Assembly: GCA_036491125.1 (NCBI GenBank)
Contig: DASXCO010000171.1
Location: forward strand, 1-44,993
DNA: 44,993 bases
Direction of reading: 5' to 3'
DNA from: Acidimicrobiales bacterium
GTDB lineage: Bacteria > Actinomycetota > Acidimicrobiia > Acidimicrobiales > AC-9
How positions within the stretch are numbered: the first letter of the stretch is position 1; each line of letters begins with the position of its first letter. The position numbers were made by a program, and so were the translations under genes. The notes beneath the pieces are model-generated. The model did not search any database. It worked only from the letters and a program-made list of their open reading frames with translations, and had not been told where the DNA came from. Below are positions 1 through 44,993 of the stretch, piece by piece.

Positions 1-1
1 C

Positions 2-2044
2 CTTGCCGGAGAGATCGCATCGGGTGCCGGTGGCCAGGTCGCCGAGAGCCTGGCCCCCGTTGGCTCCGCACTGTCGGACACGGCGCAGTCTCTGAAGGCC
101 CATTTCTCGGACTGGGGCGCTCGCCCGCGACCGGCCGTGGATGCTGCATCTGCCGGGGGAGGCGAGGGGGAGGAGCTGGAGTCGCTGGGCGGGCGTGCCA
201 CCGAGCTCTCACAAGCGGTGGGAGGTGTCACCGTCGGCGAGGACCGGCGGGAGCTGGCCACGTTGTTCGACCGCGCCTACCGGCTGACGACGGCGGTCGT
301 CGGCGGCCACAGCGATGTCGCGCCTGGACAGGCGAGGGCCGTGGCCGCCCGAGTGGTCGATAGCGTGCTCCGCCCGCTCGCCGGCGTCTTGGCGCCGACG
401 CCCGCGGAGAAGCCGGGTGTGGCCGCCGACGGCCCCGTTTCCACCAATGGCTCCGTGAAGGCGGAGGTGTGGCAGCTGGCCAAGGAGGCGACGCGGTTGT
501 GCACTCGTCTCGGCACGCATTCAGCGGCGAGGCCCGGCCTGCACGAGGCGACGGCGGCGTTGCAGGATCTCGCCTGCCAGCTCGATGCCGATGACCCGAA
601 CGCTCGCACGGCGGAGCTGCGCAGTCTGCAGACCAGCATGGCGCCCGCGATCCAGCTGGCGCCCGACGGCCCGTACCTCGTCGTCAACGCCGAGAACCTT
701 CGTAACTGGCTGGGACAGGCTCTCCCGGCCCGCCCGGCGATGGCTCTCTGCCGGTGTGGCGGCTCGGCCATGAAGCCGTTCTGCGACGGGACCCACGCCG
801 CGATCGGGTTCACCGCAGCCAAGGATCCCGAGCGGGTCCCGGATCGCTGCGACACGTACGTGGGTCAGCAGGTGACGATCCTCGACAACCGGGGGACCTG
901 TCAGCACTCGGGCCTGTGCAGCGACCGCCTGTCCACGGTGTTCCGAACCGGCCAGGAGCCGTTCGTGGCGCCGAGCGGAGGGCGGATGGACGAGATCGTT
1001 CGGGCCGTTCGTGACTGCCCCTCAGGCGCGCTCAGCTACGCCATCGACGGCGACGAGGTTCGCGACCAGGTCGACTGGGACAACCGTAGGGAGCCCACCA
1101 TCGAGGTCTCTCGCGACGGCCCGTACCGGATAACCGGCGGTGTCGATCTCGTCAGCGAGGAGGGTGGCGACGTGGCGCGTAACGCAGGGGCGTCGTACGA
1201 GCACTACGCCCTCTGTCGCTGCGGGCACTCACAGAACAAGCCCTTCTGCAGCGGCATGCACTGGTACGTCGACTTCCATGACCCCGCCCTCGACCCGGAC
1301 CGCGAGCCGACGATGTTCGGTTGGTGCGGCGGCCTCCCGGCGCTCACGAGGATGACCCGCCTCTTCTACGAGAGGTACGTCCCCGAGGACCCGCTGCTGG
1401 CCCCGCTGTTCGCCAACATGTCTGCAGACCATCCGCAGCGGGTGGCCAAGTGGCTCGGCGAGGTGTTCGGCGGGCCGTCCGCCTACAGCGATGAGTACGG
1501 GGGCTATTCGCGGATGGTCCAGCAGCACATCGGTAAGGGGCTCACCGAGGAGAGTCGGGCTCGTTGGGTTGCCCTGATCCTTCGGTCCGCCGACGAGGCG
1601 GGGCTGCCGAGCGATCCCGAGTTTCGTTCCGCCTTCGCCTCCTACATCGAGTGGGGGTCGCGCCTCGCCCTCGAGAACTCCCAGGCCGGTGCCCAGCCAC
1701 CTGAGCGCATGCCGATGCCCCATTGGAGCTGGGGCACCGCCGGCCCTCCAGGCAGTCGGGTGTCCGCTGTGCCCTCTCCGGGCGAGGGCGACGAGCAGCC
1801 CGTGGTCCTGCCGGCCGCGGACGAGACAGTGAGCTTTGCCAAGCACATCAAGCCGCTGTTTCGCCAGCGCGACCGGCAGTCGATGAAATTCGCCTTCGAC
1901 CTCTGGTCCTACGACGACGTCGGCGCGCGAGCCGACGACGTTCTCGCGCGCCTGCGCAACGGGTCGATGCCCTGCGACGGAGCCTGGCCGGAGGAGAAGG
2001 TCCAGGTCTTTCAGCGATGGATCGAGACGGGCAAGACCGCCTGA
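2..2044 (+). CDS. CDGSH / ferredoxin-like / truncated-globin fusion protein (5' end outside window)
   Basis: The frame is open from base 2, so the gene is probably cut by the left edge; GTG 137 is only the first start candidate inside the window. After an alpha-helical N-terminal part without a recognised domain, a perfect CDGSH motif (CRCGGSAMKPFCDGTH) lies at nt 749-796. A CxHxGxC...CPSGAL segment follows at about nt 898-1035 and resembles the divergent single-cluster ferredoxin domain. A second CDGSH-type motif at nt 1214-1261 has Ser for the Asp (CRCGHSQNKPFCSGMH). Then comes a group II truncated haemoglobin domain (about nt 1345-1690, with the FYxRYVPEDPLLAPLF and EVFGGP signatures). The C-terminal 60 residues (KHIKPLFRQRDRQSM...) recur as an appended domain in other bacterial proteins, as far as I recall. 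CDGSH domains bind 2Fe-2S clusters and the globin binds heme, so a redox or NO/O2-linked role is likely. The function is unknown. Confidence 0.85.
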   Translation, partial: LAGEIASGAGGQVAESLAPVGSALSDTAQSLKAHFSDWGARPRPAVDAASAGGGEGEELESLGGRATELSQAVGGVTVGEDRRELATLFDRAYRLTTAVVGGHSDVAPGQARAVAARVVDSVLRPLAGVLAPTPAEKPGVAADGPVSTNGSVKAEVWQLAKEATRLCTRLGTHSAARPGLHEATAALQDLACQLDADDPNARTAELRSLQTSMAPAIQLAPDGPYLVVNAENLRNWLGQALPARPAMALCRCGGSAMKPFCDGTHAAIGFTAAKDPERVPDRCDTYVGQQVTILDNRGTCQHSGLCSDRLSTVFRTGQEPFVAPSGGRMDEIVRAVRDCPSGALSYAIDGDEVRDQVDWDNRREPTIEVSRDGPYRITGGVDLVSEEGGDVARNAGASYEHYALCRCGHSQNKPFCSGMHWYVDFHDPALDPDREPTMFGWCGGLPALTRMTRLFYERYVPEDPLLAPLFANMSADHPQRVAKWLGEVFGGPSAYSDEYGGYSRMVQQHIGKGLTEESRARWVALILRSADEAGLPSDPEFRSAFASYIEWGSRLALENSQAGAQPPERMPMPHWSWGTAGPPGSRVSAVPSPGEGDEQPVVLPAADETVSFAKHIKPLFRQRDRQSMKFAFDLWSYDDVGARADDVLARLRNGSMPCDGAWPEEKVQVFQRWIETGKTA

Positions 2045-2113
2045 GCCGTCAGGTTCGCGTGGCCGTCGGCGCGGCGTCGATGCGAGGACCCGCCGCCCGT
2101 TCATCGGAGTGCT

Positions 2114-2171
2114 CAGGTCTCCGCCTCTCTCGGGCGCGGTTGCAGGCGTAGCTTCGAGCGCCCGAGACCTG
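2114..2171. terminator. Nested inverted repeats, possible terminator of the CDGSH-globin gene
   Basis: CAGGTCTC (2114-2121) pairs with GAGACCTG (2164-2171), and TCTCGGGCGC (2128-2137) pairs with GCGCCCGAGA (2158-2167). The right arms overlap, so the two pairings compete or stack. The structure lies 70-130 bases after the stop codon. No T-run follows, so it is not a classical intrinsic terminator. The rest of 2045-2269 holds the promoter described next. Confidence 0.5.
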
Positions 2172-2180
2172 CGGTGAGGG

Positions 2181-2215
2181 TTGACAGCATCGCGGCTCCG
2201 CAGGAGACTGCGGAG
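2181..2215 (+). promoter_or_regulatory. TTGACA promoter with GNRA-loop hairpin
   Basis: TTGACA at 2181-2186 is followed after 17 bases by GAGACT (2204-2209), a plausible promoter for the NTF2-like gene. A perfect 8-bp hairpin, CTCCGCAG-GAGA-CTGCGGAG (2196-2215), overlaps the -10 region. Its GAGA loop fits the GNRA tetraloop pattern. As double-stranded DNA it could instead be an operator. Confidence 0.4.
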
Positions 2216-2269
2216 TGAGGCGAGCGGGCCGTCAGTTCGTCGGCCCCTCTCGCCACAAGGGGGGCCAAG

Positions 2270-2656
2270 ATGAGCAGAGCCGAGATCGAGGGCCGGGCGG
2301 AGGATTTCTCGAAGGTATTCGCGACACACGACGCCGCTGCGATGGCCGCGTTCTATACGGCGGACGCCAGGTTCCTGGCGCCCAACATGCCGATGATCGA
2401 GGGCCGGGCTGGCATCGAGGCGTTCGGCAAGGAGATGTTCGCCGCCGGCGGGCAATCTCTCGAGCTCGACACGGTCGACGTGCTCGACGGTGGCGACCTG
2501 GAGATCGAGGTCGGGAACTACACGATGGGGATACAGCCACCCGACAGCGATTCGTTGGTCGACAACGGGAAGTATGTGGCGGTTTGGAAGAGAGACGTCG
2601 ACGGCAGCCTGAAAATGGCGATCGACACCTTCAACACCAACGCACCACTGGCATAG
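2270..2656 (+). CDS. NTF2-like (SnoaL/DUF4440-type) protein
   Basis: This 128-residue protein has the typical length and layout of the NTF2-like superfamily: an N-terminal helix, then a FYTADARFLAPNMP segment, an EGRAGIEAF helix and a C-terminal beta sheet ending in the VAVWKRDVDGSLKMAIDTFN strand pattern. It resembles stand-alone DUF4440/SnoaL_3 proteins, which bind small hydrophobic ligands or catalyse isomerisation or cyclisation. No specific substrate can be read from the sequence. The ATG start has a purine-rich AAGGGGGG ribosome binding site. The gene appears monocistronic between the hairpin region and the cyclase gene. Confidence 0.8.
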   Translation: MSRAEIEGRAEDFSKVFATHDAAAMAAFYTADARFLAPNMPMIEGRAGIEAFGKEMFAAGGQSLELDTVDVLDGGDLEIEVGNYTMGIQPPDSDSLVDNGKYVAVWKRDVDGSLKMAIDTFNTNAPLA

Positions 2657-2708
2657 CCGCAGACTGACCGGGCTCCTTCAGGTGTCCCGGAGGTGCTGAG
2701 ATACAGCG

Positions 2709-3809
2709 GTGCCCCATAGCCCGGATGTCACCGAGCTCGAGCGGCTCGGCGTGTACGACCCCTCGGCGCCGGACGCCGAGGATCGCCTGCGCCTTATCGG
2801 CCGGCTCTTCGAGCTGGGCGCCACTACCGAGGAGGTCGTGCGGGCGGCGCGACTCGCCGGGCTCGGAAGCCTGTCGCTCGACCTGTCGATCCGACCGCCA
2901 GGGGAGGCGTTCGGATTCGACGACTTCGCCAACAGATCGGGGCTCGACCCTGTCCTGGTCCGGCGCCTCTGGCTGGCGCTGGGGTTGCCCGCCTCGGGCC
3001 CGATGCCGCTCGAGGTCACTCCCGACGCGGCTGAGGCGCTGCGCCTTCTCGTGGGCCTGGAGAGCATGGTGGGCGAGGACGCCACCCTCGGTGTCGCACG
3101 AGTGATCGGCTCGTCGATGGCGCGCCTGGCCGAATCGGTCGCAAGCGCCATCCGGATCGGGATCGAGGTCCCCAAGCTGGACGCGGGGACCAGGTACTCC
3201 CAGGTCGTCGAGGAGTACTCCGCCAGTGGGCGCGAGCTGCTCCCGCAGGTCCTCGACGCCGTCAACGCCGTCTTCCGTCGCCACCTCGTCCTCGTCTCGT
3301 ACCAGCGGTGGTCAACGGACGAGGACATGGCGGCGGTCACCCTGGAACGCACGGTCGGCTTCGCCGACATGGTCAGGTCCACTGAAGCCGTTCGCGCCGA
3401 GTCGGTAGCGGCATTGGCCCAGATGGTGCGTCGGTTCGAGGAGCTGGTCTGGGACGTGGTCACCGAGGTCGGCGGCCGGGTCGTGAAGTTGATCGGCGAC
3501 GAGGCCATGTTCGTGGTCGAGGACGCAGCACCGGCGTGCCAGATCGCCCTCGATCTCGTCGAGCGGTCGCCGTACCCGGTACGGATGGGACTCGCCCACG
3601 GGGCCGTCGTCGGCCTCTTCGGCGACTATTACGGCGAGACCGTCAACCTGGCGGCCCGTCTCGTCGGCGTCGCGGACGGCGAAAGCGTCCTCGTCTCCGA
3701 GACGGTGCGACGTGAGGCAGCCGACGCCTTCAGCTTCGAAGCACAACCAGCTCGCTCTCTCAAGGGCTTCGACGAAGCCACCGTCACTTACCGACTGCGC
3801 GGACGCTAG
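2709..3809 (+). CDS. Class III adenylate/guanylate cyclase with N-terminal regulatory domain
   Basis: The 366-residue protein has a helical N-terminal regulatory region (about 1-205) like that of mycobacterial cyclases of the Rv1264 type, followed by a class III catalytic domain (about 208-345). Visible catalytic residues are the metal-binding Asp220 (VGFADMV), Lys260 and Asp264 (VKLIGDEAMF), and the transition-state pair Asn313/Arg317 in ETVNLAARL. It should make cAMP (possibly cGMP) from the NTP in the cytoplasm. No membrane segment is present. The start is GTG. The stop codon overlaps that of the convergent SDR gene within a shared CTAG. Confidence 0.87.
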   Translation: MPHSPDVTELERLGVYDPSAPDAEDRLRLIGRLFELGATTEEVVRAARLAGLGSLSLDLSIRPPGEAFGFDDFANRSGLDPVLVRRLWLALGLPASGPMPLEVTPDAAEALRLLVGLESMVGEDATLGVARVIGSSMARLAESVASAIRIGIEVPKLDAGTRYSQVVEEYSASGRELLPQVLDAVNAVFRRHLVLVSYQRWSTDEDMAAVTLERTVGFADMVRSTEAVRAESVAALAQMVRRFEELVWDVVTEVGGRVVKLIGDEAMFVVEDAAPACQIALDLVERSPYPVRMGLAHGAVVGLFGDYYGETVNLAARLVGVADGESVLVSETVRREAADAFSFEAQPARSLKGFDEATVTYRLRGR

Positions 3810-4783
3810 TCGTGCGGGTGGTCCGGCCGGGCGCCGAGCAGGGCGGTGCCGAAGTCGGTGTCGTTGTAGTCGTAGGCCCGCTCGGGGTCGGCCCGGACCC
3901 GTGAGTCCTGAACCTTGGCATCGTCGCCCACGAGGATCCGCCAGCGTCCGGCCCGAACGCCGTCGAGGATGATCGTCGCCGCTTCGGCGGCGGTGACCGG
4001 CGCGTTTTGACTGAAACCCTCGACCATCATCTTGACGATCTGGCGCAGCTGCTCAGTCGAGATGTCGTCCGCCGGCAGGCCTCGCATGGCGATCTGCGCT
4101 CGCATCTGCTCGAGGTCGGAGTCGGGGATGTCGTCGAGCTCGGGGCCGCCGAGAATGCGGCGGGAGTTGACCACGATGTCGGTCCCTATGTGGCCGGGCA
4201 TGACAACGGCCACCTTGACGTGCGGCGCGTGGATCCTGAGATCCTCGATCAGGGCTTCGGAGAACCCCTTCACGGCGAATTTGGCGGTGCTGTATGCCGT
4301 GTGAGGGACTCCGGGACCGAGCGAGGCCCAGAAGCCGTTGACGCTGCTCGTGTTGACGAGATACCCGTCATCGCTGGCGATGAGCAGCGGCAGGAGGGCC
4401 CGGGTGCAGTAGTAGACACCCCACCAGTCGATGGCGAAGGTCCGCTCCCAATCCGCCCGGTCGTCGGCGATGAAGCTGCCGCCTCCTCCGATGCCGGCGT
4501 TGTTGAACACCAGGTTCACGTGGTCGGCCGCGTGCTGGGTCGTCACCTCGTCGCGAAAGCGGAGGACATCGTCCTCGACCGACACGTCACACGCGTGCGT
4601 CGTGATCCGGCTCCCGACCGGGGCTCGCCCGGCCGTCTCGCTCACGCGGGCAGGGTCGATGTCGCAGGTAGCGACCGAGCATCCCTCGGCGGCGAGTTGG
4701 AGGACCAGCTCTCGTCCCATTCCTGAGCCGCCTCCGGTGACGATGGCCAACTTCCCCGCAAACGAGTCCACGCTCAGCTCCAT
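3806..4783 (-). CDS. Short-chain dehydrogenase/reductase (SDR)
   Basis: This is a classical NAD(P)-dependent SDR of 325 residues from ATG 4783. The Rossmann nucleotide motif TGGGSGMG is at residues 16-23. The structural NNAG, the catalytic Ser (NTSSVNGF) and the YSTAK (Tyr-x-x-x-Lys) pair are all present. A further GTG start 45 bases upstream is possible, but ATG 4783 has a GGAAGGG motif just before it and begins at the usual family N-terminus. The C-terminal extension of about 60 residues is common in actinobacterial SDRs that act on hydrophobic alcohols or ketones. The gene lies 84 bp downstream of the WYL regulator on the same strand and may be co-transcribed with it. The substrate is unknown. 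Confidence 0.87.
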   Translation of the reverse strand: MELSVDSFAGKLAIVTGGGSGMGRELVLQLAAEGCSVATCDIDPARVSETAGRAPVGSRITTHACDVSVEDDVLRFRDEVTTQHAADHVNLVFNNAGIGGGGSFIADDRADWERTFAIDWWGVYYCTRALLPLLIASDDGYLVNTSSVNGFWASLGPGVPHTAYSTAKFAVKGFSEALIEDLRIHAPHVKVAVVMPGHIGTDIVVNSRRILGGPELDDIPDSDLEQMRAQIAMRGLPADDISTEQLRQIVKMMVEGFSQNAPVTAAEAATIILDGVRAGRWRILVGDDAKVQDSRVRADPERAYDYNDTDFGTALLGARPDHPHD

Positions 4784-4867
4784 GCCCTTCCGGCCCGGCC
4801 ACCGCGGCCGTTGTCCTGGTCGCGCCACCGTAGGCGGCTCGGCGCGCCGCAGCCAGCCTCGGCCCGT

Positions 4868-5821
4868 TCAGCGGTAGACGCTCACCACGTCCCGCGCCGT
4901 CATGAGCACCCTCTCGCGGAGCTCAGGTGGGTCGATGATCTCGACCGTGCCACCCAACGCCACGAGCTCGCGAGCGGCGCTGCCCAGGTCGTCGAAGCTC
5001 ACCGAGGTCCGTACCACGGTGCAGCCGTCGTGCGGTGCGACCGATTCGGTGTGATATCCCCGTTGGCGGAGGATGGCGATGGCCTTCTCAGTGGCGTCCA
5101 GCGATGCCGTCACCCTCTTGGCGCCGACCTCGAAGCTCGCCACCGAGTCGGCCCAGTAGCGGGTGAGATCGAAGTCGGGCGGGCGGGCGGACTCCTCGGA
5201 CAGGGCCCGAGCCGACCTGATCCTCGACACCCGGTAGGTGCGTGTCTGGCCGTCTCGCCCCGCGACCAGGTACCACATGCCTGCCTTGAGCACGAGTCCC
5301 AGGGGATCGAGCACGCGTCGGGCGTCCTCGTCATCGTCGAGATGGTGGTAGACGATCTCGAGGCGGCGGCCCTCCCACACCGCCGTAGCCACCGGCCCGA
5401 GGTGCGCCGGGACGTGCGAGGCTCGGAACCAACCCGCGGTGTCCAGGTGGAAGCGCTGGCGGACGAGGAAGGCGCGGTCGGCGACGTCCTTCGGAAGGGC
5501 GGCGAGCAGCTTGGCCTGGGCGGCGGCGAAGACGGTGCCGAGGCCGAGCTCGCCGACGGGTCCGGGCGTCCCGCCGATGAGCAACGCCTCGGCTTCCCGT
5601 GCGGACAGCCCCGTCAGCCGCGTGCGGTAGCCCTCGACCAGACGGAACCCTCCGCCGCGGCCGGCCTCCGCGTAGACCGGGACTCCGGCAGCGGAGAGCG
5701 CCTCGACGTCCCGATAGACGGTGCGGACCGACACCTCGAGCTCCTCGGCCAGCTCCGGCGCCGTGAGTTGTCCACGACTCTGCAGCAGCAACAGCAGCGA
5801 CACCAGCCGGCTCGCTCGCAC
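4868..5821 (-). CDS. WYL-domain transcriptional regulator (YafY/DeoR-like)
   Basis: This 317-residue regulator has an N-terminal winged helix-turn-helix (residues 1-60, with LTAPELAEELEVSVRTVYRDVEAL) and a WYL domain (about 140-215, with LKAGMWYLVAGRDGQTRTYRVSRI). A C-terminal WCX-like domain follows. Such proteins sense small ligands or nucleic acids and control adjacent genes. The start is GTG 5821. A perfect palindrome 23 bp upstream (5844-5862) is a candidate operator. The SDR downstream is a likely target or operon partner. Confidence 0.88.
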   Translation of the reverse strand: MRASRLVSLLLLLQSRGQLTAPELAEELEVSVRTVYRDVEALSAAGVPVYAEAGRGGGFRLVEGYRTRLTGLSAREAEALLIGGTPGPVGELGLGTVFAAAQAKLLAALPKDVADRAFLVRQRFHLDTAGWFRASHVPAHLGPVATAVWEGRRLEIVYHHLDDDEDARRVLDPLGLVLKAGMWYLVAGRDGQTRTYRVSRIRSARALSEESARPPDFDLTRYWADSVASFEVGAKRVTASLDATEKAIAILRQRGYHTESVAPHDGCTVVRTSVSFDDLGSAARELVALGGTVEIIDPPELRERVLMTARDVVSVYR

Positions 5822-5843
5822 GGGTGGAATCGTAGCGCCGAGA

Positions 5844-5862
5844 CCTGACAGAAGATGTCAGG
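5844..5862. promoter_or_regulatory. Palindrome CCTGACA-N5-TGTCAGG, candidate WYL-regulator operator
   Basis: A perfect 7-bp inverted repeat with a 5-base spacer lies in the divergent region between the WYL regulator (start 5821) and the rightward gene near 5963. Its position just upstream of the regulator suggests autoregulation. Assignment to this regulator is inferred from proximity only. Confidence 0.55.
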
Positions 5863-5962
5863 GTTGGTGTCGTAGGGTTCTGGCGAGGGAGCGGGGCGAG
5901 GTCAGGGTGACCGCCAGGCAACGAGGGTCGTTGCACGGGCCCACGTTGGGGATGCCCCGGAG

Positions 5963-6418
5963 GTGCGGGTCATGGTGGCAACTGACATGGATGGTCTCGA
6001 CCAGGGAAAGCAGGCGCTGGGTGGAGCGCGGCATGGCCCTGGCTGCACCGTCGTCACCGGTGTCCTGATAGCCGAGAGCCTCCGAGTCGGCTCGCTATTG
6101 CAGGACCTCCCCCTCCGAGTGGACGAGATCTCTCGCATCGACGCCGGAGATGTCGACGCCGGCCAGCCGAGGACGTGGACCTTCATCCACTTCGAAGCGC
6201 CTGTCGGGGACGCCGACGGGCTCGCTGCTGCGCTCAGCTCCGGGCTCCAGCGACGAGGGGGGTGGTACTGCAACTTCCGTTCGGGCGACGACACGTTCAT
6301 CGTCTTCGCCGACGCGGTGTTCCGCTATCCGAGGGGCGACACGGTACGGCGGGCCGAGGCGGAGGACTTCGCCCGTTCGTGTGGCGTCCCCGAGCCACAG
6401 CTGGACTGGGAGGAGTGA
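5963..6418 (+). CDS. Conserved hypothetical protein
   Basis: The protein is at most 151 residues from GTG 5963. The well-formed part starts near residue 35 (VLIAESLRVGSLLQDLPLRV) and resembles small uncharacterised actinobacterial proteins that I recall but cannot name as a family. It is soluble, acidic and has conserved-looking blocks (RTWTFIHFE, GGWYCNFRSGDDTFIVFADAVFRYPRGD). The real start is uncertain: ATG 5987 is also in frame, and the first 30 residues look less conserved. The stop overlaps the ATG of the next gene (TGATG), so translational coupling is likely. Confidence 0.6.
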   Translation: MRVMVATDMDGLDQGKQALGGARHGPGCTVVTGVLIAESLRVGSLLQDLPLRVDEISRIDAGDVDAGQPRTWTFIHFEAPVGDADGLAAALSSGLQRRGGWYCNFRSGDDTFIVFADAVFRYPRGDTVRRAEAEDFARSCGVPEPQLDWEE

Positions 6419-6771
6419 TGTCCCGAGACGAGGTGATGGTGGCCTGCCTGGCGTACCCCGGCGCAGTCGAGGACTACCCATTCGGCGACGAGGTCGCCGT
6501 CTTCAGGATCGGCGGGCGCATGTTCGCCCTCGTGTCGCTCGTCGGACTGCCCGGCAGCGTCAACGTCAAGTGCGACCCAGATCTCGCCCTCGAGCTTCGT
6601 GCCCAGCACGCTGCCGTGCGCCCTGGCTACCACCAGGACAAGCGCCACTGGAACACGGTCGACCTCGACGGAACGATCGAGGACAACGAGGTCCTCGACA
6701 TGATCGCCCACTCCTACGAGCTCGTCATGAACAAACTGCCCCGACGGCAGAGGGCTGCCCTCGAGCCGTGA
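6418..6771 (+). CDS. MmcQ/YjbR family protein
   Basis: This 117-residue protein carries the YjbR/MmcQ (DUF419) pattern: LAYPGAVEDYPFGDEVAVFRIGGRMFALV, then a central SVNVKCDPDLALELR block, a PGYHQDKRHWNTVDLDG turn and a C-terminal helix beginning SYELVMNKL. Members adopt a CyaY-like fold and are often called DNA-binding on structural grounds, but the biochemical role is not established. The ATG overlaps the preceding stop by one base, so the two genes form an operon. Confidence 0.87.
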   Translation: MSRDEVMVACLAYPGAVEDYPFGDEVAVFRIGGRMFALVSLVGLPGSVNVKCDPDLALELRAQHAAVRPGYHQDKRHWNTVDLDGTIEDNEVLDMIAHSYELVMNKLPRRQRAALEP

Positions 6772-6884
6772 CGTCGTGCCCGATGGCGGGGGCGACTGCG
6801 TCGGGTGAATGGCAGAGGCCGCAGGGCGCGGCGAGCGACGCCGCCGGTGCCGGGCGCACCTCGACGAAGGAGGCGGCGGCGGCG

Positions 6885-6932
6885 ATGAGCGGCGCCTATA
6901 TCCTGGTCTTCGTGAGGTTCCTGACCGAATAG
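6885..6932 (+). CDS. Putative leader peptide upstream of ABC-F gene
   Basis: A 15-codon ORF encodes MSGAYILVFVRFLTE and stops 51 bp before the ABC-F ATG. It has a strong GAAGGAGG ribosome binding site, although the spacing is long (11 bases after GGAGG). The GC-rich 6772-6884 region before it shows no other ORF. Antibiotic-resistance and ribosome-protection ABC-F genes are often controlled by ribosome stalling on such leaders, so an attenuation role is plausible. Between the two ORFs, GACGG (6935) and CCGTC (6950) could pair. This is inference; conservation cannot be checked here. Confidence 0.5.
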   Translation: MSGAYILVFVRFLTE

Positions 6933-6983
6933 CTGACGGCCGACGACGTCCGTCCCTCCCTGATCCTCCCGAGGAGCCTCACC

Positions 6984-8582
6984 ATGCTCACCGCCACCAA
7001 CCTGCAGTTGCGCGTCGGGCCGCGCCTGCTGCTGGAGCCGGCGGCGTTCCACGTCGCCGCCGGCGACCGTATCGGGCTGGTCGGACGCAACGGGTCAGGC
7101 AAGACGACCCTCGTGAGGGCGCTGGCCGGCGAGATCGCGCCGGCCTCCGGCGAGGTGACCCGCCCGCAGGCGATCGGCTACCTGCCGCAGGATCCGCGGA
7201 CCGGTGACCTGGATGTGCCGGCCCGCCAGCGGATCCTGTCGGCCCGCGGCCTCGACCACCTCAGCCACGAGATGGAGTCGGCCCGCGCCGCCATGGGCGG
7301 GCACGACCCGGTCGCCGTGGACCGGGTGCTTCGTCGCTACGGCGACCTCGAGGACCGCTTCCAGGTCCTCGGCGGCTACGGCGCCGAGGCCGAGGCCAGC
7401 TCGATCGCGTCCAGTCTGGCGCTCGGCGAGCGGGCGCTGGACCAGCCGCTGCGGACGCTGTCCGGGGGTCAGCGCCGCCGGATCGAGCTCGCCCGGGTCC
7501 TGTTCAGCGGGGCGGAGCTGCTGCTGCTGGACGAGCCCACCAACCATCTCGACGCTGATTCGATCGCCTGGCTCCGGGAGTTCCTACGCGCCCATGCCGG
7601 TGGCCTGGTCGTCATCAGCCACGATCGCGACCTGCTCGGATCGACGGTCAACCGGGTCTTCCACCTCGACGCCAACCGGGCGGCCCTCGAGGTCTACAAC
7701 CTCGGCTGGCGTGCCTACCTCGACCAGCGTGAGGTCGACGAGCGCCGCCGGCACCGGGAGCGGGCCAACGCCGAGAAGAGGGCCACCGCGCTGCGCGACC
7801 AGGCGGCGCGCATGCGGGCGAAGGCGACGAAGGCCAAGGCGGCCAAGGGCATGGCCCGGCGCGCCGACCAGATGATGGCGAGCGTCGGCGACGTCCGCAG
7901 GGCCGACCGCGTCGCCCGGCTGCGCTTCCCGAGCCCGACGCCGTGTGGGCGCACACCCCTCGCTGCCACCGGTCTGTCGAAATCCTTCGGATCGCTCGAG
8001 GTCTTCACCGACGTCGACCTGGCCGTCGACCGCGGCTCGCGGGTGGTGGTGCTGGGTCTCAACGGCGCCGGCAAGACCACACTGTTGCGCGTGCTCGTGG
8101 GGCTGGAGGGGCCGGACACGGGGACCGTGACGCCCGGACACGGGCTACGGCTGGGCTATTACGCCCAGGAGCACGAGCGTCTGGATGGAGACGCCAGCGT
8201 GCTCGAGAACATGCGCTCGGCCGCCGCCGGCCTCGAGGTGTCCGAGGCTCGCAGCGTCCTGGGATCGTTCCTCTTCTCAGGTGACGCCGTCCACCAGGCC
8301 GTCGGGACCCTGTCGGGGGGAGAGAAGACCAGGTTGGCGCTGGCCACCCTGGTGGTCTCGGGGGCGAACGTGTTGCTCCTCGACGAGCCCACCAACAACC
8401 TCGATCCCGCAAGCCGGGCCGAGGTGCTCGACGCCCTCGCCCGCTACGAGGGGGCGGTCGTGCTGGTCACCCACGACGAGGCGGCGGTCGAGGCGTTGCG
8501 CCCGGAACGGGTGCTGCTCCTGCCCGACGGGGTGGAGGACGCCTGGCGGGGCGAGCTGGCCGATCTGGTCGCCCTCTCCTGA
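6984..8582 (+). CDS. ABC-F family ATPase
   Basis: The 532-residue protein has two ABC domains and no membrane segments, which defines the ABC-F class of ribosome-acting ATPases. Domain 1 has Walker A GRNGSGKTT, signature LSGGQRRRIELAR and Walker B LLLLDEPTNHLD. Domain 2 has GLNGAGKTT, LSGGEKTRLAL and LLLDEPTNNLD. The Lys/Arg-rich linker at about 240-300 (RRHRERANAEKRATALRDQ, RAKATKAKAAKGMARR) corresponds to the P-site tRNA interaction motif. It may be a housekeeping translation factor or protect ribosomes from antibiotics; the sequence alone does not decide. The start ATG has AGGAG 7 bases upstream. Confidence 0.92.
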   Translation: MLTATNLQLRVGPRLLLEPAAFHVAAGDRIGLVGRNGSGKTTLVRALAGEIAPASGEVTRPQAIGYLPQDPRTGDLDVPARQRILSARGLDHLSHEMESARAAMGGHDPVAVDRVLRRYGDLEDRFQVLGGYGAEAEASSIASSLALGERALDQPLRTLSGGQRRRIELARVLFSGAELLLLDEPTNHLDADSIAWLREFLRAHAGGLVVISHDRDLLGSTVNRVFHLDANRAALEVYNLGWRAYLDQREVDERRRHRERANAEKRATALRDQAARMRAKATKAKAAKGMARRADQMMASVGDVRRADRVARLRFPSPTPCGRTPLAATGLSKSFGSLEVFTDVDLAVDRGSRVVVLGLNGAGKTTLLRVLVGLEGPDTGTVTPGHGLRLGYYAQEHERLDGDASVLENMRSAAAGLEVSEARSVLGSFLFSGDAVHQAVGTLSGGEKTRLALATLVVSGANVLLLDEPTNNLDPASRAEVLDALARYEGAVVLVTHDEAAVEALRPERVLLLPDGVEDAWRGELADLVALS

Positions 8583-8644
8583 GCCCTCGCTGCAGGCCTC
8601 AGCGCGAAGCGCCGAGAGCGATCTTGTCCGGGCCGGCCTCCCGG

Positions 8645-8661
8645 GCCGGCCTCAGGCCGGC
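8645..8661. terminator. Hairpin between convergent ABC-F and small-protein genes
   Basis: GCCGGCCT-C-AGGCCGGC is a near-perfect palindrome that overlaps the stop codon of the leftward gene. GGCCGGCCTC also occurs as a tandem copy at 8631-8654. No T-run follows. It may act as a bidirectional termination or pausing site. Confidence 0.4.
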
Positions 8662-8855
8662 TGGGGCTGATCGACGCGGCGCACGTCCCCGGACGAGAAC
8701 ACGACCGGGAGGACGGACCCGTCCGACAGGCGCTCGACGCGGTACCCGCTCTCGAGGACCTCGGCGACGACGAAGCCCCGGCTCCAGGATGACGTGAAGC
8801 GGTTCACCACCTCGACTCTGGTGCCGGCGCTGCACTCGTCCACTCGCACCAGCAC
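8652..8855 (-). CDS. Small conserved hypothetical protein (67 aa)
   Basis: From GTG 8855 the frame encodes 67 residues rich in beta-strand pattern: VDECSAGTRVEVVNRF, then SSWSRGFVVAEVLESGYRVERLSDGSVLPVVF. It ends within the hairpin. The GTG has GGTGGGG five bases upstream. The alternating hydrophobic pattern and the RxSDGxVLPxxF ending look like a small beta-barrel (SH3/Tudor-like) protein that I recall in other actinobacteria, but I cannot name a family. It is transcribed divergently from bioB. The longer frame up to 9176 overlaps bioB and is not credible. Confidence 0.6.
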   Translation of the reverse strand: MLVRVDECSAGTRVEVVNRFTSSWSRGFVVAEVLESGYRVERLSDGSVLPVVFSSGDVRRVDQPQPA

Positions 8856-8974
8856 AGCATCCCCACCTGAACGGGTGGCCAACTTCGGTTGACGTGGCTG
8901 CGAATCTCTGCGAAATGGAGCGCAGTCCGGCCCTCGCCCCACGGCCTCCTTCGAGCGCCGCCCCGAGCAGCCGC

Positions 8975-8990
8975 TAGCGTGTCGCCTCCA
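8975..8990 (+). promoter_or_regulatory. Probable leaderless promoter of bioB
   Basis: TAGCGT (8975-8980) fits the actinobacterial -10 pattern TANNNT and ends 9 bases before the bioB ATG, which has no ribosome binding site. This arrangement suggests a leaderless transcript. I see no clear -35 element or biotin-repressor palindrome in 8856-8974. Confidence 0.4.
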
Positions 8991-10063
8991 TGACCATCGA
9001 GCCCATGGAAGCGGGCGCGCCGCTGGCCCGAGAGGTGGCCATTTCGCCCAGCGCGGAGGCGCGCCCCGCTCGTTCGGTGTTGTCGGCCGCGGGCGCCGCG
9101 CTGCTGGACGAGAAGCGACCGCTCGACGGGGGTGAGCTCCGCGCCCTGGCACTGCTTCCCGACGAGGCGATCCCATCGCTGGCCGCCCTGGCCCACGAGG
9201 TCCGGCTGGCCTGGCGGGGGCCGACGGTCGAGGTGGAGGGGATCCTGTCGGCCAAGACGGGCGGGTGCCCCGAGGACTGCGCCTTCTGCAGCCAGTCGTC
9301 CCGGTTCGACTCGCCCGTCAAGGCCACCCCCTTCCTCGACACCGGCGAGGTGCTGGCGGCTGCCGAGGAGACGGCGAAGCTGGGGGCATCCGAGTTCTGC
9401 CTCGTGCTGGCCGTGCGCGGTCCCGACGAGCGCACGCTGCAGCGCATCATCGACCTGGTGCCCCTCGTCGGGGAGCGCACCGGGCTCAACGTAGCCGTGA
9501 GCGCGGGGATCCTCTCACCCGAGCAGGCGGGGCGTCTGGCCGCCGCCGGCGTGCACCGCTACAACCACAACATCGAGACGGCGCGCTCGTACTTCGGCCG
9601 GATCGTGACGACGCACACCTGGGAGGAGCGGGCGGAGACGTGCCGGTTGGTGCGCCAGCACGGGATGGAGCTCTGCTGCGGCGTCCTCCTCGGCATGGGC
9701 GAGAGCGACGAGCAGCGCCTCGAGCTGCTGGGCCAGCTCCGGGAGCTGGACCCCGCCGAAGTCCCGGTCAACTTCCTCAATCCCCGTCCCGGCACGCCGC
9801 TGGCCGAGCGGCCCATCGTTGGGGCCATGGACGCGCTGCGGTGGATAGCGCTCTTCCGCCTGGCCCTGCCGGGCGTGATTCTCCGCTACGCGGGGGGCAG
9901 GGAGGTCACCCTCGGCCAGCTCCAGGCCATGGGCATGACCGCGGGGATCAACGCCTTGATCGTCGGCAACTACCTGACGACCCTGGGTCGGCCGCCGGAG
10001 GACGATCTGCGGATGCTGGCCGACCTGCGGATGCCCATCGGGGCCCTCAGCCCCGTCATCTGA
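8990..10063 (+). CDS. bioB: Biotin synthase BioB
   Basis: This radical-SAM enzyme inserts sulfur into dethiobiotin, the last step of biotin synthesis. In 357 residues it has the CxxxCxxC motif for the SAM-binding 4Fe-4S cluster (Cys93, Cys97, Cys100 in GGCPEDCAFCSQS). The family blocks YNHNIETARSYF, ETCRLVRQHGMELCCGVLLGMGE, VPVNFLNPRPGTPL and GGREVTLGQLQAMGMTAG are also present. The N-terminal 50 residues extend beyond the E. coli type. No bioA, bioD or bioF is present in the window. The next gene starts directly after the stop codon and encodes the likely accessory protein. Confidence 0.95.
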   Translation: MTIEPMEAGAPLAREVAISPSAEARPARSVLSAAGAALLDEKRPLDGGELRALALLPDEAIPSLAALAHEVRLAWRGPTVEVEGILSAKTGGCPEDCAFCSQSSRFDSPVKATPFLDTGEVLAAAEETAKLGASEFCLVLAVRGPDERTLQRIIDLVPLVGERTGLNVAVSAGILSPEQAGRLAAAGVHRYNHNIETARSYFGRIVTTHTWEERAETCRLVRQHGMELCCGVLLGMGESDEQRLELLGQLRELDPAEVPVNFLNPRPGTPLAERPIVGAMDALRWIALFRLALPGVILRYAGGREVTLGQLQAMGMTAGINALIVGNYLTTLGRPPEDDLRMLADLRMPIGALSPVI

Positions 10064-10237
10064 GTGGCGCGGTCGCACTGCACCGGCTGCGGCCAACCCG
10101 TCGAGCACTGCCCGGGCTGTCGCCGATCGCTGGACCCTCCCCGCTTCTGCCCGTCCTGTGGGCGCCGGCTCACGGTGCTCGTGACCCCGCTGCGGTCGGT
10201 GGGACGGTGTCCCGAGCACGGCGAGAGCGCCAGCTGA
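10064..10237 (+). CDS. bsaP: Biotin synthase auxiliary protein BsaP-like, cysteine-rich (57 aa)
   Basis: The GTG start follows the bioB stop with no gap. The 57-residue product has repeated metal-ligand patterns: HCTGCG (N-terminus), HCPGC, FCPSCG and RCPEH. Mycobacterial BioB is known to need a small cysteine-rich partner, BsaP, encoded directly downstream of bioB. The location, size and Cys/His pattern here match that arrangement. It probably binds an Fe-S cluster and supports BioB turnover. An unrelated zinc-ribbon protein is the alternative. At 57 codons it is easily missed by gene callers. Confidence 0.8.
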   Translation: MARSHCTGCGQPVEHCPGCRRSLDPPRFCPSCGRRLTVLVTPLRSVGRCPEHGESAS

Positions 10238-10259
10238 ACACGCCGGCAGGCTCCCAGGT

Positions 10260-11547
<1,288 letters not shown>

Positions 11548-11569
11548 ATTAACGCGACGCTCGGTCGGG

Positions 11570-12370
11570 CTAGCTCAGCACGTCCTTGCGGAGGAACCGC
11601 CACCAGGCCAGACCCAGGAACACCGCCACGTAGGGGAGCTCCAAGAGCACCCCGTGCACCATGTCGCTGGTCCGGGTCGGCTGGAAGAACAGTCCGTGCC
11701 AGGCGTCGATGTAGTGCGTGGGGAAGGCGAAGCTCATGAAGTCGAGGGCCGAGATGTTGTTGAGGATCTGGCTGACGATCCCGAGCCCGACGCCGCCGGC
11801 CACGGCGGCGAAGGCCGAATCGGTCATGGTCGACAGCAGGAAGGCGAAGGTGACGAAGGACGCCATGCTCCACGCCACGTAGATGGTGCCGAGCGCCAGC
11901 TTTCCGATCGCCGAGGTCTGGGAGACGATCTGGAACGACGGGGTCAGCACCGGGTGCCAGCCGAAGGCGATGATCCCGGCCACGAGGGCGACGACGGTGA
12001 TGACGATGGTCGCCACCACCGACAGCACCGAGGCCACCAACAGCTTGGTGGCCAGGAGACGGGGCCGGGAGACGGGGCGCACGAGAAGGTAGCGCAGGGT
12101 GCCCCACGTCGCCTCGCCCGAGACCGTCTCGCCGGCGAAGAGCGAGACCACGATGACCAGCAGGAAAGCGCTGGTAGCGGTCAAAGCCGCCAGCGGCACG
12201 TTGATCCCCGAGTGCGTGGCCACGTCGAAGTAGCCCCGCTCGTTGCTCGACGGGCTCGGTGGGTTGAGCTTGAGGGCGACGGTCAGGATGATCGGGATCA
12301 GAGCGAGGACGCCGAGGGCGATGTAGGTCCGTGCCCGGCGGACCTGCTTGATGAACTCGACCCGAATCAC
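11570..12370 (-). CDS. ABC-2 type transport permease (no adjacent ATPase)
   Basis: This protein of about 266 residues has six predicted hydrophobic segments, starting with ARTYIALGVLALIPIILTVAL and ending with LLELPYVAVFLGLAWWRFLRKDVL. The LLVRPVSRPRLLATKL loop is typical of ABC-2/NatB-like permeases. GTG 12370 is preferred over ATG 12409 because TATGCT, a good -10 element, ends 9 bases before GTG 12370. The PhoP-type box also ends immediately before ATG 12409, which would leave no room for a promoter. No ATP-binding subunit is nearby, so the ATPase must be encoded elsewhere. Confidence 0.78.
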   Translation of the reverse strand: MIRVEFIKQVRRARTYIALGVLALIPIILTVALKLNPPSPSSNERGYFDVATHSGINVPLAALTATSAFLLVIVVSLFAGETVSGEATWGTLRYLLVRPVSRPRLLATKLLVASVLSVVATIVITVVALVAGIIAFGWHPVLTPSFQIVSQTSAIGKLALGTIYVAWSMASFVTFAFLLSTMTDSAFAAVAGGVGLGIVSQILNNISALDFMSFAFPTHYIDAWHGLFFQPTRTSDMVHGVLLELPYVAVFLGLAWWRFLRKDVLS

Positions 12371-12409
12371 GCCGGCCGGAGCATACCCGGCTCTCCGGGG
12401 TTTCCCCAT

Positions 12410-12426
12410 CTGGGAGCGCTCTGTGA
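12410..12426 (-). promoter_or_regulatory. PhoP-type box upstream of ABC-2 permease
   Basis: Leftward TCACAG-N5-TCCCAG (plus-strand CTGTGA at 12421 and CTGGGA at 12410) has an 11-bp step. It stands back-to-back with the box of the phoP-like gene, 22 bp away. The -10-like TATGCT lies about 24 bp downstream in the direction of transcription. Confidence 0.7.
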
Positions 12427-12448
12427 ATGTGGCTGCTGGGGGCGTTGC

Positions 12449-12465
12449 TCACAGCAAGCTCCCAG
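12449..12465 (+). promoter_or_regulatory. PhoP-type box upstream of phoP-like gene (autoregulation)
   Basis: TCACAG (12449-12454) and TCCCAG (12460-12465) form a direct repeat with an 11-bp step. With flanks it reads TCACAGC-N4-TCCCAGG, close to the known PhoP box TCACAGC-N4-TCACAGC. CATCAT about 10 bp further may be the -10 element. An inverted repeat, TCATCA-GTGG-TGATGA (12478-12493), then covers the start codon. Confidence 0.7.
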
Positions 12466-12489
12466 GTCGGGCTGCCATCATCAGTGGTG

Positions 12490-13212
12490 ATGAGCTGGAA
12501 GGAAAGCCCTACGCGGGGGTCGGAGCCGGCCACGAGGGTCCTGGTGGTCGACGACGAGCAGTACATCCGGGACCTCGTCGGCACGTCCTTGCGCTACGAA
12601 GGCTTCGAGGTGGAGGAGGCGAGCATGGGGCGGGCCGCGCTGGCCGCCGCCTCGTCCTTCCGCCCCGACCTGATCGTGCTCGACGTGCTGCTCCCCGACC
12701 TCGACGGCCTGGAGGTGACCAGGCGCCTGCGGAGCGACGGGCTGCGGGTGCCCGTGCTCTTCCTGACGGCCAGGGACGCCACCGAGGACAAGGTGGCCGG
12801 GTTGACCGTCGGCGGCGACGACTACGTCACGAAGCCCTTCAGCCTCGAGGAGCTGGTGGCGAGGGCGCGGGCAATCCTGCGCCGCACCCAGGGGGAGGCC
12901 GAGTCGGGAGCTCAGCTGCAGTTCGCCGACCTGATGCTCGACGAGGACACCCGGGAGGTGTGGCGCGGCGGCGTCCTCGTCCACCTCACCGCCACCGAGT
13001 TCAACCTCCTTCGCTACTTCATGCTCAACCCCCGGCGGGTCCTGTCCAAGGTGCAGATCCTCGAGCACGTGTGGCAGTACGACTTCGAGGGCGATCCCAA
13101 CGTCCTGGAGACCTACATCAGCTACCTGCGCAAGAAGCTGGACCCGCTGGGACCCCCGCTCATCCACACCAGCCGCCAGGTGGGCTACAGCCTGCGCCTC
13201 CCGCAGGCCTGA
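12490..13212 (+). CDS. phoP: PhoP-like OmpR-family response regulator
   Basis: The 240-residue protein has a receiver domain with Asp21/Asp22, phospho-acceptor Asp65 (LIVLDVLLPD), Thr93 (FLTARD) and Lys115 (DDYVTKPFSLEE). The C-terminal winged helix includes LTATEFNLLRYFMLNPRRVL, LEHVWQYDFEGDPNVLETYISYLRKKLD and HTSRQVGYSLR. The whole sequence strongly resembles mycobacterial PhoP from memory, including GGDDYVTKPFSLEELVAR. ATG 12490 is chosen; GTG 12484 and 12487 are in frame directly before it. The gene is followed by its histidine kinase and preceded by a matching PhoP-type box. Confidence 0.88.
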   Translation: MSWKESPTRGSEPATRVLVVDDEQYIRDLVGTSLRYEGFEVEEASMGRAALAAASSFRPDLIVLDVLLPDLDGLEVTRRLRSDGLRVPVLFLTARDATEDKVAGLTVGGDDYVTKPFSLEELVARARAILRRTQGEAESGAQLQFADLMLDEDTREVWRGGVLVHLTATEFNLLRYFMLNPRRVLSKVQILEHVWQYDFEGDPNVLETYISYLRKKLDPLGPPLIHTSRQVGYSLRLPQA

Positions 13213-13250
13213 TCGTGCGCCGGCGGCACCTACCCGGTCCTGGGGTGGCG

Positions 13251-14690
13251 ATGCGGAGGCTCTCGCTGCGTCAACGCTTGCTGGGGACGCTCGTGCTCCT
13301 CTTCGTCGTGGGCTTCGTGGTGTCCGACGTCGCCAGCTACCGGGCCCTCCAGTCGTTCCTGTTCGGTCGGGTCGACCAGCAGCTGACGGCGTTGAACAAC
13401 GGGCTCACTCGAGGTCTGCTGGTGAGCGGTCGTCTGGACCGAGGTGCCCTGGCCGGTGTGTTCTTCCAGGTCCGCGACAGCCAGGGGGGGCTGGTGGTGA
13501 GCGGCAATGGCAACGCCGTGCCACTCGGTGCCGGCCAGGCGTTCACGCCCCGGCTACCGGACCCCTTGCCGGCGCCTGGTCCGGGAAACAATCCGCTCAC
13601 CCCGGTCTCGACGACCTTCGACACCCAGTCCTCCCAGTCGGGGGGCCCGAGCTACCGGGTGCGGGTCACCACGCTGCCCGGGTTGTCGGCCACGACGGTC
13701 GTCGCCCTGCCGCTCGGCGACGTGAGCTCGACGCTGTCCCATCTGCGATGGATCGAGCTGGCGGTGACCGGCGCAGTCATCGCCCTCGCCGTGCTCGTCG
13801 GGCTGTGGCTGGTGCGGATCAGCTTCCGACCACTTGACGACATCGCCGAGACGGCGGGAGCGATCGCCAAGGGGGAGCTCGACCGCCGCATCCCGGGGAC
13901 GGAGCCTCGGACCGAGATCGGCCGGCTCGGGATCGCCCTGAACGCCATGCTGGCGCGCATCGAGGCCGCCTTCGCCGAGCGCAAGGCCTCCGAAGAGCGC
14001 CTCAGACGATTCGTGGCTGACGCGTCCCACGAGCTGCGCACGCCGCTCACCTCGATCCGGGGCTACGCCGAGCTCTTCCGGCGGGGAGCCGACCGGCGGC
14101 CCGAGGACCTGGCCATGTCGATGCAACGGATCGAGGACGAGGCCACCCGCATGGGCGCGCTCGTCGACGACCTGCTGCTGCTGGCCCGCCTCGACCAGGG
14201 TCGCCCGCTGGACCGGGAGCCGGTCGACCTCGCAGCCGTGGTCGGCCAGGCCGTGGAGGCAGCCCACGCGGTGGAGCCCGAGCGCCCGCTCAGCTTCGCC
14301 GTCGACTCGCCCGTCACCGTGGTCGGTGATCCCCGCCGCCTGCGTCAGGTCGTCGACAACCTGCTGGCCAACGTGCGGACCCACACGCCGCCGGGCTGCC
14401 CGGCGAGCGTGAAGGTGGGCTCCGAGAACGGCAACGCGGTGCTCGAGGTGGCCGACGAGGGGCCGGGCATCGACCCCGTGGCGGCCGAGCGGGTCTTCGA
14501 GCGCTTCTACCGGGCCGACGAGTCGCGCTCCCGCGACAACGGCGGGGTGGGCCTCGGCCTGTCGATCGTCGCCGCCATCACCGACGCCCACGGCGGACGG
14601 GTGCGGGCGGGGCCGCGCGACGGCGGTGGGGCGTCGTTCCTGGTCGAGCTGCCCCGACAGGGCGCGGGTCCCGCCGCCCTCTCCAACTGA
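13251..14690 (+). CDS. phoR: PhoR-like membrane sensor histidine kinase
   Basis: From ATG 13251 (GTG 13245 and 13215 are alternatives) this is a 479-residue kinase. It has one transmembrane segment at about 10-27, an extracytosolic sensor region of about 140 residues, and a second transmembrane segment at about 167-190. A HAMP domain follows (SFRPLDDIAETAGAIAKGEL). The H-box has phospho-accepting His260 (VADASHELRTPLTSIRGYAEL). The N-box (NLLANVRTHT), D-box (VADEGPGI) and G-box (GGVGLGLSI) are intact. It lies 38 bp after the regulator and should phosphorylate it. The signal is not evident from the sensor sequence, which is rich in Pro and Gly in its second half. Confidence 0.9.
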   Translation: MRRLSLRQRLLGTLVLLFVVGFVVSDVASYRALQSFLFGRVDQQLTALNNGLTRGLLVSGRLDRGALAGVFFQVRDSQGGLVVSGNGNAVPLGAGQAFTPRLPDPLPAPGPGNNPLTPVSTTFDTQSSQSGGPSYRVRVTTLPGLSATTVVALPLGDVSSTLSHLRWIELAVTGAVIALAVLVGLWLVRISFRPLDDIAETAGAIAKGELDRRIPGTEPRTEIGRLGIALNAMLARIEAAFAERKASEERLRRFVADASHELRTPLTSIRGYAELFRRGADRRPEDLAMSMQRIEDEATRMGALVDDLLLLARLDQGRPLDREPVDLAAVVGQAVEAAHAVEPERPLSFAVDSPVTVVGDPRRLRQVVDNLLANVRTHTPPGCPASVKVGSENGNAVLEVADEGPGIDPVAAERVFERFYRADESRSRDNGGVGLGLSIVAAITDAHGGRVRAGPRDGGGASFLVELPRQGAGPAALSN

Positions 14691-14740
14691 GCTCGAGCGC
14701 CAAGCGGGTCCACGCCTCGCAGGAATCTGTTGGCGACCGC

Positions 14741-14759
14741 CCGGCTGACCCCCAGCCGG
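14741..14759. terminator. Hairpin after the kinase gene
   Basis: CCGGCTG-ACCCC-CAGCCGG is a perfect 7-bp stem with a 5-base loop, 50 bp after the kinase stop. A 12-base GC palindrome, GCCCCCGGGGGC (14766-14777), follows. Together they may end the phoPR transcript, but no T-run is present. Confidence 0.45.
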
Positions 14760-14800
14760 CTCACAGCCCCCGGGGGCAGGCTCGGCGGGTGGCCACAGTC

Positions 14801-14832
14801 GAATCATTAGGTGATTCTGAGCTGGCTCCCAG
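14801..14832 (+). promoter_or_regulatory. PhoP-type box plus palindrome upstream of redox operon
   Basis: TCTGAG (14816-14821) and TCCCAG (14827-14832) have the 11-bp step, and CATTAG (14805-14810) is a weaker third copy in register. A perfect palindrome, GAATCA-TTAGG-TGATTC (14801-14817), overlaps the first copies and may bind a second regulator. ATG 14853 follows after 20 bp with no ribosome binding site, so the operon may start leaderless. Confidence 0.65.
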
Positions 14833-14852
14833 GCTCGCCCGTCAAACTGTAG

Positions 14853-15167
14853 ATGATGAGCGCTCCCAGCCCCCGGTCCCGAGAGCAGGGCCTCCGTCGG
14901 CTCTCCCGGCTGACCGCATGGGTCGCCGCCGCCGCCATCGCGGCCACGGGCCTCATTGCGGCGGCGGCTGCGGACGCCCTTCCGGGGAGGTCGAGCTCCA
15001 GCTCCGGTTCGACGGTGCAGGGGGGCCAGAGCGGGTCCGGAGACGCGAGCACGACGACGACCGTGACGCCGCCGGACGGGAGCAGCGACACGAGCGGCCT
15101 CCAGCCGGCGGCGCAGGCGCCCGTACCGACGGGGCGATCGCATCACGTCGTCTCGGGCGGGACGTGA
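14853..15167 (+). CDS. Small membrane-anchored or secreted Ser/Thr-rich protein
   Basis: This 104-residue protein has a basic N-terminus (RSREQGLRRLSRL), one hydrophobic segment (about 21-42, TAWVAAAAIAATGLIAAAAAD) and a low-complexity tail rich in Ser, Thr and Gly outside the membrane. There is no clear signal peptidase site decision and no lipobox. I recognise no family, and no FMN-binding motif of the [ST]GA[ST] type is present. It is the first gene of the redox operon. Its stop overlaps the GTG of apbE (GTGA), so it is translationally coupled to it. It may be a scaffold or partner of the membrane redox protein. Confidence 0.65.
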   Translation: MMSAPSPRSREQGLRRLSRLTAWVAAAAIAATGLIAAAAADALPGRSSSSSGSTVQGGQSGSGDASTTTTVTPPDGSSDTSGLQPAAQAPVPTGRSHHVVSGGT

Positions 15168-16144
15168 CGGGCACACTCGCCTCGGTCACCTTTCCCGCCC
15201 TCGGCACGACGGTGAGCGTGCTCGTGACAGCTCCGCGAGCCATCCCGGCGGTGCGCCAGGCGGTGGAGCACGAGCTGGCGGAGATGGACGTGGCGGCGAG
15301 CAGATTTCGGCCCGACGCCGAGCTCGCGCGCCTGAACGCGGCGGGTGGTCGCCGGGTGCACGTCGGTCCGCTGCTGATGACGGCGTTGGTGGTCGCGCTG
15401 CGGGCGGCTCAGCTCACAGAAGGGGACGTGGACCCGACGATCGGTCGCGCCGTTCGCCTCAATGGTTACGACCGGGACTTCGCCGATGTCGATCCGGTCG
15501 GCCCTGCCCTGGCCGTGGATTCGGAGCCGGCCGGGGGCTGGTCGGCGATCGAGATCGACCCCGCCGAGGGATGGGTCAAGGTGCCGGCGGGCGTCGAGCT
15601 GGACCTGGGCGCGATCGCCAAGGCCCTGGCCGTCGATCGGGCCGCCAGCGCCGCCCATCTCGCCGCCGCAGATGCCGCCGCCGATTGCGGCGTGCTCGTC
15701 AGCGTGGGAGGAGACCTCGCTGTTTGCGGCCAGCCACCAGCGGGCGGCTGGGCCGTCCGGGTGACCGACGACCACCGCGACGACGCCGGGAGCGGACAGA
15801 CGATCACGGTCGCCGACGGCGGGCTGGCGACCTCGTCGACGACGGTGCGGCGCTGGAGCCGTGGGGGACAGATCGTCCACCACATCGTCGACCCCCGGAC
15901 CGGCGAGCCGGCGGGCGGCCCCTGGCGGACGGTGAGCGTGACCGCCCGCAGCTGCGTGGATGCCAACACCGCGAGCACGGCGGCAATCATTCGCGGCGCC
16001 AGCGCGCCGTCGTGGCTGGGCGAGCTGGCCCTGCCGGCGCGTCTGGTCGCCGAGGACGGCCGGGTCGTGACTGTCGGCGGCTGGCCGGCAGAGCCGGCCC
16101 TGGAGGCCGGCTCCGTGGTACAGCCGGCCGAGGGGGCGACGTGA
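15164..16144 (+). CDS. apbE: FAD:protein FMN transferase (ApbE)
   Basis: From GTG 15164 (GTGA overlap) this is a 326-residue protein. ApbE transfers FMN from FAD to a Thr/Ser of partner proteins outside the cytoplasmic membrane. Family blocks are present: EMDVAASRFRPDAELARLNA, ELDLGAIAKALAVDRA, VSVGGDLAVCG, VHHIVDPRTGEPAGG and CVDANTASTAAIIRG. No signal peptide or lipobox is visible at this start, unlike many ApbE lipoproteins; an alternative upstream start would overlap the previous gene heavily. It is coupled by another GTGA overlap to the heme protein, which is the best candidate for a partner. Confidence 0.9.
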   Translation: MTGTLASVTFPALGTTVSVLVTAPRAIPAVRQAVEHELAEMDVAASRFRPDAELARLNAAGGRRVHVGPLLMTALVVALRAAQLTEGDVDPTIGRAVRLNGYDRDFADVDPVGPALAVDSEPAGGWSAIEIDPAEGWVKVPAGVELDLGAIAKALAVDRAASAAHLAAADAAADCGVLVSVGGDLAVCGQPPAGGWAVRVTDDHRDDAGSGQTITVADGGLATSSTTVRRWSRGGQIVHHIVDPRTGEPAGGPWRTVSVTARSCVDANTASTAAIIRGASAPSWLGELALPARLVAEDGRVVTVGGWPAEPALEAGSVVQPAEGAT

Positions 16145-17304
16145 CGCCGTTGCTCGCTGCGACGACCGGCAGCCCTCTGTGGTACCTGACCCGCAGCGCC
16201 GGCGCTGTCTCGCTGCTGCTGCTGACCGGGTCGACGGTCCTCGGCGTCATGGCCACCGTGCGCTGGCGCTCCGAGCGCTGGCCGCGCTTCGTGACCTCCG
16301 GTCTGCATCGCAATCTCTCGCTCCTCGCCCTCGCGTTCCTCGTCGTCCACATCGTGTCGGCGGTGGCTGACGGCTTCGCCCCCATCGGATGGCTCGACTC
16401 GGTGATCCCGTTCCACGGGACATACCGCTCCGTCTGGCTCGGCCTCGGGGCCGTTGCCTTCGACCTGCTGCTGGCCCTGCTCATCACCAGCGCCGTGCGC
16501 CAACGCCTCGGCTACCCGGCGTGGCGGGTCGTGCACTGGCTGGCCTACGGGTGCTGGGGGCTGGCGGTCGTGCACGGGCTCGGCACGGGCACCGACCCCA
16601 AGGCCACCTGGATGCAAGTCGTGATCATCGTCTGCATCGGCGCCGTGATCGTCGCCATCTGGTGGCGGGTGCTCGCCGGCTGGCCGGCGCCGCTGGGCCC
16701 GCGTCTCGCCGGGCTCGGCGCCACCGTGGTCGTCCCTGTCGTCATCGCCGCGTGGGCATTCACGGGACCCCTCGGGTCGGGCTGGGCTCGGCGGGCCGGC
16801 ACCCCGTCGAACCTGTTGGCCTCCAGCTCGACTGCGACGCCGGGCTCGGGCACTTCAAGCTCGTCCGGCGCCAGCGCTCCTCCGTCTACGGCCGCGCCCG
16901 GCCCGTTCGGGCAGGCGCCGTTCTCGGACACCCTGCAGGGCACGATCGTGCAGAGCGCACCCGACGCGGGCGGACTGGTGACGGTGCGCATCGACGCGGC
17001 GCTCGAGGGCACCGTGAGCGGGCGGCTCGTCGTGACCATCCAAGGTCGGGCGGCCAGAACGGAGGGCGTGGACCTCTCGACGAGCAGCGTCACTCTCGGA
17101 CCGCCTCAGCAGCCTGGTCTGTACAGCGGCAAGGTCACCGATCTCGAGGGAACGCGGCTGATGATGACGGCCACGAACGCCACGGGGGCCGCGATGACGC
17201 TCACCGTTCGCCTCCAGACCGACCCGTCGTCGAACGCCGTGCGCGGCACCCTGCGGGCGACGCCCGGAGCGGTCTCGAGCCCGGCGGGCCAGGGGGGCGA
17301 CTGA
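16141..17304 (+). CDS. Ferric-reductase-like transmembrane heme protein with extracytosolic C-terminal domain
   Basis: The GTG 16141 start gives 387 residues. The first 220 hold about six transmembrane segments of the ferric-reductase-like (FRD) type. Two His pairs, His56-x13-His70 and His132-x12-His145, fit two b-type hemes. After the last segment (about 200-217) comes a Ser/Thr/Pro linker with SSSGAS and then a domain of about 120 residues (GTIVQSAPDAGGLVTVRIDAALEG...) that I do not recognise. Electrons probably pass from cytosolic carriers through the hemes to the outside. The SGAS sequence in the linker weakly resembles the [ST]GA[ST] flavinylation motif but lacks the usual preceding Asp. 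The gene overlaps apbE and precedes the NuoF-like gene by 3 bp. Confidence 0.82.
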   Translation: MTPLLAATTGSPLWYLTRSAGAVSLLLLTGSTVLGVMATVRWRSERWPRFVTSGLHRNLSLLALAFLVVHIVSAVADGFAPIGWLDSVIPFHGTYRSVWLGLGAVAFDLLLALLITSAVRQRLGYPAWRVVHWLAYGCWGLAVVHGLGTGTDPKATWMQVVIIVCIGAVIVAIWWRVLAGWPAPLGPRLAGLGATVVVPVVIAAWAFTGPLGSGWARRAGTPSNLLASSSTATPGSGTSSSSGASAPPSTAAPGPFGQAPFSDTLQGTIVQSAPDAGGLVTVRIDAALEGTVSGRLVVTIQGRAARTEGVDLSTSSVTLGPPQQPGLYSGKVTDLEGTRLMMTATNATGAAMTLTVRLQTDPSSNAVRGTLRATPGAVSSPAGQGGD

Positions 17305-17307
17305 GCC

Positions 17308-18606
17308 GTGGCGCCGGTCGCACCCCCTGTTGGGCTCCCTCGTCTCCTGCGGTGGGGCTCCGGGTCCGAAGGTCCGACGCGCCTGTCCGGCCACATGGAG
17401 CGGGTGGGACCCCCGCCCCTCCGTGGGGACCAGAGGCGGGGCCCCCGAGAGGCACTGATGCGGGCGGTCGAGGCCAGCGGACTGCGAGGTCGGGGAGGCT
17501 CGGGCTTTCCGACCGCCCGGAAGATGTCCGCGGTTGCCCAAGGGGGACGGCGACCTGTCGTCGTCGCCAACGGAACCGAGGGTGAGCCGGCCAGCGCCAA
17601 GGACAAGCTGCTGCTGCAGTCCGCTCCCCATCTCGTGCTCGACGGCATGGTGCTGGCCGCCGAGGCCGTGGGCGCCAGGCGGGCGATCATCTGTGTCGAG
17701 GAGACCGCCCGGCGGGCCTGGCTCAGCGTCGAGGCGGCCATCGACGAGCGGCGCGCCATCGGACTCGACCCGATCGGGATCGAGCTGGCCGCCTCACCGA
17801 GCGGCTACGTGGTGGGGGAGGAGAGCGCCCTCGTCCACTGGCTCAACGGCGGACCGGCGAAGCCGACCTTCGTCCCGCCCCGGCCGTTCGAGAAGGGGGT
17901 GGGCGGGCGGCCGACGTTGGTGCAGAACGTGGAGACCTTGGCCCATCTGGCGCTGCTGGCGCGGTTCGGACCCGACTGGTTCCGCGAGATCGGGACACCC
18001 GGCCACACCGGGTCGACGCTCATCACCATGTCCGGGGAGGTGGCCCGGCCCGGCGTGTACGAGATCGCCCCCGGCACCTCGATCGCCCACACGATCGCCT
18101 CCAGTGGCGGCGCCGCCGACGACGTGCGCGCCGTGCTCGTCGGGGGGTACGCCGGTCGCTGGCTCGACGCCGAGCACTCTCTGCGCCTGGGCCTGAGCGA
18201 CGATCAGCTGCGGCCGGTAGGGGCGTCCCTGGGTGCCGGGGTTGTAGTGGTGCTGTCCCGGCGGGGTTGCGGGCTGGCCGAGACGACTCGCATCGCCCGC
18301 TACCTGGCCGGAGAGTCGTCGGGCCAGTGCGGTCCCTGCGTGAACGGGTTGGCGGCGATCGCCCGGGCCCTAGATCAGGTCCATCGGGGCGAGGGCGGAC
18401 CGGACACCCTGGCCACCCTGCAGCGCTGGGCCACCGACGTCGCCGGTCGGGGCGCCTGCCACCACCCCGACGGGGCCGCGCGGATGGTGGCCTCGGCCCT
18501 CGAGGTCTTCTCGGCCGACGTCGACTGGCACGGGCGCCACCGGCGCTGCTGGGCCGAACCCGTCCGGCCCGATCTCGTGTCCTCGGCACCGCCGAGGAGC
18601 CGATGA
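17308..18606 (+). CDS. NuoF-like NADH/FMN-binding iron-sulfur protein
   Basis: The 432-residue protein resembles the flavoprotein subunit NuoF of complex I and of NAD-dependent hydrogenases and formate dehydrogenases. It has the FMN/NADH motif GLRGRGGSGFPTARK, the NGTEGEPASAKDK block, GYVVGEESALVHWLNG, an SLBB-like middle part (SGEVARPGVYEIAPGTSI) and a C-terminal cluster region. In NuoF the N3 4Fe-4S ligands are CxxCxxC plus a distant Cys. Here the first Cys is Ser (ESSGQCGPC) and the distant one is in GRGACHHPDG. The protein should take electrons from NAD(P)H and pass them to the adjacent ferredoxin. NuoE and NuoG partners are absent. Confidence 0.85.
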   Translation: MAPVAPPVGLPRLLRWGSGSEGPTRLSGHMERVGPPPLRGDQRRGPREALMRAVEASGLRGRGGSGFPTARKMSAVAQGGRRPVVVANGTEGEPASAKDKLLLQSAPHLVLDGMVLAAEAVGARRAIICVEETARRAWLSVEAAIDERRAIGLDPIGIELAASPSGYVVGEESALVHWLNGGPAKPTFVPPRPFEKGVGGRPTLVQNVETLAHLALLARFGPDWFREIGTPGHTGSTLITMSGEVARPGVYEIAPGTSIAHTIASSGGAADDVRAVLVGGYAGRWLDAEHSLRLGLSDDQLRPVGASLGAGVVVVLSRRGCGLAETTRIARYLAGESSGQCGPCVNGLAAIARALDQVHRGEGGPDTLATLQRWATDVAGRGACHHPDGAARMVASALEVFSADVDWHGRHRRCWAEPVRPDLVSSAPPRSR

Positions 18607-18827
18607 TGGAGACGGCCGGACGTCGTCGCAACATGCGGCTGGTGGTGAACCCCATCACCTGCGAGGGCCATGGGCTGTGCGCCGAGTTGCTGCCCGAGTG
18701 GGTCCGCCTCGACGACTGGGGCTACCCGATCGTGAACCCCGATCCCGTGCCGCCCGAGCTGAAGGACCACGCCCGTCGGGCCGTCGCCGCCTGCCCCACC
18801 TTGGCCCTGCTCGTCCGGCTCGACTGA
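18603..18827 (+). CDS. CxxHxxC-type single-cluster ferredoxin
   Basis: ATG 18603 overlaps the preceding stop (ATGA) and gives 74 residues. The cluster motif is CEGHGLC followed by ACPTLAL near the C-terminus. His in the middle position (C-x2-H-x2-C ... CP) defines a class of actinobacterial ferredoxins known mostly as cytochrome P450 partners, often with a 3Fe-4S cluster. No P450 gene is nearby. In this operon it more likely links the NuoF-like protein to the membrane heme protein. The gene ends inside a strong hairpin. Confidence 0.87.
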   Translation: MMETAGRRRNMRLVVNPITCEGHGLCAELLPEWVRLDDWGYPIVNPDPVPPELKDHARRAVAACPTLALLVRLD

Positions 18828-18838
18828 GCCGGACGAGC
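18809..18838. terminator. 13-bp hairpin terminator between convergent genes
   Basis: Two perfect 13-bp arms (18809-18821 and 18826-18838) flank a GACT loop. The ferredoxin stop codon (18825-18827) lies at the loop edge, so the left arm is coding. The MFS gene converges from the right and ends at 18847. The position suggests a bidirectional terminator, without a T-run. Confidence 0.6.
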
Positions 18839-18846
18839 CACAGCCG

Positions 18847-20367
18847 TCAGGCGTTCTCTTCGGCCGGGTTGAGCGACGCCAGTTCGGCCTCGGCGGTTGC
18901 GCCCTCGGTGGCCGGAGGCCGGGCCAGCAGGATGGTCATCGCCAAGGCCAGCCCGACCAGCGCCAGGTCGGCGATGAGACCGGCCTGCATGGCGGCGACC
19001 ATTCCCGCGCTGGCCAACCTGGAGAAGAAGATGGTGCCGACGGCCGAGATGCCCAGCGTGATCGAGAACTGTTGCGTCGTGGTCAGCACGCCTGACGCCG
19101 CACCCGCGGAGCTGCCCGGGACGCTCTGCAGCACCCCCGAGACGATCAGCGGGACCACCAGGCCGCTGCCGATGCCGATGAGGACGAGGACCGGCGACAG
19201 CTCGATCGCCGATGCCGACAGCCCCGCCTCGCTCACGACCAACGTGAGCCCGACGATGCCGACCAGCGCGGCCGCGGTGCCCGCCGTGATCACCCACGTG
19301 CCCCAACGGGCGTGCAACCGCCGTCCGGCCAACGAGGAGGCAGCGAAGGCGACGCCGAGGGGGGCGAATGTCAGGCCGGCGGTGAGCGGCGAATCGTGCA
19401 CGCCCTCCTGGAGGAAGACGGTGAGGGTGAGCAGCACGCTACCGAAGAAGGAGAAGAACCCCAGGTTGACCAGGAGCCCCAGGTTGAAGGCGCGATGCCT
19501 GAACAGCTCGAGGGGCAACAGCGGGTGACCGCCGCCCTCGCCGAGACGTCGCTCCCACCACAGGAACGACGTCACCAGCAGCGCACCGGCGCCGAAGGAC
19601 ACCCAGGTCCACAGCGGCCAGTGCTGGCTCCGGCCGAGGACGAGGGGAGCGGTGACGGCGCCGATGCCCGTGCTCAGCAGGATCACCCCGAGTGGGTCCA
19701 GGCGGTCAGCCAGCGTGGCCCGCGACTCGGGGAGGAGACGGAAGGCAGCCACGATGGCGAAGATGCCGATGGGCACGTTGACCAGGAAGATCGGCCGCCA
19801 GCCCAGACCGAGGATGTTCAGGTGCAGCAGCACGCCGCCGAGCACCTGCCCGGACACCGTGCCGAGGCCGACGGTGGCTCCGAACAGCGAGAACGCTCGC
19901 GGCCGCTCGGACGGCGGGAAGCTGACGGTCAGCATGGCCAGCACCTGGGGAACCATCGCCGCGGCACCCAGACCCTGGGCCAGACGTCCGGCGACGAGGG
20001 CGGCGCCGGTCGGCGCCACGCCGCAGAGGAACGAGGCCACTGCGAACAGCCCCAGTCCGGTCACGAACATCCGCCGCCGGCCGACGAGGTCTCCCAGCCG
20101 GGCCCCGGTGACGAGCCCAGCGGCGTAGGTGAACGAGTAGGCGGCCACGATGAGCTCGAGCGTCGCCGAGGAGGCGCGCAGGTCGTGCTGCACGCTCGGT
20201 GCGGCGACGTTCACCACGAACACGTCGAACAGGGACATGAACGTGGCCGACAGCACGATCGGCAGCGAGCGCCAGCGACGGGGATCGTAGGTGGGTTCCG
20301 CCGCCGCCTCAGCCGCATCCGTTGGCGAGTGCTCTGCGGGTGCCGGCTGACGTTCGGTCATCGTCAT
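18847..20367 (-). CDS. MFS drug exporter, DHA2/EmrB-QacA type
   Basis: This 506-residue protein has about 14 hydrophobic segments. DHA2 features include SLFDVFVVNVAAPSVQHDL in the first helix, the RLGDLVGRRRMF loop A motif, AGRLAQGLGAAAMVPQ and the motif C-like GLGTVSGQVLGGVLL. It should export drugs or other amphipathic compounds by proton antiport. The start ATG 20367 is followed by a second in-frame ATG. An ArsR-type regulator is transcribed divergently 127 bp away, which suggests ligand-dependent control. Confidence 0.9.
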   Translation of the reverse strand: MTMTERQPAPAEHSPTDAAEAAAEPTYDPRRWRSLPIVLSATFMSLFDVFVVNVAAPSVQHDLRASSATLELIVAAYSFTYAAGLVTGARLGDLVGRRRMFVTGLGLFAVASFLCGVAPTGAALVAGRLAQGLGAAAMVPQVLAMLTVSFPPSERPRAFSLFGATVGLGTVSGQVLGGVLLHLNILGLGWRPIFLVNVPIGIFAIVAAFRLLPESRATLADRLDPLGVILLSTGIGAVTAPLVLGRSQHWPLWTWVSFGAGALLVTSFLWWERRLGEGGGHPLLPLELFRHRAFNLGLLVNLGFFSFFGSVLLTLTVFLQEGVHDSPLTAGLTFAPLGVAFAASSLAGRRLHARWGTWVITAGTAAALVGIVGLTLVVSEAGLSASAIELSPVLVLIGIGSGLVVPLIVSGVLQSVPGSSAGAASGVLTTTQQFSITLGISAVGTIFFSRLASAGMVAAMQAGLIADLALVGLALAMTILLARPPATEGATAEAELASLNPAEENA

Positions 20368-20398
20368 GGGGAAGCCGCCCCTCTCGGTGAGTCAGAGA

Positions 20399-20416
20399 GT
20401 TCGATGTACGTAGAAC
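20399..20416. promoter_or_regulatory. 18-bp imperfect palindrome, candidate ArsR operator
   Basis: GTTCGATGTACGTAGAAC matches its reverse complement at 7 of 9 pairs. It lies in the divergent region 32 bp from the MFS start. TACCAT (20430-20435) further right fits a -10 element for the regulator. Its assignment to the ArsR-type protein is inferred from position. Confidence 0.45.
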
Positions 20417-20494
20417 CGTCCAACTCCGCTACCATCTGAGGTATTCCGGCTGAGGCCGGTTGGAGCAGGAACGTGACAATGAACACACAAGAGG

Positions 20495-20860
20495 GTGTCG
20501 GCGTTGCGTGAGCTGCCGGGGCCCGCGGTCGAGGACATCGACCTGGCGTCAGTGATGCACGCGCTGGCCGACCCGTCGCGACTGCGGACGGTGAGCGCCC
20601 TGGCCGAGACCACCGAGCTCTGTTGCAGCGATCTGGGCGGGCTGCCCGGCTCGCCGGGGCTGGCCAAGTCGACCCGCTCGCATCACCTGCGGGTCCTGCG
20701 GGAGGCGGGTGTGGTCCGGGCGCGCTACGACGGTCAGCGCAAGATGGTGGCGCTCCGCCGTGAGGACCTGGACGCCAGGTTCCCCGGCCTGCTCGACGCC
20801 GTACTGGCCGGGGCCAGGTCCGAGACGGCAACCGCCGCCGTCATCACGGTCGACGAGTAA
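20495..20860 (+). CDS. ArsR-family transcriptional regulator
   Basis: This is a 121-residue winged helix-turn-helix protein. It shows VMHALADPSRLRTVSALAE, a recognition region KSTRSHHLRVLREAGVVRARYDGQRKMVALR and a short C-terminus. These are typical of ArsR/SmtB-like repressors. The Cys pair ELCCSD lies where some family members bind metals, but the classical ELCVCDL motif is not intact, so metal sensing is uncertain. GTG 20495 has poorly spaced ribosome-binding purines; TTG 20504 with GAGGGTG upstream is an alternative. It is divergent from the MFS exporter, its likely target. Confidence 0.87.
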   Translation: MSALRELPGPAVEDIDLASVMHALADPSRLRTVSALAETTELCCSDLGGLPGSPGLAKSTRSHHLRVLREAGVVRARYDGQRKMVALRREDLDARFPGLLDAVLAGARSETATAAVITVDE

Positions 20861-20899
20861 GCGCGACTAGGACTGAGCGACCGGAGCGGGCCCCGGCTC

Positions 20900-22423
20900 T
20901 CAGCCGCCCTGTCCGGTGGCAGGGGAGTTGGTGAGCGTCGCCGTGGCGGACTGACGGGCCCCGTTCCGTGTCCAGGCGACCTGAACGTGGTCGCCTGGAT
21001 GGTGGGGCCTGATGGCAGAGGATAGGTCGCTGGCGCTGGCGACCGGCTTGTTGTCGAGCGACACGATGACGTCACCCGTCTGGAGGCCGATCTGGCTCGC
21101 GGGTGAGCCCGGCACGATCTGCTCGACCAGAGCACCAGACCCACCGGGCGCGCCGGGTGTCGAGCCCGATGCGTCGGCGACACCGACTCCGAGGAAGGCA
21201 CCGTTCGGGGCCGTCGCGCTCCCGTTGTTGACCCCTTGTCCGGGCTTGAGCTGGGAGATCTTCGTCTTCGCCTGGTTGATCGGGATGGCGAAGCCGATGT
21301 TCTGGGCCGGCTCCTGGGAGCTGCCGGTCAGCACGGCGGTGTTCATCCCGACCACCTGACCGGCGGAGTTGACGAGGGGCCCACCGGAGTTCCCGGGGCT
21401 GATGGCTGCGTCGGTCTGGAGCAGACCCGAGAGGCTTTCACCCCCGGAGTTGAGGGTGCGATTGAGCGCCGAGATGATGCCCTCGGTGACCGTGGGCTGA
21501 TTCCCGAGGTCCAGCGCGTTGCCGACGGCCAGGACGTTGTCACCGACCTGCACGGCTCCAGAGTCGCCGAGGGTGACGGTGGGGAGGCCGCTGACGCCCT
21601 GGATCTGCACCAGGGCCACGTCCGCGCTGGGGTCCGCCGAGGTGACGGTGGCCGGGTGGGTCTGGCTCTGGCCGGCGAACGTGACGTTCAGGCTCGTAGC
21701 GCCCGACACAACATGCGCGTTCGTCAGGACCTGGCCGTTGCTGTTGATCACCATCCCGGTACCCGCCCCCGAGCCGCCGAGGCGACCCCCACCGCCCTGG
21801 GTGTTGATGTTGACGACCGCCGGCTCCACCCGGGCGAGGATGCTCTGGACGTCACCGGGCTTCGGCAGCACGCTGGCGTTCGAGCTGAACTTCGGCGTGA
21901 TGATCGCGCTCGACGAGCTGGAGGGCTTCTCCAGCACCGAGCCGATCACCCCGCCGACCAGGCCGGCGATGAGAATGGCGACGAGACCGGCGACGATCCA
22001 GATCCGGCCGGGGGGGCCGCCGCCGTTGCTGCTCGGCTGGCTGGCCGCCGGCTGGGTGAGGGTGGGGCTCTCGGGCGGCGGTGGCCCCGGGGGGTCGAGC
22101 GACCACGGCGTGGCGACGGGCCGCATGAACGGATCGGTCTGTGGGCCGGGCGAGGGCCAGCCCTGCTGCGGAACGCTCTGCTCGGGCGAGGGCTGCTGCA
22201 CCGCCGGCGGCTGGGCGGGGGGCTGCTCCGATGCAGGCTGCTGGACCGGGGGCTGCCCGGCCGGGGGCTGCTCGGCCGGGGGCTGCTCGGCCGGGGGCTG
22301 CTGGCCCGCCGGCGACCAGGGCGAGGTCTCCTCGTCGCCCGGCTGCTCCGGCTGTGGGCGATCGAACTCCTGCGACGGACGCTCCTTGCCCTCGTCGGGG
22401 CCGCCGGCGTGTCCTTCGCTCAT
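20900..22423 (-). CDS. htrA: HtrA/DegP-type membrane-anchored serine protease with PDZ domain
   Basis: From ATG 22423 (purine-rich GGGAGAGAGG before it) the protein has 507 residues. A cytoplasmic region of about 140 residues is dominated by Gln/Pro repeats (AEQPP units). One membrane segment is at about 141-162. The trypsin-like domain carries the triad His237 (LTNAHVVSG), Asp268 (SADVALVQI) and Ser346 (PGNSGGPL). A C-terminal PDZ domain covers about 410-500 (LGVGVADA, VPGSPASQIGLQTGDVIVSLDNKPV). It should degrade or process misfolded envelope proteins outside the membrane. The PhoP-type box 65 bp upstream links it to the regulator at 12.5 kb. Confidence 0.92.
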   Translation of the reverse strand: MSEGHAGGPDEGKERPSQEFDRPQPEQPGDEETSPWSPAGQQPPAEQPPAEQPPAGQPPVQQPASEQPPAQPPAVQQPSPEQSVPQQGWPSPGPQTDPFMRPVATPWSLDPPGPPPPESPTLTQPAASQPSSNGGGPPGRIWIVAGLVAILIAGLVGGVIGSVLEKPSSSSSAIITPKFSSNASVLPKPGDVQSILARVEPAVVNINTQGGGGRLGGSGAGTGMVINSNGQVLTNAHVVSGATSLNVTFAGQSQTHPATVTSADPSADVALVQIQGVSGLPTVTLGDSGAVQVGDNVLAVGNALDLGNQPTVTEGIISALNRTLNSGGESLSGLLQTDAAISPGNSGGPLVNSAGQVVGMNTAVLTGSSQEPAQNIGFAIPINQAKTKISQLKPGQGVNNGSATAPNGAFLGVGVADASGSTPGAPGGSGALVEQIVPGSPASQIGLQTGDVIVSLDNKPVASASDLSSAIRPHHPGDHVQVAWTRNGARQSATATLTNSPATGQGG

Positions 22424-22487
22424 TGCCTCTCTCCCTTCGGCGTCCCTGCGACAGCGTGGCGCCAAGGGAACATCCTGGTCGGCGAGG

Positions 22488-22504
22488 CTGTGAGGGACCT
22501 GAGA
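22488..22504 (-). promoter_or_regulatory. PhoP-type box upstream of htrA
   Basis: Leftward TCTCAG-N5-TCACAG (plus-strand CTGAGA at 22499 and CTGTGA at 22488) has the same 11-bp step as the four sites at 11.5-14.8 kb. The right half extends to TCACAGC, identical to the known PhoP half-site. It is 65 bp upstream of the htrA ATG. Confidence 0.6.
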
Positions 22505-22558
22505 AGAGCCTAGGAGCCCCCGAAGAACTGTCGAGCACAACGAGGACCGGGCCCCGCC

Positions 22559-22680
22559 GGGCCCCGACCGGGGCGGCGAAGCCGCCAGCAACAGACGGCC
22601 GGCGGCGGGGTTGGGGTCCCGCCGCTCGGAGGAGGGCGGGGATGGGGCCCCGACCGGGGCGGCGAAGCCGCCAGCAACAG
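22559..22680. repeat. Pair of identical 36-bp direct repeats with hairpins
   Basis: Bases 22559-22594 are repeated exactly at 22645-22680. Each copy contains CCCC-GACC-GGGG followed by GGCGGC-GAA-GCCGCC, so each RNA could form two adjacent hairpins. They lie in the 283-bp region between htrA (leftward) and the echA12-like gene (rightward). No transposase or further copy is visible in this window. They may be a small repetitive extragenic element. Confidence 0.75.
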
Positions 22681-22706
22681 CGCCGACGCCTTAGCATCAC
22701 CCGTCC

Positions 22707-23510
22707 ATGTCCTTCGTGTTGATCGACAAGCCCCGCCCGCACGTCTCCCTCATCACGTTGAACCGGCCCGAGCGCATGAACGCCATGGCCTTCGACGTCA
22801 TGATCCCGCTGCGGAAGGCCCTGGAGGAGGTCAGCCTCGACAACGACACCCGCGTCGTCGTCGTCACCGGGGCGGGCGACGCGTTCTGCTCGGGGGCCGA
22901 TCTGGAGGACTCGGGTGTGGTCCCGGACATCGCCGGGCTGACGACGCCCGGGATCGCCTGGCGGGCCATGGAGCTGCTCCACGACGTGATCCTCGCGATC
23001 CGCAGAATTCACCAGCCGGTCATCGGGGCGATCAACGGTCCCGCCATCGGGGGCGGATTCTGTCTCGGGGTGGCAACTGACATCCGTATCGCGTCGGAGC
23101 AGGCATATTTTCGAGCGGCGGGGATCAACAACGGTTTGACGTCGAGCGAGCTCGGGATCAGCTACCTGTTGCCCAGGGCCGTCGGATCGTCGCGCGCGTT
23201 CGAGATACTGCTCTCTGGGCGCGATGTCGATGCCCAGGAGGCCGAGCGCATCGGCCTGGTGTCGAGGACGGTGCCTGTTCCCGAGCTGCTGGACGCCTGC
23301 TACGAGCTCGCCGAACGGATCATCGGCTTCAGCCGGGTGGGCGTGGAGGGCACCAAACGTCTCTTGTGGGCGAGCCTCGACGCCGGCAGCTTGCACGCCC
23401 ACATGGACCACGAGGGCCATGCCCAGCTCTATGTGCGCCTCACCACGGAGAACTTCGAGGAGGCGGTCCGGGCCCGCAGGCAGCGCCGACCCCCCGTGTA
23501 TCGCGACTGA
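22707..23510 (+). CDS. echA12: Crotonase-superfamily protein, EchA12-like
   Basis: This 267-residue crotonase-fold protein matches the mycobacterial EchA12 pattern from memory: LNRPERMNAMAFDVMIPL, the oxyanion-hole block GAGDAFCSGADL, NGPAIGGGFCLGVATDIRIAS, YFRAAGINNGLTSSELGISYLLPRAVG and the C-terminal FSRVGVEGTKR. The two catalytic Glu residues of true enoyl-CoA hydratases are absent: the GGGCEL position is GGGFCL and the PEI position is AGI. Simple hydration of 2-enoyl-CoA is therefore doubtful, and isomerase or other acyl-CoA chemistry is possible. It is convergent with an acyl-CoA synthetase gene. Confidence 0.85.
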   Translation: MSFVLIDKPRPHVSLITLNRPERMNAMAFDVMIPLRKALEEVSLDNDTRVVVVTGAGDAFCSGADLEDSGVVPDIAGLTTPGIAWRAMELLHDVILAIRRIHQPVIGAINGPAIGGGFCLGVATDIRIASEQAYFRAAGINNGLTSSELGISYLLPRAVGSSRAFEILLSGRDVDAQEAERIGLVSRTVPVPELLDACYELAERIIGFSRVGVEGTKRLLWASLDAGSLHAHMDHEGHAQLYVRLTTENFEEAVRARRQRRPPVYRD

Positions 23511-23610
23511 TCTGGCGCCTCGGCGACTACCTCGTCCAGGCGGGGGGATCATTTGACTTTGGTGGTCTGAACGTGAGGTGAGTTCTCGGACGCGTGGTCG
23601 GCGCGTGCGG

Positions 23611-25140
23611 TCAGCCGCGCTCGCCGAGCCGCTCCGGATTGTCGGTGAGCCACCGCCGCAGGTCGGCCTTGAGCACCTTGCCGCTGGCGTTCCTGGGAAG
23701 GCTGTCGACCAGAACGACGTGTCGGGGCGCCTTGAAGCCGGCAAGTCGTGACCGCGCCAGCGCGATCACCTCGGATGTGGGGTCGGTCCCGCTCTGCTGC
23801 GGTACGACGAGGGCGCACACGTTCTCGCCCCAGCGGGGGTCGGGCACGCCGATCACCGCCACTTCCCGCACCCCCGGGTGCGAGTGGACCAGGTCTTCGA
23901 CCTCTCGGGACGCCACGTTCTCTCCGCCGGTGACGATGATGTCCTTCTTGCGGTCGACGATGTACAGCAACCCGGTCTCGTCCAGGCGTCCGACGTCACC
24001 GGTGCGAAGCCATCCGTCGCGGATGGTCTCGGTGGTCGCGGGCTCGTCGTCCCAGTAGCCGGACATGACCTGAGCGCCACGGACCAGGATCTCGCCGACG
24101 GTGCCCACCGGCACGTCACGCTCCTCGTCGTCGATCAGTCGTAGGGCGACGCCGGGACCGGGCCGGCCGGCGGCGGCGAGCAGATGCTGCTCGCCGGCGA
24201 GACCGCGCCGGTGCGCCTCGGGGTCCAGGAACACGGCGTTGCCGGATAGCTCGGTCATGCCGTAGCCCTGGGCGAGCTCCACGCCGAGCTGGCTGCTGGC
24301 CCGGGCGACGAGTGTCGGCGGCATCGGCGCCGCGCCGTACGCCACTGATCGAATGGAGGGCACCGACCGACCGAGCCTGTCCAGGTGGTCGAGGAGGGCG
24401 TCCAGCATGGTGGCCGCCAGCGAGGTCGTCGTGGCCCGGTACCGCGCCGCAGCCTCGACGAAGTCCGCGGGATCGAAGCGGCGGAGCAGCACGACGTGGC
24501 GGCCGTGGCGATGATGGTTCAGGACGTTGTACCCGGCGACGTGGCACAGCGGGAACGGGAAGAGGTACACCTCGTCGGCCGCCACGGGTCGACAGGCGGC
24601 GGTGACGTCGACAGCAGCCAGAAGGCTGGTGTGTGTGAGCACGGCTCCTTTCGGAGTGCCGGTCGTGCCGCTGGTGTAGATGATCCACGCTGGCTCGTCC
24701 GCCCGCTCCGCGACCGGCGGCGCGGGTGCCGCACTCCGCACGAGGGCTTCGTAGCGGTCGAGATCGAGGATCGTTCGGATCGACGGAATCGATCCGGCGT
24801 CCGGGAGGAACTGTTCCGGAGAGCCGGTCGCCCGGATAAGCAGCGTGGCACCCGAACGGGCGACGATCCCGGACAGCTCGGGTGGGGCGAGCCGGTGGTT
24901 CAGGAAGACGAGGACGCGGCCGGCGCGGGGCACCGCGTAGTAACACTCCACCCAGGCCAGGGAGTTCTCGCCGATCACGGCGACCCGGTCGCCGGGGTCG
25001 GTCAGCGCTTCGACGACGGCGGCGACCCGTGCCACGCGTGCCGCCAGGGAGTGGAAAGTCATCGTCGTCGCCCCGACGGAGACCGCGGCCGCGTCAGGGG
25101 TCTCGGTGGCGCTGCGGTCGATGAGATCGTGGAGGAGCAC
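23611..25140 (-). CDS. AMP-forming acyl-CoA synthetase (class I adenylating enzyme)
   Basis: The protein activates a carboxylic acid to acyl-AMP and then acyl-CoA. Motifs in order: YTSGTTGTPKGAVLTH (P-loop), YGMTELSGN, GWLRTGDVGRLDETG, YIVDRKKDIIVTGGENV (hinge) and PRNASGKVLK with the catalytic Lys. From GTG 25140 it has 509 residues and begins at the family N-terminus (VLLHDLIDRSATETPDA). GTG 25263 would add 41 Gly/Pro-rich residues that look non-coding-like. The acid substrate (fatty or aromatic) is not clear. Region 25141-25317 up to the next gene shows no further feature. Confidence 0.87.
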   Translation of the reverse strand: MLLHDLIDRSATETPDAAAVSVGATTMTFHSLAARVARVAAVVEALTDPGDRVAVIGENSLAWVECYYAVPRAGRVLVFLNHRLAPPELSGIVARSGATLLIRATGSPEQFLPDAGSIPSIRTILDLDRYEALVRSAAPAPPVAERADEPAWIIYTSGTTGTPKGAVLTHTSLLAAVDVTAACRPVAADEVYLFPFPLCHVAGYNVLNHHRHGRHVVLLRRFDPADFVEAAARYRATTTSLAATMLDALLDHLDRLGRSVPSIRSVAYGAAPMPPTLVARASSQLGVELAQGYGMTELSGNAVFLDPEAHRRGLAGEQHLLAAAGRPGPGVALRLIDDEERDVPVGTVGEILVRGAQVMSGYWDDEPATTETIRDGWLRTGDVGRLDETGLLYIVDRKKDIIVTGGENVASREVEDLVHSHPGVREVAVIGVPDPRWGENVCALVVPQQSGTDPTSEVIALARSRLAGFKAPRHVVLVDSLPRNASGKVLKADLRRWLTDNPERLGERG

Positions 25141-25317
25141 GGGCGGTTCCCGGTCTGTCAGCTCAGGGTGCCGCAGCGGATCCCCGTGAGGGCCACCTGG
25201 ACCTCCCGGAGGCGTCGGGCGATCTCCGGATCGTAGGCCCGTGGCCTGGCCGTCGAGGGCCACTCGACCACGGTCCGTGTCAGGGTCGGTACGCTGCTCG
25301 GGTAATCAGGGAGGGAG

Positions 25318-26553
25318 GTGGCAACGGCCCTGGCACGCTGCGTGAACGGGCACGACGTGCTCGCAGGCGACCGTTTTTGCGGGCAGTGCGGGTGGGCCGT
25401 GCCCGCTCATTGCCCCTACGGGCACCCAGCCCAGCCCGATCACACCTACTGCCGGGATTGCGGCGCGGCCCTGAACGGCGCGGCCCTCCGCCCGGTGGCG
25501 GCCTCGGCGTCCCAGCCGGTACCGCCGCCGTCCCTCCCGCCCCCGGCGCTGTTGCCATTGGAGCTGTCGGCAGGCCCGGTCGGTGTCGCACCGCCGACCT
25601 GGGCCGGCACGGTCCCACCCCCGTACGAGCCGGCGACCGGGCCCGTCGGTGTCGCACCGCCGCCGTGGCCCCGGACCGGGCCACCCCCGGTGCAGCAACC
25701 CGTGGGTCTTGCCGACGCGAACGCAGCTCCGTGGGCCGCCGCGCCGACTGGGCCGCCACCCGGGCCGTCGACGTGGCGGCCCACGGAGCCGTCGGTCGCG
25801 CCATCGGCTGGGTTCGGCGAGGGGCCGGGAGCACGGCCGCCGAGGCGCTGGGCTGCGGGCTCGACAACTGCAGCCTTGATTGCCGCGCTGCTCGTGCTCG
25901 CGGCGGCGGGCTTGGGCGCCTATGCCGGTGCGACCGGTGGACGGGGCCAGGGAAACGCCGTCTCGGGCCTGCCGGGCACGATCGAGTCTGCGGCGGCCGG
26001 GCGCTTCGCCGCTCGGTCCGTGTCACCGTACGCCAACATCGCCCGTGCACCGAGCGTTTCTCCCACGACGGTGCCGGCGCCGGCCGTCGCGCCATCGACC
26101 GTCGCACCACCGACCGTCGGGCCATCGACCCTCCCTCCGACGACCGCTCCGCCCGTCGCGCCCGCGGTCAGTGCGCTTCCTGGCCTGGCCTCGCTGACCG
26201 GGGACTGGACCGGACACGGCGGAATCCTGCACATCGGAGCTGACGGACAGGGACAAGCGACGTTTCGCGCCTACCGGTTCTGCAGCAACGACCCGACCCC
26301 GCCGTGCGACACGATGTCGGGGAGCACGATCGTCGACGGCGGCCACGCCCAGTTCCGTCTGAAGCCCTCGAGCGTGCCTGGCACGGCGACCGGTCAGGTG
26401 ACGAGCAGCGACGACCCCGAGGCCTTCCAGCCCAGCTTCGCGATGACGGTGGACCTCAGGCCCGGCGACGTGATGCTCGTCACCTCCTCACCGGCCGCGC
26501 AGAGCGTCGCCTACTGCGGATCCCGCGCCGCCGCGGGCGCGTGCGGCGCCTGA
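25318..26553 (+). CDS. Membrane protein with N-terminal zinc ribbons and extracytosolic domain
   Basis: The 411-residue protein from GTG 25318 begins with two zinc-binding units: Cys8...NGH...Cys21-x2-Cys24 and Cys32...GH...Cys45-x2-Cys48. A Pro-rich cytoplasmic region (60-175) follows, with repeated GPVGVAPP units. One membrane segment lies at about 181-205. Outside are a Thr/Pro/Val-rich linker (VAPSTVAPPTVGPSTLPP) and a C-terminal domain of about 115 residues with four Cys (FCSNDPTPPCDT, YCGSRAAAGACG). The layout resembles sensor or scaffold proteins. I recognise no family for the outer domain. The ribosome binding site GGGAGG is very close to the start. Confidence 0.7.
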   Translation: MATALARCVNGHDVLAGDRFCGQCGWAVPAHCPYGHPAQPDHTYCRDCGAALNGAALRPVAASASQPVPPPSLPPPALLPLELSAGPVGVAPPTWAGTVPPPYEPATGPVGVAPPPWPRTGPPPVQQPVGLADANAAPWAAAPTGPPPGPSTWRPTEPSVAPSAGFGEGPGARPPRRWAAGSTTAALIAALLVLAAAGLGAYAGATGGRGQGNAVSGLPGTIESAAAGRFAARSVSPYANIARAPSVSPTTVPAPAVAPSTVAPPTVGPSTLPPTTAPPVAPAVSALPGLASLTGDWTGHGGILHIGADGQGQATFRAYRFCSNDPTPPCDTMSGSTIVDGGHAQFRLKPSSVPGTATGQVTSSDDPEAFQPSFAMTVDLRPGDVMLVTSSPAAQSVAYCGSRAAAGACGA

Positions 26554-26602
26554 GGTCGGTCGCTGGCGGCGGCGGACGCACCGCTCCGAAACCTGCCAAG
26601 TC

Positions 26603-26632
26603 GGTGCGACCGGCCATATAGTGCGGGAGAGC
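26603..26632 (+). promoter_or_regulatory. Promoter of APC permease gene
   Basis: TATAGT near 26618-26623 is a strong -10 match, with the weak -35 CTGCCA about 18 bases before it. Transcription would begin near 26630 and give a leader of roughly 80 bases that contains several complementary segments (GCCAA/TTGGC, ACTGG/CCAGT, GGGAC/GTCCC) between 26661 and 26697. The rest of 26554-26602 shows nothing clear. Confidence 0.45.
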
Positions 26633-26712
26633 CAGACAACCCGCCGGCGGACATGCAATAGGGACTGGCCAATGGGCAGGTGGGTCCCAGTTGGCACGGG
26701 GTCGGGGGATAG

Positions 26713-28545
26713 GTGCACAACCTGAGGCCACATCTCGGCGCCGCACGGAGAGGCACGGAGGAGTCGCGCGAGCAGATCACTTCTGTCCAGGGCCTGGCCG
26801 CGCTCTCGCTCGACGCCCTGACGTCCATCTCGTACGGCCCCGAGGCGATGCTGGTCGTCCTCGCGACAGCGGGGGCGGGCGCATTGTCGGCGATCGAGCC
26901 GGTCACGGGCGTGATCGTGCTCCTCTTGGCGCTCCTCGTCCTGTCCTACCGGCAGGTGATCGAGGCCTATCCGAACGGTGGGGGCGCCTACGCCGTGTCG
27001 AAGGACAACTTCGGCCACCGCGCCAGCCTCCTGGCTGGCGCGTCGCTGATCGTCGACTACGTGCTCACCGTTGCCGTGTCGATCGCCGCCGGTGTCGCCG
27101 CCCTGATCTCCGCCTTTCCGGGCCTGGCCAAGCACCCGCTGATCGCGAGTCTCATCATTCTCGTCCTCCTGACGGCCATCAACCTACGAGGACTGGCGAC
27201 GAGCGCCCGGCTGTTCATCATCCCGACCGCCGTGTTCATCGTCGGCACCTACGTGGTCATCGCCGCCGGTCTGCTTCGTTCGGGACCGGCGCCCGGCTCC
27301 GGCGTGATCCCGGCCCCGACGGCCGGAGCGGTGAGCACGGTGGGAGTGTTGCTGCTGCTCAAGGCCTTCGCCAACGGCACCAGCGCCCTCACCGGCGTGG
27401 AGGCCATCGCCAACGACGTCCCCGCCTTCCGGGCGCCACGGGCGGTTCGGGCCATGCGCACCGAGGTCATGCTGGGGGCGATCCTCGGCAGCATGCTGAT
27501 CGCACTGGCCGTGCTAACCGTGAAGTTCCACATCGCGCCGCGACACAACGTGACCGTGCTCAGCCAGATCACCAGCGCCTCGGTGGGTCGCGGAGCGTTG
27601 TACTTCACGGTCGACCTGACTACCACCCTCGTCCTGTGCCTGGCGGCCAACACCGCCTTCGGGGGGCTACCGAATCTCGCCAGCATCCTCGCCTACGACA
27701 ACCTTCTGCCCCATGTGTTCCACCTCAAGGGTGAGCGGCAGGTCTATCGGTACGGCGTGGTGAGCCTGGCTGTCCTGGCGGGCATCCTGCTGATCGCGGT
27801 CAACGGCAACACCAACTCGTTGATCCCCCTCTACGCCATCGGCGTGTTCACCGGTTTCACCCTCTCGCAATCGGGGCTCGTCCGGCACTGGCGAAAGACC
27901 CGGCCTCCGGGCTGGCGGAACAGAGCAATGCTGAACGGAACCGGAGCGGTGATGACCGCGGCGGCCCTGTTGATCTTCCTCACCACGAAGTTCACCGAGG
28001 GTGCCTGGGTCGTGGTGGTCGCCATCCCCATCTTCATGTTCTTGTTCAGCCGGGTGTACGTCTACTACGGCAGGGCAGGGGTGGCGCTGGGCCTGGGATC
28101 GACGCCGCCACCTCCCGCACGGGCGGAGACGGTGGTGATCGTGCCCATCAACCGGGTCTCGAACCTGATTGCCGACGCCTTGAGCTTCGCAGAGTCGATG
28201 GGCGACCGGGTGATCGCCGTGACCGCGCAGCACGACGAAGACGAGGCCGCTGAGATCCAAGCCGAATGGTCGAGGTGGAACCCGGGGGTCGAGCTGGTTG
28301 TCCTGCGGTCTCGCAGCCGCGCGGTGGCGGCGCCGATCGTCGATTACGTCACCTCCCCCGAGGTTCGGGCCCTCGGTCGGGTGGTGGTGCTGATATCCGA
28401 GATCGAGCCGCGGAAGTGGCGTCACCAGCTCCTGCAGAACCAGCGTGGCGGCATCCTGGCCAGCCGTCTCCGCCGAGAGACGGACGTCGTGGTGGCCCGA
28501 CTGCCCTTCCGCCTGAGTGAAGACTCAACCCGGCCCGAGGCGTAG
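26713..28545 (+). CDS. APC-superfamily permease, KimA-like potassium uptake candidate
   Basis: The 610-residue protein has about 12 membrane segments. The N-terminal signature ALSLDALTSISYGPEAMLVVLATAG and the SYRQVIEAYPNGGGAYAVSKDNFG block follow APC transporters of the KimA (YdaO) group. The C-terminal cytosolic domain of about 140 residues (ETVVIVPINRVSNLIADALSFAESMGDRVIAVTA) resembles the KimA USP-like domain. KimA imports potassium with protons and is inhibited by c-di-AMP. Amino acid transport is the alternative. The start GTG has GGGGG five bases upstream. The 3' end overlaps the convergent gene by 21 bp. Confidence 0.83.
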   Translation: MHNLRPHLGAARRGTEESREQITSVQGLAALSLDALTSISYGPEAMLVVLATAGAGALSAIEPVTGVIVLLLALLVLSYRQVIEAYPNGGGAYAVSKDNFGHRASLLAGASLIVDYVLTVAVSIAAGVAALISAFPGLAKHPLIASLIILVLLTAINLRGLATSARLFIIPTAVFIVGTYVVIAAGLLRSGPAPGSGVIPAPTAGAVSTVGVLLLLKAFANGTSALTGVEAIANDVPAFRAPRAVRAMRTEVMLGAILGSMLIALAVLTVKFHIAPRHNVTVLSQITSASVGRGALYFTVDLTTTLVLCLAANTAFGGLPNLASILAYDNLLPHVFHLKGERQVYRYGVVSLAVLAGILLIAVNGNTNSLIPLYAIGVFTGFTLSQSGLVRHWRKTRPPGWRNRAMLNGTGAVMTAAALLIFLTTKFTEGAWVVVVAIPIFMFLFSRVYVYYGRAGVALGLGSTPPPPARAETVVIVPINRVSNLIADALSFAESMGDRVIAVTAQHDEDEAAEIQAEWSRWNPGVELVVLRSRSRAVAAPIVDYVTSPEVRALGRVVVLISEIEPRKWRHQLLQNQRGGILASRLRRETDVVVARLPFRLSEDSTRPEA

Positions 28546-29289
28546 GACACTCCCGTTGGGCACGCTGCGCGCTGCGTTGGTGTCCTGAGCCACGCCGTCC
28601 TCGTCGAGACGGGCGGTCGTGTTGTCGCACCCGCCCTGACTCCTCGCCTGGTAGGTCACCGCCACGGCCTCGGGGGCGATCGAGCGGCCGGCGGCCGTGA
28701 CCGCCCGGAGGCGGCTCCAGCGGACGGTCACCGTGGGGTCGTCGCAACGGGCGAAGACCTCGGACCACACGACGGGGTCGGCCAGGTAGCGGCCGGGGAC
28801 GTGCAGATCCCGGATCACGGTCTGCTCGCCCGACGACAGGTCGCGCACGGAGGCCCGCCACACGTGCGTGCCGTCGGGTCCAGGTGATGACGGCACCCGC
28901 TGCACCCACAACTCGTATTGGCGCCGAGCTTGCCACGGAAACAACCGCGTGTTGGGGTTGCCGTCCAGGCCGGGCAGTCCCGAGAGCGAGCCGCCCAGCT
29001 CGCCACCGCCCGCGTGGTAGCCGCCCCAGTTGACTGCTGGCTTCGGTGAGCCGGTCGGAAGCCACTGGAGGCCGGTGTGACCTGCGCCCACGGTGTGTTG
29101 CCCATCGTGAAAACCGGCCTGGAGGGCCCAGAAGTACAGCTGCGGCACGCTCGGCGGGACGACGACCTCCAGCACCGCCGTCACCTCGTCGAGCAGCTCG
29201 GGGTGGTCGAAACGCCACCACAGATGGAACGAGGACGCCCCGTTGGCCGATGGCGGCGCGCCTCGCACGCGCGGAAACAGCCGGAGCAC
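28525..29289 (-). CDS. Conserved hypothetical protein
   Basis: From GTG 29289 the protein has 254 residues, with no membrane segment or signal peptide. It has well-formed blocks such as GASSFHLWWRFDHPELLDEV, VPQLYFWALQAGFHDG, GHTGLQWLP, NWGGYHAGGGELGGS and NPNTRLFPW. The abundance of Trp, Tyr and Gly and the beta-rich pattern suggest a jelly-roll or lectin-like fold, but I cannot name a family. The frame continues upstream to 29421, but those residues are Arg/Gly-rich and unlike the rest. Its 3' end overlaps the permease gene. Confidence 0.65.
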   Translation of the reverse strand: MLRLFPRVRGAPPSANGASSFHLWWRFDHPELLDEVTAVLEVVVPPSVPQLYFWALQAGFHDGQHTVGAGHTGLQWLPTGSPKPAVNWGGYHAGGGELGGSLSGLPGLDGNPNTRLFPWQARRQYELWVQRVPSSPGPDGTHVWRASVRDLSSGEQTVIRDLHVPGRYLADPVVWSEVFARCDDPTVTVRWSRLRAVTAAGRSIAPEAVAVTYQARSQGGCDNTTARLDEDGVAQDTNAARSVPNGSVLRLGPG

Positions 29290-29413
29290 GCGGACACGGT
29301 AGCTCCGGCGGCTCGGCCGCCCCGGACACGCGGCCCTTCCTCGCCGCCGGCGGCCCCTGGCTGCGCGGGTATCCGATGGCTCGAAATAACACCCTTGTGA
29401 TGAAATAGTGCCG

Positions 29414-32400
29414 ATGACCACTCACGCCCCGTCCCCGGCACCGCCCCTCGGGGAGGACGCACTCGCCGACTTTCACCCGGCCGTTCGCTCCTGGTTCGAG
29501 CGCCGCTTTCCCGAGGGTCCCACCGAGCCGCAGCGACTGGGTTGGCCGCAGATCCGCTCGGGGCGGGACACCCTCGTCGCCGCTCCGACGGGGTCGGGCA
29601 AGACGCTGTCTGGCTTCCTCGTGGCGATCGACGCCCTCTACCGGGCCCACGAGCGGGGCGAGGGCGTCGCCGGCACCAGCGTCGTGTACGTGTCGCCGCT
29701 CAAGGCCCTCGCCGTCGACATCCATCAGAACCTCGAGCGTCCGCTGCGCGAGATCGAGGAGACGGCGAGGGAGCTGGGCCTCGACGCTCCCGACCTGACG
29801 GTCGCCGTCAGGACCGGCGACACCCCGAGCTCGGCGCGCGCCGCCATGCTCAAGGTGCCACCGACCTTCCTCATCACGACCCCTGAGAGCCTGTACCTGC
29901 TCCTCACGGCCGAGCGGAGCAGGGCACTGCTCCGCCACGTAGACACCCTGATCGTGGACGAGATCCACACCATGGCTCGCGACAAGCGAGGCTCGCACCT
30001 GGCCCTCACCATCGAGCGCCTGGAGCACGTGCAGGAGGGGCCAGCCCGAGAGGCCGGCCCAGACGAGCAGCCGGCCCGGGAGGCCGGCCCCGACGAGCAG
30101 CCGGCCCGGGAGGGCGGCCCGCAGGAGCACCGTCGGCGCCCCCAGCGCATCGGCCTGTCGGCCACCCAGCGCCCGATCGAGGCCATCGGCCGCCTGCTCG
30201 TCGGCGTCGGCGACCGACCGGAGGCGTCCATCGTCGACTGCGGCCATCAACGCCACCTCGACCTCGCCCTCGAGCTCCCGGGCACCGAGCTCGGCGCGGC
30301 CGCGTCGACCGAGCAGCTGGGGGAGGTCCTCGACCGGATCGCCGGCCACGTGCGGGAGCACCGCACGACCCTGGTCTTCGTCAACACCCGCCGCCTGTCG
30401 GAGCGGTTGGCGCACCAGCTGGGAGAGCGACTCGGCCCGGAGCAGGTGGCGGCCCATCACGGCAGCCTCTCCCGGGAGCGGCGCCAGCGGGTGGAAGCGC
30501 GGCTGCGGGCCGGCGATCTGAGAGCCCTGGTCGCCACGGCATCGCTCGAGCTCGGCATCGACATCGGGCCGGTAGAGCTCGTCTGCCAGGTCGGCTCACC
30601 GAGGAGCATCGCCACGTTCCTCCAGCGGGTGGGTCGCTCGAACCACTCCCGTGCGGGCACGCCCTCGGGTCGCCTGTTTCCCCTGACCCGGGACGAGCTG
30701 CTGGAGTGCGCCGCCCTCCTGACCGCGGTGCGAGCGGGTCGCCTGGACGCCCTCCAGCCTCCGGTCGCGCCTCTCGACATCCTCGCCCAGCAGGTCGTGG
30801 CCGAGGTGGCGGCCGAGGAGTGGAAGGAGACAGACCTGCTCGATCTCTTCCGGCACGCGGCGCCGTACGCCGATCTCGAGGACGCCGACTACGAAGGGGT
30901 GCTCGACTTCGTGTCCGACGGTGTCCAGACCGGCCGGGGTCGGCGAGCCGCATACGTGCACCGGGACCGGGTCAACGGCTCGCTGCGGGGGCGTCGGGGT
31001 GCCCGCCTGGCCGCGCTGACGAGCGGCGGAGCCATCCCCGAGGTCGGTGATTACCGCGTCCTGCTGGATCCCGACGACACCTTCGTCGGCACGGTCAACG
31101 AGGACTTCGCCATCGAGTCGATGGCGGGCGACGTGTTCCTCCTCGGCTCTCATTCCTGGCGGATCCGCCGCGTGGAGCAGGGCGTGGTCCGGGTCGTCGA
31201 TGCCGAGGGCGTCCACCCAACCATTCCGTTCTGGCTCGGCGAGGCACCGGCCCGTACGGACGAGCTCTCGGCCGAGGTCTCGGGCCTGCGCCGGGCCGTG
31301 GACGAGAGGCTGGCCGCGGGCGACAAGCCCGGCGCCGTTGCCCACCTGGTCGAGGTGTGCGGCATCGACGCCGAGGCGGCGACCCAGATGGTCGAGTACC
31401 TGGCCGCCGGGCGCGCCGTCCTCGGAGTCCTGCCGACGACCGACGACGTCGTGTTCGAGCGCTTCTTCGACGAGACCGGGGGGATGCAGCTCGTCGCCCA
31501 CACGCCTTTCGGTGGACGGATCAACCGAGGTTTCGGGCTCGCCCTGCGCAAGCGGTTCTGCGCCACCTTCGACTTCGAGCTCCAGGCCGCCGCCAACGAC
31601 GATGCGGTCGTGCTGTCGCTCGGGCCACAGCACAGCTTCCCGCTGGCCGACACGCCGAGGATGCTGCGCTCACCCACGGTCGAGGACGTGCTCGTCCAGG
31701 CGGTCCTGGCATCGCCGATGTTCACCGCCCGCTGGCGCTGGAACCTCACCCGCGCCCTGGCCGTGCTGCGCTTCAGGGGCGGACGGCGGAACCCGCTGCC
31801 CATCCAGCGCATGGAGTCCGACGACCTGATGGCCGCCGTCTTCCCGGCGCTGGCCGCTTGTCAGGAGAACGCCGTCGCCGGACCGGTCGCCGTTCCCGGT
31901 CACCTGCTCGTGCGCCAGACGCTCTACGACTGCCTCCACGAGGCGATGGACATCGACGGACTGCGTCACCTCGTCGGACGCCTGGAGACGGGCGGAGTTC
32001 GGGTGCACCTGGTGGAGACGGCCGAGCCGTCCGTCCTCGCCCACGAGATACTCAACGGGCGGCCGTACACCTTCCTCGACGATGCCCCGCTCGAGGAGCG
32101 GCGCACTCGAGCCGTCCAGCTCCGCCGCAGCCTGCCCGTGGACGCCGACCAGCTCGGTCGGCTCGACGAGACTGCCATCGCCCGGGTCCGAGAAGAGGCC
32201 GCACCCGAGCTGCGCGACGCCGAGGAGCTTCACGACCTGCTGCTGTCGCTCGTGGTGGCCCGCCCCATGCCCGATCATCAGGACTGGTTCGAGCAGCTGC
32301 CGGCGGCCGGCCGGGCGACGACGGCGATGGTCGCCGGGGGAGCACTCTGGTGCGCGATCGAGCGGCGCCGCGAGGTCGAGGCGCTGCTGCCCGAGGCGGC

Positions 32401-33835
32401 GTTTGCGCCTGACCTCCCGGTGCCCGCAGCCGTGGCGTCCGGCCCGCCGCCGGACCCCGACGAGACGGCGCCCGAGGTCATCCGCGGCCACCTCGACGTG
32501 ACCGGCCCGGTCACGGTGGAGGACCTGGCGCAGCGGACGGCGTTGTCGGCCGGGACCGTCCGCATCGCCCTCGGCCGTCTGGAGGCCGAGGGTTTCGCCA
32601 TCCGCGGCTCGTTCGACCCAGGGGTCGAGGTCGAGGAGCAGTGGTGCGCGCGGCGACTGCTCACGCGTATCCACTCCTACACCCGGACCCGGCTCCGGCA
32701 GGAGATCGACCCCGTGACGGCTCAGGACTTCATGCGCTTCCTCCTGCGGTGGCAGTACGCCGCTCCGGGCGCCCAGCGCCAGGGGCGGCGGGGTGTGCTG
32801 GCCGTCGTCGATCAGGTCCAGGGCTTCGAGGTGGCCGCCGGCGCGTGGGAGGAGGCCGTCTTCCCGGCTCGCGTCGAGGGATACCAGTCGCCGTGGCTGG
32901 AGGACCTGTGCCGGTCGGGCGAGCTGGCGTGGGGACGGCTAAGCGTGCGGTCACAAGACTCGGATGGGTCGCCCCGACGGGGCGCGGCCACGCCGTCCCG
33001 GGCCACTCCCATCACCTTCGCCGTGCGAGAGGACCTGCCGTGGCTGCTCCAGGCCTACCGGGGCGACGCCGAGCCCGTCGAGCCCGCCCACGGGGCGGCC
33101 CGGGAGGTTCTCGAAGCCCTCGAGGCCCGGGGAGCGCTGTTCCACTCGGAGCTGCGGGCGTTCACCCGGCGGCTTCCGGTCGAGGTGGAAGAGGGCTTGT
33201 GGGATCTCGTGTCGCGAGGCCTGGTCACGGCCGACGGGTTCCAGGCCGTTCGGTCCCTCCTGTCGGCCAGGGAGATGTGGCGCCGGCGACAGCACGGCCA
33301 CGACCGGAGGCGCGCCCTCGGCCGCCGCCGGGCCTCGGCGTGGCGCGAGGGCGGAGAGGGCCGGTGGGCCCTGCTGCCGGACGCCCAATCCGTTGACGAC
33401 GCCGACGGCTTGGCCGAGACGGTGGCCGAGCAGCTGCTGGCCCGCTGGGGAGTGGTCTTCTGGGATCTCATGACCCGCGAGAACCTGGCTGTTCCCTGGC
33501 GCGAGGTGATCTGGGCCCTCCGTCGCATGGAGGCGAGGGGTCTCATCCGTGGCGGGCGCTTCGTGTCGGGCTTCGTCGGCGAGCAGTACGCGCTGCCCGA
33601 CGCTGTCGAGGAGCTGCGTCGGGTGCGGCGGGCCCAGCGCGCCGGCGAGGTGGTCCGCGTCAGCGCCGCCGATCCGCTCAACCTGGTGGGCATCGTGGTT
33701 CCCGGCGCCCGAGTCCCGGCAATTCGGTCGAACCGGGTGGTGTACCGCGATGGCCTGCCCGTAGACCCCGGGCTCGGAGGCTCGGCGCCCCCCGTCGGAC
33801 GATCGCAGGGTACCTTCGAGGTTCGAGACGCGTAG
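29414..33835 (+). CDS. lhr: Lhr-family ATP-dependent helicase
   Basis: This large helicase has 1473 residues, the usual length for actinobacterial Lhr. The helicase core has APTGSGKTLSGFL (motif I), VYVSPLKALAVDI (Ia), VDEIHTM (II), LSATQRP (III), VFVNTRRLSERLAHQL (IV), TASLELGIDIG (V) and QRVGRSNHSR (VI). The Lhr-specific winged-helix and C-terminal domains follow. Lhr translocates on single-stranded DNA and unwinds duplexes in DNA repair. Oddly, three 10-residue repeats (PAREAGPDEQ twice, then PAREGGPQEH; 30 nt each, 30041-30130) are inserted between motifs II and III at residues 210-239. GTG 29408 is an alternative start. Confidence 0.93.
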   Translation: MTTHAPSPAPPLGEDALADFHPAVRSWFERRFPEGPTEPQRLGWPQIRSGRDTLVAAPTGSGKTLSGFLVAIDALYRAHERGEGVAGTSVVYVSPLKALAVDIHQNLERPLREIEETARELGLDAPDLTVAVRTGDTPSSARAAMLKVPPTFLITTPESLYLLLTAERSRALLRHVDTLIVDEIHTMARDKRGSHLALTIERLEHVQEGPAREAGPDEQPAREAGPDEQPAREGGPQEHRRRPQRIGLSATQRPIEAIGRLLVGVGDRPEASIVDCGHQRHLDLALELPGTELGAAASTEQLGEVLDRIAGHVREHRTTLVFVNTRRLSERLAHQLGERLGPEQVAAHHGSLSRERRQRVEARLRAGDLRALVATASLELGIDIGPVELVCQVGSPRSIATFLQRVGRSNHSRAGTPSGRLFPLTRDELLECAALLTAVRAGRLDALQPPVAPLDILAQQVVAEVAAEEWKETDLLDLFRHAAPYADLEDADYEGVLDFVSDGVQTGRGRRAAYVHRDRVNGSLRGRRGARLAALTSGGAIPEVGDYRVLLDPDDTFVGTVNEDFAIESMAGDVFLLGSHSWRIRRVEQGVVRVVDAEGVHPTIPFWLGEAPARTDELSAEVSGLRRAVDERLAAGDKPGAVAHLVEVCGIDAEAATQMVEYLAAGRAVLGVLPTTDDVVFERFFDETGGMQLVAHTPFGGRINRGFGLALRKRFCATFDFELQAAANDDAVVLSLGPQHSFPLADTPRMLRSPTVEDVLVQAVLASPMFTARWRWNLTRALAVLRFRGGRRNPLPIQRMESDDLMAAVFPALAACQENAVAGPVAVPGHLLVRQTLYDCLHEAMDIDGLRHLVGRLETGGVRVHLVETAEPSVLAHEILNGRPYTFLDDAPLEERRTRAVQLRRSLPVDADQLGRLDETAIARVREEAAPELRDAEELHDLLLSLVVARPMPDHQDWFEQLPAAGRATTAMVAGGALWCAIERRREVEALLPEAAFAPDLPVPAAVASGPPPDPDETAPEVIRGHLDVTGPVTVEDLAQRTALSAGTVRIALGRLEAEGFAIRGSFDPGVEVEEQWCARRLLTRIHSYTRTRLRQEIDPVTAQDFMRFLLRWQYAAPGAQRQGRRGVLAVVDQVQGFEVAAGAWEEAVFPARVEGYQSPWLEDLCRSGELAWGRLSVRSQDSDGSPRRGAATPSRATPITFAVREDLPWLLQAYRGDAEPVEPAHGAAREVLEALEARGALFHSELRAFTRRLPVEVEEGLWDLVSRGLVTADGFQAVRSLLSAREMWRRRQHGHDRRRALGRRRASAWREGGEGRWALLPDAQSVDDADGLAETVAEQLLARWGVVFWDLMTRENLAVPWREVIWALRRMEARGLIRGGRFVSGFVGEQYALPDAVEELRRVRRAQRAGEVVRVSAADPLNLVGIVVPGARVPAIRSNRVVYRDGLPVDPGLGGSAPPVGRSQGTFEVRDA
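30041..30130 (+). repeat. Three 30-bp in-frame tandem repeats in lhr
   Basis: The units start at 30041, 30071 and 30101 and encode PAREAGPDEQ, PAREAGPDEQ and PAREGGPQEH. They form an acidic, Pro-rich surface loop inside the first RecA-like domain. In-frame units suggest recent expansion by replication slippage. Confidence 0.85.
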
Positions 33836-33854
33836 GCAACGAAGGGGAGAGGCA

Positions 33855-34238
33855 ATGGGATTGTTCGACAAGGCCAAGGCCAAGGCAGAGGAGCTGGCCG
33901 ACAAGGCCCAGGCGGCCGCGACGGACCACGATCTCTCGGGGAAGGCCGACAAGGCCGGCGAGAAGACCGGGGAGCTCGCCGCCAAGCTCGAGGCCAAGGC
34001 CGACGAGCTCGCCGGCAAGGCCCAGAACGCGGCGGCCGACCGCAAGGACACGATGTCGGGAGCGATCGACAAGGCGGCGAAGACCGCCGACGACAAGACC
34101 AAGGGCAAGTACCACGACAAGATCGCTGGTACGGCGGACAAGGCCCAGGGGTACGTGGAGCGTCTCGAGCGACGCGACGCTGGTGGTGGGTCGAAGGGCG
34201 AGGGCGACGAGGGCCCGCCCAGCCCCGGGGATCAGTAG
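33855..34238 (+). CDS. MT0933-type antitoxin-like / LEA-like helical protein
   Basis: This 127-residue, highly charged protein is made of repeated Lys/Ala/Asp/Glu helical units (LFDKAKAKAEELADKAQAAA, KADELAGKAQNAAADRKD). It contains a DDKTKGKYHDKIAGTADKAQGYVE block that fits the MT0933 (Rv0909-like) antitoxin family core, usually written as T-G-G-K-Y/H-x-D-K. No toxin gene is adjacent, so an antitoxin function is doubtful; stress-protective, LEA-like behaviour is the alternative. It has a GAAGGGGAGAGG ribosome binding site and follows lhr by 19 bp, so it may be in the same transcript. Confidence 0.75.
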   Translation: MGLFDKAKAKAEELADKAQAAATDHDLSGKADKAGEKTGELAAKLEAKADELAGKAQNAAADRKDTMSGAIDKAAKTADDKTKGKYHDKIAGTADKAQGYVERLERRDAGGGSKGEGDEGPPSPGDQ

Positions 34239-34256
34239 CGCCCCGGCGATCCCCCG

Positions 34257-35186
34257 TTATCTGAGCGGTAACACCGGTGCCGACTCGGTGATCGTGGCGG
34301 TGATGGCGCCCAGCTGCTCCACCTCGAGGCGGACCTCGTCGCCCGGGCGGAGCCACGGATAGCGCTCGAGGCCGTGGAGGCCCGACAGCTCGAGGATGCA
34401 GCCGCTGCCGACTGTGCCGCTCCCGAGCACATCGCCGGTCTCCACCCGGGTGCCCCGCGAGGCATAGGCGAGCATCTGTCCGAAGGACCAGTACAGCTCG
34501 GCGAGATTGCCCCGGCTGTACGGGACCCCGTTGACCGAGGCGGTCATCTCGAGGTCGTAGGCGCGGCCCTGACGCCGCGACTCGAGCTCGTCCGGTGTCA
34601 CGAGGACCGGACCGAGTGACGTGGCCGAGTCCTTGCCCTTGGCGGGTCCGAGGAGCTGGCGCATCTCCCGCATCTGGAGGTCGCGCGCGCTCCAATCGCA
34701 CAGGACCATGTAGCCGGCGATGTGCGATTCGGCCCGCTCGGGCGAGAGATTCGTCCCGGGGCGGCCCACGACGGCGGCGATCTCCAGCTCGTAGTCGAAC
34801 TGGGAGCTGCCCGGCGAGACAGCCACGTCGTCGTGTGGCCCGCAGACGGCGGCCGGGTTGGTGAAGTAGAAGACAGGCAGCTCGTACCAGTCGGGGTCGA
34901 CATCCTGGCCCAGGCGCCGGCGGCTGTTGGCCACGTGGGACTCGAAGGCCATGAAGTCCCGAATCGACGGGGGCATCGGGACCGGTGAGCGGAGACGAGC
35001 GCCGCTGATCGGGACGATCTCGAGGGGACTCGACACGGCCCGCTGGGCCGCGGCGTGCATCGTCGCCTCGTCGCCCAGCAGGTCGAGCAGCCTCGTAGGC
35101 TCCTCCAGGCCGCGGATCAGGTCGTCGCGAACCAGGCCCGGACGGTCGGCACCGAGGGTCGGCGACGTGTACGTGACCCAGCGCAT
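34257..35186 (-). CDS. Fumarylacetoacetate hydrolase (FAH) family protein
   Basis: From ATG 35186 (GGAGAGGG eight bases upstream) the protein has 309 residues. The FAH fold is recognised by PPSIRDFMAFESHVANSRR, the metal-binding FDYELEIAAVVGRPG (Glu-x-Glu), GYMVLCDWSARDLQMRE, KGKDSATSLGPVLVTPDEL and the GDVLGSGTVGSGCILE C-terminal motif. Members hydrolyse or decarboxylate beta-diketo acids in aromatic compound breakdown, with Mg2+ or Ca2+. The specific substrate is unknown. It is divergent from the MBL-fold gene with only 39 bp between starts, so the two may share control. Confidence 0.9.
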   Translation of the reverse strand: MRWVTYTSPTLGADRPGLVRDDLIRGLEEPTRLLDLLGDEATMHAAAQRAVSSPLEIVPISGARLRSPVPMPPSIRDFMAFESHVANSRRRLGQDVDPDWYELPVFYFTNPAAVCGPHDDVAVSPGSSQFDYELEIAAVVGRPGTNLSPERAESHIAGYMVLCDWSARDLQMREMRQLLGPAKGKDSATSLGPVLVTPDELESRRQGRAYDLEMTASVNGVPYSRGNLAELYWSFGQMLAYASRGTRVETGDVLGSGTVGSGCILELSGLHGLERYPWLRPGDEVRLEVEQLGAITATITESAPVLPLR

Positions 35187-35225
35187 GCTCGACACCCTCT
35201 CCGGCCCGAGGCGAAGATAAACCCC

Positions 35226-36155
35226 GTGATCCCTTACGAGCGAGGACTCCATGTTGTCGGCCCCGGCGCGTACGCCTACCTGCAACCCGACGGCGGCTGG
35301 GGTTGGAGCAACGCCGGGCTGGTGCTCGGTGACGACGAGGCGCTGCTCGTCGACACCCTGTTCGATCTGCGCCTGACCGGCGAGATGCTGTTGGCCATGC
35401 ACGGCCAGCTGGGGGGGCGGCCGATCTCCACGGTGGTGAACACGCACGCCAACGGCGATCACTGCTTCGGCAACGAGCTGATCCCGGATGCCGAGGTGAT
35501 CGCATCCCGGGCCGCGGCGGCGGAGATCTCCGACGCCCCGCCCGGGCTCCTCGGACAGCTGGTGTCCGCCGACCTCGACGAGCCTCTGGCGGGATTCGTG
35601 AAGGACGCCTTCGGCCCCTTCCACTTCGACGAGATCACGCTTCGGTCGCCGACCCGGACCTTCGATGGTCGCCTCGACCTCGACGTGGGAGGCCGCCGGG
35701 TTGAGCTCCTGGAGGTCGGGCCCGCGCACACCCTGGGCGACGTCATCGTCCACGTCCCTGACGCCGGGACCGTCTTCACCGGCGACATCCTCTTCGTGGG
35801 GGTCACGCCGGTGATGTGGGCCGGTCCGATCGCCAACTGGATCGCGGCGTGCGATCGCATCACCGCGCTCGGCGCCGAGACCATCGTCCCCGGTCACGGT
35901 CCGGTGACCGGCGCCAGCGGCGTGAGCGGGGTGCGCGCCTATCTGGTGTGGGTTCGGGACGAGGCGACCAGCCGGTTCGAGGCGGGGATGTCCGCCGCCG
36001 ACGCCGTGCGCGACATCGACCTCGGCCCGTTCGCGGGCTGGGTGGACACCGAACGGATCGTCGTCACCGTCGACAGCATCTACCGGGAGCTGGACCCCAC
36101 GCGGGAGCGGTCGGGCGTGTTGCAGCTGATCGAGGCGATGGCCTCGTACCACTGA
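35226..36155 (+). CDS. Metallo-beta-lactamase-fold hydrolase
   Basis: The 309-residue protein from GTG 35226 carries the MBL metal motif in the form NTHANGDHCFGNELI (His-x-Asn-x-Asp-His; Asn replaces the second His). Further ligands are AHTLGDVIVHVPD, FTGDILFVG and IVPGHGPVTG. The HxNxDH form occurs in cyclase and hydrolase subgroups with altered metal sites. The protein is cytosolic, with no signal sequence. No ribosome binding site is evident; GATAAA lies just before the start, so leaderless transcription is possible. It is co-oriented with the lipoprotein hydrolase gene 7 bp downstream. Confidence 0.87.
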   Translation: MIPYERGLHVVGPGAYAYLQPDGGWGWSNAGLVLGDDEALLVDTLFDLRLTGEMLLAMHGQLGGRPISTVVNTHANGDHCFGNELIPDAEVIASRAAAAEISDAPPGLLGQLVSADLDEPLAGFVKDAFGPFHFDEITLRSPTRTFDGRLDLDVGGRRVELLEVGPAHTLGDVIVHVPDAGTVFTGDILFVGVTPVMWAGPIANWIAACDRITALGAETIVPGHGPVTGASGVSGVRAYLVWVRDEATSRFEAGMSAADAVRDIDLGPFAGWVDTERIVVTVDSIYRELDPTRERSGVLQLIEAMASYH

Positions 36156-36162
36156 GCGCGCC

Positions 36163-37185
36163 ATGAGGCTGCGGCGCGGAGGACGTGCGGCGATCGCAGG
36201 CGCGGGCCTGGTCGCCGCTCTCGTCGTCGCCTCGTGCGGCTCCGGTTCCAACGGGGCCTCGACTAGCGCGGGCACGGCGACGACGGCGGCGCCGACGGGG
36301 CGACCGCCGGCCGGGCCCTTCGCCGTCGGCATGCTGGTCCGTCCGTTCGTCGACACCAGCCGGCCGACGGCGGCGCAGGGCGGCGCCCCCGCCAAGCCCA
36401 GCCGCACGCTGGTGACGACGATGCTGTACCCGGCGCTCGGCCCGCCCGGCCCCGCCGCCCGGCCCAACGCTCCGCCGGACACCGCCGCCGGACCGTTCCC
36501 GCTCGTCGTCTTCGCCCCCGGGAGCGGGGGCGCGCCGGCCGACTTCGGTGCCCTGCTCGGCTCGTGGGCCGAGGCGGGGTACGTGGTCGCCGCCCCAGAG
36601 TTCCCGCTGACCGGCGCCCACGCGCCCGGTGGTGCGGTCGTCGCCGACTACGTCAACCAACCCGGTGACGTCCGGTTCGTCATCGACCAGATGGTGCGGG
36701 CTCCGCCGGTCGAGCTGGCCGGCATGGTGGACAGCGGGCGGATTGGGCTGGCCGGCCACTCGCTCGGAGGTGTGACGACCATGGGAGTCGCCTTCAACAC
36801 CTGCTGTCTCGACCCGCGGGTGAGGGCCGTCGTCGTGATGGCGGGGTCACCGCTGCCCTTCCCCGGAGGCACGTACTTCGGCCGGGTGGCGTCGCCACCG
36901 GCGCTGTTCATCCAGGGCTCCGCCGACGAGAGGGTGGTCCCCGACACGAGCGTCCTGGCCTACAACCGGGCCCGGCCGCCAAAGGCCCTGGTGATGATCG
37001 TCGGCGGCACCCACAGCAGCCCGTACCAGGGCGATCAGCTCACGCGCCAGGTCGACCTGGTCGCTCGGATGTCGATCGACTTCCTTGACCGGTACCTCGA
37101 GGGACGGCCAGCCGGCGCCGCCCAGCTGCGACAGGCCGTCGACTCGTCCGGCGGGCTGGCCACGCTGCGGGAGACAGGACTCTGA
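36163..37185 (+). CDS. Secreted lipoprotein alpha/beta hydrolase (PAF-acetylhydrolase / PETase-like)
   Basis: The 340-residue precursor has a signal peptide with a lipobox ending at Cys25 (VVASC), so the protein is probably lipid-anchored outside the membrane. After a Thr/Ala/Pro linker comes an alpha/beta hydrolase domain. The oxyanion region is LVVFAPGSGG. The triad is Ser200 (GLAGHSLGGVTT), Asp255 (GSADERVVP) and His284 (VGGTHSSPY). This resembles dienelactone hydrolase or platelet-activating-factor acetylhydrolase-like esterases. The substrate is unknown. It lies 7 bp after the MBL gene and is probably in the same operon. Confidence 0.87.
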   Translation: MRLRRGGRAAIAGAGLVAALVVASCGSGSNGASTSAGTATTAAPTGRPPAGPFAVGMLVRPFVDTSRPTAAQGGAPAKPSRTLVTTMLYPALGPPGPAARPNAPPDTAAGPFPLVVFAPGSGGAPADFGALLGSWAEAGYVVAAPEFPLTGAHAPGGAVVADYVNQPGDVRFVIDQMVRAPPVELAGMVDSGRIGLAGHSLGGVTTMGVAFNTCCLDPRVRAVVVMAGSPLPFPGGTYFGRVASPPALFIQGSADERVVPDTSVLAYNRARPPKALVMIVGGTHSSPYQGDQLTRQVDLVARMSIDFLDRYLEGRPAGAAQLRQAVDSSGGLATLRETGL

Positions 37186-37239
37186 GCTCGTCCGGGGTAT
37201 CGTTTGGCCGATAATCATTTGTGGAGCGAACGATCAGCC

Positions 37240-38274
37240 ATGGCCATGGGGCGCGTAGACCGCGAGCAGAGAACCGAACGTCCGGTCGATAGCGGGCCGG
37301 TGGCTACCCCGCCGGGCCCGGCGGAGGACGCGCAGATCATCAGGACGGTCGACCTGACCAAGGTGTACCCGGGCACTGATTTCAAGGCGGTCGACTCGCT
37401 CAACCTCTCCGTTGGCGCCGGCGAGATCTTCGGCCTGCTCGGCCCCAACGGCGCCGGGAAGACGACGACGGCGGGGATGCTCACCACCCGGGTGATCCCG
37501 ACCAGCGGCGAGGCCTTCGTGGCCGGGATCGACGTCGTCGCCCACCCGGCCCTTGCCAAGCAGGTCATCGGCGTGGTGCCCCAGGAGAACACCCTGGACC
37601 GCGCCCTCAACGTGTGGGAGAACCTCTTCTACCACGGCCGGTTCTTCGGCATGTCGAGCAAGGACGCCCGGTCCGCCGCCGACTTCATGCTCGACCTGTT
37701 CCAGCTGTCCAAGTGGGGGGAGGCGTCGGTCTACGCCCTCTCCGGTGGGATGGCCCAGCGCCTCATGGTGGCCCGAGCCATCCTGCACCGGCCGGCGATC
37801 CTGTTCCTGGACGAGCCCACCGCGGGCCTCGATCCCCAGAGCCGCATCGCCCTGTGGGAGATCCTGACCCTGCTGCACGACGGCGGGCAGACGATCCTGC
37901 TGAGCACGCACTACATGGAAGAGGCCGACCAGCTGTGCGACCGGTTGGCGATCATCGACCACGGTCTGATCCTGGCCCTGGACACGCCGGCGGGCCTCAA
38001 GGCCAGTGTTGGGGCCGACACGATCGTCACGGTGAGCGCCAACGGCGACCTCGCCTCCCTGGCTGACCTGCTCGAGAGAGAGGTCGAGGGCGTCACCCAG
38101 ACCCACCAGGTCGACGGCACGGTACGGCTCCACGTCAAGGGGGCCTCGCGCGTCCTGCCCCAGGTGGTGACGGCCGCCGAGCGGGGCGGGTTCGAGGTCA
38201 ACGACCTGTCGGTCGCCGAGCCCACCCTGGAGACCGTGTTCATCAACCTCACCGGAAAGGAGCTGCGCGACTGA
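37240..38274 (+). CDS. ABC transporter ATP-binding protein (DrrA-like)
   Basis: From ATG 37240 the protein has 344 residues and one ABC domain: LLGPNGAGKTTTAGML (Walker A), VVPQENTLDRALNVWENL (Q-loop), LSGGMAQRLMVARA (signature), AILFLDEPTAGLDPQSR (Walker B) and LSTHYMEEADQLCD (H-loop). A C-terminal DrrA-like domain follows (about 240-344). It should drive efflux of a drug or lipid with the permease encoded next. TTG 37204 would extend the frame upstream. GATAAT at 37210-37215 is a possible -10 element, which favours a start downstream of it. Confidence 0.92.
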   Translation: MAMGRVDREQRTERPVDSGPVATPPGPAEDAQIIRTVDLTKVYPGTDFKAVDSLNLSVGAGEIFGLLGPNGAGKTTTAGMLTTRVIPTSGEAFVAGIDVVAHPALAKQVIGVVPQENTLDRALNVWENLFYHGRFFGMSSKDARSAADFMLDLFQLSKWGEASVYALSGGMAQRLMVARAILHRPAILFLDEPTAGLDPQSRIALWEILTLLHDGGQTILLSTHYMEEADQLCDRLAIIDHGLILALDTPAGLKASVGADTIVTVSANGDLASLADLLEREVEGVTQTHQVDGTVRLHVKGASRVLPQVVTAAERGGFEVNDLSVAEPTLETVFINLTGKELRD

Positions 38275-39152
38275 TGGCCACGATCAGTGTCGAGGCACCC
38301 TCCAGCGTGGTGACCCACCCGACGCGTTCGGCGGTGCAGGCAAGCCGGGCCGCGTTCGTCGCCCTCCTCCAGCGGGACCTGGCGGTCCTGCGCAAGGACC
38401 TCGGCCTGTTCCTGGGGCGGACGGTCATCCAGCCGTTTCTGCTGGTGTTCGTGTTCCTGTACGTCTTCCCGACCATCGGCCAGGGCATCGGTGGCGGCCG
38501 GGGGACGGCGGGCGAGTCGGCGTTCGCCACCATCCTCGTCGCCGGGGTGGTCGGCCTGTCGATCATGTTCCAGGGCATCCAGTCCGTCGCGCTCCCTATG
38601 GCGACCGAGTTCGGCTACACCAAGGAGATCCAGGACCGGGTGCTCGCACCACTCCCGGTGACGCTCGTCGCCGTGGGGAAGGTCACCACCGGGGCGATCC
38701 AGGGACTCATCGCAGCCCTCATCGTCTTCCCCATCGCCTCCGTGGTGCACGCCAAGAACGTGACCGCCCACCTCGCCATCCACTGGCCCGTCGTGGTGAC
38801 ACTCATCCCGCTGACCTGTGTCATGTGCGCCAGCCTCGGTCTGCTCATCGGCTCGCGGGTCGAGCCCCGCAACATCGGGGCCATCTTCGGGTTCCTGGTG
38901 CTGCCCATGACCTTCCTCGGTGGCACCTACTACCCCTGGACGAGCCTCTCCGGCCTGAAGATCGGGGGATGGTCGTGGCTGCAGACGGTGGTGCTGATCA
39001 ACCCGCTCATCTACGTCACGGAGGGATTCCGGGCCGCGCTGACCAGAGCGCCCCACATGCACCTGTACATCATCTATCCGGTGCTCATCGGGTTCTGCGT
39101 CGTGTTTCTGTGGTACGGGTTCCGGCATTTTCGCAAGCGGGTGCTCGCGTAG
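38274..39152 (+). CDS. ABC-2 type permease (DrrB-like)
   Basis: The 292-residue membrane protein has six hydrophobic segments, beginning with GRTVIQPFLLVFVFLYVFPTI. The region GFLVLPMTFLGGTYYPW is the classic ABC-2 motif before the last segments. ATG 38274 overlaps the ATPase stop (TGATG), so the two subunits are co-translated and form an exporter. The N-terminal 35 residues are cytoplasmic. The gene ends 4 bp from the convergent pdxH stop. Confidence 0.92.
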   Translation: MATISVEAPSSVVTHPTRSAVQASRAAFVALLQRDLAVLRKDLGLFLGRTVIQPFLLVFVFLYVFPTIGQGIGGGRGTAGESAFATILVAGVVGLSIMFQGIQSVALPMATEFGYTKEIQDRVLAPLPVTLVAVGKVTTGAIQGLIAALIVFPIASVVHAKNVTAHLAIHWPVVVTLIPLTCVMCASLGLLIGSRVEPRNIGAIFGFLVLPMTFLGGTYYPWTSLSGLKIGGWSWLQTVVLINPLIYVTEGFRAALTRAPHMHLYIIYPVLIGFCVVFLWYGFRHFRKRVLA

Positions 39153-39156
39153 ACCT

Positions 39157-39738
39157 TTAGGGCGACAGGCGCTCGAGGATCCAGCCGTCGCCCTGGCGGC
39201 GGTAGCGCAGGCGGTCGTGGAGCCGGTCCTCCTGGTGGTGCCAGAACTCGATCCAGTCCGGCACGACCCGGTAGCCGCCCCACGTGGGCGGGCAGGGGAC
39301 CTCGCCGTCGCCGAAGCGCTCGACGAGCTCGGCCACGCGATCTTCGAGGACGTGGCGCCCGGGGATGACTGCGCTCTGGTGTGAGGCCCACGCCCCGATC
39401 TGGCTGGCGCGGGGACGCGTCCGCCAGTAGTCCTCGGTCTCCTGGCGGGAGACGCCGTGGACGGCTCCGCCCACCCGGACCTGGTGATCGGGAGGCCAGT
39501 GGAAGACGAGGGCGGCCCGGGGATTGGCGCGTAGATCCGAGGCCTTTGCGCTCTCGTAGCTGGTGTAGAAGACGAACCCCCGGTGATCGACGTCTTTCAG
39601 CAGGACCACGCGTCCTGCAGGCACGCCGTCCGGCGTCCCCGTCGCCACCACCATGGCGTCGGTGGCGGCCTCCTCGTGCCAGCGCCGGAACTGTCGTATC
39701 GGGTCAGGATCGAGATCCTCCTCTCGCAGAATGGCCAC
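39157..39738 (-). CDS. pdxH: Pyridoxamine 5'-phosphate oxidase
   Basis: The 193-residue protein is an FMN-dependent oxidase that forms pyridoxal 5'-phosphate. Family blocks include DPIRQFRRWHEEA, GRVVLLKDVDHRGFVFYTSYESAKASDLRANPRAALVFHWP, HQVRVGGAVHGVSRQETEDYW, RPRASQIGAWASHQS and the C-terminal PDWIEFWHHQEDRLHDRLRYRR with the conserved Trp, Arg and His. The start is GTG 39738 without a clear ribosome binding site. It stands alone between convergent and divergent neighbours. A PLP-dependent enzyme lies 1.6 kb away, but the two are not linked in one operon. Confidence 0.93.
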   Translation of the reverse strand: MAILREEDLDPDPIRQFRRWHEEAATDAMVVATGTPDGVPAGRVVLLKDVDHRGFVFYTSYESAKASDLRANPRAALVFHWPPDHQVRVGGAVHGVSRQETEDYWRTRPRASQIGAWASHQSAVIPGRHVLEDRVAELVERFGDGEVPCPPTWGGYRVVPDWIEFWHHQEDRLHDRLRYRRQGDGWILERLSP

Positions 39739-39843
39739 AGCACGATTGTGCGCCGCTAGGTGATGCGCGAATCAAACACAGGCGTTACAGTGTCTTTGCG
39801 AGCCAGAGGGCGGTGGCCGTATGACAACCCGGGGGGAGCAGCG

Positions 39844-40791
39844 ATGCCACCGTTGGTCGTAGGCGGCCGATATCAACTTGTCCACAGGCTTGGATGGGGC
39901 GGGATGGCTACCGTCTGGCGTGGCGAGGACCTCATCCTCGGGCGCCCGGTGGCCGTCAAGATCCTCCACGAGGGCCTGGCCCAAGACGAGGGCTTCCGTG
40001 GGCGCTTCGAGCGAGAGTCGCACCACGCTGCCCGCTTGACGCATCCGAACATCGTCACCGTCCACGACTCGGGCCAGGACGGCGAGACCCTCTTCATGGT
40101 GATGGAGCTGGTCGAGGGTGAGTCCCTGCGTTCGATCCTCTCGTCTGCCGTGGGACCGGTGGCCCTGGGCCATGCGACCCGCCTTGGTCGCCAGGTGCTC
40201 GCCGCGCTGTCGCACGCGCACGCCCGTGGCATCGTGCATCGCGACATCAAGCCAGCGAACATCTTGATCAACTCCGCTGACGTGGTGAAGGTGGCCGACT
40301 TCGGCATCGCCAAGGCGGCCGAGGACACGACAGACCTGAGCCCGGCAGGGATGGTCATCGGCACCGCCGCCTATGTCTCGCCCGAGCAGGCGGCTGGTCG
40401 CCCCGTGACGCCCGCGTCCGACCTCTATTCTCTGGGCTGTGTGCTGTACGAGTGCCTAGCCGGACAGCCCCCGTTCGTCGGTCCCAGCGTCCTGGCTGTC
40501 GCTCTCAAGCACCACAATGATCAGCCAGCACCGTTGCGGTCGTGGCTGCCGACCGTGCACGTCGAAGTCGAGCGCGTCGTGATGCGGGCACTGGAGAAGG
40601 ACCCGGGCCGGCGCTTCGCCTCGGCGGCCGAGATGGACTCGTCCTGGGTGCGATCTGTCGCCCAGGACCCGTCGAGCCTCTCGTTGGTCGGCTCTCACCT
40701 CGATCGACGCGCGGACGACGGTTGGCGGGAGTTCGTCCCCGCCGGGCGCACAGCGTCGACGGGCAACATGGAGCAGCTCTTCGTCGATTGA
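39844..40791 (+). CDS. Soluble Ser/Thr protein kinase (PknB type, no membrane segment)
   Basis: From ATG 39844 (GGGGGGAG six bases upstream) the protein has 315 residues. The kinase domain is complete: glycine loop LGWGGMATVW, Lys39 (VAVKIL), HRDIKPANIL with catalytic Asp134, DFG Asp152, and GTAAYVSPEQAAGRPV for the activation end. Only about 60 residues follow the kinase domain, and there is no transmembrane segment or PASTA or other sensor. It should phosphorylate cytosolic targets. TACAGT at 39786-39791 is a possible -10 element. Confidence 0.9.
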   Translation: MPPLVVGGRYQLVHRLGWGGMATVWRGEDLILGRPVAVKILHEGLAQDEGFRGRFERESHHAARLTHPNIVTVHDSGQDGETLFMVMELVEGESLRSILSSAVGPVALGHATRLGRQVLAALSHAHARGIVHRDIKPANILINSADVVKVADFGIAKAAEDTTDLSPAGMVIGTAAYVSPEQAAGRPVTPASDLYSLGCVLYECLAGQPPFVGPSVLAVALKHHNDQPAPLRSWLPTVHVEVERVVMRALEKDPGRRFASAAEMDSSWVRSVAQDPSSLSLVGSHLDRRADDGWREFVPAGRTASTGNMEQLFVD

Positions 40792-40817
40792 CGTTCGTCG
40801 GCTGGGTGTCAGCCGAG

Positions 40818-41648
40818 CTACACGGGGTCGGGGTTCATCGCTTGAAGGTTGGCGTAGGCTGCCGCCGCCGTCTGCGTCCGCGGCCCTGGGGAAGCGGGCA
40901 GCGCGGTCCCGTCGACGGCCCGAATCGCCTGCACGTTGCGAGTGGCCGAGGTGAGGAAGGCCTCCTCGGCTCGGGCGAGGGCCGCGATGGGGGCGTCACG
41001 TTCGACGACGTCGAGCCCGCAGCACTCGATGATCAAGTTCCTCGTCACCCCGCCCAGGCAGCCGGCCGACAGCGGCGGGGTCAGCAGCAGACCGTCGACA
41101 ACCAGGAAGACGTTGGTGCCGCTTCCCTCGCAGAGGTTGCCGGCCGTGTTGGCGAAGATCGCCTCCGTTGCCCCGTGTCGCCTTGCCTCGGCCAGGGCCA
41201 GCACGTTCTCGGCGTACGACGTGGTCTTGATCCCGACGAGGGCGCCTCGCTCGTTGCGCGGCCACGGGACCGTGACGACATCGGTGATCGGAGGGCGATC
41301 CGGGAGCGGGCCCAGCAGCACGGCCGTCGTCGGCGTCCCGTTCCCCCGGTCGGAGCCGAGCGGCCCTGTCCCGCTCGTGTAGACGAGCCGCATGACTGCG
41401 TCGGTGGCGCCACTGGCGGTGGTCACCTGATCGACGGCGGCGCGCAGGGCGCCGGTCTCAGGAGCCGGCAGGCCGAGGGCGACGGCCGACCGCACCAGGC
41501 GGGTGAGGTGCCGGGTGGCGGCCAGGGGACGGCCGTCGCGCACGGCGATCGTCTCGAAGACACCGTCGCCGACGGTAAGGCCGTGGTCGAAGACGCCGAC
41601 CTGGGAGTCGTCATGCTCGAGCAGCTCCCCGTTCACCCACACCTTCAT
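40818..41648 (-). CDS. Class IV PLP-dependent aminotransferase / aminodeoxychorismate lyase-like
   Basis: From ATG 41648 the protein has 276 residues of the branched-chain aminotransferase / PabC fold. MKVWVNGEL and FDHGLTVGDGVFETIAVRDG form the N-terminal domain. The PLP-binding Lys is Lys141 (VGIKTTSYAENV), and Glu174 (ATEAIFANTAGNLCEGSGTNVF) contacts the pyridine nitrogen. The C-terminal part has TPPLSAGCLGGVTRNLI. It may make 4-aminobenzoate for folate or transaminate D- or branched-chain amino acids; the sequence does not settle which. Its start overlaps the stop of the upstream hydrolase (ATGA), so the two are co-translated. Confidence 0.87.
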   Translation of the reverse strand: MKVWVNGELLEHDDSQVGVFDHGLTVGDGVFETIAVRDGRPLAATRHLTRLVRSAVALGLPAPETGALRAAVDQVTTASGATDAVMRLVYTSGTGPLGSDRGNGTPTTAVLLGPLPDRPPITDVVTVPWPRNERGALVGIKTTSYAENVLALAEARRHGATEAIFANTAGNLCEGSGTNVFLVVDGLLLTPPLSAGCLGGVTRNLIIECCGLDVVERDAPIAALARAEEAFLTSATRNVQAIRAVDGTALPASPGPRTQTAAAAYANLQAMNPDPV

Positions 41649-42556
41649 GGACCGGCGTTGGTGGAGCTCTCGTCGGTGGCCCACACGTCAGCCAGGAAAT
41701 CGGCCATCTCTTGCGTGAGGCGGTCCGGCCACAGCCGCAGCTCCAACGGGGAGCGGGCCCGCACCAGGTGACTGTCTGGTAGCTCGCGCACGAGGTTGGT
41801 CGCGTCGTTCAACGGGTGGATGAGGTCGTTCCGGTGGCCCAGCACCAAGGCTGGCACGTCGATGGTGCGCCGCTCCTCGACCGAGGGCGCAGTGGGGCCG
41901 ACGAGGATGCCGTGGAGCACGGCCGCCATCTGCCCGGGCGAGAGCGACGCCGCGTTGACGAAGCTGTTGAGCGGGGCGAAGGGCGTTCTCGGGAGGCCTC
42001 GCGCCAGCCTGCTGAGGGCAGCGGCGAAGGGTGTGGCGTAGTGCAGCGCCAGCACGAGCGGCACGAACAGCACCGCTGCCGCCGGCACGGCCCACTCGAG
42101 CGCCGGCATCTCGAGCACGAGCCCACGGACCCGTTCCGGGTTCAGCACGGCTGCCTGGAGGCTCACGTTGGCGCCGAGCGAGACGCCGCCGAGGACCGCC
42201 TGGTCGGCGCCCAGCTCGTCGAGCAGGGCGAAGACCTGATGGGCGTAGAGGTCGATGCGGTACAGCGAGGCGTGCTCGGGCTTGTCGCTCCGCCCGTGCC
42301 CGAGCAGGTCGAGGAGCACGACCTTGTTGCCCCGGCGGGCCAGCGCCTCGGCGATCCCCCGGTTGATGTCCGCGTCGAGGAGGATGCCGTGCAGGTAGAC
42401 GAGTAGGCGGTCGCCCTCGCCGTGTACCTCGTACGCCAGCTCCCGCCCCTCGAAGCGGAAGGTCCGGGTGTCGGCGGCGCGGGTGGTACGGCCGGTTGAT
42501 CGGCCCCGTATCGGGACGATGGAGTGATCGGATGGGTCGAAGGCCTCGGCCGTCAT
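41645..42556 (-). CDS. Alpha/beta hydrolase lacking the usual catalytic His
   Basis: The 303-residue protein has the alpha/beta hydrolase core: LLVYLHGILLDADINRG (oxyanion region), VVLLDLLGHGRSDKP, nucleophile Ser126 (LGGVSLGANVS) and Asp244 (LGHRNDLIHP). At the place where a GxGH motif should supply the catalytic His, the sequence reads LVRARSPLELRLWPDRL. The protein may therefore use another His or be catalytically altered. It is upstream of and overlapping the class IV aminotransferase. No signal peptide is present. The substrate is unknown. Confidence 0.83.
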   Translation of the reverse strand: MTAEAFDPSDHSIVPIRGRSTGRTTRAADTRTFRFEGRELAYEVHGEGDRLLVYLHGILLDADINRGIAEALARRGNKVVLLDLLGHGRSDKPEHASLYRIDLYAHQVFALLDELGADQAVLGGVSLGANVSLQAAVLNPERVRGLVLEMPALEWAVPAAAVLFVPLVLALHYATPFAAALSRLARGLPRTPFAPLNSFVNAASLSPGQMAAVLHGILVGPTAPSVEERRTIDVPALVLGHRNDLIHPLNDATNLVRELPDSHLVRARSPLELRLWPDRLTQEMADFLADVWATDESSTNAGP

Positions 42557-42627
42557 TCCCCCAGCCTACGGGGTTCGGCGTGAGCGACACCGGAGCGTGT
42601 CGACCGCCGCGACCGTCTTGTAGCTCG

Positions 42628-43221
42628 TCAGCGGCGGAGCTCGAGCCCCTTCCACACCGTGGCCACGGCGGTCTCGGCCCACCTCGGCGGGCGCTTCCTG
42701 CCGGCCAGATGGCGGGCGATGAATGAACCGATGAGCATCTCCATGACCAGGTCGAGGTCGGCATCGGGGCGGATGAGGCCGAGCTCCTGGGCTCGCCGCA
42801 ACAGCTCTCGACTGCGCCGCTGACGGGGGTGAATGATGCGCTGACGATGCAGCTCGGTGAACTCGGAGTCTTCCCCGTCGCCCAACAGCGACGCGATCAC
42901 GTCGAGGCCGACGTCTTCGTGGACCCTCTCGAAGTTGTCCAGGAAGTCCACCAGATCGCGCTGCGGGTCGTCGGATGCCGGCAGGAGCTCGTCGACCGGG
43001 ATCATGGCGGCCAGGGCGGCGGTGGCCAGGTCGGCCTTGTTGCGGTAGCGCCGGTAGATCGTCGTCTTGGCCACGCCCGCCCCGGCCGCGACCGCCTCGA
43101 CCGACAAATGCCGGTAGCCGCTGTGCTTCAACAACCGCAGCGTGGTCGCGAGGATCGCCTCATCGGTCTGCTCGTCCCGCGGCCGGCCGCGGGAGGCCAC
43201 CGGGCCAGCGGCGTCGACCAC
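42628..43221 (-). CDS. TetR-family transcriptional regulator
   Basis: GTG 43221 shares one base with the stop codon of the MFS gene (TAGTG) and gives 197 residues. The N-terminal DNA-binding domain reads RGRPRDEQTDEAILATTLRLL, then LSVEAVAAGAGVAKTTIYRRYRNKADLATAAL, a canonical TetR helix-turn-helix. The C-terminal ligand domain (about 75-197) has the TetR_C-like pattern with LIGSFIARHLAG. It probably represses the MFS exporter operon in which it is the second gene; a palindrome upstream of that operon is a candidate operator. Confidence 0.9.
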   Translation of the reverse strand: MVDAAGPVASRGRPRDEQTDEAILATTLRLLKHSGYRHLSVEAVAAGAGVAKTTIYRRYRNKADLATAALAAMIPVDELLPASDDPQRDLVDFLDNFERVHEDVGLDVIASLLGDGEDSEFTELHRQRIIHPRQRRSRELLRRAQELGLIRPDADLDLVMEMLIGSFIARHLAGRKRPPRWAETAVATVWKGLELRR

Positions 43222-44765
43222 TAGGACGCCCCCACCGCGGCGGCGGCATCGGGCTCGTACGACGTCACGACGAAGTCCCGCTGTCGGATCAGCACGGCCG
43301 CCAGCACGGCCCCGACGAAGGCGGTCACCGAGGCCACGATGAACAGCTCGTTGAGTCCGCTGATGAAGGCCTGGTTGGCCGCGTGGCTGACCGTTCCCCG
43401 GAACTGGGGTGGCACTGCGGAGAGGACCTGCTGGCTGCCGCCGGCGGCGACGCCCTGGGCGATCTGGCTGGTGTGGGCGGCGGCCGGGGTGCCGGCCAAC
43501 AGGTCGCCCAGCTTGCTCTGGACCTGGCTCTGGAAGAGCGCCCCCAGATAGGCGATCCCGGTGGCGAGCCCGACCTGGCGGAAGGTGTTGTTGATGCCGG
43601 ACGCCATGCCACTGCGCGCCGGCTCGACCACCCCGACGGCGGCCGAGGCCAGCGGCGGGTTGATCATCCCGATCCCGATGCCGGCCAGGATGAAGCCGGG
43701 CAGCAGCCCGGTCCACGTGGCGCCGAGCTGCCGGCCGCCCATGAGGACCAGGGCGATTCCCACCAGCGCCAGCCCTCCAGCGAGGAAGATGCGGATCGGC
43801 ACCCGGGCCGACAGCTTCCCGGCGATCGGGGCGACGACGAACGCGAGGAGGGTGACGGGAAGGTAGACGAGGCCGGCCTTGAGGGGGCTGTAGCCGAGGA
43901 CGTTCTGGAGATACAGGCTGATGTAGAGGAACATCGAGAACATCGAGGCGGCGATGAAGAAGGCCGTCGTCGAGGCGCCCACGAAGGCGGGCTTGCGGAA
44001 GAGGCTGAGATCGAGCATCGGGTGCCTTCTCCGGGCCTCGATCGTCACGAATGCCACCATGGCCACACCCGAGCCGATGAGGAAGGACAGGATCAGAGGG
44101 CTCGTCCAGCCGTCGCTGTTGCCACGGATCAGGGCATAGACCAGCAGGGCCAGCGCTCCGCTGAAGGTGACGGCTCCAGGCACGTCGACCCGACTGGGAC
44201 TTGGGTCGCGTGACTCGGTCACATAGCGCAGGGTGAACGCGACGGCCAGGACACCAATGGGGACGTTGACGAGGAATATCGACTCCCAGCCGAAGGCGTC
44301 GGTCAACACGCCCCCGAGGAGAGGACCGATCGCCACGGCGCCGCCGATCACGGCCCCGAGAATCCCGAACGCCGTCGCCCGCTCCGGTCCCCGGAAGGCC
44401 TGGGCGATCAGGGCCAGCGAGGTGGCGAACATCATGGCCCCGCCGATGCCCTGGAGGGCTCGGGACGACGTCAACATCAGCGGATTGACGGCCAGGCCGC
44501 ACAGCAGCGACGCGGTCGAGAAGACGACGAGGCCGATCGTGAAGATCCGGCGACGCCCGATGAGATCGGCCACCGATCCCGAGACCAGCAGCACCGCGGC
44601 CAGGGTGAGGGCGTAGGCGTCCACCACCCACTGGAGGTCGGAGAAGCTGGAGTGGAGCGAACGCTGAATATCGGGGAGGGCGATGTTCACGATCGTGATG
44701 TCGAGCAGCAGCATGAACGTGCCCACCGACACGGCGGTGAGCGTCATCCACTTTCGATCGACCAT
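43221..44765 (-). CDS. MFS drug exporter, DHA2/EmrB-QacA type
   Basis: From ATG 44765 (GGGAGGT four bases before it) the protein has 514 residues and about 14 membrane segments. Features are TFMLLLDITIVNIALPDIQ in helix 1, the VADLIGRRRIF loop A motif, SRALQGIGGAMMFATSLALI and GGAVAIGPLLGGVLTDAFGWESIFLVNVPIG (motif C). The long loop before the last helix (about 420-480) is typical of this subgroup. It should pump out drugs, dyes or detergents with proton exchange. GTG 44789 is an upstream alternative that lacks a ribosome binding site. It is co-transcribed with the TetR gene. Confidence 0.92.
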   Translation of the reverse strand: MVDRKWMTLTAVSVGTFMLLLDITIVNIALPDIQRSLHSSFSDLQWVVDAYALTLAAVLLVSGSVADLIGRRRIFTIGLVVFSTASLLCGLAVNPLMLTSSRALQGIGGAMMFATSLALIAQAFRGPERATAFGILGAVIGGAVAIGPLLGGVLTDAFGWESIFLVNVPIGVLAVAFTLRYVTESRDPSPSRVDVPGAVTFSGALALLVYALIRGNSDGWTSPLILSFLIGSGVAMVAFVTIEARRRHPMLDLSLFRKPAFVGASTTAFFIAASMFSMFLYISLYLQNVLGYSPLKAGLVYLPVTLLAFVVAPIAGKLSARVPIRIFLAGGLALVGIALVLMGGRQLGATWTGLLPGFILAGIGIGMINPPLASAAVGVVEPARSGMASGINNTFRQVGLATGIAYLGALFQSQVQSKLGDLLAGTPAAAHTSQIAQGVAAGGSQQVLSAVPPQFRGTVSHAANQAFISGLNELFIVASVTAFVGAVLAAVLIRQRDFVVTSYEPDAAAAVGAS

Positions 44766-44818
44766 GTGACCTCCCGGAGTGGTGTGCACCTGGCGCCCGC
44801 CCGAGCGCCGCCATCAGC

Positions 44819-44854
44819 TACGCAACGTATCGTATCCAAAGTCTGGACTGGGCA
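44819..44854 (-). promoter_or_regulatory. MFS-tetR operon promoter with candidate TetR operator
   Basis: TACGCAACGTATCGTA (44819-44834) is an imperfect palindrome (6 of 8 pairs). Read leftward it contains TACGAT, a good -10 element, and TTGCCC lies about 15 bases before that. An operator over the -10 element fits TetR repression of the MFS operon. The assignment is inferred from position. Confidence 0.45.
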
Positions 44855-44882
44855 ACATCTTTGACCAGACCGTGGCTGTGGC

Positions 44883-44895
44883 CCACGTCACGTGG
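44883..44895. promoter_or_regulatory. Perfect palindrome CCACGT-C-ACGTGG
   Basis: A 13-bp perfect inverted repeat lies between the MFS promoter and the rightward partial gene, about 35 bp before the latter's start. Its binding protein is unknown. Confidence 0.4.
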
Positions 44896-44929
44896 TGTTT
44901 TGTGGACCGAAGGCGTAGCCTCACAAACC

Positions 44930-44993
44930 GTGGGGACGGTCGCTGGGGACCCGACTTGGAAGGAGGCGCTGCACCGCGGTGTCTCGCGGCGAG
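44930..44993 (+). CDS. Start of a partial CDS cut by the right edge
   Basis: From GTG 44930 the frame stays open to the window end (21 codons, beginning MGTVAGDPTWKEALHRG). TAGCCT at 44916-44921 fits a -10 element that ends 8 bases before the GTG, so a leaderless gene is plausible. Too little sequence is present to suggest a product. Confidence 0.4.
   Translation, partial: MGTVAGDPTWKEALHRGVSRR

Follow-up and report, generated by a model that had tools for sequence, protein, structure and literature searches.

The window, a 44,993-nt stretch of an Acidimicrobiales genome, began with part of a gene whose product linked two CDGSH domains (CISDs), a Fer4_19 domain, a group II truncated globin and a small C-terminal domain, preceded on another contig by a ferritin-like domain. 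A globin together with three Fe-S sites and a ferritin-like two-iron domain in a soil actinobacterium is a rare, conserved combination. With a probability of roughly 40%, the protein is a single multi-centre haem oxidoreductase, in which the Fe-S module would supply electrons to the globin and, in the long forms, also to the diiron site. The component domains are known; the joined protein is apparently undescribed, since no publication on CDGSH together with a truncated haemoglobin was found in the accessible literature (subscription journals were mostly beyond the reach of the search), the globin fusion is absent from the CISD surveys PMC3174974 and PMC5859297, and the former nowhere uses the word "globin".

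The frame at nt 2–2044 (plus strand) was open for 680 codons from the contig start to a stop codon, and every segment of it was under purifying selection (see below); the visible 680 aa were the C-terminal portion of a gene truncated at the contig edge. As the window starts at the first base of contig C171, the 5′-end of the gene was cut by the assembly and not by biology. With the visible chain as query, a search of its genome located the missing 5′ portion on contig C60, with a 100% match at its first bases. Reverse-complemented C60 overlapped the window start by exactly 141 bp, bases 1–141 of C60 (minus strand) being identical to window nt 1–141, and the frame continued upstream; thus, the assembly break lies inside the fusion gene. 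The joined gene encoded 1096 aa from a GTG start located behind a Shine-Dalgarno-like GGAGGAG, with the order ferritin-like domain (PF12902, VioB-related), helical linker, CDGSH, Fer4_19, CDGSH, group II truncated globin and small C-terminal domain. According to the C60 join and Pfam, visible residues 1–210 (nt 2–631) comprised the C-terminal tail of the ferritin-like region and the helical linker, and Pfam on the joined chain placed the ferritin-like domain itself off the window, on C60 from nt 1388 down to 1 (minus strand). All Pfam matches in the visible chain (two zf-CDGSH, Fer4_19 and Bac_globin) exceeded the curated cut-offs and, with the open frame, confirmed the linkage of the CDGSH, ferredoxin-like and globin domains proposed in a first-pass annotation of the sequence, to which the upstream sequence from C60 added a ferritin-like domain not seen there. 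That annotation had allowed for a sequencing error joining two genes; this proved negative, the homologues being contiguous in one frame. An assembly chimera was ruled out as well, because in two homologues, G002 and G070, a single contig holds the gene in full, and in the others the core is in one frame. Chance occurrence of the motifs was excluded by the Pfam E-values, the fold match and the dN/dS ratios. As to an anti-phage role, the visible part had no PADLOC match, and this candidate was dropped.

Pfam gave 2.9e-31 for the two zf-CDGSH matches. The first CDGSH domain, CRCGGSAMKPFCDGTH (nt 665–799, E 3.9e-13), contained the motif CDGTH and a predicted [2Fe-2S] site with 3 Cys and 1 His, all invariant among the homologues. 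The second, CRCGHSQNKPFCSGMH (nt 1115–1264, E 1.8e-17), retained the four ligands, three Cys and a His, and had the Asp-to-Ser replacement already noticed in the first-pass annotation plus a Ser-to-Met replacement in the same motif. Between them, at nt 857–1042 (residues 286–347), was the mono-cluster domain Fer4_19 (DUF1271; Pfam 1.1e-16), the earlier reading of which as a CxHxGxC...CPSGAL segment was correct, the residues being CQHSGLC...CPSGAL. Its motif, C-x-H-x3-C...C-P, has 3 Cys and an invariant His and lacks the middle Cys of the classical C-x2-C-x2-C, and it could hold a [3Fe-4S] or a His-ligated [4Fe-4S] cluster. With DUF1271/Fer4_19 flanked on either side by one CISD, and with the 3 Cys + 1 His set of both CISDs invariant in nine homologues, the module is the known type 7 CISD, subtype CDC, for which [2Fe-2S] clusters are predicted in the CISDs. 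The three-domain order and ligands are identical to those described by Lin et al. 2011 (PMC3174974), with CISDs related to type 4 (3tbm), whereas the globin, the C-terminal domain, the upstream ferritin-like domain and the CSGMH second motif are additions of the fusion. The canonical Asp was not present in both motifs, which read CDGTH and then CSGMH; since Asp is no cluster ligand, it was not treated as defining CDC, although its replacement is a real departure. In the alignment, CSGMH occurred in 9/9 large fusions, whereas 11/11 other CDGSH proteins had Asp at that position. CSGMH is a signature of the large fusion family and leaves the four ligands intact.

The globin (nt 1301–1690) was assigned by Pfam, sequence and fold, the Bac_globin match covering residues 437–535 of the visible chain (E 1.9e-8) and the residues Tyr B10, Phe CD1, His F8 and Trp G8 being present; His F8 and Trp G8, by which group II is recognized, were both invariant in nine homologues. 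Fold comparison of the model gave a TM score of 0.88 with 5d1v (Z 16.9, rmsd 1.8, 121 aligned) and a Z of 15.9 with the Thermobifida globin 2bmm. The domain is therefore a group II truncated haemoglobin, as the first-pass annotation had it, for which binding of haem and of O2/NO is predicted. Pfam domains and conserved ligands likewise supported three Fe-S sites and one haem site per chain, all predicted, and the loss of cluster ligands in homologues that would have spoken against them was observed in none of the nine aligned. The full-length model of ~1100 aa was poor (pLDDT 50.7), and the core was then folded from a deeper alignment; with pTM of 0.32 and 0.42 for the full-length and core models, inter-domain positions are unreliable and the Fer4_19 part is poorly modelled, and the fold search with the core model was dominated by the globin. 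A stand-alone paralogue in Actinoplanes was 58% identical to the window globin. In G070, Phe stood at B10 of the globin, which was missed by Pfam although it retained His F8 and Trp G8; one lineage may thus manage without haem chemistry.

A single frame encoding the core (CDGSH-Fer4_19-CDGSH-globin-C-terminal domain) was found in ten genomes: that of the window and its congeners G001 and G002, G070 of the same order, Actinoplanes sandaracinus, Nocardia jejuensis, G725, G763, G1205 and Taibaiella koreensis. The last is the sole member of Bacteroidota, and the core thus spans two phyla. The survey sampled chiefly actinobacteria and one class of Bacteroidota, with other phyla covered by one pattern scan and a plasmid collection. 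The full-length form was present on single contigs in G002 (1100 aa) and G070 (1235 aa); the G070 homologue (L031 nt 989–4693) was ~140 residues longer, chiefly in the linker. Over nine aligned homologues, which belonged to several groups of actinobacteria and to one Bacteroidota species, the predicted cluster ligands, His F8, Trp G8 and a set of C-terminal residues were invariant. Among the three congeners, dN/dS (Nei-Gojobori) was about 0.07–0.30 in all segments, lowest in the second CDGSH (0.07–0.11) and the globin (0.07–0.15), and all domains are under purifying selection.

The ferritin-like domain was more variable. In the full chain, PF12902 scored 140.7 bits against a cut-off of 22.3 (E 8.3e-41), and E56, E100, H103, E256 and H266 (numbered in the window protein) were invariant in an alignment of nine PF12902-type proteins of different origin, so that both the score and the conserved E/H ligands place the domain in this family. 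The E/H set is the pattern expected of a diiron site, the ligand role being suggested by the ferritin-like fold; this predicted site, outside the window, is a further centre missed in the first-pass annotation. The window gene, G002 and G070 had the domain with its full ligand set; it was absent or eroded in 6/10 large fusions. The Taibaiella, Nocardia and G725-type homologues lacked it and started near the helical linker, and Actinoplanes had an eroded remnant alignable in pieces. In G001 (L006 nt 470–568), ~20 residues of the first ferritin-like helix were missing and the frame was broken there, owing to either mutation or assembly. The core was retained where the domain was lost or eroded, and because of this variability the unit kept in all is the Fe-S module, the globin and the C-terminal domain.

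No credible Pfam family matched the C-terminal helical domain (nt 1808–2041), which has the pattern F..HI.PLFR..DR.SM.F.FDLW...MPCDG.W...F.RW. A profile of twelve copies matched residues 661–743 at the C-terminus of the biosynthetic enzyme AsqI (PDB 5yy2, 5yy3; E 1.2e-8 with 5yy2), and the rest of AsqI had no match to the fusion protein. The domain also occurred near tyrosinase genes on Mesorhizobium and Bradyrhizobium plasmids and twice, in tandem, at the end of an Acaryochloris ferritin-like protein; copies were located at L056 nt 3740–4249, L057 nt 1103–1309 and 4001–4216, and L058 nt 4001–4210. Thus, the separate C-terminal domain of unknown role described earlier is real and recurs elsewhere, and its contexts, near tyrosinase genes and at the end of a ferritin-like protein and of AsqI, mark it as a likely accessory domain in O2-linked metalloproteins.

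In the haem oxidoreductase considered here, for which we infer cofactor occupancy, electron flow and reaction, a cellular donor (reduced flavin, a thiol or a ferredoxin/NAD(P)H reductase) would pass electrons into the CDGSH/Fer4_19 clusters and from these to the globin haem, which would be re-reduced after each turnover. The ferrous haem would bind O2 and turn over, most plausibly in NO dioxygenation or in O2/peroxide reduction, with the Fe-S module taking the role that FAD has in flavohaemoglobin; in the long forms, the diiron domain could be a second O2-using site supplied by the same module. As the Fe-S module, globin and C-terminal domain are common to all homologues, the core function would reside in these and the diiron site would be an optional extension. 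Internal electron transfer to O2 or NO, which the first-pass annotation had also suggested with sulfide species as a further acceptor, is a possible consequence of this anatomy; nothing in the analysis pointed to sulfide in particular. By analogy of function only, the fusion resembles other globins joined to an electron supplier: globins fused to or encoded beside such suppliers act as NO dioxygenases, and in the algal nitrate reductase-truncated globin fusion the reductase part re-reduces the haem (PMC3820574). Flavohaemoglobin, however, has a flavin/NAD(P)H domain where the present protein has Fe-S clusters, and NO dioxygenase activity is only proposed for the latter; the Pfam scan of the full chain revealed no FAD/NAD(P)H reductase domain, so the protein is not a flavohaemoglobin, and no dedicated reductase was fused to it or recognized adjacent to the gene. 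The CDGSH cluster of mitoNEET is redox-active and binds NO when reduced, with O2 blocking the access of NO (PMC9490426, PMC11995679), so CDGSH domains and globins handle the same gases. In two actinobacteria, small proteins of CDGSH-CDGSH-group II globin, at most 334–350 codons, indicated that a CDGSH-globin pair is retained even by itself, which was counted in favour of electron supply. Also in its favour are the invariant ligands, the low dN/dS, the persistence of the core in homologues with a lost or eroded ferritin-like domain, and the neighbouring or fused ferritin-like and type 7 CISD genes of Streptomyces and Asticcacaulis; the Phe at B10 of the G070 globin and the variable gene neighbourhoods, which carry no NO signature, speak against it. 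The wider proposal, a self-sufficient haemoglobin enzyme in which a NEET-type [2Fe-2S] plus Fer4_19 reductase replaces the flavoprotein and a diiron oxidase sits on the same chain, forming a new NO/O2-handling class, is doubtful.

What CDGSH (NEET) clusters do is under debate, the candidates being electron transfer, cluster donation and NO/O2 sensing. With both CDGSH clusters placed beside an O2/NO-binding haem in two phyla, the electron-transfer and gas-reactivity ideas become testable in one bacterial protein. On the wider proposal, CDGSH clusters would gain a physiological electron acceptor, and the globin would have an iron-sulfur reductase, an arrangement found in no accessible publication.

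Resemblances to HolF/HlmG, VioB and AsqI make a biosynthetic oxidase the main rival, in which the VioB-type ferritin-like domain and the HolF/HlmG-type globin would oxidize an organic substrate, a natural product or other small molecule, with electrons from the Fe-S clusters. The window globin was 54% identical to a globin of plasmid pTML1 from a thiomarinol producer, which by its place corresponds to HolF; HlmG, Hom2 and HolF are the globins listed for holomycin-type clusters (PMC3826145). These group II globins of dithiolopyrrolone clusters stand alone inside an NRPS cluster, whereas the window globin is fused, and no proof of what HlmG-type globins do was found in the accessible literature. 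In the surroundings of the gene (window nt up to 14 kb, and C60), read without a cluster-detection tool, neither a dithiolopyrrolone-type nor any other biosynthetic cluster was recognized. VioB was the nearest named family for the ferritin-like domain, its model TIGR04492 matching full-chain residues 27–424 at model positions 587–974 only and scoring 73.4 bits where the cut-off is 1250. The ferritin-like region is homologous to the C-terminal part of VioB, whereas the remainder of VioB is absent, and on this score a VioB orthologue was ruled out. The match of the C-terminal domain to AsqI and its occurrence beside tyrosinase genes favour a biosynthetic role, against which stands the lack or erosion of the ferritin-like domain in more than half of the large fusions. 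On balance, we regard such an oxidase as rather unlikely.

A further alternative, distinctly unlikely, is a non-catalytic gas or redox sensor, in which the globin and CDGSH clusters would bind O2 or NO, change state, and signal or protect the clusters. The NO and O2 behaviour of mitoNEET is in line with this, as are the DJ-1/PfpI genes and the HxlR or LysR regulators near some homologues; however, an output domain (kinase, cyclase or DNA-binding) was absent from every homologue scanned, and the cyclase-like gene downstream in the window was not at that place in two congeners. DJ-1/PfpI genes were located near the Taibaiella and Actinoplanes homologues (L003 nt 6037–7745, L005 nt 9750–12,908), together with RidA and HxlR genes or with an ABM gene, and point weakly to electrophile or redox stress. 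No neighbour recurred in all genomes compared, DJ-1/PfpI being near two homologues only, and no NO signature was seen among the neighbouring genes, which varied between genomes. From its surroundings, the fusion gene looks monocistronic. Downstream in the window were a SnoaL-like gene, an adenylate/guanylate cyclase-like gene and an opposite-strand SDR gene, the last two assigned by sequence reading; the SnoaL-like and cyclase-like pair occupied nt 2270–3809, between the fusion gene and the SDR gene. In G001 and G002, the SDR gene directly followed the fusion gene; thus, the pair was inserted in the window genome or lost in the congeners.

Mere accretion of modules with related iron/oxygen chemistry, joined for co-expression with no electron transfer between them, would account for the loss of the ferritin-like domain in several homologues, the degenerate G070 globin, the lack of Fer4_19 in the small fusions and the possibly independent origin of separate CDGSH-globin fusions, but it is very unlikely, as core order and ligands are invariant across two phyla, beyond the needs of co-expression, and CSGMH is an invariant change specific to the fusion. 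Related ARRANGEMENTS (Asticcacaulis, Streptomyces and the small fusions) indicate that ferritin-like, CDGSH and globin domains have been joined or placed next to each other in several ways. Proteins with ferritin-like and CDGSH domains together, as in the present fusion, were already reported by Inupakutika et al. 2018 (PMC5859297), where a globin is unmentioned; likewise, the Asticcacaulis form had ferritin-like, Fer4_19, CDGSH and CDGSH domains in one chain without a globin. On a plasmid of Streptomyces sp. NBC_01483 (L055 nt 3974–5775), a ferritin-like gene was directly followed by a CDGSH-Fer4_19-CDGSH gene. An apparent CDGSH-globin fusion in Streptomyces NBC_01471 was discarded, the frame upstream of the globin having no CDGSH motif. 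The small CDGSH-CDGSH-globin fusions, located at L062 nt 1465–2391 and L063 nt 1438–2370 (minus strand), possibly arose by a separate fusion event. In a globin tree with no resolution in its backbone, they grouped with a stand-alone Taibaiella globin, and the large fusions were compatible with one origin.
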